Positions 1-64,000 of a stretch of 64,000 nucleotides of DNA are shown here, piece after piece (position 1 is the first letter of the stretch; each line of letters opens with the position of its first letter). Under the pieces are notes generated by a model. That model saw only the letters and a program-made list of their open reading frames with translations, did not search any database and was not told the origin of the DNA. The translations under genes and the position numbers were made by a program. Source of the stretch: Tepidanaerobacter acetatoxydans Re1 (GTDB lineage: Bacteria; Bacillota; Thermosediminibacteria; Thermosediminibacterales; Tepidanaerobacteraceae); NCBI RefSeq assembly GCF_000328765.2, contig NC_019954.2:686501-750500 (forward strand), in the 5' to 3' direction.

Positions 1-2
1 TA

Positions 3-1403
3 TATAAATCTTCGGAACAAATGAAGGTTAGCTTGGAAAAGCAAATTCAGGATTTGCTGGGTGAGAAAGCTGCACTTTCTCAAGAATGCAATATACTCAG
101 GCAACAGCTTTCGGAGGCAGAGAAAAAGTCTATACAGCAAAAACATGAATTGGATGCCTATTTAGAGTCTCGTAATGAAGATACAGGAAAAATTGAAAAT
201 CAATTATCACAACTCAAATCAGAGAACTATAACTTGAGCCTTCAATTATCTCAAGCGCAAGAAGCTCAGAAGCTTTATCATTCATTAGAGGCAAAATTAG
301 CTGATAAAGAGAAAGAACTTGCTGAAAAGGAATCTCAGTTATCCGAGTTGTCTCAACAATTATCTGCTAGCATGCAGCGGATTAAAATGTTGGAAGAACA
401 GGTTAATGTATTGAATCAGCAAAAAGATGCAAATTCAAAAGCAATTGAAAGAACAGAAGAAATAGAACAAATGTCTGCCGAAATCAAAGCACTTAAAAAA
501 CAAGAGTCTGAATTAAATAACAGGATAGCTTTAGAGCAGGAAAAAGCCTTTGCTGCTGAAAAAACAGCAAAGGAAGCGACGATGAAGCTTGAGTCAATGA
601 TGTCGCGGTTATCAACTCTTGAAAAGCAGGAGACAGAATTTAACGAAAGGATTGCGGCAGAGCAACAAAGGGCTGCCGTTGCCGAAGAAGCAGCAAAAGA
701 AGCAACAAAAAAACTCGAATTTCTACAATCACAGCTAGAACAGAAACAAACACAAATTCATGATTTGGAAGAAAAATATCGTGAACTTCAAAAAGCACAA
801 GAAGCATTAGAACAAAAATATGATACATTACACCGCAATTACACATCTACTGTTCAAAAAAATGATACACTTTCCGCTGAAAAGGAAGCTCTTTCTGACT
901 TGCTCCAAAAGTATCAAAGGAAGGAGCAGAAATATGCGCTATTGCAGAAACAAAATGAGGAGTATCGCAAATCTATCTTTGCATTTGACGCGGCAATAAA
1001 GCTGCTTTTACAGGAAATGGAAAATCAGATGCAACTTTTTCAAAATACTGTTGATCAATATCATGAAGGTGAAGCTCAAATTCATGATTTAGTACAAGAG
1101 AAAACACAGCTTCAAATAAAGAATGTTGATCTACTGGATCAGATTAGCGTTCTTACGGCAAATTTATCAAAAGCAGAACAAGAATGTAAACGTCTTACTA
1201 GAATGATTCGTTTTTCAAAAAATGATGCTGACATCACGCAGGAAGACTTAGACGATGACTTTGAAGAGGCTCAAGTTTTTGACTTGAAAACTACTGCAGA
1301 CGGCACAGATGAATTTGTAGCTAATGCCGTTAAAAAAGCAAAGGAAATAAGCAAGATTTACACTTTGGACAAACAGGCTGAAGTACATTCTTCAGCAAAG
1401 TGA
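3..1403 (+). CDS. Coiled-coil protein, 5' end outside window
   Basis: The protein is almost entirely heptad-patterned, rich in Glu, Lys and Gln and nearly free of Gly and Pro, so it should form a long rod-like coiled coil. The reading frame stays open from base 3 through the ATG at 21, and no ribosome binding site precedes that ATG, so the true start probably lies upstream of the window. A 33-residue segment starting near residue 159 (counted from the ATG) is repeated near residue 201. The two copies share KQE-E-N-RIA-EQ and AKEAT-KLE and are offset by 42 residues, which is six heptads. The last 60 residues are acidic and less regular. There is no signal peptide or membrane segment in the visible part. 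I do not recognise a family. SMC-like, filament-type or surface coiled-coil proteins are possible, and coiled coils give many false similarities. A good terminator follows. Confidence 0.6.
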   Translation, partial: YKSSEQMKVSLEKQIQDLLGEKAALSQECNILRQQLSEAEKKSIQQKHELDAYLESRNEDTGKIENQLSQLKSENYNLSLQLSQAQEAQKLYHSLEAKLADKEKELAEKESQLSELSQQLSASMQRIKMLEEQVNVLNQQKDANSKAIERTEEIEQMSAEIKALKKQESELNNRIALEQEKAFAAEKTAKEATMKLESMMSRLSTLEKQETEFNERIAAEQQRAAVAEEAAKEATKKLEFLQSQLEQKQTQIHDLEEKYRELQKAQEALEQKYDTLHRNYTSTVQKNDTLSAEKEALSDLLQKYQRKEQKYALLQKQNEEYRKSIFAFDAAIKLLLQEMENQMQLFQNTVDQYHEGEAQIHDLVQEKTQLQIKNVDLLDQISVLTANLSKAEQECKRLTRMIRFSKNDADITQEDLDDDFEEAQVFDLKTTADGTDEFVANAVKKAKEISKIYTLDKQAEVHSSAK

Positions 1404-1442
1404 TATTAAAGCAAGACAAATGAAATGTTATAATCGGCAGTA

Positions 1443-1478
1443 AAATACCTCACAGGATTTCCCTGTGAGGTATTTTTT
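1443..1478 (+). terminator. Rho-independent terminator after the coiled-coil gene
   Basis: A 14-bp perfect stem (AAATACCTCACAGG with its complement at 1462-1475) encloses a 5-base loop and runs into a T tract. It sits 40 bases after the stop codon and separates the coiled-coil gene from the SorC operon. Confidence 0.9.
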
Positions 1479-1630
1479 GTCAATAAACAAGCAAAGGAGC
1501 GTAATTATACTTTTTTTAAATAGTTTCATGACACTCTTTTTATATGTTTCACAGCAGAAAGGAAAATTATGTGCAGATAATTTCATATTACAAAATCAAT
1601 TCAAATTACAGAATAATTAATATCCAACTC

Positions 1631-1659
1631 TTGACAAACAATAAGATCTATGCTAATCT
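1631..1659 (+). promoter_or_regulatory. Promoter of the sorC-PTS operon
   Basis: TTGACA at 1631-1636, a 17-base spacer, then TAATCT at 1654-1659 preceded by TGC (extended -10). It lies about 50 bases upstream of the regulator start and just upstream of a palindromic operator. Confidence 0.7.
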
Positions 1660-1662
1660 AAT

Positions 1663-1699
1663 CTTGAACAGAAGATTACAGCTTGAACAAATGTTCAAG
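1663..1699 (+). promoter_or_regulatory. Probable SorC-family operator
   Basis: A perfect palindrome, CTTGAACA-AA-TGTTCAAG, at 1682-1699 is preceded 19 bases upstream by another CTTGAACA half site at 1663-1670. The sites lie between the promoter and the start codon, as expected for autoregulation of the operon by its first gene. Binding by that protein is inferred. Confidence 0.65.
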
Positions 1700-1711
1700 A
1701 AGGGGAAGAAA

Positions 1712-2656
1712 ATGATGGCAGATAACGAGAAGAGAATATTAACAAAAATAGCACATATGTATTATGATGAGAATATGACACAGCAAGAGATTGCGAATAA
1801 ATTTGGGATATCACGGCCGTCAGTTTCGAGATTGCTGCAAAAAGCCAGACAGGAAGGTATAGTGGAAATAAAAATTCACTATGAAGGCAGTTATGCAAAG
1901 TTAGAGAATATTTTGGAAAAAAGTTTTGGCTTGCGAGAAGTTATAATTACTCCCACAGAGGAAGGTGATGGGCTAAAACGGTATTTGGCTGAAGCTGCTG
2001 CAAGTTATTTAGAAAGGACAATAAAAGAAGGGGATATTGTTGGAATTTCATGGGGAACTACGTTGGTACATATTCCAAGCTATATAAAAACCAAGATTAA
2101 GAACGTGACATTTGTTCCGCTGGTTGGCGGAGCAGGACAAACTAAACTTGATATACATGCTAATGCTATTGCCATAAATTTTGCTGAAGCTTTTGGAGGC
2201 AGGGGGCGCCTTTTACATGCACCGGTTACTGTTGACAGCATAGCAGTGAAACAGACTCTCATATCTGATAAAAACATAAAACAAATTTTAGAACTGGCTG
2301 CTAAGTCAGACATAGCTGTAGTCGGCATTGGCTCTCCTGTGGACCCTGGTTCAACTATTCGGCAAACAGGCTATTATACTGAAACAGAATTAAACAGCCT
2401 AAAAGAAGCAAACGCTGTATGTGATATTTCGTGGATTTTTTTAGATGAAGAGGGAAATTTATGTCCAATAGAACTGAATAAGCGAGTAATTGGTATTTCA
2501 ATGGAAGACTTGAATAAGATCCCGACTGTAGTAGGAGTGGCTGGCGGCCAAGCAAAGCATAAAGCTATTTTAGCAGCTATCAAAGGCCATCATATTGATG
2601 TGTTAGTTACAGATGAGAAAACTGCCGAGTTTTTATTAGAAAACATAGGGGGATAA
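1712..2656 (+). CDS. SorC/DeoR-type sugar-responsive transcriptional regulator
   Basis: This is a SorC-family regulator. An N-terminal helix-turn-helix (about residues 18-45, with TQQEIANKFGISRPSVSRLL) is followed by the large sugar-phosphate-binding domain, recognisable by VGISWGTT and PLVGGAG. Members of the family sense phosphorylated sugars or polyols and usually control the operon they head. An open frame reaches back to 1544, but the promoter and operator occupy that stretch. The start is therefore the ATG at 1712 (or the next codon, 1715), with GGGGAAG five bases upstream. The encoded protein is about 314 residues, normal for the family. It is the first gene of a glucitol-type PTS operon and gutM follows six bases after its stop, so its effector is probably the phosphorylated PTS substrate. 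Family call is firm; effector is inferred. Confidence 0.88.
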   Translation: MMADNEKRILTKIAHMYYDENMTQQEIANKFGISRPSVSRLLQKARQEGIVEIKIHYEGSYAKLENILEKSFGLREVIITPTEEGDGLKRYLAEAAASYLERTIKEGDIVGISWGTTLVHIPSYIKTKIKNVTFVPLVGGAGQTKLDIHANAIAINFAEAFGGRGRLLHAPVTVDSIAVKQTLISDKNIKQILELAAKSDIAVVGIGSPVDPGSTIRQTGYYTETELNSLKEANAVCDISWIFLDEEGNLCPIELNKRVIGISMEDLNKIPTVVGVAGGQAKHKAILAAIKGHHIDVLVTDEKTAEFLLENIGG

Positions 2657-2662
2657 GATGCT

Positions 2663-3055
2663 ATGTGGGCTAAAACTGCACTGCTTATTTTTATTGTATG
2701 GGTTATCCAAGGACTTTTGTCTTATTCGCAAATTAAAAACTTTAAACTTAAATTAGCCGAGTTTAAGAATTATCACAGGTTTGGAATAGGACAAGTTAAA
2801 GGCCGATTTAGCCGAGGTGTTATTGTGATTCTCGGCGTTGATAGCAATGATATTATTGTCAATGCAGAAATAATGTCGGGTATAACCGTTTTTGCCAGAT
2901 TTAAACCATTTGATACATTAAAAAATCAGAATATAAATCATATTAACGCAATAACAAAGAGTATGAACAAATGTACAAGAAATGCGGCAATCGAAGCTAT
3001 AAACTCTCTAAAACACACAAAAATATTGGAGAAGGAGGTTGTAGAATCTGTGTAA
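2663..3055 (+). CDS. gutM: GutM-family glucitol operon activator-like protein
   Basis: A 130-residue protein with one N-terminal membrane helix (about residues 5-20) and a short soluble domain containing GIGQVKGRFSRGVIVILGVD, typical of the GutM/SrlM family. GutM of E. coli acts as an auxiliary activator of the glucitol PTS operon, and homologues are almost always next to glucitol-type PTS genes, as here. The gene starts six bases after the sorC-family gene, so the two are probably translationally coupled. The biochemical role of GutM is poorly understood, so calling it an activator rests on the E. coli protein. A membrane-anchored accessory factor of the PTS is an alternative. Confidence 0.85.
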   Translation: MWAKTALLIFIVWVIQGLLSYSQIKNFKLKLAEFKNYHRFGIGQVKGRFSRGVIVILGVDSNDIIVNAEIMSGITVFARFKPFDTLKNQNINHINAITKSMNKCTRNAAIEAINSLKHTKILEKEVVESV

Positions 3056-3107
3056 ATATTTTTTTATAATTGTTTAAAAAATATTTTAAGTAGGAGGGAA
3101 ATAGTAA

Positions 3108-3635
3108 ATGGATGTGTTAGCAAATTTTGCCCAAGCTTTTATTGGTTTATTTCAAGAAGGCGGCAATCAATTCTTAGGACTTGCCGGAGGAATTTTACCC
3201 ACTCTTATAACTTTGATGACTGCTGTTAATGCTCTAATCAAATTTGTAGGTCAGGAAAAAATTGACAAAATTGCTCAAACTGCAGGTAAATATACCATTT
3301 TGCGCTATACGGTTATGCCTGTTTTGGCGGTCTTTTTCCTGACAAATCCCATGGCTTACACTTTTGGAAGATTTTTGCCCGAAAAGTACAAGCCGGCATT
3401 TTATGATGCTGCTGTTTCATTTGTACATCCCATTGTGGGATTGTTTCCCCATGCAAATCCTGCTGAGCTTTTTGTGTATATGGGAATTGCGCAAGGTATT
3501 GAACAATTGGGACTACCACTGGGACAGTTGGCAATAAGGTATTTTATAGTCGGCGTTATAGTTATTTTAATAAGGGGAATTGTCACTGAGAGGTTAACGT
3601 TAAGAATGATGAGACAGAGAGATCTGGCGATTTAA
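3108..3635 (+). CDS. srlA: PTS glucitol/sorbitol-type EIIC component
   Basis: A 175-residue membrane protein with several hydrophobic helices. It matches the EIIC domain of the glucitol (Gut) PTS family: FAQAFIGLFQEGG at the N-terminus, then MTAVNALIKFVGQEKI, FLTNPMAYTFGRFLPEKY and FPHANPAELFVYMGIAQG. In this family the channel is split over two polypeptides, this one and the C-terminal half of the next gene. Together they carry a polyol across the membrane while it is phosphorylated. The start ATG has GGAGGG eight bases upstream, and srlE begins 16 bases after the stop. The length is normal. The family is often annotated as sorbitol-specific, but other hexitols and shorter polyols are possible. 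Confidence 0.92.
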   Translation: MDVLANFAQAFIGLFQEGGNQFLGLAGGILPTLITLMTAVNALIKFVGQEKIDKIAQTAGKYTILRYTVMPVLAVFFLTNPMAYTFGRFLPEKYKPAFYDAAVSFVHPIVGLFPHANPAELFVYMGIAQGIEQLGLPLGQLAIRYFIVGVIVILIRGIVTERLTLRMMRQRDLAI

Positions 3636-3651
3636 TAAGGAGGGCTGAGAA

Positions 3652-4647
3652 ATGAGATATAAGGCAGTTAAAGTGGAAAAAGGTCCGGGAGGATGGGGAG
3701 GGCCTTTAGTAATAAGGCCCGTTGAAGGTAAAGATAAGATAGTATCAATTACCGGAGGCGGCATAGATTCTGTGGCACGCAGGATTGCTGAGATGACCGG
3801 TGGTGAGGCTATCGACGGTTTTAAAACATCGGTGCCAGATGAGCAGATATGCTGTGTAGTTATTGATTGTGGCGGAACAGCCAGGTGTGGTGTCTATCCC
3901 AAAAAACGCATTCCCACCATTAATTTAACACCGGTGGGGCAGGTAGGACCACTGGCAAAATATATTGAAGAAGACATATATGTTTCAGGTGTTAAACAGG
4001 AAAATATATTTTTTGTATCCGAACTGGAGACTGAGAATTATGTTAAAGCGGAAGGAATCCCAGAATTTGGCGAGGCTCAAGAAGCGACAGTATACAAGAC
4101 AGAATATGCTAAAAAGCCAGGAATCATAGAAAGAATTGGCAGAGGCATGGGCGGAGTAGTTGGGATTTTTTATCAATCAGGTCGTGAAACAATTGACCAA
4201 ATCATCAAAAATGTGCTTCCATTTATAGCTTTTGTTGCAACGTTAATAGGTATTATTTTAAAATCCGGCGTGGGTGACTGGATAGCAAATACCATTGCAC
4301 CTTTTGCAGGAAGTTTGCCAGGATTATTGATTATTTCACTTGTTTGTGCGATACCTGTATTATCACCTTTGCTAGGGCCGGGAGCTGTAATTGCACAGGT
4401 TGTAGGTGTTTTGGTCGGTGTTGAAATCGGTAAAGGGAACATACCTCCACAGTTTGCTTTGCCGGCACTTTTTGCCATAAATCCCCAGGTTGGATGTGAC
4501 TTTATTCCCGTAGGCTTAAGCCTTGGAGAAGCAAAGCCTGAAACAGTTGAGATTGGCGTAGGTGCAATACTTATTTCACGGTTGATAACCGGACCGATTG
4601 CGGTATTAATTGCCTATGTTTTTAGTATAGGTCTATATACTGGATAA
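3652..4647 (+). CDS. srlE: PTS glucitol/sorbitol-type EIIBC component
   Basis: A 331-residue protein. The N-terminal EIIB domain (about residues 1-150) contains [17 protein letters not shown]. One of its cysteines is the phosphorylation site that receives phosphate from EIIA. The C-terminal half (about 180-331) has five or so membrane helices and forms the second part of the translocation channel, with [21 protein letters not shown] and [20 protein letters not shown] being characteristic. The start ATG at 3652 has GGAGG nine bases upstream. The length fits the family. The stop is followed by a perfect hairpin before the EIIA gene, which may set the ratio of membrane to soluble PTS parts. Confidence 0.92.
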
Positions 4648-4657
4648 AATAAGAGTT

Positions 4658-4690
4658 CTGCCGCAATAGCACAATAACGTATTGCGGCAG
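4658..4690 (+). repeat. Intercistronic perfect hairpin between the EIIBC and EIIA genes
   Basis: CTGCCGCAATA at 4658-4668 pairs perfectly with TATTGCGGCAG at 4680-4690 around an 11-base loop. No T run follows, only ACATGCTTTTATT, so it is a weak terminator at best. An RNA-stabilising or partial-termination element is more likely. Confidence 0.75.
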
Positions 4691-4725
4691 ACATGCTTTT
4701 ATTATAGCCTGCAAGGGGTGAAGTT

Positions 4726-5091
4726 ATGACAAAATATGAAGTAAAGGTCATCGAAATAGGGGTAATGGTAGATGAGCTATTGCGGCAGGGAATATTAATA
4801 CTGTTTGACAAAACCGCACCACCAGAACTTCAGGAAATATCTCTAGTCCATACAGGTGGCGATCTTATAGAGGAAATAGAAGCCGGCGATGTAGTGATTC
4901 TAGGGAATTTGACATATATGATCACTGCCGTCGGAGAAATTTCAAACAGAAATTTAAGAAATATTGGTCATGCTTGCCTTAAATTCGATGGCAGAAAATT
5001 ACCGGAATTGCCCGGAGATGTTCATTTATCTGGTTATGAACTACCGTTTTCACTGAAAAAGGGTGACTATATCATAATTAAGAGCAAATAA
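4726..5091 (+). CDS. srlB: PTS glucitol/sorbitol-type EIIA component
   Basis: A small soluble protein of 121 residues that matches EIIA of the glucitol family. The likely phosphorylated histidine lies in SLVHTGGDL near residue 43. ITAVGEISNRNLRNIGHACLKFDG and the closing LPGDVHLSG are family marks. It takes phosphate from HPr and passes it to EIIB. Neither HPr nor enzyme I is in the window. The ATG is preceded by AAGGGGTGAAG. A hairpin separates it from the EIIBC gene and the next enzyme gene starts 42 bases later, so it is part of the same operon. Confidence 0.9.
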   Translation: MTKYEVKVIEIGVMVDELLRQGILILFDKTAPPELQEISLVHTGGDLIEEIEAGDVVILGNLTYMITAVGEISNRNLRNIGHACLKFDGRKLPELPGDVHLSGYELPFSLKKGDYIIIKSK

Positions 5092-5133
5092 AAATCTACA
5101 ATTTTTAAATAAATAATAATAGGAGATGGACAT

Positions 5134-6423
5134 ATGCTAAACTTAAACACTAAACTTAAAGAGATTGATGAGCAAGGTAAAAAAATAAATGCCGGTATAG
5201 TTGGTGCAGGCCAAATGGGACGTGGTATGGTAAGCCAGATGTTTTGCATGAAAGGCATATTGCCGGCGATAATTTCCGACTTAGATTTAGAAAGGGCAAA
5301 AAAGGCTTATCTTCTGGCCGGTGTAAATGCCGCTGACATTATAACTGCAAATAAAACTTCAGAGGCAGATGCCGCTATAAAACAGGGTAAGTATGTTATA
5401 ACGGAGGACTTTAACGTAATAACTAAGTCCTTGCCGATTGATGTAGTTATAGACCTTACCGGCGTTCCTGATGCAGGAGCCCGTATAGCCTTTGATTCTA
5501 TTTATAATGGTAAAAATATCGTAATGTTAAATGTGGAAACTGATGTTACCGTAGGACCATTATTAAAAAAGATGGCAGACAGCGCAGGTGTTGTATATAC
5601 GGTTTCTGCAGGAGATGAGCCGGGGGCTGTAAAAGAGCTGTATGATTTTGCGGATGCAATGGGCTTTAAAATACTAGCAGCAGGCAAAGGTAAAAATAAT
5701 CCACTGGATACAGGAGCTAATCCTGATACTGTTCGAGAAAAAGCCGAGGTCAGCAATATGAATCCTAAAATGTTAGCTTCATTTGTAGATGGAACCAAAA
5801 CTATGGTTGAAATGACATGTGTTTCAAATGCTATCGGTTTTTTACCTACAAAAAAGGGTATGATGGGTCCTAAATCTACTGTTAAAGAACTGCCAAAACT
5901 TTTCAGCTTAAAAGAGCAGGGAGGCATTCTTGATAGATACCATGTAGTTGAGTTTGTTAACGGCATAGCCCCCGGTGTCTTTGTCATAATAACCACGGAT
6001 CTTCCGGCGGTAAAGGAAGAAATGGCTTATCTTTCGATGGGTGAAGGGCCTAACTATGTTTTGTATAGGCCATATCACCTTACAAGCATCGAGACTCCTC
6101 TGTCTGCAGCGCGGGCGTGCATATATCACGAACCGACAATAGCGCCTAAAGGTGTGCCTATTTCTGAGACTGTTGCAGTGGCAAAGAGAGATTTAAAGGC
6201 GGGAGAATACCTTGATGGCATTGGCGGATATACGGTATACGGGTTAATTGATACCTTTGAAAATGCAAGAAAAGATAATGCATTGCCAATAGGTCTAGTT
6301 GGCCCTAAGATAAAACTAAAAACCGATGTAAAAAAAGGAGAAACTCTAAAATATGATATGGTAGAATTAGATGAAGACTCATTCATTTTACAGCTTCGCA
6401 GGCTGCAAGATAAAATCTTATGA
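5134..6423 (+). CDS. COG4091-type NAD(P)-dependent oxidoreductase with C-terminal SAF domain
   Basis: A 429-residue protein annotated in many genomes as a predicted homoserine dehydrogenase with a SAF domain. Near residue 21 is a Rossmann nucleotide-binding loop, GIVGAGQMGRGM. Then come VVIDLTGVPDAG, VYTVSAGDEPGAVKEL and the catalytic-type segment. From about residue 350 the SAF-like domain follows (PISETVAVAKRDLKAGEYLDG). It occupies the place where sorbitol-6-phosphate dehydrogenase would be expected in a sorbitol operon. True homoserine dehydrogenases lie in threonine operons and usually have an ACT or other fold at the C-terminus, so a threonine role is unlikely here. The most reasonable inference is oxidation of the phosphorylated polyol, or of a product from it, brought in by the PTS. 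The substrate is unknown to me. Confidence 0.8.
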   Translation: MLNLNTKLKEIDEQGKKINAGIVGAGQMGRGMVSQMFCMKGILPAIISDLDLERAKKAYLLAGVNAADIITANKTSEADAAIKQGKYVITEDFNVITKSLPIDVVIDLTGVPDAGARIAFDSIYNGKNIVMLNVETDVTVGPLLKKMADSAGVVYTVSAGDEPGAVKELYDFADAMGFKILAAGKGKNNPLDTGANPDTVREKAEVSNMNPKMLASFVDGTKTMVEMTCVSNAIGFLPTKKGMMGPKSTVKELPKLFSLKEQGGILDRYHVVEFVNGIAPGVFVIITTDLPAVKEEMAYLSMGEGPNYVLYRPYHLTSIETPLSAARACIYHEPTIAPKGVPISETVAVAKRDLKAGEYLDGIGGYTVYGLIDTFENARKDNALPIGLVGPKIKLKTDVKKGETLKYDMVELDEDSFILQLRRLQDKIL

Positions 6424-6540
6424 ATCACTTGTAATTATGGTTAACATGAAACATTCCATAAATATTGGTGACTAATGCACAATGAAAAATAATAAATCTA
6501 CCGTAAAATTCTTGAGTTATTACTAAAAGGAGCTGGTTTA

Positions 6541-7500
6541 ATGACCTTATCCAAAGACAAGAAGCTATGGATGTATCGGAAAATGTGCGAAATAAGGAAC
6601 TTTGAACTAGAGGTGGATAGGCTGTTTAAGGCGAACCTTATATGGGGCACATGCCACCTTTCAGTTGGAGAAGAGGCGTCTGCAGTAGGTGCTGTGGCTG
6701 CCTTAGAGAAGGATGATATGATAACAAGCACGCATAGAGGGCACGGCCACTGTATAGCAAAAGGCGGTAAGCTTCCACAAATGTTTGCTGAGCTTTTGGG
6801 GAAAGAAACCGGGTACTGTCGCGGCAGAGGCGGTTCGATGCACATAGCCGATCTTGAAATGGGAAACTTAGGTGCAAACGGCATAGTAGGTGGAGGAATA
6901 CCTATAGCAACAGGTGCTGCGCTGGCGTCGAAATTAAAAAATAATGGAAAAGTGACGTTGTGCTTTTTTGGAGATGGAGCCACAAATCAGGGGGTATTTC
7001 ATGAAGCCGTAAATTTAGGAGCAGTTAAAAAGCTGCCGATAGTATATTTATGTGAAAATAACCTGTATGGCATGTCGGTGCCTTTTGAAAAAGCTAGTGC
7101 TGCAAAGAACGTTGCAGATAGGGCAGCAGCTTATAACATACCCGGTGCTGCAGTGGACGGAAATGATGTAGAGGCAGTATATGAGATTGTAAAAGAAGCC
7201 GTAGAAAAAGCAAGAGAAGGCGAAGGCCCCTCCATTATAGAAGCCAAAACCTATCGCTGGCTTGGACATTCAAAAAGCGATCCAAGGGTATATAGGACAA
7301 GGGAAGAAGAAGAGGCATGGAAGCAAAAGTGTCCTATAAAAAGATACAGACAGAAACTGATTAGCGAGGGTACAGCTACCGAAGAAGAGCTTGACGAAAT
7401 TGAAAAATCGGTAGAAAAGATTATACAGGAGGCCCTAGAATATGCTCAAAACAGTCCTGAGCCTAAGGTGGAAGAAATTATGGATGGTGTATATGCATGA
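6541..7500 (+). CDS. Thiamine-diphosphate-dependent E1 alpha subunit (acetoin/pyruvate dehydrogenase type)
   Basis: This is the alpha chain of an E1 decarboxylase of 319 residues. It contains the thiamine diphosphate motif GDGATNQGVFHEAVN..ENNLYG and the E1-alpha segment GYCRGRGGSMHIAD. The short length and overall pattern resemble AcoA of acetoin dehydrogenase more than the longer pyruvate dehydrogenase alpha chains, but motifs alone do not fix the substrate. The ATG has AAGGAG nine bases upstream. The beta, E2 and E3 genes follow at spacings of 36, 12 and 13 bases and clearly form one operon. The gap to the COG4091 gene is 117 bases with no terminator, so the complex may be co-transcribed with the PTS genes. 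Possible substrates are acetoin, pyruvate or another 2-oxo compound from the imported polyol. Confidence 0.88.
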   Translation: MTLSKDKKLWMYRKMCEIRNFELEVDRLFKANLIWGTCHLSVGEEASAVGAVAALEKDDMITSTHRGHGHCIAKGGKLPQMFAELLGKETGYCRGRGGSMHIADLEMGNLGANGIVGGGIPIATGAALASKLKNNGKVTLCFFGDGATNQGVFHEAVNLGAVKKLPIVYLCENNLYGMSVPFEKASAAKNVADRAAAYNIPGAAVDGNDVEAVYEIVKEAVEKAREGEGPSIIEAKTYRWLGHSKSDPRVYRTREEEEAWKQKCPIKRYRQKLISEGTATEEELDEIEKSVEKIIQEALEYAQNSPEPKVEEIMDGVYA

Positions 7501-7536
7501 AGAAAATGCAGCAAAATGAAATCGGAGGCGAAATAA

Positions 7537-8514
7537 GTGGCTGAAAAACTTTATATTGAGGCTCTAAGGGAAGGACTACGAGAAGAAATGCTAAGGGACG
7601 AAAATGTCTTTATTTTAGGAGAAGATGTTGGACTTTACGGTGGAGCATTTGGAGTCACTAAGGGCCTTTTTGAAGAATTTGGTGAAAACAGAATAATCGA
7701 CACACCCATATCTGAGGCTGCGATAGCCGGTGCTGCTGTGGGAGGAGCCTTGTGTGGTATGCGGCCGGTAGCAGAAATCATGTTTTTTGACTTTTTTACA
7801 ATAGCCATGGATCAGTTAGTAAATCAAGGTGCAAAAATAAGATACATGTTTGGCGGAAAGGCTCAGGTTCCGATGGTTATTCGAGGGCCGATGGGCTGTG
7901 GCACTGGAGCTGCTGCTCAGCATTCACAGAGTTTTCCGGCGGTATTTGCCCATTTTCCGGGACTTAAAGTAGTTATGCCATCAACAGCTTATGATGTAAA
8001 AGGCCTCATAAAAGCTGCCATAAGGGACGATAATCCCGTGGTTTTTGCTGAACACAAGCTGCTTTACTGGACAAAAGGAGAAGTGCCGGAAGAAGACTAT
8101 ATTGTTCCTTTAGGCAAAGCTGATGTAAAAAGAGAGGGTAAAGACATTACCATAATTGCCGGTTCCATAATGGTGCAAAGGTCACTGGAAGCTGCTAAAG
8201 AGCTGGAGAAGGAAGGAATAGATGTTGAAGTGGTTGATCCTAGGACATTAAAGCCGTTGGACTTATCCACTATCGTAAATTCAGTCAAAAAAACCGGCAG
8301 AGTAGCGATAGTGGAGGATGATCCCATAAGCTATGGCTGGGGAGCTGAAATAGCCGCATTGATTGCCGGCAGTGAAGCCTTTGACTATTTAGATGCTCCG
8401 ATAAAGCGAGTGGCAGGTCTTGACATACCTATTCCCTACAACCCAATTCTTGAAAAGCATGCAGTTCCCCAAGTTGACGATATCATAGAAGGTGTAAAAG
8501 AACTGCTAGGATAA
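7537..8514 (+). CDS. E1 beta subunit of 2-oxoacid/acetoin dehydrogenase
   Basis: A 325-residue transketolase-like beta chain that pairs with the preceding alpha subunit to form the E1 active site. Marks include [36 protein letters not shown] and the C-terminal [13 protein letters not shown]. It begins with GTG at 7537, preceded by GGAGGCG at seven bases. The length is typical of AcoB and PdhB. The stop lies 12 bases before the E2 start, with AAAGGAGG between them. Together with its partners it decarboxylates a 2-oxo substrate and loads the acyl group onto the lipoyl domain. Confidence 0.9.
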
Positions 8515-8526
8515 AGGAGGATACCC

Positions 8527-9846
8527 ATGGCTACCATAGTTAAAATGCCCAAACTCGGCACTACCATGGCCGAAGGTGCAATTACAAAATGGTTAAAAAA
8601 AGAAGGTGACCCCGTCCGGAGAGGAGAAATATATGCAGAAATTCAAACAGATAAAGTAAATATTGAAGATGAAGCGCCGGCTTCAGGAGTAATTAGAAAA
8701 ATCCTTGTTGAAGAAGGTGAAACCGTTCCTATTGGACAGCCTATAGCCATAATAGCTGATGAAGATGAAGATATATCCGGGTATTTTTGTGAACAAAAGG
8801 CAACATTGCAAAAAGAAGACGACAAAGTCGAACATATGCTTCAGCAGGAAGAATCATTATCGCAAGAAAGCAAGCCAGCAGGTAAAATCAAAGCATCTCC
8901 TGCGGCAAAAAGGGCTGCAAGAGAACATAATGTAGATTTATGGGAAGTTGCCCCGACAGGCCCGGACGGTAGGATAGTGGAAAAAGATGTAATATTATAT
9001 ATCCGGGGAAATAAAGTAACGGCTACTCCCGTAGCTAGAAAAATAGCAGAAGAGAAACAGATAGACCTGAAAACTTTAAAGAAAACTGCCGGCAAGCGAA
9101 TAACAAAGCAAGACCTGTTTGAAACGCAGAAACCAGAAACCGAAGAATTTACTGTAAAATACGCCATTCCCGTTACAGGAATGAGAAAAATAATTGCCGA
9201 AAAAATGGCTTACAGCAAAAAGATCGCACCACACATATATCTGTCTTTAGAAGTAGATATGACAAAAGTTATAGAGCTTAGGCAAAAACTTTCGATATTT
9301 ATTCAGGAAAAGTATAATGTAAAGCTTTCATACAATGATATATTGATAAAAGCTGCAGCAGTTGCTTTAAGGCAAAATCCGATAATAAACTCAAGCTTTT
9401 CAGAAGAGGAGATAATCTTAAAAGAGGAGATAAATATTGGTCTTGCCGTAGCCTTGGACGGCGGCCTCATTGTACCTGTAATAAAAAATGCAGATAGAAA
9501 AGGTCTTGCAAATATCGCAAGCGAAACTTCAGAACTTATCCAAAAGGCAAAAGATAAAAAACTTATGCCGGATGATTATCATGGAGGAACTTTTACCATA
9601 TCAAATCTCGGTATGTATGACATAGAAAAATTTAGTGCTATAATTAACCAGCCGGAGACGGCAATACTTGCGGCAGGGAAGATATTGAAAAAACCGGTGG
9701 TAGCAGAAGATGATGAAATAGCCATAAGGCCAATGATGAACCTGACTCTATCCTGTGACCATCGAGCAATAGATGGTGCCGCAGGAGCTAAATTCCTGCA
9801 GAACATTAAGCAAATTCTTGAAGAACCGATGAATATGCTGCTTTAA
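8527..9846 (+). CDS. E2 dihydrolipoyl acyltransferase with one lipoyl and two subunit-binding-like domains
   Basis: A 439-residue E2 core subunit. An N-terminal lipoyl domain (residues 1-78) carries the lipoylated lysine in QTDKVNIE (Lys43). A linker is followed by a peripheral subunit-binding domain at about 122-157 (ASPAAKRAAREH..PTGPDGRIVEKDV). A second, similar but degenerate segment follows at about 164-197 (ATPVARKIAEEKQIDLKTL). The rest is the catalytic acyltransferase domain, with the active-site motif DHRAIDG at 411-417. The usual E2 has one binding domain, so the doubled arrangement is uncommon. The ATG lies eight bases after AAAGGAGG. E2 hands the acyl group to CoA and forms the structural core of the complex. 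Confidence 0.92.
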   Translation: MATIVKMPKLGTTMAEGAITKWLKKEGDPVRRGEIYAEIQTDKVNIEDEAPASGVIRKILVEEGETVPIGQPIAIIADEDEDISGYFCEQKATLQKEDDKVEHMLQQEESLSQESKPAGKIKASPAAKRAAREHNVDLWEVAPTGPDGRIVEKDVILYIRGNKVTATPVARKIAEEKQIDLKTLKKTAGKRITKQDLFETQKPETEEFTVKYAIPVTGMRKIIAEKMAYSKKIAPHIYLSLEVDMTKVIELRQKLSIFIQEKYNVKLSYNDILIKAAAVALRQNPIINSSFSEEEIILKEEINIGLAVALDGGLIVPVIKNADRKGLANIASETSELIQKAKDKKLMPDDYHGGTFTISNLGMYDIEKFSAIINQPETAILAAGKILKKPVVAEDDEIAIRPMMNLTLSCDHRAIDGAAGAKFLQNIKQILEEPMNMLL

Positions 9847-9859
9847 AGGAAGTGATGTT

Positions 9860-11242
9860 ATGCATTATGATATAGCTATTATTGGCGGAGGGCCGGGCGG
9901 CTATGCGGCAGGCATCTACGCAGGAAAAAGAAAGGCAAAAGTTGCGTTAATAGAGAAATGCGAATTAGGCGGCACATGCCTGAATCGAGGCTGTATACCT
10001 ACAAAAGCCTTAATTCACAGCGCAAGACTTTTCCAAGATATAAAAAACGCAGGAAAATTTGGTATTGCAGCAGATAATGTGACGATTAATTGGAATGATA
10101 TGCAGAAAAATACTGTCAGTATTGTAAAAACCCTTACAAAAGGTGTAGAAAATCTCTTAAAATCCAATAGTGTTACGGTCTTTAAAGGCACTGCGAAACT
10201 AGCCGATAAAAACACCATATTGATATCGGATAAAACGGAGCAAATGACCATTACCGCTGATAATATAATTATTGCTGCAGGTTCCGTGCCAACAATTTTA
10301 CCGATTCCGGGACATGATTTTCAAAATGTTATAACAAGCGATGAAGCTCTTTTCTTAGAAGAATTACCCTCGTCCATGCTGATTATCGGGGCAGGAGTGA
10401 TTGGCACGGAGATCGGATATATATATAATGCCTTAGGTACTGAAGTGACCATAGTAGAAATGCTGCCTGAAATTCTTCCAAAGCTGGATGACGACATATC
10501 TCAAGAACTTATTAGACATCTTAAAACACAGGGCATCAAAATATATACTGATGCAAAAGTAAAAGAAATTAAACAAAAAGAAAACACGCTGCAAACATTT
10601 TTTGAAACTAAGGAAGGTATAAAATTTATCGATTCAGAGAAAGTCCTTATAGCAGTAGGCAGGACACCAAACACAGCAGCAATTGAAAAATTAAGTTGTA
10701 ATATAGATAAAAAAGGTATACTTGTAAATGATTATCTTCAAACAAATATAGAAAATATATATGCTGTTGGTGATATCACAGGTAAATCCATGCTGGCACA
10801 TGTGGCATCGCATCAGGGAATAGTTGCGATAAAAAATATCATGGGCGAGGAACATAAGATGGATTATAAAGCCATACCTTATTGTATCTATACCAACCCC
10901 GAAGCGGCATCCGTTGGGATGAGTGAAAAAGAAGCAAAAGCGATTTATAAAGATAATATCAAAGTAGGAAGGTTTCCATACACTGCTAATGGCAAAGCCA
11001 TGGCCATAGGTGAAAAATCAGGTTTTGTAAAAATTATTGCCGAATCAAGATACAACGAAATTTTAGGAGTTCACATAATAGGACCCTGTGCAACGGAACT
11101 CATAGCAGAAGCTGTACTTGCAATAAAGCTTGAGTGTACTGCGGAAGAATTAGCAGATACCATTCATGCCCATCCAACGCTTTCGGAAGCTGTTATGGAA
11201 GCGGCATTTGATTTATTGAAAGAACCGATTCATAAGATGTAA
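9860..11242 (+). CDS. lpdA: Dihydrolipoyl dehydrogenase (E3)
   Basis: A flavoprotein disulfide reductase of 460 residues. The FAD-binding loop IIGGGPGGYAAG is at residues 7-18. The redox-active disulfide is in GGTCLNRGCIPTK, near residue 40. The NAD-binding loop IIGAGVIGTEIG and the C-terminal catalytic HAHPTLSEA complete the family signature. It reoxidises the dihydrolipoyl group of E2 and makes NADH. It is the fourth gene of a complete E1a-E1b-E2-E3 operon and starts 13 bases after E2. Only an imperfect GC-rich hairpin with a short T run (about 11248-11269) follows, so termination downstream is uncertain. Confidence 0.95.
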   Translation: MHYDIAIIGGGPGGYAAGIYAGKRKAKVALIEKCELGGTCLNRGCIPTKALIHSARLFQDIKNAGKFGIAADNVTINWNDMQKNTVSIVKTLTKGVENLLKSNSVTVFKGTAKLADKNTILISDKTEQMTITADNIIIAAGSVPTILPIPGHDFQNVITSDEALFLEELPSSMLIIGAGVIGTEIGYIYNALGTEVTIVEMLPEILPKLDDDISQELIRHLKTQGIKIYTDAKVKEIKQKENTLQTFFETKEGIKFIDSEKVLIAVGRTPNTAAIEKLSCNIDKKGILVNDYLQTNIENIYAVGDITGKSMLAHVASHQGIVAIKNIMGEEHKMDYKAIPYCIYTNPEAASVGMSEKEAKAIYKDNIKVGRFPYTANGKAMAIGEKSGFVKIIAESRYNEILGVHIIGPCATELIAEAVLAIKLECTAEELADTIHAHPTLSEAVMEAAFDLLKEPIHKM

Positions 11243-11614
11243 GATAAAAAAGGCAGCCGGCCGTCTTTTATGGGGGATTTTTAGCTAAAAGCAGTATTGA
11301 TTCAAATGTAAGAACCCTCTTTTCCTAAGTTGATGGTCAACATATAGTGTGACTTATATAAACAGGAACAATATGCTAGTATTTAGTCAAAATTTATTTT
11401 TTATAGTTGAATCAAAATTCTAATATTTATAAATGACATTTAAGTGTTATAACCAATCATTTAGTTAAGTTAAGAGGGGTAAGAGGTGCAAAACTGACTT
11501 AATTATTGTTTGTGAAAATATTTTTTCTATGTTAAACTATGTATACAATGTACAGAATACAGGCATTAAAATTATTTGATTTTATCATATTGAAAAAATT
11601 GAGGAGGGTAAAAA
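11243..11614 (+). promoter_or_regulatory. Intergenic region with probable aspA promoter
   Basis: No gene is visible in these 372 bases. An imperfect hairpin at 11248-11269 ending in TTTT may terminate the dehydrogenase operon. A likely promoter is TTGTGA at 11510-11515, 17 bases, then TAAACT at 11533-11538. A start there gives a leader of about 70 bases. I see no clear operator. Confidence 0.45.
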
Positions 11615-13015
11615 ATGGCTGCTTTTAGAATGGAACATGATTTAATTGGTAGTAAAAAGGTGCCTAAAGATGCTTACTATGGGATACAAACCTTAAGGGC
11701 AGTAGAAAACTTCAATATAACCGGATGCCCCTCACATCGTAAATTAATTTTAGCTGTTGCAATGGTAAAAAAGGCGGCAGCAATGTCAAATATGAAGCTG
11801 GGCTTACTGAACGAAAAAAAAGGCAGTGCGATTATACAGGCCGCCGATGAAATATTAGATGGAAAATTTGCCGATCAGTTTGTAGTTGATGCAATTCAAG
11901 GTGGAGCAGGGACTTCGGTAAATATGAATGTAAATGAAGTAATAGCCAATCGCGCTATTGAGATTTTGGGCGGTGAAAAAGGAGATTATGACATTATTTC
12001 TCCAAATACCGATGTAAATATGTCTCAATCTACAAATGACGTATACCCAACGGCAATACGCATTGCAACCATATCATTGGCTAAGAATTTGTTGAGCGAG
12101 ATGGAGCTTTTGAAAAATGCACTATTAAAAAAGGCCGATGAATTTGATGATGTGGTCAAAGTAGGGCGCACACAGTTGCAAGATGCTGTTCCCATCCGGT
12201 TAGGTCAAGAATTTGAGGCTTACGCACAAGCTATAGGCAGGGACTTGGCTAGAATTAAATCTTCCCTTGAAGCTTTACATGAAATAAATCTTGGAGCAAC
12301 TGCCATTGGGACGGGCCTTAATGCTAAAGTTGAATATATAGAGCTTGCCATTGAAAATCTAAGAAATATATCGGGCATTCCACTTAGGAAAGCAGTAAAC
12401 TTAATAGATGCAACTCAAAATACAGATGTTTTAGCAGCCTTTTCTTCAACCCTAAAAATATTAGCTATTAATTTATCGAAAATAGCCAATGACCTAAGAT
12501 TGATGTCATCGGGTCCTCGTGCAGGAATAGCGGAAATCAAACTTCCCGCAATGCAACCAGGATCTTCGATAATGCCTGGCAAGGTAAACCCCGTAATTCC
12601 CGAGGTTGTTAACCAAGTGGCATTTCAAGTAATAGGCAATGATCATACTATCAGCTTGGCGGTAGAAGCCGGGCAGCTTGAATTAAATGCTATGGAACCT
12701 GTTATTACATATAACCTGCTACAATCCATAGAAATCCTAACTAATGCGATAAAAACATTTAGAGAAAAATGTATCGTTGGAATTACGGCTAACCGTGAGC
12801 GCTGTCAGGAAATGGTAGAAAAAAGTGTTGGCATAATCACAGCACTGATTCCTCATATTGGATACGAAAAAGCATCTCAGTTGGCAAAAGAAATAGCAGC
12901 AAGTGATGAAACAGTTCCTGAATTAATTGCAAAGAAAAATCTCTTACCACAAAATGTAATAAATAATGTTCTCTCTCCTAAAGCCATGACTGAACCCGGA
13001 ATTTTATGCGGATAA
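11615..13015 (+). CDS. aspA: Aspartate ammonia-lyase (aspartase)
   Basis: A 466-residue member of the fumarase/aspartase superfamily. It reversibly splits L-aspartate to fumarate and ammonia. The superfamily signature GSSIMPGKVNPVIPE lies near residue 320. GGAGTSVNMNVNEVIANRA and STNDVYPTAIRIA are further conserved blocks; the Asn-Met-Asn form of the first block favours aspartase over class II fumarase. The N-terminus RMEHDLIGSKKVPKDAYYGIQTLRA is also typical of aspartase. The start ATG has GAGGAGG nine bases upstream. It appears monocistronic, as the T-box leader of glyS with its own promoter follows. In anaerobes this enzyme feeds aspartate carbon into fumarate. Confidence 0.92.
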   Translation: MAAFRMEHDLIGSKKVPKDAYYGIQTLRAVENFNITGCPSHRKLILAVAMVKKAAAMSNMKLGLLNEKKGSAIIQAADEILDGKFADQFVVDAIQGGAGTSVNMNVNEVIANRAIEILGGEKGDYDIISPNTDVNMSQSTNDVYPTAIRIATISLAKNLLSEMELLKNALLKKADEFDDVVKVGRTQLQDAVPIRLGQEFEAYAQAIGRDLARIKSSLEALHEINLGATAIGTGLNAKVEYIELAIENLRNISGIPLRKAVNLIDATQNTDVLAAFSSTLKILAINLSKIANDLRLMSSGPRAGIAEIKLPAMQPGSSIMPGKVNPVIPEVVNQVAFQVIGNDHTISLAVEAGQLELNAMEPVITYNLLQSIEILTNAIKTFREKCIVGITANRERCQEMVEKSVGIITALIPHIGYEKASQLAKEIAASDETVPELIAKKNLLPQNVINNVLSPKAMTEPGILCG

Positions 13016-13021
13016 AGAGTC

Positions 13022-13050
13022 TTGACTTAAGCCAAACAATAGTATATATT
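13022..13050 (+). promoter_or_regulatory. Promoter of the glyS T-box transcript
   Basis: TTGACT at 13022-13027, 17 bases, TATATT at 13045-13050. It lies a few bases after the aspA stop and places the start of transcription near 13057, just before stem I of the T-box. Confidence 0.7.
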
Positions 13051-13056
13051 TTATTT

Positions 13057-13266
13057 AAGCATTCTGGTAATCTTTTTTCCCTGCTTAAAGCGAACGGAGG
13101 ACAGTGTAAGCTCCGTAGCATAAAAAAGATTTGGGAACAGAAGTCAGAAATGAAATCAACCTTATATTGAGTTCCAAAAAAGTGGCAGGATAATGCCTGC
13201 AACTAGGGTGGAACCGTCCTTGAATAAAAGGACCCCTAGACCATCAATGATGGTTTAGGGGTTTTT
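13057..13266 (+). ncRNA. T-box leader for glyS
   Basis: The conserved T-box sequence AGGGTGGAACCG is at 13205-13216. It is followed by a terminator stem (CCCCTAGACCATC at 13233-13245 with GATGGTTTAGGGG at 13249-13261) and five T's. Stem I can be drawn: AATCTTTTTT at 13069-13078 pairs with AAAAAAGATT at 13122-13131, and TTCTG at 13062-13066 pairs with CAGAA at 13138-13142. The internal loop between these helices contains TGGGAA, giving a glycine specifier of GGA (13134-13136) or GGG (13133-13135). Uncharged tRNA-Gly should allow readthrough into glyS. Confidence 0.93.
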
Positions 13267-13302
13267 GGTATTTTTGAATAGCAAAAGGAGGAAAGAATTA
13301 TC

Positions 13303-14685
13303 ATGTCAGAAAATGTTGAAAAAAGTATGAACAAAATAGTTTCATTGTGCAAACGAAGAGGCTTCATATTTCAAGGCTCTGAGATATACGGAGGCCTGGC
13401 CAATACATGGGATTACGGGCCTTTAGGTATAGAGCTTAAAAGGAATGTAAAGGATTACTGGTGGAAAAAGGTAGTCCATGAAAGGGACGATGTGGTAGGT
13501 CTTGACAGTGCAATTTTGATGCATCCTAAGGTTTGGGAGGCTTCAGGTCATGTGGCAGGCTTTAATGATGCCTTAATCGATTGCAAGCAGTGTAAATCCA
13601 GGTTCCGTGCCGACCACCTGATCGAAGACTCCTTGAATATACATGTGGAGGGTAAAAGTGTACAGGAACTTACAGAAATAATCCATGATAATAAAATTAA
13701 ATGCCCCACTTGTGGTAGTGTTGCATGGACCGAAGCCAGAGTATTCAACCTGATGTTTAAAACCTATCAGGGTGTTACCGAAGATTCTAGCTCAATAGTT
13801 TATCTCCGCCCTGAAACGGCCCAAGGAATATTCGTTAATTTCAAAAACGTGTTGGATTCATGCCGTATGAAGTTGCCATTCGGAATTGCTCAAATTGGAA
13901 AATCTTTTAGAAACGAGATAACTCCCGGCAACTTTACCTTTAGAACTCGTGAATTTGAACAGATGGAACTAGAGTTTTTTGTAAAGCCCGGCGATGATCA
14001 AGAATGGTTTGAATACTGGCGGCAGTTTATGGTGGATTTTTTTGTATCATTAGGAGTAAAAAAGGAAAACTTACGATTAAGAGACCATTCTCCCGAAGAA
14101 CTTTCTCACTACTCAAAAGGTACTACAGATTTAGAGTATAAATTTCCCTTTGGATGGGGTGAGCTGTGGGGTGTTGCTAACCGAACCGATTATGACCTTT
14201 CTCGCCATATGGAATATTCGGGTAAATCGCTTACCTATTTTGATCCAAAAGAAAACAAACAAATTGTGCCATATGTAGTAGAACCATCTTTAGGTGCGGA
14301 CAGAGCAATACTAGCTGTTTTATGCGATGCATACGATGAAGAGGAGGTTCAAGGCGATACTCGTGTAGTATTGCATTTAAAACCAGAGATTGCACCTATA
14401 AAATGTGCTGTTTTACCACTTTCCAAAAAAGAACCACTGGAAGAACTGGCATGCAAAGTATACCATGACCTTAAAAAATATTACCACATGGAATACGACA
14501 ACACAGGCAGCATAGGTAAACGCTACCGCCGCCAAGACGAAATCGGAACCCCATTTGCCGTTACCATAGACTTTGACAGCTTGGAAGATAATAAAGTCAC
14601 CATAAGGGATAGAGATACTATGCAGCAGGATAGGATAGAAATCAATCAAGTAAGAGACTATCTCAAGGAGAAACTCAGATTTTAA
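13303..14685 (+). CDS. glyS: Glycyl-tRNA synthetase, single-chain alpha2 type
   Basis: A 460-residue class II synthetase that charges tRNA-Gly. It is the homodimeric form, not the split GlyQ/GlyS tetramer. It starts with [21 protein letters not shown], then [19 protein letters not shown]. The class II motif 2 region [25 protein letters not shown] and motif 3 [10 protein letters not shown] are visible. Two zinc-type cysteine pairs (CKQC and CPTC) lie between about residues 90 and 145. The C-terminal anticodon-binding domain contains [15 protein letters not shown]. The ATG has AAGGAGG ten bases upstream and transcription is controlled by the T-box leader. A terminator follows. Confidence 0.97.
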
Positions 14686-14706
14686 TTACAGCACATTTTT
14701 TTAAGA

Positions 14707-14750
14707 TAGAAGGCTGCTATTGGAGATAAAAATCCTGTAGCAGCCTTCTA
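14707..14750 (+). terminator. Terminator after glyS
   Basis: A perfect 13-bp stem (TAGAAGGCTGCTA with TAGCAGCCTTCTA) lies 22 bases after the glyS stop. The T tract is poor (TTTAGAATTT), so termination may be incomplete. Confidence 0.7.
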
Positions 14751-14984
14751 TTTAGAATTTCGGGTGTTCTTTATAGAAGGATTTTTATAAATTAACATAG
14801 AATTATTGATTCCATTGTAAAAAGTCAGTTTTGCTGTAAAAATATCCGTATGTTGTTTTTTGTATAAAGAAAGTATGCTATATATCGAAATTAAATTAAA
14901 GAATGAAGGTTTCTGCACAAAAATCGTTATTGAATAAGTCGCGTGAAACCAAAATGTTTAATAAATTTTCTTGCAAATACAAAA

Positions 14985-14998
14985 GAAAGCGGTTACAA
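14985..14998 (+). promoter_or_regulatory. LacI-family operator half site upstream of the lacI-type gene
   Basis: GAAAGCGGTTACAA shares AAGCGGTTACAA with the reverse complement of the near-palindromic site at 16508-16523. It lies about 125 bases before the regulator start, suggesting autoregulation. The rest of the 14751-15123 gap shows no gene. Confidence 0.5.
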
Positions 14999-15123
14999 TC
15001 TATAGTAAAGAAATGATGTAAAGTGACTTCAAGGTATTGAACTTAAAAAATCAAGAGATATATCACAATGAGTAGCATCTATAATAAAAGGCAACTAAAG
15101 TTTTTTATGGAGCGGTGATTCTA

Positions 15124-16146
15124 ATGTCTGTAACTATATATGATGTAGCAAAGAAAGCCGGAGTTTCAATAGCTACCGTATCAAGAGTTTTGAATAAAAG
15201 CAGTGCTGTTTCGGATAGAACTCGGCGGCAAGTTGAAGAAGCTATCAAAGAATTAAACTATGCACCGAATTTTATAGCATCTGCATTAACAAAAAAATCA
15301 ACTTTAACTTTGGGTCTTTTAATTCCTGACATCACAAACCCCTTTTTTTCTGAGTTAGCCAGGGGAGTTGAGGATGCCAGTAATGATTTTGGATTTAATA
15401 TTATAATATGCAATACAGATTATAGTCTTGAAAAAGAAGCCACATATATAAGTCTTTTAAAACAAAAAAGTGTTGATGGATTTATCATTTCAACAGCATA
15501 TTATAATGACAAGAATATCATTGAACTGCTAAAAGATAACGTGCCATTGGTACTTTTAGGAAGAGATATCGACTGTTCCGAAGAATATCCCATGGATGCA
15601 GTAGTATCCGATAATATTAAAGGTGGGTATATTGCTACGAAACATTTGATAGATTTAGGCCATGAAAAAATTGCATGCCTTTTGGGACCGGCAAAGATAA
15701 AAGTTAACTTAGAAAGAGAAAAGGGATACCTAAAAGCTATGAAAGAAGCAAAGCTTAAAGTTTATAAAGAAATACTAACACATGGAGATTTCAAACTTGA
15801 ATTTGGATATAAAGAAGCACTTAGAATATTTAAGGGTTCGATTAGACCCACTGCATTTGTTACCGGCAATGACCTTACAGCTCTTGGCGTAATGAGAGCA
15901 CTAAAGACAATTGGTCTTTCTGTGCCACGAGATGTATCGGTTGTTGGGTATGATAACATAATCTTGGCAGAAATGTCAGACCCGCCGCTAACTACCGTTA
16001 ATCAACAGATGCAGAAAATGGGTTATTTAGCAACAGAGCTTCTTATAAAAAGAATAAAAGGTGAGAGAAATGCAGGCAAAAAAGTTGTTTTAGATATTAA
16101 TCTTGTAGTTCGAAAATCGACAAGCAAAGTGCCTTCGACAAATTAG
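15124..16146 (+). CDS. LacI-family transcriptional regulator (probable inositol regulator)
   Basis: A 340-residue LacI/GalR regulator. The N-terminal helix-turn-helix is TIYDVAKKAGVSIATVSRVLN. The periplasmic-binding-protein-like sensor domain includes LGLLIPDITNPFFSELARGVE and ends with DPPLTTVNQQMQKMGYLATELL. A GTG at 15115 is in frame, but the ATG at 15124 matches the usual family N-terminus and has a better-placed GGTGA, so I use it. Related operator sites lie upstream of this gene and upstream of the following transporter/inositol operon. The regulator therefore probably represses both until an inositol-type ligand binds. The ligand is inferred from the neighbours only. Confidence 0.88.
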   Translation: MSVTIYDVAKKAGVSIATVSRVLNKSSAVSDRTRRQVEEAIKELNYAPNFIASALTKKSTLTLGLLIPDITNPFFSELARGVEDASNDFGFNIIICNTDYSLEKEATYISLLKQKSVDGFIISTAYYNDKNIIELLKDNVPLVLLGRDIDCSEEYPMDAVVSDNIKGGYIATKHLIDLGHEKIACLLGPAKIKVNLEREKGYLKAMKEAKLKVYKEILTHGDFKLEFGYKEALRIFKGSIRPTAFVTGNDLTALGVMRALKTIGLSVPRDVSVVGYDNIILAEMSDPPLTTVNQQMQKMGYLATELLIKRIKGERNAGKKVVLDINLVVRKSTSKVPSTN

Positions 16147-16189
16147 AATACTAAATTTAAGATATTAAAATCTGACGATGAGATTTTTT

Positions 16190-16240
16190 AAAGGCTACCT
16201 GTTTTATGCTTTATAAACATAGTATACGGCAGCCTTTTTT
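16190..16240 (+). terminator. Terminator after the lacI-type gene
   Basis: AAAGGCT-A-CC pairs with GG-C-AGCCTTT (one mismatch) around a long AT-rich loop and is followed by six T's. It separates the regulator from the transporter operon. Confidence 0.75.
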
Positions 16241-16394
16241 AATTAAATAATTAAATGAATTAACAAAAAATAAAATATAGCAACTTAAATCATAAAAAAT
16301 TAATTAAATTATTTTTTTAAAAAAGAAGGACAAATCAATTTTATGTAGAATAAAATAAATATAAGTACCTAATTTTTAATTTTGTTATTTAAAA

Positions 16395-16408
16395 TGTAAG
16401 GGCTTACA
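16395..16408 (+). promoter_or_regulatory. Palindromic operator TGTAA-N4-TTACA, upstream copy
   Basis: TGTAAGGGCTTACA has 6-bp perfect arms. It shares the TGTAA-N4-TTACA layout with the site at 16508-16523. A possible -10 box, TATACT, follows at 16415-16420. Confidence 0.6.
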
Positions 16409-16507
16409 AATAATTATACTATTAGGGGATGTCTTAACTATTCTAAAACAAAGCAATAAAAACAAAAATTTATCAGAACATCATAGACGTTATATTTTTA
16501 TACAAAA

Positions 16508-16523
16508 TTGTAACCGCTTACAA
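16508..16523 (+). promoter_or_regulatory. Palindromic LacI-type operator, downstream copy
   Basis: TTGTAACCGCTTACAA has perfect 6-bp arms around CCGC. It lies 113 bases after the other site, spacing that would allow DNA looping. The rest of the region 16524-16915 contains no gene I can support. The leader before the first transporter gene is long, about 390 bases from this site. Confidence 0.65.
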
Positions 16524-16915
16524 TAATCTTAATAATTTTTTTTTACAAGTATCAAGTAATGAAATACTTTAAGTTCGATAGCAATATGTCAAGTCTTAAG
16601 ATTACAAACTAAATGAACTTACAGGTTCATTTCACAAAAAGCTTGTTATCCAAAAACATTAGCATTAGAAAAATAAGCTAACTACATACCTGATTCGTAG
16701 TATCACATTGATTAAAAAATCCGTTTTCAAGTTTAACCATTAAATTCAAAACATTTTAAACTATTTTTATAGAGCTTCAATGCATTAGCCGTTCAGCATG
16801 ATAATACGGTGTGGCCAAAAAATATAACTGGCTGTAATGAATAATCATAAGAGGAGGGATTGTAGAGGATTATAGTGCAAAGGATGCAAACTTTACTAAA
16901 AAATTAATAGGGGGA

Positions 16916-17923
16916 ATGAAATTGAAAACAAAGCGGTTTAAAATGTTAAGTTTGATAGTCGGGATTACGCTAATTTTTTTACTTATTTCTGGATGCGGCC
17001 AGCAGCAAGAATCTCAGCCTAGTGACAGTGAGCAGGTACCACAACAAGAAGCAGAAGAACCCATAAAAATCGGAGTTGTTGTCAAAGCATTAAACAGTGA
17101 TTTTTGGAAAACAGTAGAAGCTGGAGCAAAAGCTGCGGGAAAGGATTTAGGTATAGAAGTCGAAGTTTTGGGACCATCGGCAGAAACTGCTGTATCAGAG
17201 CAAATAGATATGATTGAAGACCAGATTACCAAGCGAGTATCTGCTTTAGCTGTGGCGCCTTCACAACCAGCATCGGCAATTCCTGTATTTGACCAAGCTA
17301 AAGCTGCCGGAATACCTGTTGTGCTAATAGATACAGATGCTCAATGGGATGACAAAGTTAGCTTTGTGGGAACAGGAAACTACAATGGAGGTAAGCAAGC
17401 AGGAGAATTTATAGCAGAAAAATTAGGTAAGGGTGGAAAAGTTGTAATACTTAGAGGAGCTGTAGGGGATCCAACTCATGATGAAAGGTCAAATGGTGCT
17501 ATTGAAGTTTTAAAAGAAAAGGGATTGGAAATACTTGATATTCAACCAGCCAACAGTGAAAGAGGCTTGGGAATGACTGTAATGGAAAATATGCTTCAGG
17601 TTCACTCGGATATCCAAGGGATGTTTGCCACCAATGATGAGATGGCTTTAGGTGCCCTCAGAGCGATTCAAGCCGCGGGTAAAGAAATAATAACTGTTGG
17701 TTTTGATGGTTCGCCTGACGCATTAAAATCTATTGAAGAAGGAGAATTAACTGCATCTGTTGCACAAAATTCTTTCAATATTGGTTATCAAGGTGTTGTT
17801 GCAGCAGTAAAAGCTGTGAGAGGAGAAGCAGTTGATAAAAGGATAGACACTGGGACCAAAATTATTTCAAAAGACAACGTAAAAGAAGAACAACAAAAAC
17901 TAAAAGAAATTTTAGGTCAATAG
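16916..17923 (+). CDS. Ribose-type ABC transporter substrate-binding lipoprotein (probable inositol binding)
   Basis: A 335-residue sugar-binding protein of the RbsB type. The N-terminus has a lipoprotein signal ending in the lipobox LISGC, followed by a Gln/Glu/Ser-rich linker. The mature domain begins IKIGVVVKALNSDFWKTVEAG. It contains PVVLIDTDAQWDD, VVILRGAVGDPTHDERSNGA and FATNDEMALGALRAI, matching the family's hinge and ligand-contact regions. The ATG has AGGGGGA before it. Inositol-binding proteins of other bacteria belong to this same family, and the downstream enzymes point to inositol. The ligand cannot be proved from sequence. A perfect hairpin after the gene may keep its mRNA abundant relative to the next genes. 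Confidence 0.88.
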   Translation: MKLKTKRFKMLSLIVGITLIFLLISGCGQQQESQPSDSEQVPQQEAEEPIKIGVVVKALNSDFWKTVEAGAKAAGKDLGIEVEVLGPSAETAVSEQIDMIEDQITKRVSALAVAPSQPASAIPVFDQAKAAGIPVVLIDTDAQWDDKVSFVGTGNYNGGKQAGEFIAEKLGKGGKVVILRGAVGDPTHDERSNGAIEVLKEKGLEILDIQPANSERGLGMTVMENMLQVHSDIQGMFATNDEMALGALRAIQAAGKEIITVGFDGSPDALKSIEEGELTASVAQNSFNIGYQGVVAAVKAVRGEAVDKRIDTGTKIISKDNVKEEQQKLKEILGQ

Positions 17924-17940
17924 GCTAATAATAGCATTGA

Positions 17941-17969
17941 TTCCAGGGAGCTTTTTAAGCTCCCTGGAA
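17941..17969 (+). repeat. Perfect intercistronic hairpin after the binding-protein gene
   Basis: A 13-bp perfect stem, TTCCAGGGAGCTT with AAGCTCCCTGGAA, closes a TTT loop. No T tract follows (ATAAAGGGG), so it is probably an mRNA 3'-end protecting element or partial attenuator, not a full terminator. Confidence 0.85.
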
Positions 17970-17986
17970 TAAAGGGGCGATTAAAA

Positions 17987-19486
17987 GTGACAAAGAAACC
18001 TTATCTTAAAATGAAGGGCATCTCAAAGCAATTTCCGGGTGTGATAGCACTTGATTCGGTAAATTTTGAAGTTGCTAAAGGCGAGGTTCATGGTCTTGTA
18101 GGCGAAAATGGTGCTGGAAAATCAACTCTGATAAAGATATTGACCGGAGCTTATGAAAAAGATGAGGGTCAAATTTATATAGACAATAAAGAGATACATA
18201 TATCAAATCCTAAACAGGCGATCGACATGGGAATTGTCGCTATATATCAAGAATTGAATTTAAGTCCGCATTTTTCAGCTGCAGAGAATATTTTTCTTGG
18301 GCAAGAAATAAAAATGGGGAATGTTATTAATTTTATTGATTGGAAAGCAACAAAAAGAGAAGCGATGCGTCTTTTAAATGAATTGGGTCAGGATTTAGAT
18401 ATTAATATACCCGTAAAGCAATTAGGTATAGGTCAGCAGCAAATGGTAGAAATAGCTAAGGCATTATCAAAAAATGCTAATATTATTATAATGGATGAAC
18501 CAACCTCAAGCTTAAGTCTAAATGAAACTGAAGAATTATTGAAAGCTATTGATAGATTAAGGGGAAAAGGAATTTCTGTCATATTTATATCGCATAGACT
18601 GGAAGAAGTTTTTGAAATATGTGACAGGATTACAGTCATGAGGGATGGTAAGAAAATAGTGACAGTAGAAGCTAGGGAAACTAATAAAGATGAGATTATA
18701 AAGTATATGGTAGGCAGAAGCTTAGAGCAGCAATATCCCAAAAAACCAACTAGGCGGGGTGCTGAGGCGTTAAGAGTAGAGAACCTTAAACGAGCGGGTA
18801 TTTTTGATGATATAAGCTTTGTTGCATATAGTGGTGAGATTTTAGGTATTTCAGGACTTGTAGGCGCAGGTAGAACTGAAATCGCTAGAAGTATTTTTGG
18901 TGCTGATATAAGAGATAAGGGTGATATTTATGTTTATGGGAAAAAGTGTAATATTTTATCTCCTAGAGATGCAATGAAGGAAGGAATAGCTCTTTTGACT
19001 GAAGACAGGAAAGGACAAGGCTTAATTTTACAACAAGATATAGTAACCAATATTACACTGCCTAGTTTGCCAAGATTCAAGGAAAAATTTTTTATTGATT
19101 TAAAAAAACTATTCCTCGCATCAAAAAGTTTATCAGAAGAATTAGATATAAAAACGCCGTCACTATACAAAAAAGTAATGGAATTAAGCGGTGGAAATCA
19201 GCAGAAGGTGGTAATTGCAAAATGGCTTTGTTATAATGCAAGAATTTTTATTTTTGACGAACCAACGAGGGGCATTGATGTAGGTGCGAAAGTTGAAGTA
19301 TATAACATAATGAATGAGCTAGTATCTAATGGCGCATGCGTTATAATGATATCTTCTGAACTTCCTGAAATTTTAGGTATGAGTGATAGGATTATTGTAT
19401 TACATGAAGGAAGAATAACAGGTGAATTTTCTCGAGAGAATGCCAATCAAGAAATAATCATGAAAGCTGCAACTGGAGGTGTGTAA
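17987..19486 (+). CDS. Ribose-type ABC transporter ATP-binding protein (two ATPase domains)
   Basis: A 499-residue protein with two fused ABC ATPase domains, as in RbsA. The first has Walker A GENGAGKST, signature LGIGQQQMVEIAKAL, and Walker B with MDEPTSSLS. The second has the degenerate Walker A GLVGAGRTE, signature LSGGNQQKVVIAKWL and DEPTRGIDVG. The degenerate second site is normal in this family. It begins with GTG at 17987 behind AAAGGGG. It energises the transporter whose binding protein and permease flank it. The permease gene starts five bases after its stop. Confidence 0.93.
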   Translation: MTKKPYLKMKGISKQFPGVIALDSVNFEVAKGEVHGLVGENGAGKSTLIKILTGAYEKDEGQIYIDNKEIHISNPKQAIDMGIVAIYQELNLSPHFSAAENIFLGQEIKMGNVINFIDWKATKREAMRLLNELGQDLDINIPVKQLGIGQQQMVEIAKALSKNANIIIMDEPTSSLSLNETEELLKAIDRLRGKGISVIFISHRLEEVFEICDRITVMRDGKKIVTVEARETNKDEIIKYMVGRSLEQQYPKKPTRRGAEALRVENLKRAGIFDDISFVAYSGEILGISGLVGAGRTEIARSIFGADIRDKGDIYVYGKKCNILSPRDAMKEGIALLTEDRKGQGLILQQDIVTNITLPSLPRFKEKFFIDLKKLFLASKSLSEELDIKTPSLYKKVMELSGGNQQKVVIAKWLCYNARIFIFDEPTRGIDVGAKVEVYNIMNELVSNGACVIMISSELPEILGMSDRIIVLHEGRITGEFSRENANQEIIMKAATGGV

Positions 19487-19491
19487 GAATT

Positions 19492-20496
19492 ATGAAAGTT
19501 GAGTCTAAAGCAGAAAAAAATGTAGTTCAAGAAAATCAGCAACAAAGCGAAAAAGTTACAAGTTTTTTTTCGCAAATAGGATCAATGGCTGGGCTAATCG
19601 TTCTATTCATATTTTTATCAATTGCCACCCCACACTTTTTTGAGGTAAAAAACCTCATGAACATTGCAAGACAATCAGCTATTAATAGCCTTGTGGCAGT
19701 GGGAATGCTTATGGCTATACTAACTGCAGGAATTGACCTTTCAGTAGGGTCAATCTTAGCATTATCTACTGTCGTGATGGGCATCCTAGTTGTGAAGTTA
19801 AACATGAGTCCTATTATTGGTATTTTAGCCTGTTTAGCCATGGGATCTTTGTTGGGCATTATAAATGGTTTGTTACTTACAAAACTGCACCTTCCTCACC
19901 CATTTATATCAACGCTTGGAATGCAAAACATATGTAGGGGTCTAGCATTAATAGCAACCAAAGCATCTCCTATTTCAGGATTTCCTCCAATTATTCAGTA
20001 TTTGGGCTCTGCTTTTTTAGGACCAGTGCCTGTTAGCTTTATATTAGTTATTGTTATTTATGTGGTTTTTCATATATTTTTAACCCGTACTGCCACCGGC
20101 AGACATATATATGCAGTTGGAGGTAATAAGGAAGCTGCAAGATTATCAGGCATCAACGTAGATGCAATACTGATAACTGTATATACACTTAGTGGTCTTA
20201 TGGCAGCTATGGGAGGTTTGATATTAACCGGAAGAGTCAATGCCGCATATCCACTAGCGGGTTTAGCATATGAAACAGATGCTATTGCCGCTGTGATCAT
20301 TGGAGGAGCAAGTTTTATGGGTGGCGTTGGAACGGTGTGGGGAACATTAATTGGTGCTATGATAATGGCGGTCTTGAGAAATGGCCTCAATCTTTTAGGC
20401 GTTTCTGCAGAATGGCAAACTGTTGCCATCGGAGCTGTTATTATTGGTGCGGTTTATGTTGACGTTATAAGAAGAAGAGCACAAGTTAAAAGTTAA
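19492..20496 (+). CDS. Ribose-type ABC transporter permease
   Basis: A 334-residue integral membrane protein of the RbsC family with eight to ten predicted helices. The first is at about residues 25-50. Marks are ILTAGIDLSVGSILALS, HPFISTLGMQN, TATGRHIYAVGGNKEAARLSGI and the late GGASFMGGVGTVWGTLIGA. It forms the channel for the sugar or inositol bound by the lipoprotein gene two upstream. It is followed by a 71-base gap with no terminator before the first catabolic gene, so transport and breakdown are probably one transcript. Confidence 0.92.
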   Translation: MKVESKAEKNVVQENQQQSEKVTSFFSQIGSMAGLIVLFIFLSIATPHFFEVKNLMNIARQSAINSLVAVGMLMAILTAGIDLSVGSILALSTVVMGILVVKLNMSPIIGILACLAMGSLLGIINGLLLTKLHLPHPFISTLGMQNICRGLALIATKASPISGFPPIIQYLGSAFLGPVPVSFILVIVIYVVFHIFLTRTATGRHIYAVGGNKEAARLSGINVDAILITVYTLSGLMAAMGGLILTGRVNAAYPLAGLAYETDAIAAVIIGGASFMGGVGTVWGTLIGAMIMAVLRNGLNLLGVSAEWQTVAIGAVIIGAVYVDVIRRRAQVKS

Positions 20497-20567
20497 ACAG
20501 CAAAAACAGTATTTTATAATTTTTTGTAATACATTAAGTCAATAAATTATAGAAGGGAGTCTTTATA

Positions 20568-21760
20568 ATGTCAAAAATGAAAGCGGTTACACTGTTTGCA
20601 GATTGGGACCCGCGTCCCGAATTTAAATTAGGGCCTAAGGATATTGAAGGGAAGCAGACCTATTTAGGGAGTAAAGTATGGAGAAACCCGCGTATAGAAA
20701 TTGTAGAGCACGACATACCAAAGCCGCAAAAAGGAGAAGTTCTAATAGAAGTTAAAGCATGTGGAATCTGCGGAAGCGATGTCCATATGGCTCAGCCGGA
20801 TGAAGATGGTTACATACTCTATCCCGGCCTTACAGGATTTCCTGCCATCTTAGGCCATGAACTTTCCGGAGTAGTAGTAGAAGCAGGCCCTGATGCAATT
20901 GACAAAAGAATAAATAAACCCTACAAAGGTGGCGAACTAGTAACAGCCGAAGAGATGATGTGGTGCGGCCAGTGCCAACCCTGTGCCGACGGGTGGCCCA
21001 ACCACTGTGAGAGATTAGATGAGATAGGCTTTAATGTAAACGGAGCATTTGCAAAGTATATTGTCTTACCGGCTAAACTCCTGTGGAGCTTAGAACCCTT
21101 GAAAGCACGATACAAAGAAGAAGACATCTTCCTTGCCGGAAGCCTCGTAGAACCCACATCTGTAGCATATAATGCCGTAATTGAGCGTGGAGGGGGAATA
21201 AGGCAGGAGATAATGTGGTAATATGCGGTGGTGGTCCCATAGGCCTTGCAGCATGTGCCATACTAAAAAGGCATGGAGCAGCCAAAGTAATTCTATCAGA
21301 ACCCTCTGTCGGTCGAGCAGAACTTGGCAAAAAATTAGGGGCTGATTACGTAATTGACCCGACAAAAGTAGACTTTACTGAAGAAGTACTACGACTTACA
21401 GACGGTTATGGGGCAAGCTTATATCTTGAAGCTACAGGATTACCCACTGCAGTGTATCCAGGAATAGAAAAAGCAATATGGGAAGGCAGGACATTAAATT
21501 CGACCATAGTAGTAGTTGCAAGAGCTGATGCCAAAATGCCTGTTACCGGTGAAGTATTACAAGTAAGAAGAGCAAGAATCATCGGAGCACAGGGTCATTC
21601 CGGCCATGGTACCTTCCCCAGAGTCATAGAATGTATGGCAAGTGGAATGGATATGACACCTATGATAACCAAGAAAATAAGCTTGGAAGAAGTGCCGGAA
21701 AACATAATTATGTTAAGAACAGATAGAAAAGAGTGCAAAATAACCTGTGTAATGGACTAA
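20568..21760 (+). pseudogene. iolM: Zinc-dependent dehydrogenase, scyllo-inosose 3-dehydrogenase type (IolM), with a frameshift
   Basis: Two overlapping reading frames together make one full-length medium-chain zinc dehydrogenase of about 396 residues. The first (20568-21221) has ACGICGSDVHM, GHELSGVV and the structural zinc cysteines CGQCQPCADGWPNHC. The second (from about 21215) has the NAD loop VICGGGPIGLAACAILK. At 21201-21210 the read is AGGCAGGAGA; inserting one C after position 21204 would give Arg-Pro-Gly-Asp-Asn-Val and restore a normal domain joint. In the Thermotoga route this enzyme oxidises scyllo-inosose to diketo-inositol. The break could be a real mutation, a sequencing error, or, less likely, a -1 ribosomal shift. 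An AGGAG five bases before the ATG at 21215 could also allow restart. Confidence 0.82.
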
Positions 21761-21788
21761 CAAATATTTTAACAAATAAATAAAAGCT

Positions 21789-21825
21789 GCTATGGGGCGG
21801 ATACAAGACCACCTCGCCCCATAGC
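21789..21825 (+). repeat. Perfect intercistronic hairpin between the iolM-like and iolN-like genes
   Basis: GCTATGGGGCG at 21789-21799 pairs perfectly with CGCCCCATAGC at 21815-21825 around a 15-base loop. AAAAAC follows, not a T run, so it is not a standard + strand terminator. Confidence 0.8.
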
Positions 21826-21858
21826 AAAAACATCAAAGCAAGGAAGAGGAGATATACT

Positions 21859-22980
21859 ATGGAAAAACCAAAGGACAAAAAATGGATATTGACTGACAAT
21901 CCGGCCATAAAGTTTGAAGACAATACCGTAGGAAGGCTGAAAAAACAAATATGGGATGCAAGTGAAGAAGAGATAGATGCCATACTAAAAGAATACGATA
22001 TCCCATCGGAACCGGAACTAGGCAAAGCAGGCACATATATTCAAAATACTCCTAGAGTAAAAGTTATTGAAAAGCGCAGCAAAAATGATATAGTATTTGT
22101 ACCCATAGGATGTACAGAAAACCATGGCATGCATGCTAATTCTGGTCTTGACACATTCATGGTCACACAAATTCTAGAAGGTGTCCGCCGATACACTGCA
22201 AAACAGGGAAGAGAAGTAAGCCTTGCTTTCCCACCGCTAAACTACGGCGGCCATCCATACCACCACCTTGGCATGCCTGGCACAGTTATCATGCCAAAAG
22301 AGGTAGTAGAAGAAACCATCATATATATGATGTTAGGACTGTGGAATGACGGCTTTAGGAAAATAATCTTAGTAAACAATCATGGACATCTGTGGATGCT
22401 AGAATCAGCTATACAAGAATTCATGAAGAGATTCCAACTTCCGGGAATATTCCAGGTATTAGACTGGCATAGGGCCGTTAGAGAGTTTTTCTATCCTACA
22501 GACAGAGAAGACAGCCTAGAGACACACTTTGTCCACGCAGACGAAGCCGAGACTTCAGTAGGACTATTACTTTTCCCTGACATGATTGACATGAGTGTAG
22601 TAGAGGATGCCGAAGGTGAATCATTCCTTCCAGATGGCCACTTTGATAAATCAGTAGACCCCTTTGGAAGACCCCATCGCTGGTCTGAAGGCGAAGGTCA
22701 TGCTGCCATAGAACGGGCCGCTACACCTCAGGGAGTTGTAGGTAAACCAAGCATAGCCTCAGTTAAAAAGGCAAAACGTCCTATCGCTGCAATACTAAAA
22801 TACTTGACTCTAGTACATGACCAGATTCTAGATGCCTTCCCGGCGGGAACAGTGCCACCGGTAGAAAAAATTACATTGCGAACCGAAAAAGAGATGGAGC
22901 CGTTTTTGAAAGAACCCTTCAGCGAAGGTTGGAAATCTGTTTATGAACTGCCGCCTATGGGAGTATTCTATAAATTATAA
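21859..22980 (+). CDS. iolN: Creatininase-family hydrolase, 3-dehydro-scyllo-inosose hydrolase type (IolN)
   Basis: A 373-residue member of the creatininase family. Metal-binding segments are VPIGCTENHGMHANSGLD near residue 83 and HADEAETSVGLLLFP near 230; NNHGH near 173 is also typical. In Thermotoga maritima the homologous enzyme opens the ring of diketo-inositol to give 5-keto-L-gluconate. The assignment here rests on family plus context: it sits between an IolM-like dehydrogenase and IolG- and IolO-like genes behind a ribose-type transporter. The ATG has GGAGAT before it. The N-terminal extension of about 70 residues before the conserved core is longer than in creatinine amidohydrolase. 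Confidence 0.82.
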   Translation: MEKPKDKKWILTDNPAIKFEDNTVGRLKKQIWDASEEEIDAILKEYDIPSEPELGKAGTYIQNTPRVKVIEKRSKNDIVFVPIGCTENHGMHANSGLDTFMVTQILEGVRRYTAKQGREVSLAFPPLNYGGHPYHHLGMPGTVIMPKEVVEETIIYMMLGLWNDGFRKIILVNNHGHLWMLESAIQEFMKRFQLPGIFQVLDWHRAVREFFYPTDREDSLETHFVHADEAETSVGLLLFPDMIDMSVVEDAEGESFLPDGHFDKSVDPFGRPHRWSEGEGHAAIERAATPQGVVGKPSIASVKKAKRPIAAILKYLTLVHDQILDAFPAGTVPPVEKITLRTEKEMEPFLKEPFSEGWKSVYELPPMGVFYKL

Positions 22981-23032
22981 ACATTTTGCTTAAACGAGGC
23001 AGCGACATAATAAACAATAAACCTCCTGTATA

Positions 23033-23068
23033 CCATCCTGTAAAGAAATAAATATCTTTACAGGATGG
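23033..23068 (+). repeat. Perfect intercistronic hairpin between the iolN-like and iolG-like genes
   Basis: CCATCCTGTAAAGA at 23033-23046 pairs perfectly with TCTTTACAGGATGG at 23055-23068. It is followed by TCTCATAAAATAAA, so a U tract is missing. Confidence 0.85.
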
Positions 23069-23108
23069 TCTCATAAAATAAAAATACTAAATGGAGGAGA
23101 TGTAAACC

Positions 23109-24116
23109 GTGAAAAAAATTAAAGTAGGATTAATTGGAGCAGGAAGAATAGGAAGATTTCACGCCGAAACTATCAAAGCTAATGTAGACTTTGTAGAGAT
23201 TAAATCTGTTGCAGATATATTTGCTGAAAATATCAAAGATTGGGCAGAAAATCTTGGGATAAAAAATGTCTATAAAGACGCAAACGAAATATTAGAAGAC
23301 AAGGAAATAGATGCGGTTCTCATATGCTCATCAACCGATACACACTCTCAATTAATTATAGATTCGGCAAAAGCAGGTAAACATATTTTTTGTGAAAAGC
23401 CCATTGACTTTGACTTAAATAGAATACATAAAGCCCTAGATGAGGTAGAAAAAGCAAATGTTAAATTACAAATAGGCTTTCAACGAAGATTCGATCCCAG
23501 CTTTAAACGAGCACATGATATTATAAGAGCAGGCAAAATAGGCGAACCTCACATATTAAAAATTACTTCACGTGACCCCAGTCCACCACCGATAGAATAT
23601 ATTAAAGTATCTGGTGGCATCTTTTTAGATATGACTATACATGACTTTGACATGGCAAGATTTTTAATTGGAAGTGAAGTTGCGGAAGTGTTTGCTACCG
23701 GAGAAGTAAGAGTTGATCCGGAAATCAAAAAAGCAGGAGACATTGATACTGCCATTGTTACGCTAAAATTTTCAGACGGCACCATAGGCGTCATAGATAA
23801 TAGTAGAAAGGCCGTTTACGGCTATGATCAAAGAGTAGAAGTATTTGGCTCAAAAGGAAGCATAGCTGTGAATAATGACCATTTAACAAATACTGTATTA
23901 AGCAATGAAGACGGAATTATAAGCCACAATCCCAAGAACTTTTTCATGGATAGATACAAAGATGCATACATAGCTGAAATTAAGGCGTTTTGCGATAGCA
24001 TATTAAATAATATCAAGCCTCTTGTAACAGGCAAAGACGGCCTTGAACCGGTAATTATCGGCCTTGCTGCAAAAAAATCACTTGCTGAAGGAAAACCGAT
24101 AAAAATAGAAAGATAG
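23109..24116 (+). CDS. iolG: Gfo/Idh/MocA dehydrogenase, inositol 2-dehydrogenase type
   Basis: A 335-residue NAD-dependent dehydrogenase. The N-terminal Rossmann domain has GLIGAGRIGRFHAE, and the family motif CEKPIDFD lies near residue 97 with the catalytic-type lysine. The C-terminal domain has QIGFQRRFDPSFKRAHDII and GGIFLDMTIHDFDMARFL, in which the histidine and aspartate are the usual active-site residues. These match myo-inositol 2-dehydrogenase, which makes scyllo-inosose (2-keto-myo-inositol). It starts with GTG at 23109; GGAGGAG lies eleven bases upstream. The next gene begins 12 bases after its stop. Other sugar dehydrogenases share the fold, so the substrate is context-supported, not proven. 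Confidence 0.85.
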   Translation: MKKIKVGLIGAGRIGRFHAETIKANVDFVEIKSVADIFAENIKDWAENLGIKNVYKDANEILEDKEIDAVLICSSTDTHSQLIIDSAKAGKHIFCEKPIDFDLNRIHKALDEVEKANVKLQIGFQRRFDPSFKRAHDIIRAGKIGEPHILKITSRDPSPPPIEYIKVSGGIFLDMTIHDFDMARFLIGSEVAEVFATGEVRVDPEIKKAGDIDTAIVTLKFSDGTIGVIDNSRKAVYGYDQRVEVFGSKGSIAVNNDHLTNTVLSNEDGIISHNPKNFFMDRYKDAYIAEIKAFCDSILNNIKPLVTGKDGLEPVIIGLAAKKSLAEGKPIKIER

Positions 24117-24127
24117 GTGTTTATAAA

Positions 24128-24934
24128 ATGAAGCTCAGCATTACCATGGCAAAAGAAGCGGCTAAGAATGCACCGATTGTTTTAAGGGGCAGCTATACTG
24201 AAAACATTAAAAAGGCAGCAAAAATGGGATATGATGCGGTAGAAATTCATGTAAATGGCCCAAATACATTGGATATCGAGGAGATACAAAAGGATTGCGA
24301 AGAAAACAATATTGTAGTTTCTACTATCGGAACAGGAATGGGCTATGGAATTGACGGGTTAAGCTTTACAGATCCGGACGGCACTGTTCGAGACAGGGCT
24401 GTAAAGAGGATATTCGATCATATTTGCACTGCTAAAGAACTTGATGCAAAAGTAATAATAGGTTCAATGAGAGGTACAATTGCCGATACAAATGACCGTA
24501 AAAAATATGAAGAATATGCACTTAAATGCTTTGACAAGATTATGAACTCTGCAGAAAAAAATAACGTAATTATACTAAATGAAGCAATAAATCGATATGA
24601 AACCAACTTCATTAATAATATTGAAGAAAGCCTTGAATTTATTGAGAAAATAAATTCACCATATCTCAAGCTGCACTTAGATACATTTCATATGAATATA
24701 GAAGAACAGGATATGGTAAAAAGTATATTGAAAGCAGGAAAATCCTTAGGCCATTTCCATTTTGCCGATAGCGACAGGTGGTACCCTGGCCATGGCCATG
24801 TAGACTTTAAAAGCATTATTAAAGCACTAAAGGACATAAGCTATGATAACTATATAGCCTTTGAATGTCTGCCACTTCCTACACCTGATGAAGCTGCGAG
24901 AAATTCCTTAAGAAACATTAGGCCTTTATTATAA
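24128..24934 (+). CDS. iolO: Xylose-isomerase-like TIM barrel epimerase, 5-keto-L-gluconate epimerase type (IolO)
   Basis: A 268-residue sugar-phosphate isomerase/epimerase-family TIM barrel. Metal ligands can be read in NEAINRYETNF, LHLDTFHMN and HFADSDRWYPGHGHVDF. In the Thermotoga inositol route the homologue epimerises 5-keto-L-gluconate to D-tagaturonate. Here it closes an operon containing transporter, IolM, IolN and IolG homologues, which supports that role. Enzymes that would use tagaturonate (reductase, dehydratase, KDG kinase and aldolase) are not in the window. IolE/IolI-type inositol enzymes have the same fold and are the main alternative. Confidence 0.78.
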   Translation: MKLSITMAKEAAKNAPIVLRGSYTENIKKAAKMGYDAVEIHVNGPNTLDIEEIQKDCEENNIVVSTIGTGMGYGIDGLSFTDPDGTVRDRAVKRIFDHICTAKELDAKVIIGSMRGTIADTNDRKKYEEYALKCFDKIMNSAEKNNVIILNEAINRYETNFINNIEESLEFIEKINSPYLKLHLDTFHMNIEEQDMVKSILKAGKSLGHFHFADSDRWYPGHGHVDFKSIIKALKDISYDNYIAFECLPLPTPDEAARNSLRNIRPLL

Positions 24935-24975
24935 ACAGAAAACAGATGGATTGAATATCTACAATAAATAATAAA

Positions 24976-25017
24976 GCCCATCCGTTGTTTCAAATAAAGT
25001 CTCAACAATGGATGGGC
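24976..25017 (-). terminator. Terminator of the reverse-strand phosphomutase gene, possibly bidirectional
   Basis: GCCCATCCGTTGTT at 24976-24989 pairs with AACAATGGATGGGC at 25004-25017 with one mismatch. Read on the minus strand, the stem runs into TTTATTATTTATT, as expected after the phosphomutase gene. On the plus strand it lacks T's, so it would be weak for the iol operon. Confidence 0.75.
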
Positions 25018-25042
25018 AAAAAGGCAAACAGACAGCGTTATG

Positions 25043-26398
25043 TCAAAAAAGTTTCAAAGGCAGCAGCGCTTTTTGAATCTCATTTTTTATCTTGTCAAGG
25101 CCGTCCTTGCTTGTTGCTTCACATCTAACGATGAGTTCCGGGCCGGTGTTAGAGCTTCTGACAAGTCCCCAACCATCGGGGAAGATTACCCTCGCCCCGT
25201 CTACATCTATTATAGGGTATTTATCCTGAAAGTAGCGTTTTACAGCTTCGACCTTATCAAACTTTTCTTCATCCGGGCACGGCACGCGAAGTTCAGGTGT
25301 AGAATAATATTTGGGCACATCTGCCAGCAGCTCGGAAAGCTTTTTATCGGTATTTGACAAAATTCTTAAAAGCCGGGCAGCAGCATATAGAGCATCATCG
25401 AAACCATAATATTCGTCTGCAAAGAACATATGGCCTGACATTTCACCCGTAAATACGGCACCGATTTCTCTCATTTTTGCCTTTATTAATGAATGGCCTG
25501 TTTTATAGAAGATAGGTTTACCGCCTAATTTTTTTACTTCATCTACGAGGGCTTGTGAGCACTTAACTTCAATAATAGCCACAGCCCCGGGATATTTTGG
25601 CATGATCTCGCGCCAATATAGAATCATCAACATATCGCCATAAATTATATTTCCCTTATCATCAACTACGCCAATGCGGTCCCCATCACCATCAAATCCG
25701 ATTCCTAAATCCAGTTTTTCCCTTAAAACTAATTCTTTCAAGTCTGTTAGATTTTCAGGCTTGACCGGGTCGGGAAAATGATTTGGAAATTTGGGATCAG
25801 ACTCGCAGTATAGAGGGTAAACATCAACACCCAATCGGCGGAAAAGTTTTTCGGCAAAGAGCGAAGCAGTGCCATTTCCACAGTCTATTCCGACTCTGAG
25901 CTTTTTTGAAAGGTGTATTTTTTCGCAAATCATATCAATATAATCCTCTGAAGGGTCCTTATAGGTAAGCGAACCTTGACCTGACAGGAAATCTCCTTTT
26001 TCCATCATAATCCTTAAATTTTGAATTTCGTCACCATATATAGTGCCCGGACCAAATGCCACTTTAAAACCATTAAATTGTGCGGGATTATGACTTGCAG
26101 TTACCATTATTCCTGGATTTATATTAAAATGTATTCTAGCATAATAAAATATAGGAGTTACAACCGTACCTATGTCGACTACATTACATCCGGTAGACAG
26201 CAGACCTTCTGTAACAGCTTTTTTTAAAGATGGTGAAGAAATGCGATTATCACACCCAACAATAACTGAAGTTTCGTTATTTTTTAAGGTATAGGTACCA
26301 AAAGCCTGACCAAGCCTCCTTGCAAAATTTTCATCCAAATCTTCACCAACAACACCTCTTATGTCATACTGCCGAAATATGTAAGGATTTATTTTCAT
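25043..26398 (-). CDS. Phosphoglucomutase/phosphomannomutase
   Basis: A 451-residue alpha-D-phosphohexomutase. The phosphoserine loop is GIMVTASHNPAQFNG near residue 95. The magnesium loop is GIGFDGDGDRIGVVD, and the sugar-binding loop is FTGEMSGHMFF. The C-terminal phosphate-binding part has RSSNTGPELIVRCEA. It interconverts hexose 1- and 6-phosphates for cell-wall and polysaccharide precursors. The frame is open further upstream (to 26419), but AAGGAGG lies nine bases before the ATG at 26398 and the protein then begins KINPYIFRQYDIRG, the usual start. It stands alone on the reverse strand between two forward operons. Confidence 0.92.
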   Translation of the reverse strand: MKINPYIFRQYDIRGVVGEDLDENFARRLGQAFGTYTLKNNETSVIVGCDNRISSPSLKKAVTEGLLSTGCNVVDIGTVVTPIFYYARIHFNINPGIMVTASHNPAQFNGFKVAFGPGTIYGDEIQNLRIMMEKGDFLSGQGSLTYKDPSEDYIDMICEKIHLSKKLRVGIDCGNGTASLFAEKLFRRLGVDVYPLYCESDPKFPNHFPDPVKPENLTDLKELVLREKLDLGIGFDGDGDRIGVVDDKGNIIYGDMLMILYWREIMPKYPGAVAIIEVKCSQALVDEVKKLGGKPIFYKTGHSLIKAKMREIGAVFTGEMSGHMFFADEYYGFDDALYAAARLLRILSNTDKKLSELLADVPKYYSTPELRVPCPDEEKFDKVEAVKRYFQDKYPIIDVDGARVIFPDGWGLVRSSNTGPELIVRCEATSKDGLDKIKNEIQKALLPLKLF

Positions 26399-26578
26399 TA
26401 ACACTTTCCTCCTTGGCACCAGGCAAGTTATTTTAATTTTTTGTAATTGTAATGTATCTGAATTATATCATAAAACTTTTTTGAAGCAAAATATCTCATC
26501 TCACATAGATGACATTTTACTAGAATAAATTCAACATGATATTATCATAGAATAACTATATTTTACCTACTTCATGTA

Positions 26579-26624
26579 TTGACAAATCCAAATTTGATGT
26601 TATACTTAACTAAATACTTAGTTA
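26579..26624 (+). promoter_or_regulatory. tetR promoter with palindromic TetR operator
   Basis: TTGACA at 26579-26584, 16 bases, TATACT at 26601-26606. Directly after it lies TAACTAA-ATAC-TTAGTTA (26607-26624), a palindrome with perfect 7-bp arms. A repressor bound there would block transcription start, as in autoregulated TetR genes. Confidence 0.75.
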
Positions 26625-26639
26625 TATTTGGGGGATTTT

Positions 26640-27263
26640 ATGAATAAGCGAGACGCAATAGAAACCAAAGCAAGGATTTTATCCGCTGCAGAAGACATTT
26701 TTTCAAAGGTTGGCTTTGATGGTGCCAGAGTAGATGATATTGCCAAGGAAGCCGGTGTAAATAAGGCGCTAATCTATTACTATTTTAAAAGTAAAAATGA
26801 AATACTGGAAACGCTCTTTTCAAGCCTTATTGAAGATGCTAGAAGAATGCTTGTCAAATCAATGGAAGGTACACCAGATGTATCTGGAAATGACGGGTAT
26901 AGAAAGCTATTTGATATATACATCCGGTTTGTATCTCAAAAAAGAAAAATTATTAAAGTAGCTGTTGCAGAGTCTGCTAAAACAAATGTATCAAGCTCTA
27001 TTATAATGGAACTTGGCAATTTAATTATTAATGCAGAGATTGATGCTCTTCGGAAAGAATATGAAAAGAAAGGTCTACATTTTCCCGAAGATAAACAAGA
27101 GCTGTTGGTGATGGAGTTCTTTACAGGTCTGACTCCTTTCCTAAGCTATGCATTATACAAAGATCAATGGGAAGATCAATACGGTATGAGCGAAGAAGTA
27201 TTGCAGAATTACTTTTATCAGGCCTTTAAAAAAGCTCATTTAGAGGCTCATTTGCGGTGGTAA
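26640..27263 (+). CDS. TetR-family transcriptional regulator
   Basis: A 207-residue TetR/AcrR regulator. Its N-terminal DNA-binding domain reads ARILSAAEDIFSKVGFDGA, then VDDIAKEAGVNKALIYYYFKSK. The C-terminal ligand domain is variable and gives no substrate clue. The ATG at 26640 is preceded by GGGGGA; a TTG in frame at 26628 falls too close to the operator. Related palindromes lie both in its promoter and just before the two hydrolase genes downstream, so it probably represses itself and them. The inducer is unknown. Confidence 0.9.
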   Translation: MNKRDAIETKARILSAAEDIFSKVGFDGARVDDIAKEAGVNKALIYYYFKSKNEILETLFSSLIEDARRMLVKSMEGTPDVSGNDGYRKLFDIYIRFVSQKRKIIKVAVAESAKTNVSSSIIMELGNLIINAEIDALRKEYEKKGLHFPEDKQELLVMEFFTGLTPFLSYALYKDQWEDQYGMSEEVLQNYFYQAFKKAHLEAHLRW

Positions 27264-27278
27264 AAAATTTTGCGTATC

Positions 27279-27296
27279 ACTAACTAAGTAGTTAGT
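27279..27296 (+). promoter_or_regulatory. Second palindromic TetR operator, before the hydrolase genes
   Basis: ACTAACTA-AG-TAGTTAGT is a perfect palindrome with 8-bp arms. It shares TAACTAA-(A/G)TA with the operator at 26607-26624. It sits between the tetR stop and the first hydrolase start, indicating separate control or a roadblock on readthrough. Confidence 0.7.
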
Positions 27297-27330
27297 ATAA
27301 ATTATATAAATAATTGAGGAGGTTTTAGTA

Positions 27331-28575
27331 ATGAAAGTAAATAAAAGAATTGACGAGCTTATAAAGGAAACAACGCAGGTGATTGATCCCCATCGCCAGT
27401 TTTACAAGATAAGATTCGAGGACAACAGCATGGATTTTGCATTTCAATGGGCGTTGGGGTGTATTCGAAATGGAGGCGGAGAAATTGGTGAAATGTTTTG
27501 TACGGCTGCCCAAATAGAGGATTACAATCCGGATAGTTGGGCCGAAGAGTGGCCCAAAATTGCACATCGTGTAGAGAAAAGGGCACAGACTGCTGAAGCG
27601 GAAGGACATAAAATAAGCGCACGAGAATTTTATATGCGGGCAGCCGGTTATTATAGGGCTGCACTGACATCCTTATTGCCGCGTAACGAGAAGTATATGG
27701 AGTGGTACGAAAAATCCATGGAATGCTTTTCAAAAGCAGGTGCTTTGTCTGATCCGGAAATCGAATTAATACGTGTTCCCTTTGAAGACACATATCTGCC
27801 TGGTTGTTTCATAAAAGCTGCAACGAGCGAGCAAAAGTCAAAAACAATAATAGCAATCGGTGGTGCGGAAACCTTTTTTATGGATCTATACTTTCAAATC
27901 GGCCCATCAGCAATAAAACGTGGCTATAATTTTATCACTGTTGACATACCGGGGCAGGGGATTCTTCCTGCCGAAGCGCAATTCTTTAGGCCGGATACAG
28001 AAAAGCCAATAGGGGCGATATTAGACTATGCCTATAGCAGACCGGAAGTGGATACAAATCTTATCGCTGCATATGGAATAAGTGGAGGCGGATATTATGT
28101 ACCCCGTGCATCAGCTTATGATAAAAGAATTAAAGCATGCATATCAAATTGTGCAGTTACGAATATCGGAAAGATAATGGGAGAAATGGCCATACAAAAC
28201 CAGAAAGCAGCAAATGGTATTAAAATGTCCGCGTTTAATGTGAGGATGTTTCAAATCATGGCGTGGAGACATGGTATAGCAACTGATGACATCCCGGGTC
28301 TTTTAAACAAAACGAGTGCATTTGCTTTTAATCCTTCTTTGATTACATGTCCTGTACTAAATATATGTAGCAATGGGGAATATCTCAATCCGGCAATCAA
28401 AGCAATGGAAGATGATTTTATGCAGTCTTTGCCTAATTTAAACAAAAAGATGATTGTAGCTTTATTTGAAGATGGAGGCGGAACTCATTGTCTTGGTGAG
28501 AATACCGGACTGTTAAGTGCGCTAGTATTTGATTGGCTTGATGAGGTTTTGAAAAGTGAGGGAATAAATATCTGA
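27331..28575 (+). CDS. Alpha/beta hydrolase, FrsA/DUF1100-like, first of a tandem pair
   Basis: A 414-residue protein. An N-terminal helical region of about 150 residues is followed by an alpha/beta hydrolase domain. The nucleophile serine lies in YGISGGGYYVPRA near residue 254. An oxyanion-type loop IAIGGAETFFMD and the segment VDIPGQGILPAEAQF match the FrsA-like and pseudooxynicotine-hydrolase-like group, whose members act on C-C or ester bonds. A late GGGTHCLGE supplies a likely catalytic histidine. The ATG has GAGGAGG before it. The next hydrolase overlaps its stop by one base (TGATG), so the two are translationally coupled and controlled by the TetR repressor. The substrate is not deducible. 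Confidence 0.8.
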   Translation: MKVNKRIDELIKETTQVIDPHRQFYKIRFEDNSMDFAFQWALGCIRNGGGEIGEMFCTAAQIEDYNPDSWAEEWPKIAHRVEKRAQTAEAEGHKISAREFYMRAAGYYRAALTSLLPRNEKYMEWYEKSMECFSKAGALSDPEIELIRVPFEDTYLPGCFIKAATSEQKSKTIIAIGGAETFFMDLYFQIGPSAIKRGYNFITVDIPGQGILPAEAQFFRPDTEKPIGAILDYAYSRPEVDTNLIAAYGISGGGYYVPRASAYDKRIKACISNCAVTNIGKIMGEMAIQNQKAANGIKMSAFNVRMFQIMAWRHGIATDDIPGLLNKTSAFAFNPSLITCPVLNICSNGEYLNPAIKAMEDDFMQSLPNLNKKMIVALFEDGGGTHCLGENTGLLSALVFDWLDEVLKSEGINI

Positions 28576-29723
28576 TGGAAAGATTACAATTTAAGATACC
28601 TGTTGGGTATTACCATTTCCATGATGATGTTGGATTGAATTTTCAATTTAACAGGGCTCTAATCAACCAATGTCCTATGGAAGAAATGATGGAAGCTGCA
28701 CAAAGTATTCGTAAATATGAGGATGTCAGGAGCATAATGACCTCATTAGCAGAAAAAGCGTTCAAAGAAGGCCGAACGCTGAATGCGGCTTTCTATTATA
28801 GATTTGCCGAATTTTTCTGTTTTGGCAATACGGAAGAAAAGAAGCGGTTGTTTAATCAGTTTATGCAGCTCTTCTATCAGGCATTAGAAAACGATAGAAT
28901 TGAGCGCCATAAAGTTCAATATTATGGAGGTTATCTGAAGGCTATCCGAATCAAAAACAATGCTTTGCCCAAGGGAACAATTGTTGTTCATGGCGGCGGC
29001 GATTCATTTGTTGAGGAATTTTACCTGTCAGTTCGATGGCTCGTAGATGTGGGGTTTGAAGTTATCATGTTTGAAGGGCCCGGGCAGGGAGAGCCCTTGC
29101 AAAAGTACTACTTAAAAATGACTCATGAATGGGAGAAACCCACAAAGGCAATTCTGGATTATTTTAATCTGGATGCTGTAACATTAATTGGTATATCATT
29201 AGGAGGGTATTTTGCCCTGCGTGCTGCGGCATTTGAAAAAAGAATCAAACGAGTTATTGCATGGAATGTGGTGTATGATTTCTTTGAATGTATCATGGGA
29301 AGAAACGGAATGCTTAAATATTACATCATAAATGGACTTGTATCAGCCAATGCAAAAACATTAATAAACTATATTGCTCGAAAGCAGATGCAAAAGAGTG
29401 AAATGGAAAAATGGATTTATGATCAAATGATGTATGCATATGGCGTTGAAACTCCTTTTGAATATCTAAAAACACTGAAAAAATATAGATGTACAAAACA
29501 TGTTTCGCAAAATGTTACACAGGATGTGTTAATTTTAGCCGGAGCCGAGGATCATATTATTCCTTTAAGGATGTATGAACGGCAGTTAAAGGCGCTGACG
29601 AATGCAAATAGCGTTGCAGGCCGTGTTTTTACGAAAAAAGATCATGCATCAAATCATTGTCAGGTTGGAAATGTCGTGTTGGCATTGCATTTTATTGTTG
29701 ACTGGCTTAATACGAAATCATAA
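28575..29723 (+). CDS. Alpha/beta hydrolase, second of the tandem pair
   Basis: A 382-residue hydrolase similar in layout to its neighbour. An N-terminal helical part is followed by a hydrolase fold with oxyanion-type GTIVVHGGGDSF, FEGPGQGEP, and the nucleophile in IGISLGGYFALRAA near residue 213. LILAGAEDHIIPL places the acid, and the histidine is in KKDHASNHC. Its start ATG overlaps the stop of the upstream gene. Sequence divergence between the two suggests an old duplication, with the products perhaps forming a mixed complex or acting one after the other. The function is otherwise unknown. Confidence 0.8.
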   Translation: MERLQFKIPVGYYHFHDDVGLNFQFNRALINQCPMEEMMEAAQSIRKYEDVRSIMTSLAEKAFKEGRTLNAAFYYRFAEFFCFGNTEEKKRLFNQFMQLFYQALENDRIERHKVQYYGGYLKAIRIKNNALPKGTIVVHGGGDSFVEEFYLSVRWLVDVGFEVIMFEGPGQGEPLQKYYLKMTHEWEKPTKAILDYFNLDAVTLIGISLGGYFALRAAAFEKRIKRVIAWNVVYDFFECIMGRNGMLKYYIINGLVSANAKTLINYIARKQMQKSEMEKWIYDQMMYAYGVETPFEYLKTLKKYRCTKHVSQNVTQDVLILAGAEDHIIPLRMYERQLKALTNANSVAGRVFTKKDHASNHCQVGNVVLALHFIVDWLNTKS

Positions 29724-30457
29724 TGCAGCAAAAATTGAAAGTTGGCCACATGAAGCAAGCTACATACCACATATAGCGTCCACTTTCGGCCGAATTTTAG
29801 CCAATCAATAACTGTCTATTGCATCATGACGTGTGGGTAGGTAACTAAATGCGTGCTTTTAATTACCTTCCAGTGGCAGTTATGCAATTGGAGGTTCTTT
29901 TATGAATTAATATCTCTCTTACCTGTAAAAGGTGGGGCTGCAACCTTACCGTAGCAGCCGAATGTAGCAGAAGTTTTATTTTTACATAACTTTGGAAAAC
30001 TAAAAGAATATTCGGAAAGATACTGCGCACACTTTTTGTTTGATACCTTTCAGGGATTTTCCTCAAAGGTGTTTTTTGTGCTCTTTTTTGACCGCCTTTT
30101 TACCGGACAATCCTAAATACCACTTCGGGCCGACTTGGCACGAAGTAAGCCGAAAGCTCTTTGCTTTAGAGGTTTTGCGGAATCAACAACATTGTTCGCA
30201 TTTCTCAAAACAAGCTCCCAAATGGCGGTTGGGGAAATATCTGAGGCTTTCCAAAGACGATTTCAAGCGTGGAAATGCTAAGGACAAAGAGAATGTAAAT
30301 GTCGTTTATGTTTCTGTTTTATTGGCTTTTATAAAAAATGGGGGAATTCTACAAAATCACTATTGATTATTTAAAAGCATTATGTTAATATTCCTTTAAA
30401 TACTTTAGATACTTTAATGATTTAATATACTAAAGGATTATTGAAGGATGTGTATTA
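29724..30457 (+). other. Degenerate 0.7-kb gap with a terminator and a possible recombinase remnant
   Basis: No intact gene is convincing here. A good terminator lies at 30045-30077: ACCTTTCAGG pairs with CCTCAAAGGT with one mismatch and runs into TTTTTT. At about 30220-30285 one frame reads KWRLGKYLRLSKDDFKRG. This resembles the N-terminus of large serine recombinases, in which the serine of a Y-x-R-x-S motif is catalytic. The frame soon loses similarity and stops at 30366. The base composition looks more mixed than in the flanking genes. I read this as decayed mobile DNA, with low certainty. Confidence 0.35.
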
Positions 30458-31573
30458 ATGACCAAATACTTTCGAAAGCCTGCAGGTGTTAAAGATTACT
30501 TGCCGCCGCAAGCTCGTAAAAAAAGGCGGATTGAAAAAATAAGCAGTGATATATTGGAGAAATGGGGCTATGAAGAAGTAATAGCACCATCTTTTGAATA
30601 CCTAGAGACATTTGTAAAAAGCGGCCAACCGGGGTTTGCGGAAAAGGTGTTCAAGTTTTTTGACAGGCAGGGTGGGGTTATGGCTTTAAGACCTGATATT
30701 ACCACATCAATCGCCAGAATGGTTGCAACACATTACAGCGAGCATTCTATGCCTTTAAGATTCTATTATATGGCAAATGTTTTTAGATTTCAGGAGATGC
30801 GCAAGGGCAGAGAGCAAGAATTTTATCAAACTGGTGCTGAACTTATAGGCATTTCAGGAATAGAAGCTGATATTGAAATTATAATATTAGCATCTTTCAT
30901 ATTAGAGGAGATAGGCATAGATAATTTTATAATAAATGTAGGGCATATAAAATTTTTAGAAGGGCTTTTAGATGAAATAGAGGATGATCCGCTACTAAAG
31001 GATGATATAGCTCAAGCAATCAAGAATAAGAATTTTGTGCTGCTCAAAAATTTAATTGAAGCAAATGTACTCAAATCTAACACCAAAGAAATATTTTCAG
31101 CTCTACCGTATTTTTATGGTGGCCCGGAGATATTAGATGAGATTATAAAGTTTCCGCTTAACGACAAATGTGTTGAGGCCATATCGGACCTTGCCAAGCT
31201 ATGGAAAGTACTAAAAAATTTCGACAATATTAATCTTACTTTTGATCCCGGCCTTGCTCGCGGCATGGATTATTATACAGGGATAGTATTTGAGATATAT
31301 TCACCAAATGCAGGATTCCCTTTAGGGGGCGGGGGACGATATGATACACTGCTCGATAAGTTTAACGGATCTCGACCGGCAACGGGTTTTGCCTTAAGTG
31401 AGGATGTGATTCTTTCGGTTTTAGATAAAGACATGAAAGACATCTATGAACCTACATACTTATTTTATAACCCCAAAAGATTTGTTGAGGCATTAGATAA
31501 AGCAGAAGAAATGAGAAAACACGGTATTATAGTTAAAATGATACCTTCAGAAAAACATAATTCGCATAGTTAA
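30458..31573 (+). CDS. hisZ: ATP phosphoribosyltransferase regulatory subunit
   Basis: A 371-residue class II synthetase-like protein that lacks charging activity and serves as the regulatory subunit of short-form HisG. It contains RPDITTSIARMVATHY and FRFQEMRKGREQEFYQ. GLARGMDYYTGIVFE near residue 268 and GGGGRYDTLL are shared with HisRS. It is the first gene of the histidine operon and hisG of the short form follows, confirming HisZ rather than HisS. The C-terminus ends in SEKHNSHS and is shorter than in many HisZ proteins, so a small truncation is possible. The ATG at 30458 is preceded by a weak GAAGGATG. Confidence 0.93.
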   Translation: MTKYFRKPAGVKDYLPPQARKKRRIEKISSDILEKWGYEEVIAPSFEYLETFVKSGQPGFAEKVFKFFDRQGGVMALRPDITTSIARMVATHYSEHSMPLRFYYMANVFRFQEMRKGREQEFYQTGAELIGISGIEADIEIIILASFILEEIGIDNFIINVGHIKFLEGLLDEIEDDPLLKDDIAQAIKNKNFVLLKNLIEANVLKSNTKEIFSALPYFYGGPEILDEIIKFPLNDKCVEAISDLAKLWKVLKNFDNINLTFDPGLARGMDYYTGIVFEIYSPNAGFPLGGGGRYDTLLDKFNGSRPATGFALSEDVILSVLDKDMKDIYEPTYLFYNPKRFVEALDKAEEMRKHGIIVKMIPSEKHNSHS

Positions 31574-31629
31574 CATCAGATAATTTTTTTTAAAAATAAT
31601 AGTTCACTAATCAATAAAGGAGAATTTTC

Positions 31630-32250
31630 TTGGATTTATTAAAAATTGCCCTATCAAAAGGCAGAATTTTGTCGGAAACTCTTGAACTTTTTAAAAAAAT
31701 ACAAATGGATTTTGAAGGAGTAAGCGAAGATTCCCGCAAGCTTTTTTTTGATTTTGAAGAATATGGCGTAAGGATGATTTTGGCAAAACCTTCGGATGTT
31801 CCTACTTATGTTGAATATGGTGTGGCGGATATTGGAGTGGCAGGTAAGGATGTGCTGTTGGAAAACAAGAATGATGTTTTTGAGCTGATGGATTTAAAAC
31901 TGGCACAGTGCCGTATGGTAGTTGCTGTTCCGGATGGCAGACCTTTAAATACTCCAATTTACAGGGTGGCAACCAGTTACCCGTGTATTGCAGAAGAACA
32001 TTTTGTAAAACAGGGATTTCCCATAGAAGTTATAAAGCTTCATGGTTCTGTAGAATTAGGTCCAGTGTTGGGACTTTCGGATGCGATTGTAGATATTGTA
32101 TCCACTGGTAAAACCCTTGAAAAAAATCACTTGAAAATCTTAGAAGAAATCTGTCCTATCAGCAGCAGACTTATAGCAAACCAAGTGAGCTTTCGAATAA
32201 AATCCGATGTAATAATGAAATTGATGGAAAAACTTAAAGAGGTTGTATGA
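31630..32250 (+). CDS. hisG: ATP phosphoribosyltransferase, short form
   Basis: The first enzyme of histidine synthesis, joining PRPP to ATP. At 206 residues it is the short form without the C-terminal regulatory domain, which needs HisZ, the gene just upstream. Marks are LKIALSKGRILSETL, YGVADIGVAGKDVLLE and the PRPP-binding LSDAIVDIVSTGKTLEKN. It begins with TTG at 31630, preceded by AAAGGAG. In most clostridial operons hisD follows; here 150 non-coding bases lead directly to hisC. Confidence 0.96.
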   Translation: MDLLKIALSKGRILSETLELFKKIQMDFEGVSEDSRKLFFDFEEYGVRMILAKPSDVPTYVEYGVADIGVAGKDVLLENKNDVFELMDLKLAQCRMVVAVPDGRPLNTPIYRVATSYPCIAEEHFVKQGFPIEVIKLHGSVELGPVLGLSDAIVDIVSTGKTLEKNHLKILEEICPISSRLIANQVSFRIKSDVIMKLMEKLKEVV

Positions 32251-32400
32251 TGCAAGTAATTATTAAGTTGGATTTATTATAGCCATTTATGATAGAATGA
32301 AGCTGTGCAAAGGTGTATATTTATACATTGAATTAGAGCTATAATTTTAACCTTTGTTTAAAAATATAAAAATTTTTCCATCAGACTTGATACTGAATCA

Positions 32401-33522
32401 ATGTTGAATCGATGTTGCATTAGGGAGGAGATTACTATAACATCACCAATACACTTCGTAAGGGAAGATATATTAAAATTAACACCATATATGCCCTCAA
32501 AGGAACAATGTAGAATAAAGCTTGATGCTAATGAAAGTCCTTATGATGTACCAATTGAAATAAAAGAACGTATATGGAACAGATTGAAGGAGGAACACTT
32601 TAACTATTACTATGACCCGAGCTGCGATATTCTTAGGGAAAGTTTATCTGGATATACCGGAGCAGACCCTGACCAAATTTTTGTAGGCAGCGGCGGTGAT
32701 GAAGTCATAAATGATATAATTATGGCTTTTGCTGGTCCGGGCCGTGATGTTATAATTTTAGTTCCAACATTTTCCAGTTATGAGATATTTTCTACCGTAG
32801 CCGGTTCCAATATTATTAAAGTGCCTCTTGTAAAAAAACAGGAATATGGCAGATACTTTTGGGATATTGACACTGCAGGAATAAAACAACACTTTACAAA
32901 AGACAAGCCGCAGCTGATGTTTCTGTGCTATCCCAATAATCCTACGGGCGATTATTTTAATGATGAGAAATTAGAGGATTTGATAAGGGATTTCAACGGT
33001 ATTGTGGTCGTTGACGAGGCTTATTTTGAGTTTGGCGGCAAGACTTTTGCAGACCGAATTGCAAAGTATCCACATGTTATAGTTATTCGCACTTTTTCCA
33101 AGATATTTTCTTTGGCAGGTCTTCGGGTAGGATATGCCATCGGCCATGAAGATGCAATAAAACAGCTGTTTAAAGTTAAACTGCCATATAATGTGAGCCT
33201 TTTCTCACAAATTGCTGCAGTAGAGATTTTAAAGGAAACCGATTGGCTAAAAAACATGCGAAACCAATTTATAGATGAGCGAAAGCGTCTTAAGGAAGGC
33301 TTAGAATCCATTGATGGGATAATGGTATATCCAAGCTCATCAAACTTTTTTTTATTTGAACTAAAGAAACCAAGAGATATGGTATACAACGAGCTTTTAA
33401 AAAGAGGCATACTGACTCGTCGCTTAGATGATAAGATACTGGAGAACTGTTTGAGATTTTGCATAGGTACTCCTGAACAAAACCAGTTTCTTTTGTCTTG
33501 CTTAAGAGAAATCATGAGTTAA
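32401..33522 (+). CDS. hisC: Histidinol-phosphate aminotransferase
   Basis: A PLP-dependent class I/II aminotransferase that makes histidinol phosphate. The PLP lysine is in RTFSKIFSLAGLRVGYAIG, and LCYPNNPTGDYF and VVDEAYFEFG are further active-site segments. The only in-frame ATG before the conserved N-terminus is at 32401, and it has no ribosome binding site. An excellent AGGGAGGAG lies inside the frame at 32422-32430. The codon suitably spaced after it is ATA at 32437, after which the protein reads TSPIHFVREDILKLTPY, the normal HisC beginning. Initiation at AUA is therefore likely, giving 361 residues. hisB starts 15 bases after the stop. Confidence 0.93.
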   Translation: MLNRCCIREEITITSPIHFVREDILKLTPYMPSKEQCRIKLDANESPYDVPIEIKERIWNRLKEEHFNYYYDPSCDILRESLSGYTGADPDQIFVGSGGDEVINDIIMAFAGPGRDVIILVPTFSSYEIFSTVAGSNIIKVPLVKKQEYGRYFWDIDTAGIKQHFTKDKPQLMFLCYPNNPTGDYFNDEKLEDLIRDFNGIVVVDEAYFEFGGKTFADRIAKYPHVIVIRTFSKIFSLAGLRVGYAIGHEDAIKQLFKVKLPYNVSLFSQIAAVEILKETDWLKNMRNQFIDERKRLKEGLESIDGIMVYPSSSNFFLFELKKPRDMVYNELLKRGILTRRLDDKILENCLRFCIGTPEQNQFLLSCLREIMS

Positions 33523-33537
33523 AGGTGGTAGGTTTAT

Positions 33538-34122
33538 ATGCGCATTGCTGAGAATTATAGGAGCACCAAAGAAACACAGATAAAAGTTAAAATTAATTTA
33601 GATGGTGAAGGCGAAAGCAACATTAAAACACCGGCATTTTTTTTAAATCATATGTTAAACCTGTTCTCTCGCCATTCCCTTTTTAATTTGGATATTGAGG
33701 CAGATGGCGATGTTGAGGTTGACTTTCATCATCTGACGGAAGATATAGGCATAGTTTTAGGCGAGACATTTTTAAAGGCCCTTGGCCAAAAAGAAGGTAT
33801 CAAACGCTATGGAAGTTTCTATGTTCCCATGGATGAAGCACTGGCATTTTGTGCGGTGGATATAAGCGGCAGGCCTTTTATAGTTTTTGATGCCGTTTTT
33901 GGTAGGGATAAAGTAGGAGATTTTGATGTGGAGTTAGTTGAAGAGTTCTTTAGGGCATTTGCGAGCAGTGCACGAATTACACTTCATTTAGAGGCAATAC
34001 GCGGTCAAAATACTCATCACATAATCGAAGCGCTTTTTAAAGCATTTGGCCGTGCATTAAAAGAAGCTGCAGCTGTCGACCCTAGAGAAAAGGGCATACC
34101 TTCAACAAAGGGCGTACTTTAA
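33538..34122 (+). CDS. hisB: Imidazoleglycerol-phosphate dehydratase
   Basis: A 194-residue monofunctional HisB that dehydrates imidazole glycerol phosphate to imidazole acetol phosphate. The metal-binding histidine clusters are FHHLTEDIGIVLG and the repeated-fold partner GQNTHHIIEALFKAFGRAL. Length and start RIAENYRSTKETQIKV are standard. The ATG is at 33538 with AAAGGTGG upstream. The usual next gene, hisH, is missing: hisA begins 30 bases after the stop. Confidence 0.97.
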   Translation: MRIAENYRSTKETQIKVKINLDGEGESNIKTPAFFLNHMLNLFSRHSLFNLDIEADGDVEVDFHHLTEDIGIVLGETFLKALGQKEGIKRYGSFYVPMDEALAFCAVDISGRPFIVFDAVFGRDKVGDFDVELVEEFFRAFASSARITLHLEAIRGQNTHHIIEALFKAFGRALKEAAAVDPREKGIPSTKGVL

Positions 34123-34152
34123 GAATTTTTAAGTCTTAGAAAGGGTGGGTCA

Positions 34153-34884
34153 ATGAATATATATCCGGCAATTGATATTAGGAAAGGAAAGTGTGTGCGG
34201 CTTAATCAAGGAGATTTTTCCAAGGAAACTGTTTATTTGGAAGATCCAACAGAAGCTGCAAAGCGCTGGCAGAATAAGGGAGCTAAATGGATTCATGTTG
34301 TAGATTTAGATGGTGCAAAATCAGGCAATCCTGTCAATATAGATGTAATTAAAAGGATTCGCAAAACCGTAGATGTCAATATCCAACTGGGCGGCGGCAT
34401 AAGAGATGAAGAAACGGCGGAAAATTATATAAATCTGGGTATAGATCGCATTATTTTCGGATCCTCTGCTGTTAAAAATTTATCTTTAATAGAAACAGCA
34501 ATAAAAAAATTTGGAGCTGAAAAAGTTGCGGTTGGTTTGGATGTACGCAAAGATGAAGTCGCAATCAACGGATGGGTAAAAGATTCCGGAGTCAAAACGG
34601 AAGAGATGTTAAAAAAGCTTAAGAATACCGGTTTAAAAACTATCATTTACACGGATATTTCAAAGGATGGTATGATGCAAGGACCGAATATTGCAGGCAT
34701 TGAAAAAGTGCTCAGTTTTGATGATTTTTCAGTAATTGCATCAGGCGGTATTTCCTCTATGCAAGACTTGGAGCAGCTGGCCCGATACGAAAAAAAGGGC
34801 CTTGACGGAGCTATAATCGGAAAGGCTTTGTACAATGGAACGCTGAATTTGAAGGCAGTTTTAGAACAGTTTAGTTTACAGTAA
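34153..34884 (+). CDS. hisA: Phosphoribosyl-formimino-AICAR-phosphate isomerase
   Basis: A 243-residue TIM barrel that isomerises ProFAR to PRFAR. The catalytic aspartates are in YPAIDIRKGKCVRL near the N-terminus and TDISKDGMMQGPN near residue 170. IQLGGGIRDEETAE and VIASGGISSMQDL are phosphate-binding loops. The ATG follows AAAGGGTGGG. The spacing to hisF is ten bases. Confidence 0.97.
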   Translation: MNIYPAIDIRKGKCVRLNQGDFSKETVYLEDPTEAAKRWQNKGAKWIHVVDLDGAKSGNPVNIDVIKRIRKTVDVNIQLGGGIRDEETAENYINLGIDRIIFGSSAVKNLSLIETAIKKFGAEKVAVGLDVRKDEVAINGWVKDSGVKTEEMLKKLKNTGLKTIIYTDISKDGMMQGPNIAGIEKVLSFDDFSVIASGGISSMQDLEQLARYEKKGLDGAIIGKALYNGTLNLKAVLEQFSLQ

Positions 34885-34894
34885 GGAGTGAGAT

Positions 34895-35656
34895 ATGATG
34901 AGCAAAAAGCGATTGATCGTTTGCCTAGATGTAAAAAATGGACGAGTGGTAAAAGGAGTTAATTTCGAAAACATTCGAGATATTGGAGACCCGGTTGAGT
35001 TAGCAGCTTTTTATGACAAGCAGGGGGCAGATGAAATTGTGTTTTTGGATATATCAGCAACTTTAGAAGGCAGAAAGACTACCTTGGAAATAGTAAAAAG
35101 TATTGCCCAAAATGTTAATATACCTTTTACGGTAGGTGGTGGAATATCTACTTTAAAAGACATTGAGAATTTGCTAGCAGCAGGTGCCAACAAGGTTTCT
35201 ATCAGTACAGCAGCTGTTGAAAATCCCGAACTGATTCAAGAAGGAGCACGAAAGTTTGGAAGTGAACATATTGTATTGGCTTGTGATGCCAAAAAAAATA
35301 ATAACAGTTGGGAAGTTTATACACATGGCGGACATGTAGCTTCAGGCCTTGACGTCATTGACTGGTGCAAAAAAGCTGTAGACTTAGGTTCTGGAGAGAT
35401 ACTTTTAACGAGTATGGATGCAGATGGTACTAATGATGGGTATGACATAGCTCTTACCAATACTGTGGCAGAAGCGGTTAATGTGCCTGTTATAGCTTCA
35501 GGGGGTGCAGGAAAGCTTGAACATTTCAGGGAAATATTTTTAAAAGGTAAAGCCAGTGGCGCCTTAGCGGCATCTGTTTTTCATAAAGGGCTTTTCAGTA
35601 TTAAAGAAGTTAAAGAATATTTAAAATCAGAAGGAGTAGATGTAATCAATGATTGA
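34895..35656 (+). CDS. hisF: Imidazole glycerol phosphate synthase cyclase subunit
   Basis: A 253-residue TIM barrel related to HisA. It closes the imidazole ring using ammonia delivered by the glutaminase HisH. Catalytic aspartates are in [12 protein letters not shown] and [29 protein letters not shown] and [12 protein letters not shown] are typical. HisF is normally encoded beside hisH, but no hisH is in the operon, so the partner must lie elsewhere or free ammonia must be used. The frame begins ATGATG; 34895 is the first. It overlaps hisIE by eight bases. Confidence 0.97.
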
Positions 35657-36284
35657 TATAAATTATGATGAAAAAGGTCTAGTCCCTGCCGTGGTTCAAG
35701 ATGCGAAAAGCAAAGAAGTCCTAATGGTTGCATATATGAATGAAGAATCATTAAAAAAAACCATTGAAACAGGAAAGGCATGGTTTTACAGCCGTAAAAG
35801 AAAAAGCCTTTGGCAAAAGGGAGAAACCAGTGGCAATGTTCTTGAAGTTAAAAGTATTTTTTATGATTGCGATAAAGACACATTACTTCTAAAAGTAGAT
35901 GCAAAAGGGCCTGCCTGTCATACTGGGCATAATTCTTGTTTTTATCGCAGTTTGTCAGATATTCAAGATAGCGATAATGAAAAAGACGAACCGCAGGAAA
36001 ATACGCTAAATTTTTTAAATGAGTTAGTAGATATAATTGATTCGAGATTTGAGGAAAAGCCGGAAGGTTCATATGTGGCAAAACTGTATAATGGCGGTAG
36101 GGAGAGAATATTGAAAAAGGTCGGTGAAGAAGCCGCAGAAGTTGTAATAGCATCCATGAGCCAAGACAAAGATGCGACAATATATGAATCCGCCGATTTA
36201 TTTTTTCACATGTTAATTGCACTACGATATGACGGAATAACAATTGAGGAAGTTATAAATGAGCTTAAGAGAAGGCATAAGTGA
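35649..36284 (+). CDS. hisIE: Bifunctional phosphoribosyl-AMP cyclohydrolase / phosphoribosyl-ATP pyrophosphatase
   Basis: A 211-residue fusion. The N-terminal HisI domain (about 1-105) has [30 protein letters not shown] and the zinc-type [13 protein letters not shown]. The C-terminal HisE domain (about 120-211) has [29 protein letters not shown] in shorter conserved blocks and a helical end. It carries out steps two and three of histidine synthesis. It overlaps hisF by eight bases and ends the operon. A strong promoter for the tRNA cluster starts six bases after its stop. Confidence 0.96.
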
Positions 36285-36289
36285 TTTTC

Positions 36290-36318
36290 TTGACAATTAG
36301 TCAATAAATTTGTATAAT
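36290..36318 (+). promoter_or_regulatory. Consensus promoter P1 upstream of the tRNA cluster
   Basis: TTGACA, 17 bases, TATAAT: a perfect consensus promoter. It would make a transcript with about 160 bases before the first tRNA, including a possible stem AAGGTGTA (36360-36367) with TACACCTT (36393-36400). Confidence 0.8.
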
Positions 36319-36441
36319 TGCTTTAACAGATGAGCTTACACAAGGCTTACAATTTCAATAAGGTGTAATTGATAAACAAAGCAACTAAGAGATACACCTT
36401 GTATAAAAGAAATAAAGCTTAATAATTCGTTTTAATGATTT

Positions 36442-36470
36442 TTGACACTGATTCGATTCTAATGTATACT
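36442..36470 (+). promoter_or_regulatory. Promoter P2 of the tRNA cluster
   Basis: TTGACA at 36442-36447, 17 bases, TATACT at 36465-36470. Transcription would start about seven bases before the first tRNA, as expected for a stable RNA operon. Confidence 0.85.
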
Positions 36471-36483
36471 AAGTATTGTCTTT

Positions 36484-36559
36484 GGGCGGATAGCTCAGCT
36501 GGGAGAGCACGTGCCTTACACGCACGGGGTCACAGGTTCGAGCCCTGTTTCGCCCACCA
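36484..36559 (+). tRNA. tRNA-Val (anticodon TAC)
   Basis: A full cloverleaf of 76 bases with encoded CCA. The acceptor stem is GGGCGGA/TTCGCCC, the anticodon loop CTTACAC, and the T arm has GGTTCGAGCC. Confidence 0.97.
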
Positions 36560-36564
36560 AATAT

Positions 36565-36643
36565 GCGGCCCAGTAGTTCAGTTGGTTAGAACGCCAGCCT
36601 GTCACGTTGGAGGTCATGGGTTCAAGTCCCATCTGGGTCGCCA
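36565..36643 (+). tRNA. tRNA-Asp (anticodon GTC)
   Basis: The acceptor GCGGCCC/GGGTCGC has one G-T pair. The anticodon loop contains GTC, the T arm is GGGTTCAAGTCCC, and CCA is encoded. Confidence 0.96.
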
Positions 36644-36651
36644 TTATATTA

Positions 36652-36727
<76 letters not shown>

Positions 36728-36734
36728 TAGATGT

Positions 36735-36809
36735 GCGGAAGTGGCTCAGTGGTAGAGCATCGCCTTGCCAAGGCGAGGGTCGCGGGTTCAAATCCCGTCT
36801 TCCGCTCCA
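36735..36809 (+). tRNA. tRNA-Gly (anticodon GCC)
   Basis: The acceptor is GCGGAAG/CTTCCGC. The anticodon stem-loop is CGCCTTGCCAAGGCG, and CCA is encoded. Confidence 0.97.
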
Positions 36810-36821
36810 TTTGTATCTTTA

Positions 36822-36895
<74 letters not shown>

Positions 36896-36908
36896 ACTAA
36901 TTAGTTCT

Positions 36909-36997
36909 GCCGGGGTGGCGGAACAGGCAGACGCACAGGACTTAAAATCCTGCGGGAGTCAAATCCCATACCGGTTCGATTCCGGTTCCCGGCACCA
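36909..36997 (+). tRNA. tRNA-Leu (anticodon TAA)
   Basis: An 89-base class II tRNA with a long variable arm. The acceptor is GCCGGGG/CCCGGC, the anticodon stem-loop AGGACTTAAAATCCT, and CCA is encoded. Confidence 0.96.
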
Positions 36998-37004
36998 ATG
37001 ATGT

Positions 37005-37079
37005 GGGCGCTTAGCTCAGTGGGAGAGCACTTCCTTGACGCGGAAGGGGTCGTAAGTTCAATCCTTACAGCGCCCACCA
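37005..37079 (+). tRNA. tRNA-Val (anticodon GAC)
   Basis: The acceptor is GGGCGCT/AGCGCCC. The anticodon stem CTTCC/GGAAG encloses TTGACGC, and CCA is encoded. With the first gene of the cluster it covers two valine anticodons. Confidence 0.96.
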
Positions 37080-37205
37080 TTTTTATACAGAAAAAATACT
37101 GAAAATTCAAAATGCATTTATTGGAACTACTTCCTTTGTTTTGTTGTATATGGTATAAGCTACATACATATAATATATACTACAAAAATAAAAGGAGTGG
37201 TTGAG

Positions 37206-38114
37206 GTGAGAATACTGTCAATAGGTTCTATTAAACCTGTAGAAGGTTTTGAAGATAGATTGAAATTGGAATTGGACCTTTTAAGTAAACAAGGATTTAA
37301 TGTAACCCTGAAAAAGAATTATAAAGGTAATGCCGTATTTTTTTATTGTTATATAGAGGATGAGATAATATTAAAAGACAATCATTATGAAAATATGCGG
37401 CAAATATTTGTTAATTCTATAGCTAATGCACTTTCAGATATTGTAATGGATTATTGGGAACCGATTTTGATTAAAAAAATCATAAGAGATAACTACTTTT
37501 ATTTCAATGAAATCGAGCAAAACCGAATATACGATTTCACGATGGATATTGCAAACAGCGGTGAGTTAAATTTAACTCAAGATACCTCGAGCAAAGTAAA
37601 ACGTAAGATTTGCGTAGTACATAAAATTAGAGAATATCTTGCAGATAATAATATAATTATGTTGGATGGTTTTATTGACTTTCGCTTGAGAGAATATATG
37701 GAACAGTTGGAAGAGTTGGTGGACACAGCTATTGATGAGTATCTTATTGATAGGGAGTATAAGGAATTTATAGACTTACTTCGCCATTTCATCGACCTCC
37801 AAGAACCTAAAAAAGATTTAGTTAATGTGGTATTTTGCAATACCAAAATAATACTGATGGATGAAGACTCTAAATTTATAGAGAATGATTTGAGTTTGGA
37901 TTTACTGGCACAGGAAAATACTGAAGTAAGTACAGATGACATAGTTGTAAGCACATTGATAAATATAGCTCCAAGGAAAATCATTATCCATGGGTTTACT
38001 GGAGAAGATAAAATAGAAGTTATTAATACCATTTATAATATTTTTGAAGGACGAATACACTTTTGCAATAGCTGTAATATATGCCTGCAATCAAAACCTT
38101 TAACGACAAAGTAA
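37206..38114 (+). CDS. ytxC: YtxC-family putative sporulation protein
   Basis: A protein of about 302 residues that resembles the YtxC family found in endospore-forming Firmicutes. Recognisable parts are IFVNSIANALSDIVMDYWEP, RKICVVHKIREYL, FIDFRLREYMEQLEELVD and the terminal APRKIIIHGFTGEDK. The molecular role is not known; the family is named from its link to sporulation. A GTG at 37197 is in frame but overlaps the ribosome binding site AAAGGAG; the GTG at 37206 is correctly spaced. In related genomes it also lies upstream of thrS, as here. A strong terminator overlaps its stop codon. Confidence 0.85.
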   Translation: MRILSIGSIKPVEGFEDRLKLELDLLSKQGFNVTLKKNYKGNAVFFYCYIEDEIILKDNHYENMRQIFVNSIANALSDIVMDYWEPILIKKIIRDNYFYFNEIEQNRIYDFTMDIANSGELNLTQDTSSKVKRKICVVHKIREYLADNNIIMLDGFIDFRLREYMEQLEELVDTAIDEYLIDREYKEFIDLLRHFIDLQEPKKDLVNVVFCNTKIILMDEDSKFIENDLSLDLLAQENTEVSTDDIVVSTLINIAPRKIIIHGFTGEDKIEVINTIYNIFEGRIHFCNSCNICLQSKPLTTK

Positions 38115-38135
38115 GGGCCAAAGGCCCTTTTTTTT
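38113..38135 (+). terminator. Terminator after ytxC
   Basis: AAGGGCC-AAA-GGCCCTT followed by seven or more T's. It begins within the stop codon of the gene. Confidence 0.95.
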
Positions 38136-38271
38136 CTATTGAAAGTATGCTATCATAGTTAAGATTGCATTAAAGCTAATTTTAAATATTTTGCTTGAAC
38201 TTTAGTTAGAACTTCAGTTAGAACTTATCTTATTATTTAGAATTTTAAATCGGAAAAATGGTGATACTTTT

Positions 38272-38880
38272 ATGAATGCATACATTCAGTTAGCATTGAT
38301 GCCGCTAATCGGAGCATTTATTGGTTGGGGAACTAACCTTTTTGCCATAAAACTTATCTTTCGGCCTTTAAATCCCATTAAAATTCCCTTCCTTGGGATT
38401 GAAATCCAGGGTTTGATTCCGAAGCGAAGGCTGGATATATCTCGAAGCATTGGAGAAGCTTTAGAAAATGAGATTATTTCTACGGAAGAAATTATAGAAA
38501 GCTTGGCTTCCGACAAAAATAAAACTGAAATAATAAAATATATAAAGGATGTTGTGGCAACAAAGATTGATGATAAGCTTCCCGGATTTCTGCCTTCAGG
38601 CCTTCGCGGGTCTATAGCAAATTATGTTGGCGATATAATTGATCGTCATGGAAATGAGCTTTTTGATGAGATGAAGGCAACACTTATTCAAAAAGCAAAG
38701 AAAGAATTTCAACTGAAGGAGCTCGTGAAAGAAAAGATTAACTCATTTGATTTAGAAGAACTGGAAGATTTAATTATCAGACTTTCAAAGCAAGAATTAA
38801 AGCAGATAGAAGTTCTCGGAGGTATAATGGGATTTTTTGTTGGTATAGTACAAGCATTGGTTTCTTATTATTTCTTATAA
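38272..38880 (+). CDS. DUF445-family membrane protein
   Basis: A 202-residue protein with a hydrophobic segment at each end (about residues 4-25 and 183-200) and a charged middle domain. The N-terminus PLIGAFIGWGTNLFAIKLIFRPLNP and the next block GLIPKRRLDISRSIGEAL are diagnostic of DUF445. Such proteins occur widely in Firmicutes; B. subtilis YheB is a longer relative linked to sporulation. The function is unknown. The start ATG lacks a strong ribosome binding site (AATGGTGATA), suggesting low expression. It stands alone between a terminator and the thrS promoter. Confidence 0.85.
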   Translation: MNAYIQLALMPLIGAFIGWGTNLFAIKLIFRPLNPIKIPFLGIEIQGLIPKRRLDISRSIGEALENEIISTEEIIESLASDKNKTEIIKYIKDVVATKIDDKLPGFLPSGLRGSIANYVGDIIDRHGNELFDEMKATLIQKAKKEFQLKELVKEKINSFDLEELEDLIIRLSKQELKQIEVLGGIMGFFVGIVQALVSYYFL

Positions 38881-38935
38881 TATTTACAGTAAAGTTTATT
38901 GGCATTAGTTGTTATAGTATACGGTAAGTATGCTC

Positions 38936-38964
38936 TTGACAATAGTAATCATTAGAATTATAAT
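38936..38964 (+). promoter_or_regulatory. Consensus promoter of the thrS T-box transcript
   Basis: TTGACA at 38936-38941, 17 bases, TATAAT at 38959-38964. It matches the sigma-A consensus exactly. Confidence 0.9.
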
Positions 38965-38970
38965 AAATGA

Positions 38971-39175
38971 AATTCTATTTATATAAAAACTATGAAGGGA
39001 AGAGTAAGTTTACGATTTTCTCTAAAGAGAGGGGCCGGAAGCTGCAAAAGCCCTGGGAATAGTAGACCGAAGACCAACTCGGAGTTTTATGGCTGTAAGC
39101 CTTTATTAAAATGAGTTTAAATTAGGGTGGAACCGCGGGAAAACCTCTCGTCCCTTAAGGGATGCGAGGTTTTTG
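38971..39175 (+). ncRNA. T-box leader for thrS
   Basis: The T-box sequence AGGGTGGAACCGCGGG is at 39124-39139. The terminator AAACCTC..GAGGTTTTT with inner TCCCTTAAGGGA is at 39141-39175. The stem I opening GAAGAGTAAG is at about 39000. The specifier codon is ACC (Thr) at 39073-39075, in the context CCGAAG-ACC-AA, which aligns with CCGAAG-TTC in the pheS leader. Confidence 0.95.
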
Positions 39176-39238
39176 ATTTTAAAAAATAAATTATATTTGC
39201 AACATACCTGTACTTAAGGACAAAAGGAAGGGGATATT

Positions 39239-41149
39239 ATGGAACAAGTAAAAGTGAGTTTAAAAGATGGAGTTGAAAAAGTATATCAAAAAGGTATTAC
39301 ATTACTTGAAATCGCCGAAAATATAAGTAGGAAATTAGGCAAGGAAGCTTTGGCTGCTAAAGTTGACGGCGCTATTAAAGACCTTAGTTCGAAAGTTGAT
39401 AAAGATTGTAATGTAAAGTTTTTGACATTTGAAGATGAAGAAGGGCGCAAAGTATTTTGGCATAGCTCGTCACATGTTATGGCACAAGCCGTAAAACGAT
39501 TATTCCCCGAAACGAAATTAGCCATAGGTCCGGCTATCGATGAAGGATTTTATTATGATTTTGACCGGGATGAAAGCTTTACCCCATCGGACCTTGAAAA
39601 AATAGAGCAGGAAATGGCTAAAATAATTGCCGAAGATTATGCTTTTTGTCGTAAAAATGTATCTAAAGAAGAAGCTATAGAAGAACTTAATAAAATAAAT
39701 GAACCATATAAGGTAGAATTGGTAGAAGCCCTTCCGGAAGGAGCACCCATTAGCTTTTATCAGCAGGGCGAGTTTAAGGACCTTTGTGCAGGGCCTCATA
39801 TTCCTTCCACTGGAAGGATAAAGGCATTTAAACTTACGAGTCTGGCAGGTGCTTATTGGAGGGGCGATGAACATAATAAGATGCTCCAGAGGATTTATGG
39901 CATCTCATTTCCAAAAAAATCTATGCTGGACGAATATTTAACACGCATAGAAGAGGCCAAAAGACGCGACCACCGAAAACTAGGTAAAGAATTGGATCTT
40001 TTCAGTATTCACGAAGAAGGTCCTGGATTTCCGTTTTTCCATCCAAAGGGCATGATAATATGGAATTTGTTGACAGATTTCTGGCGCAAGGAACATAGTA
40101 AAAGAGGCTATCAAGAAATAAAAACTCCAATCATATTAAATGAAGAGCTTTGGAGAAGATCTGGCCATTGGGACCACTATAAGGAAAATATGTATTTTAC
40201 AAAAATTGATGATATGAATTATGCTGTAAAACCCATGAATTGCCCTGGAGGCATACTCATGTATAAAACAGATTCTCGAAGCTACAGAGATCTGCCAATT
40301 AGATTAGGCGAACTTGGCTTGGTGCATCGCCACGAGCTTTCTGGAGTTTTGCACGGCCTTATGCGGGTAAGGTGCTTTACACAGGATGATGCACATATAT
40401 TCATGATGCCTTCTCAAATCGAAGATGAGATAATTGGCGTGATAGATTTGGTAGACTACTTTTATCAGATATTCGGTTTCGAATATAATGTAGAGCTGTC
40501 CACAAGACCAGAAAATTCCATGGGTTCTGATGAACTATGGGACCAGGCAACAGCAGCTCTGCAAGGAGCTTTGGATAAGAAGGGCATGTCATATAAGATT
40601 AATGAGGGTGATGGAGCTTTTTACGGCCCTAAAATTGACTTTCATTTAAAGGACAGTTTAGGCAGAACATGGCAGTGCGGAACCATTCAATTGGATTTCC
40701 AGATGCCTGAGCGCTTTGACTTGTCATATATCGGGGCAGATGGTGAAAAGCACCGTCCGGTTATGATTCACAGGGTTATCTTTGGAAGCATTGAGCGTTT
40801 TATCGGAATACTAATTGAACATTATGCAGGAGCCTTTCCGGTTTGGCTTGCTCCGGTGCAGGCAAGGGTTCTTCCCATAAGTGAAAAACACATGGATTAT
40901 GCCTATAAAGTAAAGAAACAGTTGGAAGAAGCCGGTATCCGAGTGGAAGTAGACGAAAGAAATGAAAAAATAGGCTATAAGGTAAGAGATGCACAGATGA
41001 AAAAAATTCCTTATATGCTTATCGTAGGTGACAAAGAAGCAAATGAAAACACGGTTTCAGTGCGGACTAGAGAAAAAGGCGATGTAGGGCAAAAACCTAT
41101 TGAAACGTTTATCGACGAGGTATTGATATTAACCTCAAAATTTAATTGA
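39239..41149 (+). CDS. thrS: Threonyl-tRNA synthetase
   Basis: A 636-residue class II synthetase. An N-terminal TGS domain (about 1-62) is followed by the editing domain with HSSSHVMAQAVKRLFP and the zinc/editing histidine region. The catalytic core has zinc ligands in KPMNCPGGILMYK, motif 2 RLGELGLVHRHELSGVLHGLMR in pieces, and FTQDDAHIFMMP. The C-terminal anticodon domain contains VRDAQMKKIPYMLIVGDKE. The length is normal. GGAAGGGGAT precedes the ATG. Expression is controlled by a threonine-specific T-box leader with a consensus promoter. Confidence 0.98.
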   Translation: MEQVKVSLKDGVEKVYQKGITLLEIAENISRKLGKEALAAKVDGAIKDLSSKVDKDCNVKFLTFEDEEGRKVFWHSSSHVMAQAVKRLFPETKLAIGPAIDEGFYYDFDRDESFTPSDLEKIEQEMAKIIAEDYAFCRKNVSKEEAIEELNKINEPYKVELVEALPEGAPISFYQQGEFKDLCAGPHIPSTGRIKAFKLTSLAGAYWRGDEHNKMLQRIYGISFPKKSMLDEYLTRIEEAKRRDHRKLGKELDLFSIHEEGPGFPFFHPKGMIIWNLLTDFWRKEHSKRGYQEIKTPIILNEELWRRSGHWDHYKENMYFTKIDDMNYAVKPMNCPGGILMYKTDSRSYRDLPIRLGELGLVHRHELSGVLHGLMRVRCFTQDDAHIFMMPSQIEDEIIGVIDLVDYFYQIFGFEYNVELSTRPENSMGSDELWDQATAALQGALDKKGMSYKINEGDGAFYGPKIDFHLKDSLGRTWQCGTIQLDFQMPERFDLSYIGADGEKHRPVMIHRVIFGSIERFIGILIEHYAGAFPVWLAPVQARVLPISEKHMDYAYKVKKQLEEAGIRVEVDERNEKIGYKVRDAQMKKIPYMLIVGDKEANENTVSVRTREKGDVGQKPIETFIDEVLILTSKFN

Positions 41150-41175
41150 CATTAAAGGTAAATATGTGATATATT
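41146..41175 (+). promoter_or_regulatory. Promoter of the infC-rpmI-rplT operon
   Basis: TTGACA overlapping the thrS stop codon, 18 bases, then TATATT at 41170-41175. Confidence 0.65.
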
Positions 41176-41181
41176 TACTGA

Positions 41182-41305
41182 TGTAGCGAAAAGATAATAA
41201 AGTAATTTAAGCAGAAGATATATTCTCACCTTATGGCGAAAGCTTATAAGGTTATTATCCCACAGATTTCAACGGGGACGAGTGATTCTTCTTGTCCCCT
41301 TTTAT
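41182..41305 (+). ncRNA. infC-rpmI-rplT leader with attenuator (L20-type autoregulation)
   Basis: An untranslated leader of about 150 bases that ends in a terminator-like hairpin, GGGGAC (41274-41279) with GTCCCC (41294-41299), followed by TTTTATTTTT. In B. subtilis the equivalent leader is bound by ribosomal protein L20, which causes early termination. Position and layout match. The L20-binding structure itself I did not fold. Confidence 0.7.
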
Positions 41306-41330
41306 TTTTATAATTTTGGAGGTGAACAGT

Positions 41331-41861
41331 ATTAGCAAAGACAAAGACATCCAGGTGAACCATGAAATAAGAGACAGAGAGGTAAGAGTAATATCCCCTG
41401 ATGGAAAGCAACTTGGAATTATGTCATTAAAAGATGCCTTGCATTATGCCCAGGAAGTTCAACTAGATTTGGTAAAAATATCATCTGATGCAAAGCCACC
41501 GGTATGTAAAATTATGGATTTTGGGAAGTATAAATATGAGCAGAGTAAGCGTGAAAAAGAGGCTCGTAAAAAGCAAAAAGTAATTAATGTAAAAGAAATT
41601 AGAATGAATCCTACTATTGATGAGCATGATTTTCAAGTAAGACTAAAAAATACCATTAAATTCTTAAAAGATGGGGATAAAGTAAAGGTAAGCATAAGAT
41701 TTCGTGGCAGGCAGATGACTCATACAAAACTGGGTGAAGAGGTTTTAAATAGAGTGGTTGAAAACATAAGCGAAGTGGGTGTGGTTGAAAAACCGCCTAA
41801 AATGGAAGGCAGAAATATGGTTATGGTAATTGCACCAAAACAAACTACAAATAAGGAGTGA
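41331..41861 (+). CDS. infC: Translation initiation factor IF-3
   Basis: A 176-residue IF-3, which binds the 30S subunit and checks start codons and the initiator tRNA. The N-terminal domain has [21 protein letters not shown] and [20 protein letters not shown]; the C-terminal domain has [19 protein letters not shown] and [13 protein letters not shown]. The start is AUU at 41331, preceded by GGAGGTGA at five bases, and the next residues are SKDKD. AUU initiation is the known autoregulatory feature of infC. An upstream in-frame ATG falls in the attenuator and is not used. rpmI follows after five bases. Confidence 0.96.
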
Positions 41862-41866
41862 TATTG

Positions 41867-42064
41867 ATGCCAAAAGTTAAAACACATAGGGGTGCAGCAA
41901 AAAGATTTAAAGTTACAAAGACGGGAAAAATAAAGAGGTCAAAGGCCTATAAAAGTCATATATTAACCAAAAAAACTTCCAAGAGAAAAAGGCACTTGAG
42001 AAAACCTGCAATTTTAAGCAAAGCAGATCACAAGAGAATAAAACAGGTAATACCTTACATGTAA
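41867..42064 (+). CDS. rpmI: 50S ribosomal protein L35
   Basis: A 65-residue basic protein beginning [20 protein letters not shown] and ending in [24 protein letters not shown] lies eight bases before the ATG at 41867; a GTG at 41858 overlaps that site and is not the start. It is the middle gene of the infC operon. Confidence 0.98.
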
Positions 42065-42086
42065 TGAACGCTAAAGGAGGATAAGT

Positions 42087-42443
42087 ATGGCACGGGTTAA
42101 AAAAGGAGTTACTGCTCGTAAAAAACATAAAAAAGTTATCAAGCTTGCAAAAGGATATAGAGGATCAAAAAGCAAATTATTCAGACCGGCAAATCAAGCT
42201 GTCCTCAAAGCTCAATCTCATGCTTACAGAGGAAGAAAACTTAAGAAGAGGGATTTTAGAAAGCTGTGGATTGCTAGAATTAATGCAGCAGCCAGATCTA
42301 ACGGCATATCCTATAGTAAGTTTATTAACGGGCTTAAAAAAGCCGGTGTACAGATTAATCGCAAAATGTTATCAGAAATGGCGATAAATGATGCTAACGG
42401 TTTTACACAATTAGTAGATATCGCTAAGGCAAACAGTAAATAA
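42087..42443 (+). CDS. rplT: 50S ribosomal protein L20
   Basis: A 118-residue basic protein with [20 protein letters not shown] at the start and [20 protein letters not shown] in the RNA-binding C-terminal part. It assembles early onto 23S rRNA and is the probable feedback regulator of this operon through the leader. AAAGGAGG precedes the ATG. A strong terminator begins at its stop codon. Confidence 0.98.
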
Positions 42444-42465
42444 AAAGCGGCTTCGGTCGCTTTTT
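42442..42465 (+). terminator. Terminator after rplT
   Basis: AAAAAGCG at 42442-42449 pairs with CGCTTTTT at 42458-42465, with the inner GCTTCGGT holding a stable TTCG loop. Confidence 0.9.
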
Positions 42466-43831
42466 GGACTTTTCGGAGGCGGTTGAAATCAAGATACTGC
42501 ATTTCGGGTTAAGAAAGTTAAAACCTACTCAAATACTTGTATTCGGTTTTGCTGCTTTAATACTTGTTGGAGGTATTCTTTTAAATCTTCCTTCAGCTTC
42601 AAAGAGCGGTCAGAGCATAGGTTTTCTAAATGCTTTATTTACTTCCACATCTGCCGTATGTGTTACAGGTTTGGTGGTTGTTGATACACAAACTCAATTT
42701 TCCACATTTGGTCAGATAGTTATAATGTGCCTAATTCAAATGGGTGGTCTAGGAATAATGACAATGGCTACCTTGATTTTTTTGCTGCTAGGGAAAAAAA
42801 TAACACTCCGCGAGCGCATTGTAATGCAGGAAGCTTTAAATCAATCTACATTATCGGGCCTTGTAAAATTAACGCGGCATATACTGCTTACAACATTTAT
42901 TTTTGAGGGAATAGGTGCAATACTTTTATCTATACGATTTACACAGATATATGGTATAAGCAAAGGGATTTACTATGGAGTGTTTCATGCAGTTTCGGCA
43001 TTTAACAATGCGGGTTTTGACCTTATAGGAGGATTTAAAAACTTTACCCCTTTTGTAGAAGACCCAATAATAAATGGTGTAATAATGGGGCTAATAATAT
43101 TTGGCGGGCTTGGATTTACTGTAATTCATGATCTCCTACTAAAGAGAAATTTCAAACATCTTTCCCTACATTCTAAAGTTGTTATTACGATGACGTTACT
43201 ATTATTGGTTTCAGGCTTTATCACCTTTTATTGCTTAGAGTATTCTAACCTTAAAACATTGGGCAATCTTTCTCCAACCGGAAAAATTTTAGCTGCGGCA
43301 TTTCAATCAGTAACGGCAAGAACGGCAGGTTTTAATACACTCAATCTTTCGGACTTGACAATGCCGTCAAAATATTTCACGATATTTTTAATGTTTATAG
43401 GAGCATCACCTGCTTCTACCGGAGGAGGTATAAAAACATCTACATTTGCAATAATCATCATGATGATTTACACTATACTTGCTTCCAAAGAAGATGTTGA
43501 GATTTATCAAAGGCGTGTACCTATGGATAATATATTTAAGGCTGTGGTTATTGGAGTAATAGCTTTATTATTAGTATTTACAAGCTCATTTTTGCTGACT
43601 ATTACTGAAAAAGCAGACTTTCTATCAATTCTTTTTGAAACGACTTCAGCTTTTGGGACAGTTGGCTTAACCTTAGGAATTACTACCGAACTTACAAGTA
43701 TTGGTAAAATAATAATAATTTTAACGATGTTTGCAGGACGAGTAGGACCGCTTACCCTTGCCATGGCTCTCGGCAGCCGAATAAACAAGGCTATGATAAG
43801 ATTTCCGGAAGAAAGAATTCTGGTTGGATAA
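42464..43831 (+). CDS. ktrB: Potassium uptake membrane subunit, KtrB/TrkH type
   Basis: An integral membrane protein of up to 455 residues from the Trk/Ktr/HKT family. Four selectivity-filter-like repeats are visible: TSAVCVTGLVVVD, AFNNAGFDLIGG, TARTAGFNTLN and TSAFGTVGLTLG. It forms the K+ channel that the next gene, KtrA, gates. The start is unclear. The in-frame TTG at 42464 lies in the rplT terminator and has no ribosome binding site. A good GGAGG at 42475-42479 sits inside the frame with no in-frame NUG suitably spaced after it; AUC at 42488 is the best-placed codon. The true protein is probably about 447 residues, starting KILHFGLRKLKPTQ or close by. Confidence 0.9.
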   Translation: MDFSEAVEIKILHFGLRKLKPTQILVFGFAALILVGGILLNLPSASKSGQSIGFLNALFTSTSAVCVTGLVVVDTQTQFSTFGQIVIMCLIQMGGLGIMTMATLIFLLLGKKITLRERIVMQEALNQSTLSGLVKLTRHILLTTFIFEGIGAILLSIRFTQIYGISKGIYYGVFHAVSAFNNAGFDLIGGFKNFTPFVEDPIINGVIMGLIIFGGLGFTVIHDLLLKRNFKHLSLHSKVVITMTLLLLVSGFITFYCLEYSNLKTLGNLSPTGKILAAAFQSVTARTAGFNTLNLSDLTMPSKYFTIFLMFIGASPASTGGGIKTSTFAIIIMMIYTILASKEDVEIYQRRVPMDNIFKAVVIGVIALLLVFTSSFLLTITEKADFLSILFETTSAFGTVGLTLGITTELTSIGKIIIILTMFAGRVGPLTLAMALGSRINKAMIRFPEERILVG

Positions 43832-43849
43832 GATGCGGAGGCGATTGTA

Positions 43850-44500
43850 TTGAAACAATTTGTTGTTATAGGGTTGGGCAGGTTTGGATTAAGTTTAGCT
43901 GAGACATTGTATGACTTAGGCCACGATGTACTTGGAATTGACATTGATGAGGAAATAGTTCAAAATGTAGCTGACAGTATCACACATGCTGTTAAAGCTG
44001 ATGCAACGGACGAAAATGCATTAAGGGCATTGGGTGTTAGAAATTTTGATGTGGCAGTGGTGAGCATAGGAAATGATATTCAGGCTAGTATACTGGTTAC
44101 ACTGATATTAAAAGAAATGGGCATTAAATATGTAGTAGCAAAGGCACAGAATGAGCTGCATGGAAAAGTGTTATATAAAATAGGTGCAGACAGGATAGTT
44201 TTTCCTGAAAGGGATATGGGTATCAGAGTAGCACATAATTTAACCCTCTCTAATATTCTTGATTATATAGAGCTTTCGCCTGAGTATTCTATTATAGAGA
44301 TAAGTGCTATATCGTCTTGGTTTAATAAGAGCCTTAGTCAGCTCAATATGAGACGCAAGTATGGCTTAAATGTTATTGCTATAAAACGCGATGGCGATGT
44401 AATCATATCACCTAATGGTGATGATGTCATTTTAAAAGGCGATGTGCTTGCAGTAGTCGGGCAAAAACACGATATTGAAAACATGGAAAAGCATTTATGA
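43850..44500 (+). CDS. ktrA: Potassium uptake regulatory subunit KtrA
   Basis: A 216-residue cytoplasmic RCK protein. The N-terminal Rossmann domain has FVVIGLGRFGLSLAETLYDLG and an acidic end of strand two, IDIDEE. This binds NAD(H) or ATP/ADP and controls the channel. The C-terminal TrkA-C domain (about 135-216) includes IEISAISSWFNKSLSQLN and ends VLAVVGQKHDIENME. It starts with TTG at 43850, preceded by GGAGGCG. It lies 18 bases after ktrB, forming a complete two-gene K+ uptake system. Confidence 0.94.
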   Translation: MKQFVVIGLGRFGLSLAETLYDLGHDVLGIDIDEEIVQNVADSITHAVKADATDENALRALGVRNFDVAVVSIGNDIQASILVTLILKEMGIKYVVAKAQNELHGKVLYKIGADRIVFPERDMGIRVAHNLTLSNILDYIELSPEYSIIEISAISSWFNKSLSQLNMRRKYGLNVIAIKRDGDVIISPNGDDVILKGDVLAVVGQKHDIENMEKHL

Positions 44501-44548
44501 TGTATATGATATGGAAGCATCTCATAATGGCTGGGTGTCGGTAAAAAA

Positions 44549-45364
44549 ATGATAAAACAACTTTCTAAAAAGCAACAAAAACTAGTTAAAGATTTAATAA
44601 AATCCAAGAAAGCCAGAATGAAAAATCGCTGTTTTATTGTTGAGGGTTTAAAAAACGTAGCTGAATCTATAAAATCAAATTATGAAGTTAGGTTTGTTGT
44701 CATATCTGATGATTTTTTTAAATCAAATATTGGTTTCATTAAAATATTAAGCAAGCAGGTTTGCCCAAACCGATTATATCAAGTAAGAGACAATCTATTT
44801 AACGAATTGACTGATACGGTCACACCTCAAGGCATCATGGCAGTTATAAATTTCAAGGATACAAATATCGAAGATGTACAAAAAGAAAATTTCCTGATGA
44901 TTGCGCTGGATCGAATACAGGACCCGGGCAATATGGGGACGATAATAAGAACAGCTGATGCTGCCGGTGCCGATGCAATTGTTATTGGACAAAAATGTGT
45001 AGATATATATAATCCTAAGGTTGTACGCTCTGCTATGGGCTCCCTATTTCATGTACCAATAATTCAAACTGACGATTTGATAAAAACGCTCATTGAATTA
45101 AAAGAAAAAGGCGGGAAAGTAGTAACAACACATTTGAAGGCTAAAAAGCCTTATTATGATGTAAATTACATGGCTTGTACCATAATAGTTATGGGCTCTG
45201 AGGATGAAGGGGTTTCAAAAGAAATAGTTCGTATTTCCGATGAACTGGTTAAAATTCCAATGCCAGGCAGCGCTGAGTCTTTAAATGTCGCCATAGCCCA
45301 TGGAATTATGGTTTTTGAAGCGGTAAAACAAAGGATTAAGCCTGTACCCACAGCTTGTAAATAG
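44549..45364 (+). CDS. SpoU/TrmH-family 23S rRNA (or tRNA) 2'-O-methyltransferase
   Basis: A 271-residue SPOUT methyltransferase. The N-terminal substrate-binding domain has CFIVEGLKNVAESI. The knotted C-terminal domain has the three family motifs: LDRIQDPGNMGTIIRTADAAG, IVMGSEDEGVSKE and IPMPGSAESLNVAIAHGI. Such proteins methylate ribose in 23S rRNA (RlmB/TsnR-like), less often tRNA. The target is not clear from sequence. In many Clostridia this gene lies upstream of pheS, as here. The ATG at 44549 has only a weak ribosome binding site (GGGTGTCGG, 10 bases away). Confidence 0.9.
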   Translation: MIKQLSKKQQKLVKDLIKSKKARMKNRCFIVEGLKNVAESIKSNYEVRFVVISDDFFKSNIGFIKILSKQVCPNRLYQVRDNLFNELTDTVTPQGIMAVINFKDTNIEDVQKENFLMIALDRIQDPGNMGTIIRTADAAGADAIVIGQKCVDIYNPKVVRSAMGSLFHVPIIQTDDLIKTLIELKEKGGKVVTTHLKAKKPYYDVNYMACTIIVMGSEDEGVSKEIVRISDELVKIPMPGSAESLNVAIAHGIMVFEAVKQRIKPVPTACK

Positions 45365-45383
45365 TTTTATGCTGTGCTATAAT
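45355..45383 (+). promoter_or_regulatory. Promoter of yqzL and probably pheST
   Basis: TTGTAA at 45355-45360, 17 bases, TATAAT at 45378-45383 with TGC immediately before it (extended -10). I see no better promoter between yqzL and the T-box leader. Confidence 0.7.
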
Positions 45384-45418
45384 ATGTGTGTGTAAACCTT
45401 AGGAAAGGGTGGAGCACA

Positions 45419-45508
45419 GTGCCTATAGCCGAATTTTTTTGGAATATTTTTGAGGTTACCGGGTCTATTACGGCTTATCTTATTTATAGAGAATTGCTAA
45501 TGTCATGA
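45419..45508 (+). CDS. yqzL: YqzL-family micro-protein
   Basis: A 29-residue reading frame that starts with GTG behind GGTGGAG and ends TGA. The product reads PIAEFFWNIFEV then TGSITAYLIYRELL. This matches the YqzL family, whose members share the F-W-x-x-F..TG-I-AYL pattern and are under 50 residues. The function is unknown. It is easily missed by gene finders because of its size. It has its own extended -10 promoter and lies just ahead of the pheS T-box leader, so the transcript may run through both. Confidence 0.75.
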   Translation: MPIAEFFWNIFEVTGSITAYLIYRELLMS

Positions 45509-45514
45509 AATGCT

Positions 45515-45748
45515 ATGAAGGAGAGAGTAAGTGCGAGGATCCTTTTAGGGAGCGAAGGTCAAAGACTGTAAGCCTTTGCAGGGAGAATCCGCCGAAGTTC
45601 GCTCTGAAGCAGGGAGATCGAAGCCTAATAGGTAGTAAATCTCCCCGGTTTTCGCCGTTACGGAATTTGTGAGAGTTTGTATTTCAAACTAAAAAAGGGT
45701 GGTACCACGGAAGGAAACTTTCGTCCCTAGCTGGACGGAAGTTTTTTT
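45515..45748 (+). ncRNA. T-box leader for pheS-pheT
   Basis: The T-box sequence AGGGTGGTACCACGG is at 45696-45710. The terminator AAACTT-t-CGTCC with GGACG-g-AAGTTT (45715-45744) is followed by T's. Stem I has GAGAGAGTAAG near 45520 and the distal motif AGCGAAGG..GTAAGCC. The specifier is TTC (Phe) at 45598-45600 in the context CCGAAG-TTC-GC. Confidence 0.95.
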
Positions 45749-45780
45749 GTTATTTAATTTTATACAGGAGGTTAGTCAAC

Positions 45781-46797
45781 TTGAAAGAAGATTTAATGCA
45801 CTTAAAAGAAAAGGCCTTAGAAATTTTATCCAAGTCTGATAATATCGATGAATTAAATGAGCTAAGAGTGAAGATATTGGGTAAAAAGGGTGAACTTACT
45901 CAGATACTCAGAGATATGGCTAAATTAACTCCGGAAGAAAGGCCGATTATCGGTAAATTAGCAAATGAAGTAAAGGCAGACTTAGAGCAAAAGATTTCTG
46001 AGAAAATGCAGCAACTAAGGAAAACTTTAAAAGATAGTAAAATGCAACAGGAATTTATTGATGTGACTATTCCCACAAAAGTTTCCTTAGGCAGCAGGCA
46101 TCCGCTTACCTTGATAATGGATGAAATCAGAGACATATTTATAGGCTTGGGATATCAAGTAGCGGAAGGACCGGAGATTGAACTTGATTACTATAATTTT
46201 GAGGCTTTAAATACACCGCCGGATCACCCGGCCAGAGACGTTCAGGATACTTTTTATATAACCGATGAAATCTTGCTTAGAACCCAGACATCACCGGTTC
46301 AAATAAGAACTATGGAAAAACAACAACCGCCGTTGAAGATTATTGCGCCTGGCAGGGTTTTTAGATCTGATGCTGTAGATGCCACACATTCTCCTATGTT
46401 TCATCAGGTGGAGGGTCTTGCCATAGGTGAAGGCTTTACCATGGGCGATCTTAAAGGGACCCTTGTTGCTTTTGTACATGAGATGTTTGGCCATGATCGA
46501 AAATCCCGATTTCGTCCTCATTTTTTCCCTTTTACAGAGCCCAGTGCTGAAATGGATATATCATGCATAGCCTGTCAGGGGAAAGGCTGCCGTGTATGCT
46601 CTTATACCGGTTGGCTGGAAATACTCGGTTGTGGCATGGTGCATCCTAATGTTCTCTGCAATGTGGGCCACGACCCTGAAAAAATAAACGGCTTTGCCTT
46701 TGGCATGGGTGTAGAAAGAATAGCTATGCTTAAATATGGCATAAATGATTTAAGACTTTTTTATGAAAATGACCTGCGATTTTTAAAGCAGTTTTAA
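45781..46797 (+). CDS. pheS: Phenylalanyl-tRNA synthetase alpha subunit
   Basis: The catalytic chain of the tetrameric enzyme, 338 residues. The N-terminal coiled coil is followed by class II motifs: HPLTLIMDEIRDIFIGLGYQ, RVFRSDAVDATHSPMFHQVEG and FGMGVERIAMLKYGI. A small cysteine cluster, CIACQGKGCRVC, near residue 260 is common in this subunit. It starts with TTG at 45781 behind CAGGAGG. pheT begins 13 bases after its stop. Expression is under the Phe-specific T-box. Confidence 0.97.
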   Translation: MKEDLMHLKEKALEILSKSDNIDELNELRVKILGKKGELTQILRDMAKLTPEERPIIGKLANEVKADLEQKISEKMQQLRKTLKDSKMQQEFIDVTIPTKVSLGSRHPLTLIMDEIRDIFIGLGYQVAEGPEIELDYYNFEALNTPPDHPARDVQDTFYITDEILLRTQTSPVQIRTMEKQQPPLKIIAPGRVFRSDAVDATHSPMFHQVEGLAIGEGFTMGDLKGTLVAFVHEMFGHDRKSRFRPHFFPFTEPSAEMDISCIACQGKGCRVCSYTGWLEILGCGMVHPNVLCNVGHDPEKINGFAFGMGVERIAMLKYGINDLRLFYENDLRFLKQF

Positions 46798-46810
46798 GGG
46801 AGGAGTTCAA

Positions 46811-49207
46811 ATGCTGGTACCAATTAGCTGGTTAAAAGATTTTGTTGATATAAATGAAAAACCTGAAGAACTTTCAAAAAGACTTACTATGTCTGGTTCG
46901 AACGTTGAGGGCATCGAGTATTGGGGAACAGATATTAAGAATATAGTTATTGGCGAAATTCAAACAGTCCAAAAACATCCGGATGCCGATAAACTAGTAA
47001 TAGTATATGTAAATACAGGGGAAGAAACCATTCAAATTGTAACGGGAGCTACAAACATAAAAGCAGGGGATAAAGTTCCTGTAGCCCTGCATGGTTCGAC
47101 CATAACAGGCGGTAAAAAGATTAGAACATCTAAACTTCGTGGCATAGAATCGGCTGGAATGCTGTGTTCGGCAGAAGAATTAGGATTAGACGATCATGGC
47201 TTGCCTAAAGAGATGCAAAATGGAATATTAATATTACCCGAAGATGCTCCGGTAGGGAAGGATATTAAAGACTATCTTAATTTAGAGGATGTAGTTATCG
47301 ATTTTGAAATAACTCCCAACCGCCCTGATTGCTTAAGCATTGTAGGTGTAGCCCGTGAAACGGCAGCGACCTTCAAATCTAATTTTAGGATACCTGAGAT
47401 AAACTTAAAAGAAGAAGCTGAAGACTGTGTTAAAGATAATGTGAATATAAACATAGAAGCCGAAGATTTGTGCAACAGGTATGTAGCCCGCTTGGTGAAA
47501 GACATTGTTATAGAACCATCACCTTTGTGGATGCAGCGACGACTTCAAACCTGTGGTGTTCGTTCTATAAACAATATTGTAGATATTACAAACTATGTAA
47601 TGCTGGAAATGGGACAGCCACTTCATGCTTTTGATTATGATAAAGTCGAAGGACATTCGATTATTGTTCGTCGTGGGAAGACATCTGAAAAAATAGAAAC
47701 ACTGGATGGCAATATTCGCGAAATAAACGAGAGTATGTTGCTAATTACAGATGGTAAAAAACCTCTGGGCATTGCCGGAGTAATGGGCGGAGCCGATTCT
47801 GAAATAACTTCGTCAACCAAGTGTGTACTTATAGAATCAGCTAATTTCTTTGGCCCTAATATACGCAGAACATCAAAGCAGCTGGGGCTGAGGTCGGAAT
47901 CGTCTATGAGGTTTGAAAAAGGCATTGACCCAAATATTTGTTTGCAAGCTGCCGATAGGGCTTGTGAGCTTATAGAACAGCTCGGAGCCGGAAAAGTTTT
48001 AAAGGGATACATTGATGTTTTTCCCGGGAAAACCGCTCCAAAAGAAATACCTTTTAATCCGGATAAAATAAATAGTGTGCTCGGAACAGATATTCCTACA
48101 AATGAAATGGTAGATATATTAAACCGCTTGGAAATTACGGTTAATTCCACGGCAGATGGTATGAAGGTAATTGTTCCTACTTTCAGGTCAGATCTTGTAG
48201 AGGAAGCAGATATAATTGAGGAAATCGGGAGAATGTATGGTTACGACAGGCTACCTATTACTTTACCAACAGGTAATGTAACACATGGTAAATTAAGTGA
48301 TCATCAGAAATATATAAATGAGATAAAGGATGTATTAGTGTATAATGGGTATTCTGAAATATACACATATTCTTTTATAAGTCCAAAAGTTTTTGACAAC
48401 ATAAATGCACCGCAAAACAGTTCGCTAAGGCAGGCTATCACGCTTTTAAACCCCCTGGGAGAAGAACATAGCATAATGAGAACTACGCTTATGCCAAATA
48501 TACTTGATGTTATAAGTTTTAACTTGAACCACAAAGTAGATGAACTAAGATTTTTCGAAATTGGTGCTGCTTATTTACCTAAAGAATTGCCGCTTAAGGA
48601 GCTGCCTTATGAAAATAAGCGAATTGCTATCGGCTTATGTGATGACTCGATGGATTTTTATGATTTAAAAAGAGTAATAGAAACGCTATTTAAAAAGTTG
48701 CGGATTAAAAACTATAATTTCCTTCAAGAACAGCATTTTGCTTTCCATACGAGCAGATGCGCTAAAATTGTATTGGGTAATGATGTAATCGGATTTGCAG
48801 GAGAAATAAACCCTGATGTATTGGAGAATTACGAAATAAGTAAAAGAGTTTATATAGCAGAATTAGATCTTGATATAATATTAAGTAATGCCTCCGGTAA
48901 AGTAGGATTTGAACCACTACCTAAATTTCCAACTTCTGATCGTGATCTAGCAATAGTAGTAAATGAAAAAGTTCTTGTAGGAGATGTAATAAATACTATA
49001 AAAGAAAGTGCAGGCAATCTCTTGGAAAGAGTAGAACTCTTTGATATATATCAAGGGGGCCAGATAGCCAAAGGTTATAAGAGCATTGCCTTTTCACTGG
49101 TCTTTAGAGCAGAAGACAGGACTCTTACAGATACTGAAGTCAACGAAATCATTGAGAAAATAACAAAACATCTTCAAGATAAATTCAATGCTACTTTGAG
49201 AGAATAA
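46811..49207 (+). CDS. pheT: Phenylalanyl-tRNA synthetase beta subunit
   Basis: A 798-residue beta chain. An N-terminal tRNA-binding OB domain (about 40-150) contains VTGATNIKAGDKVPVALHGS. B3/B4 editing domain segments follow, including NNIVDITNYVMLEMGQPLHAFDYD. Then come B5, the synthetase-like core with EEIGRMYGYDRLP, and the FDX-ACB domain at the end (FPTSDRDLAIVV). It supports tRNA binding and editing of misactivated tyrosine. It follows pheS directly with GGGAGGAG before the ATG. Confidence 0.97.
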   Translation: MLVPISWLKDFVDINEKPEELSKRLTMSGSNVEGIEYWGTDIKNIVIGEIQTVQKHPDADKLVIVYVNTGEETIQIVTGATNIKAGDKVPVALHGSTITGGKKIRTSKLRGIESAGMLCSAEELGLDDHGLPKEMQNGILILPEDAPVGKDIKDYLNLEDVVIDFEITPNRPDCLSIVGVARETAATFKSNFRIPEINLKEEAEDCVKDNVNINIEAEDLCNRYVARLVKDIVIEPSPLWMQRRLQTCGVRSINNIVDITNYVMLEMGQPLHAFDYDKVEGHSIIVRRGKTSEKIETLDGNIREINESMLLITDGKKPLGIAGVMGGADSEITSSTKCVLIESANFFGPNIRRTSKQLGLRSESSMRFEKGIDPNICLQAADRACELIEQLGAGKVLKGYIDVFPGKTAPKEIPFNPDKINSVLGTDIPTNEMVDILNRLEITVNSTADGMKVIVPTFRSDLVEEADIIEEIGRMYGYDRLPITLPTGNVTHGKLSDHQKYINEIKDVLVYNGYSEIYTYSFISPKVFDNINAPQNSSLRQAITLLNPLGEEHSIMRTTLMPNILDVISFNLNHKVDELRFFEIGAAYLPKELPLKELPYENKRIAIGLCDDSMDFYDLKRVIETLFKKLRIKNYNFLQEQHFAFHTSRCAKIVLGNDVIGFAGEINPDVLENYEISKRVYIAELDLDIILSNASGKVGFEPLPKFPTSDRDLAIVVNEKVLVGDVINTIKESAGNLLERVELFDIYQGGQIAKGYKSIAFSLVFRAEDRTLTDTEVNEIIEKITKHLQDKFNATLRE

Positions 49208-49282
49208 AGGATTTCATCGGTATTTGAAGAATATTAATATTAGATGTTAAAAAACCGATAATAAATACTAAGGGTGGTTGGG

Positions 49283-49552
49283 ATGCCTAATGAAGCTAAA
49301 CCCTTAAATAGGGTTAAAGTAAATATAAATGGTGAAGATTATTATTTAAGAGGCACGGCATCTGTCGACTATATTAAAAAAGTAGCTCAATATGTTGATA
49401 GGGAGATGTTTAACCTTTCCAAAGATTACCCTAATTTGAGCCGCACCCGAATTGCAGTGCTGGCAGCTCTTAATATTACCGATGAATTGTTTAAACTAAA
49501 ACAGGAATATGAAGAGTTTTTAGCAACATTTGGAGATGAAGCAAAGGATTGA
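49283..49552 (+). CDS. zapA: ZapA-type cell division protein
   Basis: An 89-residue protein. A small N-terminal domain (KVNINGEDYYLRG..SVDYIKKVAQYVD) is followed by a helical dimerisation part (LSRTRIAVLAALNITDELFKLKQEYEEF). This is the typical ZapA layout. ZapA promotes bundling of FtsZ filaments at midcell. A GTG at 49274 overlaps the ribosome binding site AAGGGTGG; the ATG at 49283 is the better start. It lies six bases before polX, the usual clostridial arrangement. Confidence 0.9.
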   Translation: MPNEAKPLNRVKVNINGEDYYLRGTASVDYIKKVAQYVDREMFNLSKDYPNLSRTRIAVLAALNITDELFKLKQEYEEFLATFGDEAKD

Positions 49553-49558
49553 ACTATT

Positions 49559-51280
49559 ATGAGAAATTTTGAAGTGGCTTTTATTTTTAATGATATTGCC
49601 AATATGCTGGAAATAAAAGGTGAAAACTTTTTTAAAATAAGAGCATATCGCAAAGCCGCTTATACAATTGAAAATCTTCCGCTGGAGATTGAAGATTTAG
49701 CAAAGCAATCTCAATTACAGGAAATCGAGGGTATTGGAAAGGCTCTGTCGGAGAAAATTTATGAAATTATTGATACAGGCACATGCCGTTATTATGAAGA
49801 ACTTAAAAAGAATTTTCCGCCGGGCCTTGTTGAAATGCTTAAAATACCCGGTATGGGGGCCAAAAAAATAAAGCTCGTTTATGATTCTCTCGGCATATCC
49901 TCCATTGAAGAATTAGAAGAGGCTGCTCGCCGCCACAAACTCAGAACATTACCGGGTATTGGAGTAAAAACAGAACAGGCTATTTTAAAAGGCATACAGA
50001 CCTTAAAAAATAATTCGGACAAGATTTTACTGGCAACAGCCTTGCCCATTGCCGAACGAATTTCATCTATATTATCCGGCATGACAGAAGTTACAAATGT
50101 TGAGATTAGCGGCAGTTTGCGCCGCAAAAAAGAAATGGTAAAGGACATAGATATAGTCATAGCTACTGAAAGTCCGGAGGCAATATTGAAGGATTTTTTA
50201 AGGCTTCCATATATTGCCGAAGTCCTTGACCAAGATTTGAATAAAGTAAGTGTAATGCTTAACATGGGTATCAAACTAGATTTAAGTGCTGTAAAAACCA
50301 AGGCTTTTTGCGCTGCACTGCAGTGCTTCACCGGCAGCAAAGAGCATAATACTAAACTTCAAAATATCGCTACAAATATGGGATATGAACTGAATGAGCA
50401 TGGCATTTTAAAAAAAGAAAACAAAAAGGTATTTTATCCTAAAAGCGAAAAAGAGGTTTACGAAAAACTGGGAATGCCCTATATAATACCGGAGCTGAGA
50501 GAAGGGCGGGGAGAGATCGAGGCTGCTATGAAAGGTTGCCTGCCTGAGATGATAAAGCAGGAAGACATTCGCGGGGACCTTCATGTTCACAGCAACTTTA
50601 GTGATGGAGTAAGTTCTATGGAATCAATAGCCAAAAGAGCCAAAGCCCTAGGATATGAATATATAGCTATAACCGACCATTCCAAGTCCTTGAGAATAGC
50701 CGGTGGCCTTAATGAAAGCAGGTTAAAAGAGCAGATTGATATTATCAGGGATATGAATAACAAGCTTGAGGGAATACGCATTTTAGCAGGTGCCGAGGTT
50801 GATATATTAACCGATGGGACGCTGGATTTTGCAGATGATATTTTAAAGGAATTAGATATCGTTATTGCATCAATTCACAGTGGGTTTCGCCAAGACCGAA
50901 AAACTTTGACAAAACGCATTGTCAATGCTTGTCATAATCCTTATGTAAATATAATTGCACATCCTACGGGAAGAATTTTAGGCAGGAGAGCTCCCTATGA
51001 TATTGATATGGACTTGGTATTTGAAGCAGCGGCTACAACCGGCACTGTACTTGAAATAAATGCTTCGCCCGATAGACTGGATTTGAATGATGTGATGGCA
51101 AAAAGGGCAAAGGAGATGGGCATAAAAATTGCCATAAATACCGATGCTCATGACAAAGAAACATTGACGGACATGAAGTATGGATTATGGGTAGCAAGGC
51201 GAGGTTGGCTTGAACCCGAAAATGTTATAAATACTTTTTCCATTGAAAAACTTTTGGACTTTTTAAAGGTGATGCAATGA
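49559..51280 (+). CDS. polX: DNA polymerase X family protein with C-terminal PHP domain
   Basis: A 573-residue repair polymerase. The N-terminal 8-kDa-like domain has KGENFFKIRAYRKAAYTIE and helix-hairpin-helix motifs (EGIGKALSEKIYEI and KIPGMGAKKIKLVYDSLG). The palm motif is ISGSLRRKKEMVKDIDIVIA, in which the two aspartates bind metal. From about residue 338 comes the PHP phosphoesterase domain with DLHVHSNFSDG, ITDHSKS and a late INTDAHDKE, which in bacteria provides 3'-5' exonuclease or AP-endonuclease activity. It fills short gaps in base excision repair. Its stop overlaps the mutS2 start by four bases. Confidence 0.95.
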   Translation: MRNFEVAFIFNDIANMLEIKGENFFKIRAYRKAAYTIENLPLEIEDLAKQSQLQEIEGIGKALSEKIYEIIDTGTCRYYEELKKNFPPGLVEMLKIPGMGAKKIKLVYDSLGISSIEELEEAARRHKLRTLPGIGVKTEQAILKGIQTLKNNSDKILLATALPIAERISSILSGMTEVTNVEISGSLRRKKEMVKDIDIVIATESPEAILKDFLRLPYIAEVLDQDLNKVSVMLNMGIKLDLSAVKTKAFCAALQCFTGSKEHNTKLQNIATNMGYELNEHGILKKENKKVFYPKSEKEVYEKLGMPYIIPELREGRGEIEAAMKGCLPEMIKQEDIRGDLHVHSNFSDGVSSMESIAKRAKALGYEYIAITDHSKSLRIAGGLNESRLKEQIDIIRDMNNKLEGIRILAGAEVDILTDGTLDFADDILKELDIVIASIHSGFRQDRKTLTKRIVNACHNPYVNIIAHPTGRILGRRAPYDIDMDLVFEAAATTGTVLEINASPDRLDLNDVMAKRAKEMGIKIAINTDAHDKETLTDMKYGLWVARRGWLEPENVINTFSIEKLLDFLKVMQ

Positions 51281-53640
51281 ACAATAAAGTCGAAACTATT
51301 TTAGAATATGATAAGATAAAGAGCATATTAATGGAATACGCAGTTTCATCGCTGGCAAAAGAAAAGATAGCCCGCATGAGACCTTCTTCTGATGAGGATT
51401 TGGTCAAAATGCTCCAGAGGGAAACCAGTGAAGGTTTGGCATTACTCAACTCCGGAATCAAAATATCTCTTAGAGGAATCAAGGATATAAGAAATAGCCT
51501 TAATTTGGCTAAACTTGGGTCTGTACTTTCTCCGGGGGAGCTTTTGGATATAGCATCAACTATGAGAGCTGCCAGATTAATTAAATCTGCATGGAATGAA
51601 AAGAAGCCGGCAGACAGTGTAATCATAAATGAAATAGTAAATGGCTTGCATATATTTCAATCCTTGGAGGAAAAAATAGAAAAAGCAATTGTAAGTGATG
51701 AGGAAATAGCTGATAATGCCAGTCCTAAGTTGAGTTCAATCAGAAGACAGAAGAAGAATCTGGCCCAGAGCATAAGAAACAAATTAAATGAAATAATTTC
51801 CTCTCCTTACTACCAGAAAGCATTACAGGATCCAATAGTTACTGTTCGCCAAGACCGTTATGTTGTTCCGGTAAAACAGGAATTTCGCGGCAGTATTCAG
51901 GGAGTTATCCACGACCAATCGGCCAGTGGAGCGACGCTATATATAGAACCCATGGCAGTAATGCAGATGAACAATGAACTCAGACAACTTGAGATTGAGG
52001 AAAAGAAGGAAATTGAAAGAATTTTATGGGATTTTTCAAAAAAGGTACAGGAAAATTATGATTTTATTCATGATACATTATATGGTTTGGCTCATCTGGA
52101 CTTTATTATGGCAAAGGCAGGCTACAGCTTGGACATAAAAGGCACTGAGCCAATCTTCAATAATCGAGGATATATAAATATAATACAAGGAAGGCATCCG
52201 CTCTTAAAAGGTGAAGTGGTTCCCCTGGATGTGTATCTTGGTGATGAATTTAACATACTGATAATCACTGGGCCTAATACCGGAGGGAAAACGGTTGCTT
52301 TAAAAACCGTCGGCCTTTTTATACTCATGGCTCAATCAGGCTTGCATTTGCCTGCTCAAGAAGGAACTGAAGTTTCAATTTTTGAAGATGTTTTCGCAGA
52401 TATAGGTGATGAGCAAAGCATTGAACAAAGTCTTAGCACCTTTTCTTCTCACATGAAAAATATAAAGGAAATCCTTGACCTAGCTACGAAAGATAGCTTA
52501 ATAATTCTTGATGAATTAGGAGCTGGCACAGACCCGACAGAAGGTGCGGCTTTGGCTATGGCTATATTAAATTACCTTTATGAAAAAGGAAGCAGGGTTT
52601 TGGCTACTACCCACTACAGTGAACTTAAAACATTTGCCTTTTCTAAAGAGGGTGTTGAAAATGCCAGCATGGAATTTGATATACAAACCTTAAGCCCAAC
52701 TTATAGACTAACAATAGGGATTCCGGGCAAGAGCAATGCTTTTGAAATAGCAAAGAGACTTGGCTTAAAGCAAGAAGTGGTGGACTTAGGCAAAAGTTTG
52801 ATGGCTGAAGAAAGTTTAAAGCTGGAGGATTTGCTTACACATATAGAGCTGCAAAAGAATAAGGCTGAAGAAGAAAGGGAAGAACTGCGAGCTTTGAAAA
52901 CGGAATACCTAAAAAAAATCGATAGGTTAGAAGAAGAACAACAAAAACTGCGAATACAGCAGGAAAAAATTGTTGAAAAAGCCAAGATGAAAGCCCGATT
53001 GTTACTTGATAATATTGAAAGAGAAGCTGCACAAATTATAGAAAGCTTAAAAGATGCCGAAACAGAAAATCAAATTCATATTAGAAACAAGGCTGTAGAA
53101 CAAGCAAGGTCTTGGCTTAGAAAAACTGATGAAAAACTGCAGGACTCAAAAAATGCTTTAATTATAAACGCGGCAAAGAAATACAAAAAACCATTAAAAC
53201 CCGGTCTAAAAGTAAAGATAGCAGGTTTGAATCAAGAAGGTTATATTTTATCACTGGATGAAGCCTTAAAATCAGCTCAGGTACAGGTTGGAATTATGAA
53301 AGTAAATGTTCCGGCAGAAAGTCTTATACCTATAGAACAGATAGAGTTTGAGGAGGAAAAATCCAGGTATTCATCTATCGCTATGAGTAAAGCCAAGGAA
53401 ATTTCAACAGAAATTGACCTAAGAGGTCTTACGGTTGACGAAGCTTTGGCTGAAGTAGACAACTATCTTGATGATGCAATGATGGCAGGTGTGGCGAGGG
53501 TAACTTTAATACATGGCAAGGGCACCGGCGCTCTGCGTCAGGGAATAACAGATATGTTAAAAACCAGGTCGGATATCAAGGCTTTCAGATTAGGGAATAT
53601 GGAAGAAGGAGGCTCCGGTGTGACGGTGGTTGAATTGTGA
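51277..53640 (+). CDS. mutS2: MutS2 endonuclease/ATPase
   Basis: A 787-residue MutS2. The MutS core and lever helices come first, then the ATPase with Walker A ITGPNTGGKTVALKT near residue 330, SLSTFSSHMKNI and LIILDELGAGTDPTEGAALA. A coiled-coil/KOW-like linker follows. The C-terminal Smr nuclease domain (about 712-787) contains IDLRGLTVDEALAEVD and LIHGKGTGALRQGI. MutS2 acts in recombination control or in rescue of collided ribosomes, not in mismatch repair. Start ATG overlaps the polX stop, and the next gene overlaps its stop, so three genes are coupled. Confidence 0.97.
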   Translation: MNNKVETILEYDKIKSILMEYAVSSLAKEKIARMRPSSDEDLVKMLQRETSEGLALLNSGIKISLRGIKDIRNSLNLAKLGSVLSPGELLDIASTMRAARLIKSAWNEKKPADSVIINEIVNGLHIFQSLEEKIEKAIVSDEEIADNASPKLSSIRRQKKNLAQSIRNKLNEIISSPYYQKALQDPIVTVRQDRYVVPVKQEFRGSIQGVIHDQSASGATLYIEPMAVMQMNNELRQLEIEEKKEIERILWDFSKKVQENYDFIHDTLYGLAHLDFIMAKAGYSLDIKGTEPIFNNRGYINIIQGRHPLLKGEVVPLDVYLGDEFNILIITGPNTGGKTVALKTVGLFILMAQSGLHLPAQEGTEVSIFEDVFADIGDEQSIEQSLSTFSSHMKNIKEILDLATKDSLIILDELGAGTDPTEGAALAMAILNYLYEKGSRVLATTHYSELKTFAFSKEGVENASMEFDIQTLSPTYRLTIGIPGKSNAFEIAKRLGLKQEVVDLGKSLMAEESLKLEDLLTHIELQKNKAEEEREELRALKTEYLKKIDRLEEEQQKLRIQQEKIVEKAKMKARLLLDNIEREAAQIIESLKDAETENQIHIRNKAVEQARSWLRKTDEKLQDSKNALIINAAKKYKKPLKPGLKVKIAGLNQEGYILSLDEALKSAQVQVGIMKVNVPAESLIPIEQIEFEEEKSRYSSIAMSKAKEISTEIDLRGLTVDEALAEVDNYLDDAMMAGVARVTLIHGKGTGALRQGITDMLKTRSDIKAFRLGNMEEGGSGVTVVEL

Positions 53641-54098
53641 AAAGATTTTTGATAAGTGCGTGTTTAATCGGTTTAAATACCAAATATGATGGTGGAAATA
53701 ATATAGAGCCCTGTTTTTGTGAAATGGTAAAAAAAGGTGTAGCAGTACCTTTTTGCCCTGAACAGGCAGGTGGCCTGCCTACACCCAGAGATTGTTCGGA
53801 AATAGCTGATGGAGACGGTCGGGATGCAATAGATGGTAAAGCAAGGGTAATTACAGATAAAGGCCAAGATGTAACTGAAAACTTCTTAAGAGGAGCCAAA
53901 GAAGCACTAAAACTTACAAAGCTATTAAATGCGGATAAGGCTATATTAAAGTCAAAAAGCCCTTCATGCGGATGTAAATGTATTTATGACGGAACATTTA
54001 AGAAAAGCCTGCGCCGGGGAATGGGAGTTACGGCAGCATATTTACAAGAGCATGGTATCAATGTAATAGATTCGGATGAATACCTAAAACAGAAGTAA
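53637..54098 (+). CDS. DUF523-family cysteine protein
   Basis: A 153-residue protein of DUF523. It starts LISACLIGLNTKYDGG. It has CPEQAGGLPTPRDCSEI and the later KSKSPSCGCKCIYDG. The conserved cysteines suggest a metal or Fe-S site, but I know of no firm function. It starts with GTG at 53637, overlapping the mutS2 stop codon (GTGA), so it is translated with mutS2. A bidirectional terminator follows. Confidence 0.9.
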   Translation: MKRFLISACLIGLNTKYDGGNNIEPCFCEMVKKGVAVPFCPEQAGGLPTPRDCSEIADGDGRDAIDGKARVITDKGQDVTENFLRGAKEALKLTKLLNADKAILKSKSPSCGCKCIYDGTFKKSLRRGMGVTAAYLQEHGINVIDSDEYLKQK

Positions 54099-54156
54099 AG
54101 TAAAATGCCGATGATGACATATTCTTCAAAAATCCTTAATACCTAATCAGCATAAT

Positions 54157-54200
54157 AAAAAAACACTTTTTGATTCAATACGACCAAAAAGTGTTTTTTT
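54157..54200. terminator. Bidirectional terminator between convergent genes
   Basis: AAAAAAACACTTTTTG pairs perfectly with CAAAAAGTGTTTTTTT around a 12-base loop. Both strands end in a T run. The stretch 54201-54315 before the penicillin-binding protein gene shows nothing else. Confidence 0.9.
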
Positions 54201-54315
54201 ATTTAAACAAAGTTACTTATGTGATAGTTTTTCTCAAGTTTGACAGCCCAGATTAAAACACCGTGTCATGATGTAGACAAGGAAAACCTGCTAAATTCAA
54301 GGACTGATTAATTAG

Positions 54316-56718
54316 TTAGTTGCTGTTATTGTTTCCATTATTATGGTTATGCTCATTATTTTCTCTGTCATCATTGCCATTTTTATTGAATCCGTTTTCC
54401 TCATTTTCATTAGTATCTTCATCATCGTCCCAAGGGAAATTCATATCAGGAGGAGTAATTACCGGTTCGGATTTGTGAACATCGCAATATTCCGTTGGCA
54501 ATTCATATTTTGCATCTAATGGTATCTGACCTGAGGAAGATGGTGAATAAGGAACACGCCTCTTAATGAAAACTTGTCTTTGAACTAACTCTTCCGGGCA
54601 AAATTCTGTTGCTAAGCAATTGGTAGAGGTATCAATAAAATCTTCTATATGAACATCACAGGTTTTTACAGGCTGTGTGCCTTTTATAAAGTATTCCTGT
54701 CTAATTCTATTACCTCTTGGATCTTTTGAACAAAACTCCGAGGGTAAATCCCCTGAATCTATGCAAACAGCTATAGGGCCGACTATACCATCCGGTTTTA
54801 CAAATGTTGCTTTGGGAAGGTCTTTATGTGCAACTGTCATAATTTGTTTCCACATTAAGGCCGGCTGATATCCGCCTGCTACATTGTGCATAGCTGTTGG
54901 CTCGTCATGTCCCATCCAGACTACACCTGCCAGGTGAGGAGTATAACCTACCCACCATACATCTTTGTCATCAGAGGTGGTACCGGTTTTTCCGGCTACA
55001 GGGAACGGAAAATCAGCTACTCTTTTTCCGGTGCCTTCTGTTACGACGCTTCTAAGCATATCGGTCATAATAAAAGCTGTTTGTTTGCTAACGGCACTCC
55101 ACATCTCCGGCTTGTTTTCAAAAATTGTTCTTCCGCTTTTATCTACAACTTTTAAAATTGCTATAGGTTCCACATGTGTTCCCTCGTTTGCTAAAGTACC
55201 AAAAGCCGAAATCAGTTCCAAAGGCGTAACCCCCTTTGTAATACCTCCGAGGGCGGCTGAAAGCTGTCTGTCATTTTTGTCTCCTGTAAGTATGAGATTT
55301 TTTATGCCTAGTTTTTGTGCATATTCTATACCTCTATCCACGCCAATTTCATTAAATACCTTCACAGCTACGATATTTACCGAATTGGCTATGGCTTTTC
55401 TAATAGTTGTAAGGCCTTTGAAATCATTTGTATAATTTTTTGGAGACCATACTGTGCCGGACCCCGAAGGGAAAGACACAGGCGAGTCGTCGATTACGGT
55501 AGCAGCCGTATAGCCCATATCAATTGCTGCGGTGTATACTAAAATAGGCTTAAAAGTCGATCCGGGCTGACGAAAAGCTTGAGAAGCCCTGTTGAATCCT
55601 AATTTTCTCTGATGCTCACGGCCGCCTACTAGAGCCTTTATATATCCTGTATGAGGATCGATTATAACGGCAGCGGCTTGTGGCTGAACTACCTCATTGG
55701 CATCATTTTTAGAATAGGGATAATTCTTCGGGTCAGACAAGACCTTTTCGGCTTCTTCTTGAATTTCCATATCAACCGTGGTATATATCTTTAAGCCGCC
55801 GGTGTAGATTTTATTATAGGCTTCGTCTTCGGGAAGCCCCAACTCCTTTTGAAAAAGAGCCGCCAATTCTTGTATGACATAATCGGTAAAGTATGGAGCT
55901 TTGTAATCTGCAGCTACATCTTTTATTCCTACGAGCTTTATTTCTTCTTGTTTGGCTTTTTCTGCTTCTTCTTCACTTATAAATCCCATTTCGGCCATAG
56001 CATTTAAGATAATCTCCTGACGCTCCTTGGCCTTATCAAAATTAGTGTAAGGTGAATAATAAGCAGGACCCTTTGGTATCCCGGCAAGCATGGCGGCTTC
56101 AGCCAAAGTTAAATCTTCAACACTTTTTCCAAAGTAAGTATCGGCAGCTGATTCAACCCCGTAGGCAGAATGCCCGAAATAAATTTGATTTAAATAAAAC
56201 TCCATTATCTGGTTTTTGGTATAATGTCTTTCCAACTGTATAGCAAGCCATGCCTCTTGGGCTTTTCGCTTTAAAGATTGTTCAGGAGATAAAAAAGCAG
56301 TTTTAACCAACTGCTGGGTTATGGTACTGGCACCTCGCCTAATACCTCCATGCACCAGATTGGTAGCGAGAGATCCGATTATTGAACGTATATTTACACC
56401 TTTGTGTGAATAAAAGTATTGATCTTCTATAGCAATAAAGGCATTTATTAGATTTTTAGGTATTTTTTCTAAAGGTACCTGTATTCGATTTTGCTCGCCG
56501 TGTAATTCGGCTATGACTTGGTTGTCTTGATCATATACTATGGAAGTTTCGCTGGGCTTTAGTTTATTCGGGTCAAACTCCGGTGCATCCTTTACATATG
56601 ATGCAAATACTCCAATGCCTGTCCCAAAGCCGATAATAATTAAAACCATAATGAAAATAATTATACTGCGCCAATTAAGTATTTTTCGTTTTTTTATATT
56701 CTTTTTTTTATTTGACAT
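54316..56718 (-). CDS. Class A penicillin-binding protein (bifunctional, PBP1A type)
   Basis: An 800-residue cell-wall synthase. The short cytoplasmic N-terminus KKKNIKKRKIL and one membrane helix (about 16-38) are followed by the GT51 glycosyltransferase domain with FIAIEDQYFYSHKGV and RRGASTITQQLVKTAFLS. The transpeptidase domain has the nucleophile SxxK in RQPGSTFKPI, SVN in IANSVNIVAVK, and GKTGTTSDDK. The last 40 residues are a low-complexity tail of Asn, Glu, Asp and His. It makes and cross-links peptidoglycan outside the membrane. The gene stands alone on the reverse strand and its ATG follows AAGGGGAGG. Confidence 0.96.
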   Translation of the reverse strand: MSNKKKNIKKRKILNWRSIIIFIMVLIIIGFGTGIGVFASYVKDAPEFDPNKLKPSETSIVYDQDNQVIAELHGEQNRIQVPLEKIPKNLINAFIAIEDQYFYSHKGVNIRSIIGSLATNLVHGGIRRGASTITQQLVKTAFLSPEQSLKRKAQEAWLAIQLERHYTKNQIMEFYLNQIYFGHSAYGVESAADTYFGKSVEDLTLAEAAMLAGIPKGPAYYSPYTNFDKAKERQEIILNAMAEMGFISEEEAEKAKQEEIKLVGIKDVAADYKAPYFTDYVIQELAALFQKELGLPEDEAYNKIYTGGLKIYTTVDMEIQEEAEKVLSDPKNYPYSKNDANEVVQPQAAAVIIDPHTGYIKALVGGREHQRKLGFNRASQAFRQPGSTFKPILVYTAAIDMGYTAATVIDDSPVSFPSGSGTVWSPKNYTNDFKGLTTIRKAIANSVNIVAVKVFNEIGVDRGIEYAQKLGIKNLILTGDKNDRQLSAALGGITKGVTPLELISAFGTLANEGTHVEPIAILKVVDKSGRTIFENKPEMWSAVSKQTAFIMTDMLRSVVTEGTGKRVADFPFPVAGKTGTTSDDKDVWWVGYTPHLAGVVWMGHDEPTAMHNVAGGYQPALMWKQIMTVAHKDLPKATFVKPDGIVGPIAVCIDSGDLPSEFCSKDPRGNRIRQEYFIKGTQPVKTCDVHIEDFIDTSTNCLATEFCPEELVQRQVFIKRRVPYSPSSSGQIPLDAKYELPTEYCDVHKSEPVITPPDMNFPWDDDEDTNENEENGFNKNGNDDRENNEHNHNNGNNNSN

Positions 56719-56955
56719 GATAACCTCCCCTTGGTCCTCTCAATTAAATGAGTTTAAGCAAATAAAATTTTACAAAACCAATCTTGTTTGAGGCATATAT
56801 GGTCGGTTAATATTAAATTAAAATTAGCTATGAAGCAGATAAAAACATTATACCACACAACAAAATATAAGGGAACTTATCAAATTTTTCATCATAACAG
56901 ATGTGCGGCAAACAATCCAAAGCTTTTTAAGGCAGCTTACCGGCAAGGGGAAACG

Positions 56956-56984
56956 TTGACATTGACAATAAAATAATATATCAT
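56956..56984 (+). promoter_or_regulatory. Promoter of the ileS T-box transcript
   Basis: TTGACA at 56956-56961, 17 bases, TATCAT at 56979-56984. A second TTGACA follows immediately at 56962 but lacks a good -10 at the right distance. The gap 56719-56955 holds no gene I can support. Confidence 0.7.
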
Positions 56985-56990
56985 AAAAAA

Positions 56991-57267
56991 GTAATATGGG
57001 ATATTTGATTAAAACTATGATGGGGACAGTAAGCATCAGGAAACCTTTTAGCGAACCGGGGAGGGTGCAAGCCCGGCAGGGGATGATGACTGAAAATCAC
57101 CCAGGAGTGTGATTCTGAAACTAAAGGAGTAAGAATTGCCGGCTTATTTGCCGTTATCAAAAATGAGAGGGAAAAAGATGTAATAATATAAATTATAAAT
57201 GATCTTTTTCCTATTTGGGTGGTAACGCGGGAGAAATCTCGTCCCTTTTGGGACGGATTTTTTTTTA
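56991..57267 (+). ncRNA. T-box leader for ileS
   Basis: The T-box sequence TTGGGTGGTAACGCGGG is at about 57214-57231. The terminator AAATC-t-CGTCCC/GGGACG-g-ATTT with a TTTT loop is at 57234-57260, followed by T's. The specifier is ATC (Ile) at 57096-57098 in the context CTGAAA-ATC-AC, aligned with the thrS and pheS leaders. The distal stem I motif GCGAACCGGGGAGGGTGCAAGCCC is also clear. Confidence 0.95.
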
Positions 57268-57294
57268 CTCTAAAGTTAAGACAGGAGGATAGTA

Positions 57295-60200
57295 ATGTTT
57301 AAGAAAGTAGAATCGACAATGAATTTTGTCCCTATAGAAGAAAAAATCCTTGATTTTTGGAAAAGGGAACAGATATTTGAAAAGAGCATTGAAAATCGCA
57401 AGGATGCTCCTAATTATGTGTTTTATGAAGGACCGCCTACTGCTAACGGTATGCCCCATGCTGGCCACGTTCTTACACGAGTAGTAAAAGATTTAATTCC
57501 CCGCTATAAGACTATGACCGGCTATAGGGTAGACAGAAAGGCCGGCTGGGATACCCATGGCCTTCCTGTAGAATTAGAAGTGGAAAAGCAACTGGGTATT
57601 AGCGGGAAACCTCAGATTGAAAGCTATGGTGTTGAAAACTTTATTAAAAAGTGTAAAAACAGTGTCTTTACCTATGAAGAGGAATGGCGCAAGATGACTG
57701 AAAGGGTAGGCTTTTGGATAGATATGGACAACCCTTATGTCACCTATCACAACACTTATATTGAATCTGTGTGGTGGGCGCTTAAGCAAATATGGGAAAA
57801 GGGTTTATTATATAAGGGGAATAAAGTAGTTCCATATTGCCCGCGATGCGGCACATCTCTTTCCAGTCATGAAGTTGCACAAGGGTATAAGGAGGTTGAA
57901 GATCCTTCGGTTTTTGTAAAGTTTCCGGTAGCAGGGAAAGAAAATACTTATTTTCTTGTTTGGACGACAACTCCTTGGACTCTTCCGTCTAATGTAGCTT
58001 TAGCGGTAAAGGATACCTATACTTATGTAATGGTTGAACAATGCGGCGAAAGACTAATTTTGGCCGAAGGCAGATTGGAGACTTTAGAAGGGGAATATAC
58101 CATAATAGATAAATTCCCCGGAGAAAAATTAGTTTCCTTGAAATATGAGCCGATATTCCCATTTTTTGAAGAAGAGAAGGATAAAGCTTACTATGTGGTT
58201 ACAGCAGATTTTGTTACATTGGAGGATGGCACTGGCATAGTGCATATTGCACCGGCCTTTGGTGAAGATGACTCACGAGTGGGTCATGAGTATGGTTTGC
58301 CAGTAATTCAACCGGTTGATGCACAGGGCAAGTTTACTGAAAAGGTATCTCCTTGGGCGGGTATGTTCGTTAAAGATGCCGATAAGGGTATTATCAAGGA
58401 TTTAAAAAGCAGAAACATCCTTTATAAATCACAAAAGTACAAGCACAGCTATCCATTTTGCTGGCGGTGCGATACTCCGCTTTTATATTACGGCCGCAGC
58501 AGCTGGTTTATAAAGACAACAGCTATCAGAGAAAGACTTCTTGAAATAAATAAGGGTATTAATTGGCATCCGGAACACATTCGAGATGGGCGATTCGGCA
58601 ATTTTCTGGAAAATGTAATTGACTGGTGCTTAAGCCGTGAGAGGTATTGGGGGACACCTTTAAATATCTGGATTTGCGACGAATGTGGCTGCCAGCATGC
58701 GGTAGGAAGTATAAAAGAACTCAAAGATATGAGCAAACAACCTATTGAGGATATAGAACTGCATAAACCGTATGTCGATGAGGTGATTTTAAAATGTCCG
58801 GAATGCGGCGGCAACATGAAACGGGTGCCTGAAGTAATAGATTGTTGGTTTGACTCTGGTGCCATGCCTTTTGCGCAATTCCATTATCCTTTTGAAAATG
58901 AGGATTACTTTAATAAACACTTCCCGGCAGACTTTATTTCAGAGGCCATTGACCAGACTCGGGGATGGTTTTACAGCCTTTTGGTGATTTCTACACTACT
59001 GTTTGACAAATCACCTTACAAAAATGTTCTGGTTATGGGGCATATCCTTGATGAAAAGGGAATTAAAATGAGCAAGCATAAGGGCAATATTTTAGACCCA
59101 TGGAAGGTTCTTAATGAACAGGGTGCCGATGCTATGCGCTGGTACCTTTATGTGGCAAGTCCTCCCTGGAGCCCCAGCCGCTTTTATCAAGATGCCGTAA
59201 GTGAAGCCCAAAGACGGTTTTTGGGGACACTGTGGAATGTATATTCATTTTTTATACTTTACGCAAATATTGATGAATTTGATCCAAGGAAGTATTCTTT
59301 AGACCCTGAGGATAGAAGCGAATTGGATCGATGGTTATTGTCAAGGATAAATAGCGTGAATAAACAAATACGCAAATATATGAATGACTTAGACATAACA
59401 GATGCTGCAAGGACTATGGAATCACTTATAGATGATATTAGCAACTGGTATGTGCGACGCTGTCGAGAACGCTATTGGAAGTCTGAAATGGACAATGATA
59501 AAATAGCTGCATATTTGACACTGTATGAAGCACTTGTAACATTTATCAAAATGGCAGCACCTTTTGTTCCTTTTATCACAGAAGAATTATATCAGAACTT
59601 AGTTTTAACACCATACCCCGAAGAGCCGGCAAGCATACATCTTTGCGATTTTCCGGAGGTCAAAGAAGAATTTATCGATGAAATACTGGAACACAAGATG
59701 GAACTTGCAAGGAAGATTGTAGAACTTGGCAGAGCTGCCAGGAACAAAGGTAAGATTAAAAACCGTCAGCCCCTTCAAAAGATGATGGTACAACTTCGAA
59801 ACTTCAATGATAGAGCATTGGTTTTAGACTTGTCGGATATTATTAAAGAAGAGCTGAACATAAAAGAAATTGAATATATCGATGTAGCTGAAGAATATTT
59901 CACATACATGGTAAAACCGCGGTTCGATTTATTGGGACCAAAATACGGAAAACTCATGTCCGGCATAGCAAAAGAGATTGCTGCTGCTGAACCTATGGAG
60001 CTTATAAAAAGAGCAAGAGAAAACGGCCAAGTTGTTATCAATGTAAATGGGGAAAACATAACTATTTTAGAAAATGAGTTAGATATTCGAGCTCAAGATA
60101 AAGAGGGTTTCTGTGCCGAAGGTGAAGGCGGCTATTACGTGGTTCTTGATACTACAATTACTCCTGACCTTATGCTTGAGGGCTTTGCCAGAGAACTGGT

Positions 60201-60432
60201 AAGTAAAATTCAAAACATGCGCAAAGAAGCAGGCTTTAAAGTTGAGGATAAGATATGTCTGTATTATTTAGGTGACGACATTATAGATGAAGTGCTAGAA
60301 AAACACGGAGAAGAAATAAAAACAGATACGCTGTCTATTGCTATTGAAAGAGTTTTTCCGCCTGAAGACAGCTTTGCAAGAGAGTGTGATATCAACGGCC
60401 ACAAGGTTAATATTGGTGTAAAGCAAATTTAA
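57295..60432 (+). CDS. ileS: Isoleucyl-tRNA synthetase, long eukaryote-like (IleS2) type
   Basis: A 1045-residue class I synthetase. The ATP-binding HIGH motif appears as HAGH in PPTANGMPHAGHVLTR, and KMSKS as GIKMSKHKGN. The editing domain holds TTTPWTLPSN and GTGIVHIAPAFGEDD. Cysteine pairs CPRCG, CWRCD, CDECG and CPECG suggest zinc sites. The length and the first 100 residues (VPIEEKILDFWKREQIFEKS) place it in the IleS2 group. Many IleS2 enzymes are known to be tolerant of mupirocin; that property here is inference. The ATG follows CAGGAGG, and an Ile-specific T-box controls the gene. Confidence 0.97.
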   Translation: MFKKVESTMNFVPIEEKILDFWKREQIFEKSIENRKDAPNYVFYEGPPTANGMPHAGHVLTRVVKDLIPRYKTMTGYRVDRKAGWDTHGLPVELEVEKQLGISGKPQIESYGVENFIKKCKNSVFTYEEEWRKMTERVGFWIDMDNPYVTYHNTYIESVWWALKQIWEKGLLYKGNKVVPYCPRCGTSLSSHEVAQGYKEVEDPSVFVKFPVAGKENTYFLVWTTTPWTLPSNVALAVKDTYTYVMVEQCGERLILAEGRLETLEGEYTIIDKFPGEKLVSLKYEPIFPFFEEEKDKAYYVVTADFVTLEDGTGIVHIAPAFGEDDSRVGHEYGLPVIQPVDAQGKFTEKVSPWAGMFVKDADKGIIKDLKSRNILYKSQKYKHSYPFCWRCDTPLLYYGRSSWFIKTTAIRERLLEINKGINWHPEHIRDGRFGNFLENVIDWCLSRERYWGTPLNIWICDECGCQHAVGSIKELKDMSKQPIEDIELHKPYVDEVILKCPECGGNMKRVPEVIDCWFDSGAMPFAQFHYPFENEDYFNKHFPADFISEAIDQTRGWFYSLLVISTLLFDKSPYKNVLVMGHILDEKGIKMSKHKGNILDPWKVLNEQGADAMRWYLYVASPPWSPSRFYQDAVSEAQRRFLGTLWNVYSFFILYANIDEFDPRKYSLDPEDRSELDRWLLSRINSVNKQIRKYMNDLDITDAARTMESLIDDISNWYVRRCRERYWKSEMDNDKIAAYLTLYEALVTFIKMAAPFVPFITEELYQNLVLTPYPEEPASIHLCDFPEVKEEFIDEILEHKMELARKIVELGRAARNKGKIKNRQPLQKMMVQLRNFNDRALVLDLSDIIKEELNIKEIEYIDVAEEYFTYMVKPRFDLLGPKYGKLMSGIAKEIAAAEPMELIKRARENGQVVINVNGENITILENELDIRAQDKEGFCAEGEGGYYVVLDTTITPDLMLEGFARELVSKIQNMRKEAGFKVEDKICLYYLGDDIIDEVLEKHGEEIKTDTLSIAIERVFPPEDSFARECDINGHKVNIGVKQI

Positions 60433-60495
60433 TTAGGAGCGATATCATACAGAACAGGTAATACAATGGGAAAATACTAATATAATATATTAAGT

Positions 60496-60536
60496 TGCGG
60501 CATTTGTTTGCAGTAAATTTTAGAACAAATGCCGCA
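60496..60536 (+). terminator. Hairpin after ileS, probable terminator
   Basis: TGCGGCATTTGTT at 60496-60508 pairs perfectly with AACAAATGCCGCA at 60524-60536. The T tract is short (TATTTATAG), so termination may be partial. Confidence 0.65.
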
Positions 60537-60595
60537 TATTTATAGTGTGGGTAATTATTGAAGTAAAGTGTTTTGACTTATGGAGAGAGGATATT

Positions 60596-61453
60596 ATGAA
60601 AATATATTTTAACAATATTCTTCCATTTAATCTTGAAATAATAGCCGACGGAGGCCAGGCATTTCGGTGGAATCGCAGCGAAGATGGGAAATATATCGGT
60701 GTTGTTGAAGATTATATTTTTGAGGTTGTCCAGGCCAATGATGAGCTAATAATTGATTCTAACTTAGAAGGCAAAGAAGAAGCATTTGCTAAGGAATACT
60801 TCGATCTGCCTAGAGATTATGAACAGATAGAAAAGGAATTGATGTGCTTTAAAGAGGTAGCTGCTGCGGTTAATTACTGCAGTGGATATAGAATCCTTTT
60901 TCAAGATCCGTGGGAAACCACCATATCTTTTATTATATCGGCAAACAATCATATTAGAAATATTAAAAGTACCATTGAAAATATGTGTAAAATCTATGGA
61001 GAGCCATTGGAATACAGAGGAAAAACTTACTATTCTTTTCCTTCTCCGGACAGACTAGCAAGCCTATCAGAAGATGAGCTAAAAAAGACAAAATGCGGTT
61101 ACAGAGCCAAGTACATCATAGAAACAGCAAGGATGATAGCGGATGGTAAAGTTGATTTATATGGTTTAAGAGAACTGCCGACAGATGAAGCCAGAGAAGT
61201 GCTATTGACCTTGCCCGGCGTTGGCAGAAAAGTGGCAGATTGTATAATGCTTTATTCCATGAGAAAGTTTGATGCGTTCCCTATAGATGTATGGATAAAA
61301 AGGGTTCTTGAACATATTTATTTCAGCGGCAACCAAATACCTATTAAAAAACTCCAAAAATTTGCGGAGAAAAAATTTGGCGATAGAGCAGGTTTCATGC
61401 AGCAATATCTTTTTTACTATTCCCGAAATTACTTGCAAGATATTATAAAGTGA
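60596..61453 (+). CDS. 8-oxoguanine DNA glycosylase/AP lyase, OGG1 type
   Basis: A 285-residue base-excision repair enzyme. The N-terminal OGG domain (to about residue 105) contains QAFRWNRSEDGKYIGVV. The HhH-GPD domain has FIISANNHIRNIKSTIE, then the hairpin LLTLPGVGRKVADCIML with the catalytic lysine, and the conserved aspartate in FPIDVWIKRV. It removes oxidised guanine and nicks the strand. An open frame begins at 60545, but GGAGAGAGG lies just before the ATG at 60596, which I take as the start. Confidence 0.92.
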   Translation: MKIYFNNILPFNLEIIADGGQAFRWNRSEDGKYIGVVEDYIFEVVQANDELIIDSNLEGKEEAFAKEYFDLPRDYEQIEKELMCFKEVAAAVNYCSGYRILFQDPWETTISFIISANNHIRNIKSTIENMCKIYGEPLEYRGKTYYSFPSPDRLASLSEDELKKTKCGYRAKYIIETARMIADGKVDLYGLRELPTDEAREVLLTLPGVGRKVADCIMLYSMRKFDAFPIDVWIKRVLEHIYFSGNQIPIKKLQKFAEKKFGDRAGFMQQYLFYYSRNYLQDIIK

Positions 61454-61469
61454 AATATAAAATCTTAAA

Positions 61470-61503
61470 AAGTGTCATATTATACACTTAAATATGCTAT
61501 AAT
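61470..61503 (+). promoter_or_regulatory. Promoter with overlapping palindrome before the small cysteine protein gene
   Basis: TATAAT at 61498-61503 is preceded by TGC (extended -10). A palindrome, AAGTGT-N8-ACACTT, at 61470-61489 covers the place of the -35 box, which suggests control by a dimeric repressor or activator. The regulator is not identifiable here. Confidence 0.5.
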
Positions 61504-61536
61504 AATAGTATCAAAAAAGAGGTGGGGGAGATAAAT

Positions 61537-61710
61537 ATGAGTCCGGAACAAACTATTATTATAGCAAAAACGTGTGAAGACTATAAAAAGGGCAGCACAT
61601 TTAAATATCCCGCTGAATACATTATGCAATATAGATCCTGTAAAAACTGCTCAAATTGGCAGGTTGGCCGATGTGAAAAAGCTCATGATATCTTAAATGC
61701 CTTAGATTGA
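61537..61710 (+). CDS. Small cysteine-containing protein of unknown function
   Basis: A 57-residue protein with no family I recognise. After SPEQTIIIAKTCEDYKKG it contains YRSCKNCSNWQVGRCEKAHD, so three cysteines in a C-x2-C-x8-C arrangement plus one upstream could bind a metal. Such short knuckles occur in small clostridial proteins. The start ATG at 61537 has GGTGGGGGAG upstream; a GTG in frame at 61522 lies inside that site. It has its own extended -10 promoter with a palindrome over the -35 region, and a strong hairpin follows. It is probably real given these flanking signals. Confidence 0.7.
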   Translation: MSPEQTIIIAKTCEDYKKGSTFKYPAEYIMQYRSCKNCSNWQVGRCEKAHDILNALD

Positions 61711-61745
61711 TTATAAAATATAGAAATCTTATCATTAAAGATGAT

Positions 61746-61781
61746 GGCATTCAAATGGGTGCAAAAACGTATTTGAATGCC
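61746..61781 (+). terminator. Hairpin terminator between convergent genes
   Basis: GGCATTCAAAT pairs perfectly with ATTTGAATGCC around a 14-base loop; an outer AAAGA/TCTTT extends the stem. It ends the small cysteine gene and may serve the reverse-strand gene as well. Confidence 0.7.
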
Positions 61782-61838
61782 GTCTTTATGTATCTAAAAC
61801 TAAAATCTTTTCCTGATAAATCAGATTTACTGCATCAA

Positions 61839-62054
61839 TTAAATTTCATCTTCAAACAGCTCGTCTGCAAGCTTACGAATAACATTTTTTCTAATTTCGG
61901 TTTCGTTTTTATCAACAGTCATATCATCTAGGTTTACTACATCGCCCTCCTTGGTATCTTCCGGTAAAAGCTGTCTTTTAATATTTAACATTTGACCGTC
62001 ATCGGTTTCCAATACAGCATATTTGTCTTCAAACCTATCTACTACGGCATACAT
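61839..62054 (-). CDS. DUF3006-family protein
   Basis: A 71-residue protein that reads AVVDRFEDKYAVLETDDGQML at the start, typical of DUF3006. This is a small beta-rich domain of unknown function found in Firmicutes. The gene begins one base after the stop of the metallo-beta-lactamase lipoprotein gene, whose end supplies the ribosome binding site AGGGTGA, so the two are translated together. DUF3006 genes are often paired with such ComEC-like hydrolases, which suggests a joint role. Confidence 0.88.
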   Translation of the reverse strand: MYAVVDRFEDKYAVLETDDGQMLNIKRQLLPEDTKEGDVVNLDDMTVDKNETEIRKNVIRKLADELFEDEI

Positions 62055-62055
62055 T

Positions 62056-62943
62056 TTATTTCACCCTTTTTATTTCAATATTTTGGCCATCACTGGTTAT
62101 CAATATATTACCATTGTCGGCAGTAGTGTATACTTGCACACCGTAATCAGATAAAAGTTCTAATGTTTCTTTATGCGGGTGACCGTAAGTGTTATCACTC
62201 CCTACGCAAATAACGGCATATTTGGGAGATACAGCCGATAAAAATTCTTTTGTTGTACCTGAACTGCTGCCGTGGTGAGCGACCTTAAGCACATCTGCAC
62301 TCAGATTATAATTCTCATTTTTTAGCATTTCTTCTTCAGAAATTTTTTCGGCATCACCGGTAAAAAGAAATGAAGTATTTCCGTAAGTAAGCTTTATTAC
62401 AATACTATAGTTGTTAAGGCTTTCATAGCTGCTGCTATTGGGGGCAAGTATATCTATATTCACACCTTCATCAAGAGAAAACTCCATGCCTCCTCGTGCC
62501 GAAGTGACTTTTAAGCCTTTATCTTTTACTGCCAATAGAACATCTTTGAAGGTTTTTGTGTTTGCAGTGACTTTTGGCATGAGGATTTTTCCGATATCAA
62601 AATGTTCAATTATGTCATCCATTGCACCAATATGATCTTCATGCGGATGTGTTCCTACTACAAAATCAAGTCTATGTACATTTAGCCTCTCAATATAATC
62701 GATAATCGTCTGGCCATCGTCATTGTTTCCTGCATCTATTAGCATGCTTTTTCCATCAGGTGATTTAATAAAGATGCTGTCAGACTGACCGGTATCAATA
62801 AAATGAATTTCAAGAAGACCATCATCGGCAGGTTGTAATGTATCAATTTCAATTGAGCAGGCAGAAAGTAAAAGCAAACCCAAGAGTAAAATAATAAAGT
62901 ATTTGTTGCATAGTTTTTTACTTCCAACATTAGAATGTTGCAA
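62056..62943 (-). CDS. ComEC-like metallo-beta-lactamase lipoprotein
   Basis: A 295-residue protein with an N-terminal lipoprotein signal ending in LLLSACS, so it is probably anchored outside the membrane. The metallo-beta-lactamase domain has FIDTGQSDSIFI, the metal motif THPHEDHIGAMDD, SFLFTGDAEK and KVAHHGSSSGT. It resembles the C-terminal nuclease-like domain of the DNA uptake protein ComEC. Extracellular nucleic acid or phosphate-ester cleavage is a reasonable guess, but substrates of stand-alone members are mostly unknown. It begins with TTG at 62943 behind AGAGGTGAT. It forms an operon with the DUF3006 gene. Confidence 0.88.
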   Translation of the reverse strand: MQHSNVGSKKLCNKYFIILLLGLLLLSACSIEIDTLQPADDGLLEIHFIDTGQSDSIFIKSPDGKSMLIDAGNNDDGQTIIDYIERLNVHRLDFVVGTHPHEDHIGAMDDIIEHFDIGKILMPKVTANTKTFKDVLLAVKDKGLKVTSARGGMEFSLDEGVNIDILAPNSSSYESLNNYSIVIKLTYGNTSFLFTGDAEKISEEEMLKNENYNLSADVLKVAHHGSSSGTTKEFLSAVSPKYAVICVGSDNTYGHPHKETLELLSDYGVQVYTTADNGNILITSDGQNIEIKRVK

Positions 62944-63088
62944 TTAGAAATCACCTCTAAAAATATGTCCATATTTTTTATTTATTTTTTTGAAAATAAG
63001 TTAAGCAAAGAGCATGTAAATAATACCATATCAAAATCCTCTCCACAAGGTAAACTGTCGTTTATTTCTTTTTAAATGGATAAAGTTG

Positions 63089-63097
63089 TGCTATAAT
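63089..63097 (+). promoter_or_regulatory. Extended -10 promoter of the yhaM-like gene
   Basis: TGC-TATAAT (TATAAT at 63092-63097), 45 bases before the start codon. No strong -35 box is evident, as is common for extended -10 promoters. Confidence 0.6.
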
Positions 63098-63141
63098 CTT
63101 ATTGTATCATAGAATTATTTAACAGGTCTTTGGAGGTTGTA

Positions 63142-64000
63142 ATGGAAAAACAATTTATTAAAGATTTAAAAGTCGGAGATAAAGTAAAGACTTTATTTGG
63201 CGTAGTAAAAAAGAATTTTGCAAATTACTCGCCTTCAAGTGCTAAAGCTCCGGGTCAGTTTCTGAAACTGGTTCTGGCAGATGCGACTGGAAATATTGAA
63301 GGTAGGGTATGGGATGGAGCTTGCGATGTGGCAGGTCTTTTTGATGAAGGCGATATTGTAATGGTTGAAGGCTATGTATCAGAGTATAATGGCCTGCAGA
63401 TAAATATTGTTAATATAAAAAAGTATGAGGATAATGTAGATTTAACTCTTTTTCAACAATCCACTTCAAAAGACCGTAAAGAGATGGTAAAAAGATTTAA
63501 TGAATTAATTCAATCAGTGGAGGATACATATCTCAAAAAGTTACTATTATCAATTTTTAACGACAAAAATACATATTGGGCTTTTATAAACAGCCCGGCG
63601 GCGCAGAGAATCCACCATGCATATATAGGCGGCCTTTTAGAACACAGCCTTGAAGTGGCCCAAGTTTGTGAATTAATAGCTTCTGAATATAAGGATATCA
63701 TAAACCGCGATTTACTGATTACAGGTGCTTTATTGCATGATATTGGGAAGATTAAAGAATATAATTTTTCAAGTATTTCTTTTGAAATGACAGACATAGG
63801 AAAACTCATAGGCCATTTAGTAATTGGAAAAGAAATGGTGGATGAAAAAATCCGAGAAATTCCGGACTTTCCGAAGGAACTACAATTGTCCATCAGCCAC
63901 ATGATAATTTCACACCATGGTGAAAAACAGTGGGGCAGTCCTGAGGTGCCAAAGACAATAGAGGCTTTTGCACTTTTTCATTCCGACCTTTTAAGTGCCA
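63142..64000 (+). CDS. yhaM: YhaM-type 3'-5' exoribonuclease, 3' end outside window
   Basis: An open frame of 286 residues that runs off the end of the window. The N-terminal OB fold (about 10-95) reads VGDKVKTLFGVVKKNF and LVLADATGNIEGRVWDGA. From about residue 150 comes an HD hydrolase domain: RIHHAYIGGLLEHSLEVA, GALLHDIGKI and a later ISHMIISHHGEKQWGSPEVP. This OB plus HD layout is that of YhaM, a 3'-5' exonuclease acting on short RNA and single-stranded DNA. The ATG has TGGAGG nine bases upstream. About 25-30 residues are expected to be missing, judged by the family's usual length of about 314. Confidence 0.92.
   Translation, partial: MEKQFIKDLKVGDKVKTLFGVVKKNFANYSPSSAKAPGQFLKLVLADATGNIEGRVWDGACDVAGLFDEGDIVMVEGYVSEYNGLQINIVNIKKYEDNVDLTLFQQSTSKDRKEMVKRFNELIQSVEDTYLKKLLLSIFNDKNTYWAFINSPAAQRIHHAYIGGLLEHSLEVAQVCELIASEYKDIINRDLLITGALLHDIGKIKEYNFSSISFEMTDIGKLIGHLVIGKEMVDEKIREIPDFPKELQLSISHMIISHHGEKQWGSPEVPKTIEAFALFHSDLLSA

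Follow-up and report, generated by a model that had tools for sequence, protein, structure and literature searches.

A one-base frameshift in iolM of Tepidanaerobacter acetatoxydans Re1 is very probably an assembly artefact

The iolM gene of Tepidanaerobacter acetatoxydans Re1 lies within a stretch of 64,000 nucleotides (positions 686,501 to 750,500 of NC_019954.2), referred to here as the window, and in the deposited sequence it is split between two reading frames by a single missing base. Very probably the frameshift arose in base calling or in the consensus and is an artefact of the assembly, since rpoC, a gene that is present as the only copy and is indispensable to the cell, is likewise broken by one base in it. 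The deposited sequence would have dropped one C from a short run of C in iolM, with the living cell most likely carrying an intact gene of ~397 codons, and the inositol operon is probably intact.

Results

Reading frames of iolM and the site of the break

The first open reading frame of iolM runs from the ATG at 20568 to a stop at 21219-21221 (217 aa), and the -1 frame is open for the second half of the gene, ending at 21760. Alignment to the relatives places the gene one base short at ~21203-21206. The features of the gene, in window coordinates, are:

20568-21203, + strand: iolM first half in frame 0, zinc-dependent dehydrogenase GroES-like domain (Pfam ADH_N; NCBIfam NF041097 positions 1-205)
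21203-21206, + strand: site of the missing base, where most relatives encode Arg-Pro-Gly-Asp
21206-21760, + strand: iolM second half in the -1 frame, nucleotide-binding domain and C-terminus (Pfam ADH_zinc_N; NF041097 positions 207-388)

An earlier note on this DNA had put the two halves of the enzyme in different frames at this place, with a required shift of -1 and with one missing base that would restore Arg-Pro-Gly-Asp, and the reading frames and the alignment bear this out. Scored apart against NF041097, the NCBIfam model of IolM, the first half gives 307.7 bits and the second 205.8 bits, the curated full-length cut-off being 450. As both halves match one model at complementary positions, the split is not a matter of chance. 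The break falls between the Pfam matches ADH_N and ADH_zinc_N.

The genes around iolM

The neighbouring iol genes, which the same note had described as intact, are all open, as are the regulator and importer genes upstream:

15115-16146, + strand: LacI-type regulator, open (ORF; named by eye from its translation)
16916-20496, + strand: sugar-type ABC importer genes, open (ORFs; named by eye from their translations)
21859-22980, + strand: iolN, open, 3-dehydro-scyllo-inosose hydrolase (NCBIfam NF041098, 312.6 bits, cut-off 245)
23109-24116, + strand: iolG, open, inositol 2-dehydrogenase (NCBIfam TIGR04380, 488.4 bits, cut-off 355)
24128-24934, + strand: iolO-like, open, 5-keto-L-gluconate epimerase (NCBIfam NF041099, 293.6 bits, slightly below the cut-off of 300)

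Thus iolN, iolG and an iolO homologue adjoin iolM, the first two scoring above their cut-offs and the third slightly below. Judged from these matches, IolM would act as the scyllo-inosose dehydrogenase in an inositol route made up of IolG, IolM, IolN and IolO, and Re1 probably encodes this part of the route. For the inositol pathway in Thermotoga, PMC3750489 and PMC5931981 cite a 2013 paper by Rodionova and others. The main text of the Re1 genome paper reports five gene remnants and has no mention of inositol, pseudogene or frameshift (PMC4374699). A second genome of the genus (G001) gave no match to iolM when searched, and the distribution of the gene in Tepidanaerobacter is thus patchy.

IolM is read in one frame in its relatives

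We compared 71 non-self loci, comprising 66 IolM orthologues with both halves, four paralogues of less than 60% identity and one partial locus with one half. All 66 orthologues, which reduce to 60 distinct records once six duplicates are removed, are in a single frame across the site of the break. Stops were flagged in 12 of the 66 and were traced to ends drawn past the match; over the matched extent 65 have no stop, the exception being a Sediminispirochaeta MAG (L036). Its iolM has an in-frame TAG at 3878-3880, where the relatives have Trp, and this is not at the break site.

The nearest relative is iolM of Tepidanaerobacter sp. EBM-38 (MPOT01000042.1), with ~95% DNA identity. It was retrieved as two loci (L070 and L003) that are identical over iolM and were taken as the same record, and it sits in 13.5 kb collinear with the Re1 window. 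In EBM-38 the gene is an unbroken frame of 397 aa, whereas in Re1 it is broken.

If iolM were truly one base short, it might be expressed as two chains, the second being started from a GTG behind an AGGAG, with translational coupling to the first-half stop codon:

21205-21217, + strand: putative internal restart in the frame of the second half, AGGAG (21205-21209), 5 nt, GTG (21215-21217)

A restart of this kind had been proposed from an AGGAG with an ATG at 21215. The AGGAG is present, but 21215 is the start of a GTG, and the ATG, at 21213, is read in the frame of the first half as part of Ile-Met-Trp-stop. The GTG would be in frame 5 nt after the AGGAG, a chain begun there would share 7 nt with the first-half ORF, and a split between two Pfam domain matches could suit a protein made as two chains. 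However, in iolM the AGGAG and GTG are parts of ordinary codons, one relative (L031) has an identical AGGAG and GTG inside an unbroken gene, EBM-38 lacks both, and the gene is unsplit at this site in all 66 relatives. Taken together, this makes two separate chains extremely improbable.

It is similarly hard to credit a programmed -1 ribosomal frameshift that joins the two halves, even though the direction required is -1, a run of five G is present (21192-21196) and a slippery heptamer is half matched at 21191 and at 21194. The stretch in which such a shift could work, from the last -1 stop (21182) to the stop of frame 0 (21219), contains no complete X XXY YYZ heptamer. The fold of the 93 nt that begin at 21198 is ordinary, with 99 of 200 shuffled sequences doing as well (z 0.08). 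The G run is shared with EBM-38, whose gene is unbroken, and with 66 of 66 IolM loci in one frame the split is not conserved. The programmed frameshift was therefore rejected on heptamer, downstream structure and conservation alike.

Other one-base frameshifts in the assembly

The window and twelve further stretches of the genome were aligned to EBM-38, 244,058 columns altogether. Frameshifts in genes other than iolM are:

rpoC, G000:C1 ~207080 (L131 ~7080): one C missing (alignment to EBM-38)
rpsM, G000:C1 ~226358 (L181 ~6458): GG to G (alignment to EBM-38, family match)
rpsK, G000:C1 226512-226520 (L181 6612-6620): A8 to A9 (alignment to EBM-38, family match)
ecfA-type ATPase, G000:C1 ~229874 (L181 ~9974): CCC to CC, near the ATP-binding loop (alignment to EBM-38)

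The gene for the RNA polymerase beta prime subunit, rpoC (NCBIfam TIGR02386, rpoC_TIGR), lies in two frames, split at about residue 520, and lacks one C that EBM-38 has. No second copy of it turned up when the whole Re1 genome was searched, and to our knowledge no bacterium lives without rpoC. Here, then, is an indel of the same kind, in the same assembly, in the sole copy of a gene essential for life. This case is decisive, and the argument rests on rpoC alone. S13 and S11 are core ribosomal proteins, and as the assembly breaks rpsM and rpsK as well as rpoC, its one-base frameshifts are not to be trusted.

For a systematic screen, EBM-38 ORFs of at least 120 aa, with at least 95% of their length matched and at least 85% identity, were picked mechanically, which gave 221 ORFs including spurious ones and some repeats from overlapping stretches. 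Sixteen were flagged as disrupted in Re1, and three of these are clear genes, iolM, rpoC and ecfA, each one C short. Those set aside were ten whose only breaks are in the opening 24 codons or in the final codon, two entries for a single gene that aligns poorly (eleven out-of-frame gaps at 86% identity) and one spurious ORF without a family match, which when followed by hand led to rpsM and rpsK. The five frameshifted genes are a lower bound, with rpsM and rpsK lying outside the systematic screen.

In the reverse control, in which 212 Re1 ORFs were sought in EBM-38, 21 were flagged, and once the first 10% and last 5% of each ORF were disregarded, none of them showed a lone out-of-frame gap. Two of those flagged have an internal stop without a gap (L131_5926, which is antisense inside rpoC, and L183_5313), L187_19226 has several internal gaps, L133_15943 has a compensating internal pair and a gap near the start, and the remainder break close to the end of the ORF.

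Within the window, over 53,394 columns (with overlapping pieces counted twice), the iolM indel is the sole net out-of-frame difference from EBM-38 that falls in the interior of a clear gene, which means that errors are not crowded in this part of the genome. The window indels set aside were those at 15039-15100, 24899, 26401 and 38210-38232 (at ORF ends or the alignment end), at 21780 (only antisense ORFs between genes), at 37389 and 37394, which cancel, and at 35976 and 54424, which are three bases long.

Sequencing platform and type of error

The Re1 genome analysed here (GCF_000328765.2, NC_019954.2) is one contig of 2,761,252 bases. The published final sequence of the strain, HF563609, is given as 2,761,252 bases (PMC4374699), and the analysed assembly would appear to be this one. 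HF563609 was obtained from Ion Torrent PGM reads assembled with Newbler (PMC3587937), and its gaps were filled with mapping of reads to the published NC_015519, as the genome paper has it (PMC4374699).

According to a study of PGM errors, A/T insertions or C/G deletions are the commonest of the high-frequency indels, and those that are strand-asymmetric are mainly deletions of C and G, with 82% located in two- or three-base runs, while homopolymers hold only 29% of all high-frequency indels (PMC3623719). In Re1, four of the five gene-breaking indels are the loss of a C or G from what in EBM-38 is a two- or three-base run, the fifth being an added A; in iolM the loss is of one C where relatives have CC or CCC. 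Over all isolated one-base gaps relative to EBM-38, C/G bases were lost 22 times and gained 12 times, and A/T bases lost 40 times and gained 29 times. This bias is moderate, and weaker than that of the five gene indels; many of the isolated gaps lie outside genes and probably represent real divergence.

Selection on iolM and a divergent tract

A different explanation is that a real and very recent deletion of one base has inactivated iolM, in which case the inositol route would stop at the second oxidation. The deposited letters do show a deletion, and because iolM is not essential a true mutation would look identical. Nor does the genome hold a close paralogue that could replace it: the best-scoring other matches have only 42% identity over 81 residues for the second half and 36% over 135 residues for the first, and a second IolM as a substitute was accordingly rejected. 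We nevertheless consider a real deletion unlikely. The breaks in rpoC, rpsM and rpsK make any one-base frameshift in this assembly untrustworthy, iolM has no second lesion, the genes beside it are open, and there is no decay past the break, where Re1 and EBM-38 differ by 35 synonymous and 2 nonsynonymous changes. Ahead of the break there are 13 synonymous and 4 nonsynonymous differences. The coding sequence past the break is thus under strong selection, and an old pseudogene, in which selection is relaxed, was rejected on the same count. The pattern is unlike that of a long-dead gene and would be compatible with a very young one.

The differences between the two iolM genes are not evenly spread:

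21188-21419, + strand: divergent tract in iolM with many synonymous differences from EBM-38 (88.4% identity, versus 97.6% before it and 96.1% after it)

Nearly all of the differences in the tract are synonymous. Of the 55 differences, 26 fall in one 230-bp stretch, and such clustering was reached in none of 5000 trials that placed the differences at random among third codon positions, in a test that was designed once the cluster had been seen. From its sequence the tract looks like a recombined segment. Its polarity was assessed with strain GT38, in which nine sites are like the window, 13 are like EBM-38 and five are like neither, giving no clear recipient lineage. Gene conversion from a paralogue was rejected, as a DNA search of the Re1 genome gave iolM itself as the only match. 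Elsewhere in the window, the region of the regulator and ABC transporter (15382-20081) is closer to EBM-38 than the regions flanking it: its 4,700 bp hold only 22 differences, and ten of these are concentrated in 17482-17581.

The divergent tract has the missing base close to its 5' edge. We read this closeness as coincidence, with the mosaic tract probably separate from the indel, yet nothing else hints as strongly at a real event. It counts towards a recent deletion, and one could also imagine that recombination with a diverged Tepidanaerobacter allele, over the ~230 bp of the tract, lost a base near the edge and at the same time supplied the AGGAG-GTG restart, with a metal-binding and an NAD-binding chain then assembling into a working IolM. 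That sequence of events is extremely improbable.

Discussion

The explanation that we favour, an error in the deposited sequence, takes the indel in iolM to share its cause with that in rpoC. Three readings had been offered at the outset: a disabled pathway, a wrong read, or expression rescued in the cell. The evidence points to the wrong read, the frameshift being like those in rpoC, rpsM, rpsK and ecfA, and rescue by a programmed -1 shift is unsupported, with no full slippery heptamer in 21182-21221 and an ordinary fold downstream.

With an artefact in place of a real feature, the biology of the strain would be unchanged. The wider consequence is a warning that a one-base frameshift in this assembly is no basis for calling a pseudogene, and claims of gene loss for Re1, a model strain for acetate oxidation, need to be checked against the independent assembly NC_015519.

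In its family match and setting the Re1 gene resembles the IolM described by NCBIfam, a scyllo-inosose 3-dehydrogenase: it matches the model and adjoins homologues of iolN, iolG and iolO. It differs in being split by one missing base, with each half below 450 bits. The best-scoring solved relative of the first half is a zinc-containing alcohol dehydrogenase (PDB 3ip1, E 3.1e-98), which is a single chain of 404 residues, whereas in the Re1 assembly IolM is in two parts. With the errors reported for the PGM the iolM indel shares the deletion of a C or G in a run of two or three; those errors, as PMC3623719 describes them, were seen in reads compared with the reference genomes of other species, whereas the case in Re1 concerns the assembly of another genome.
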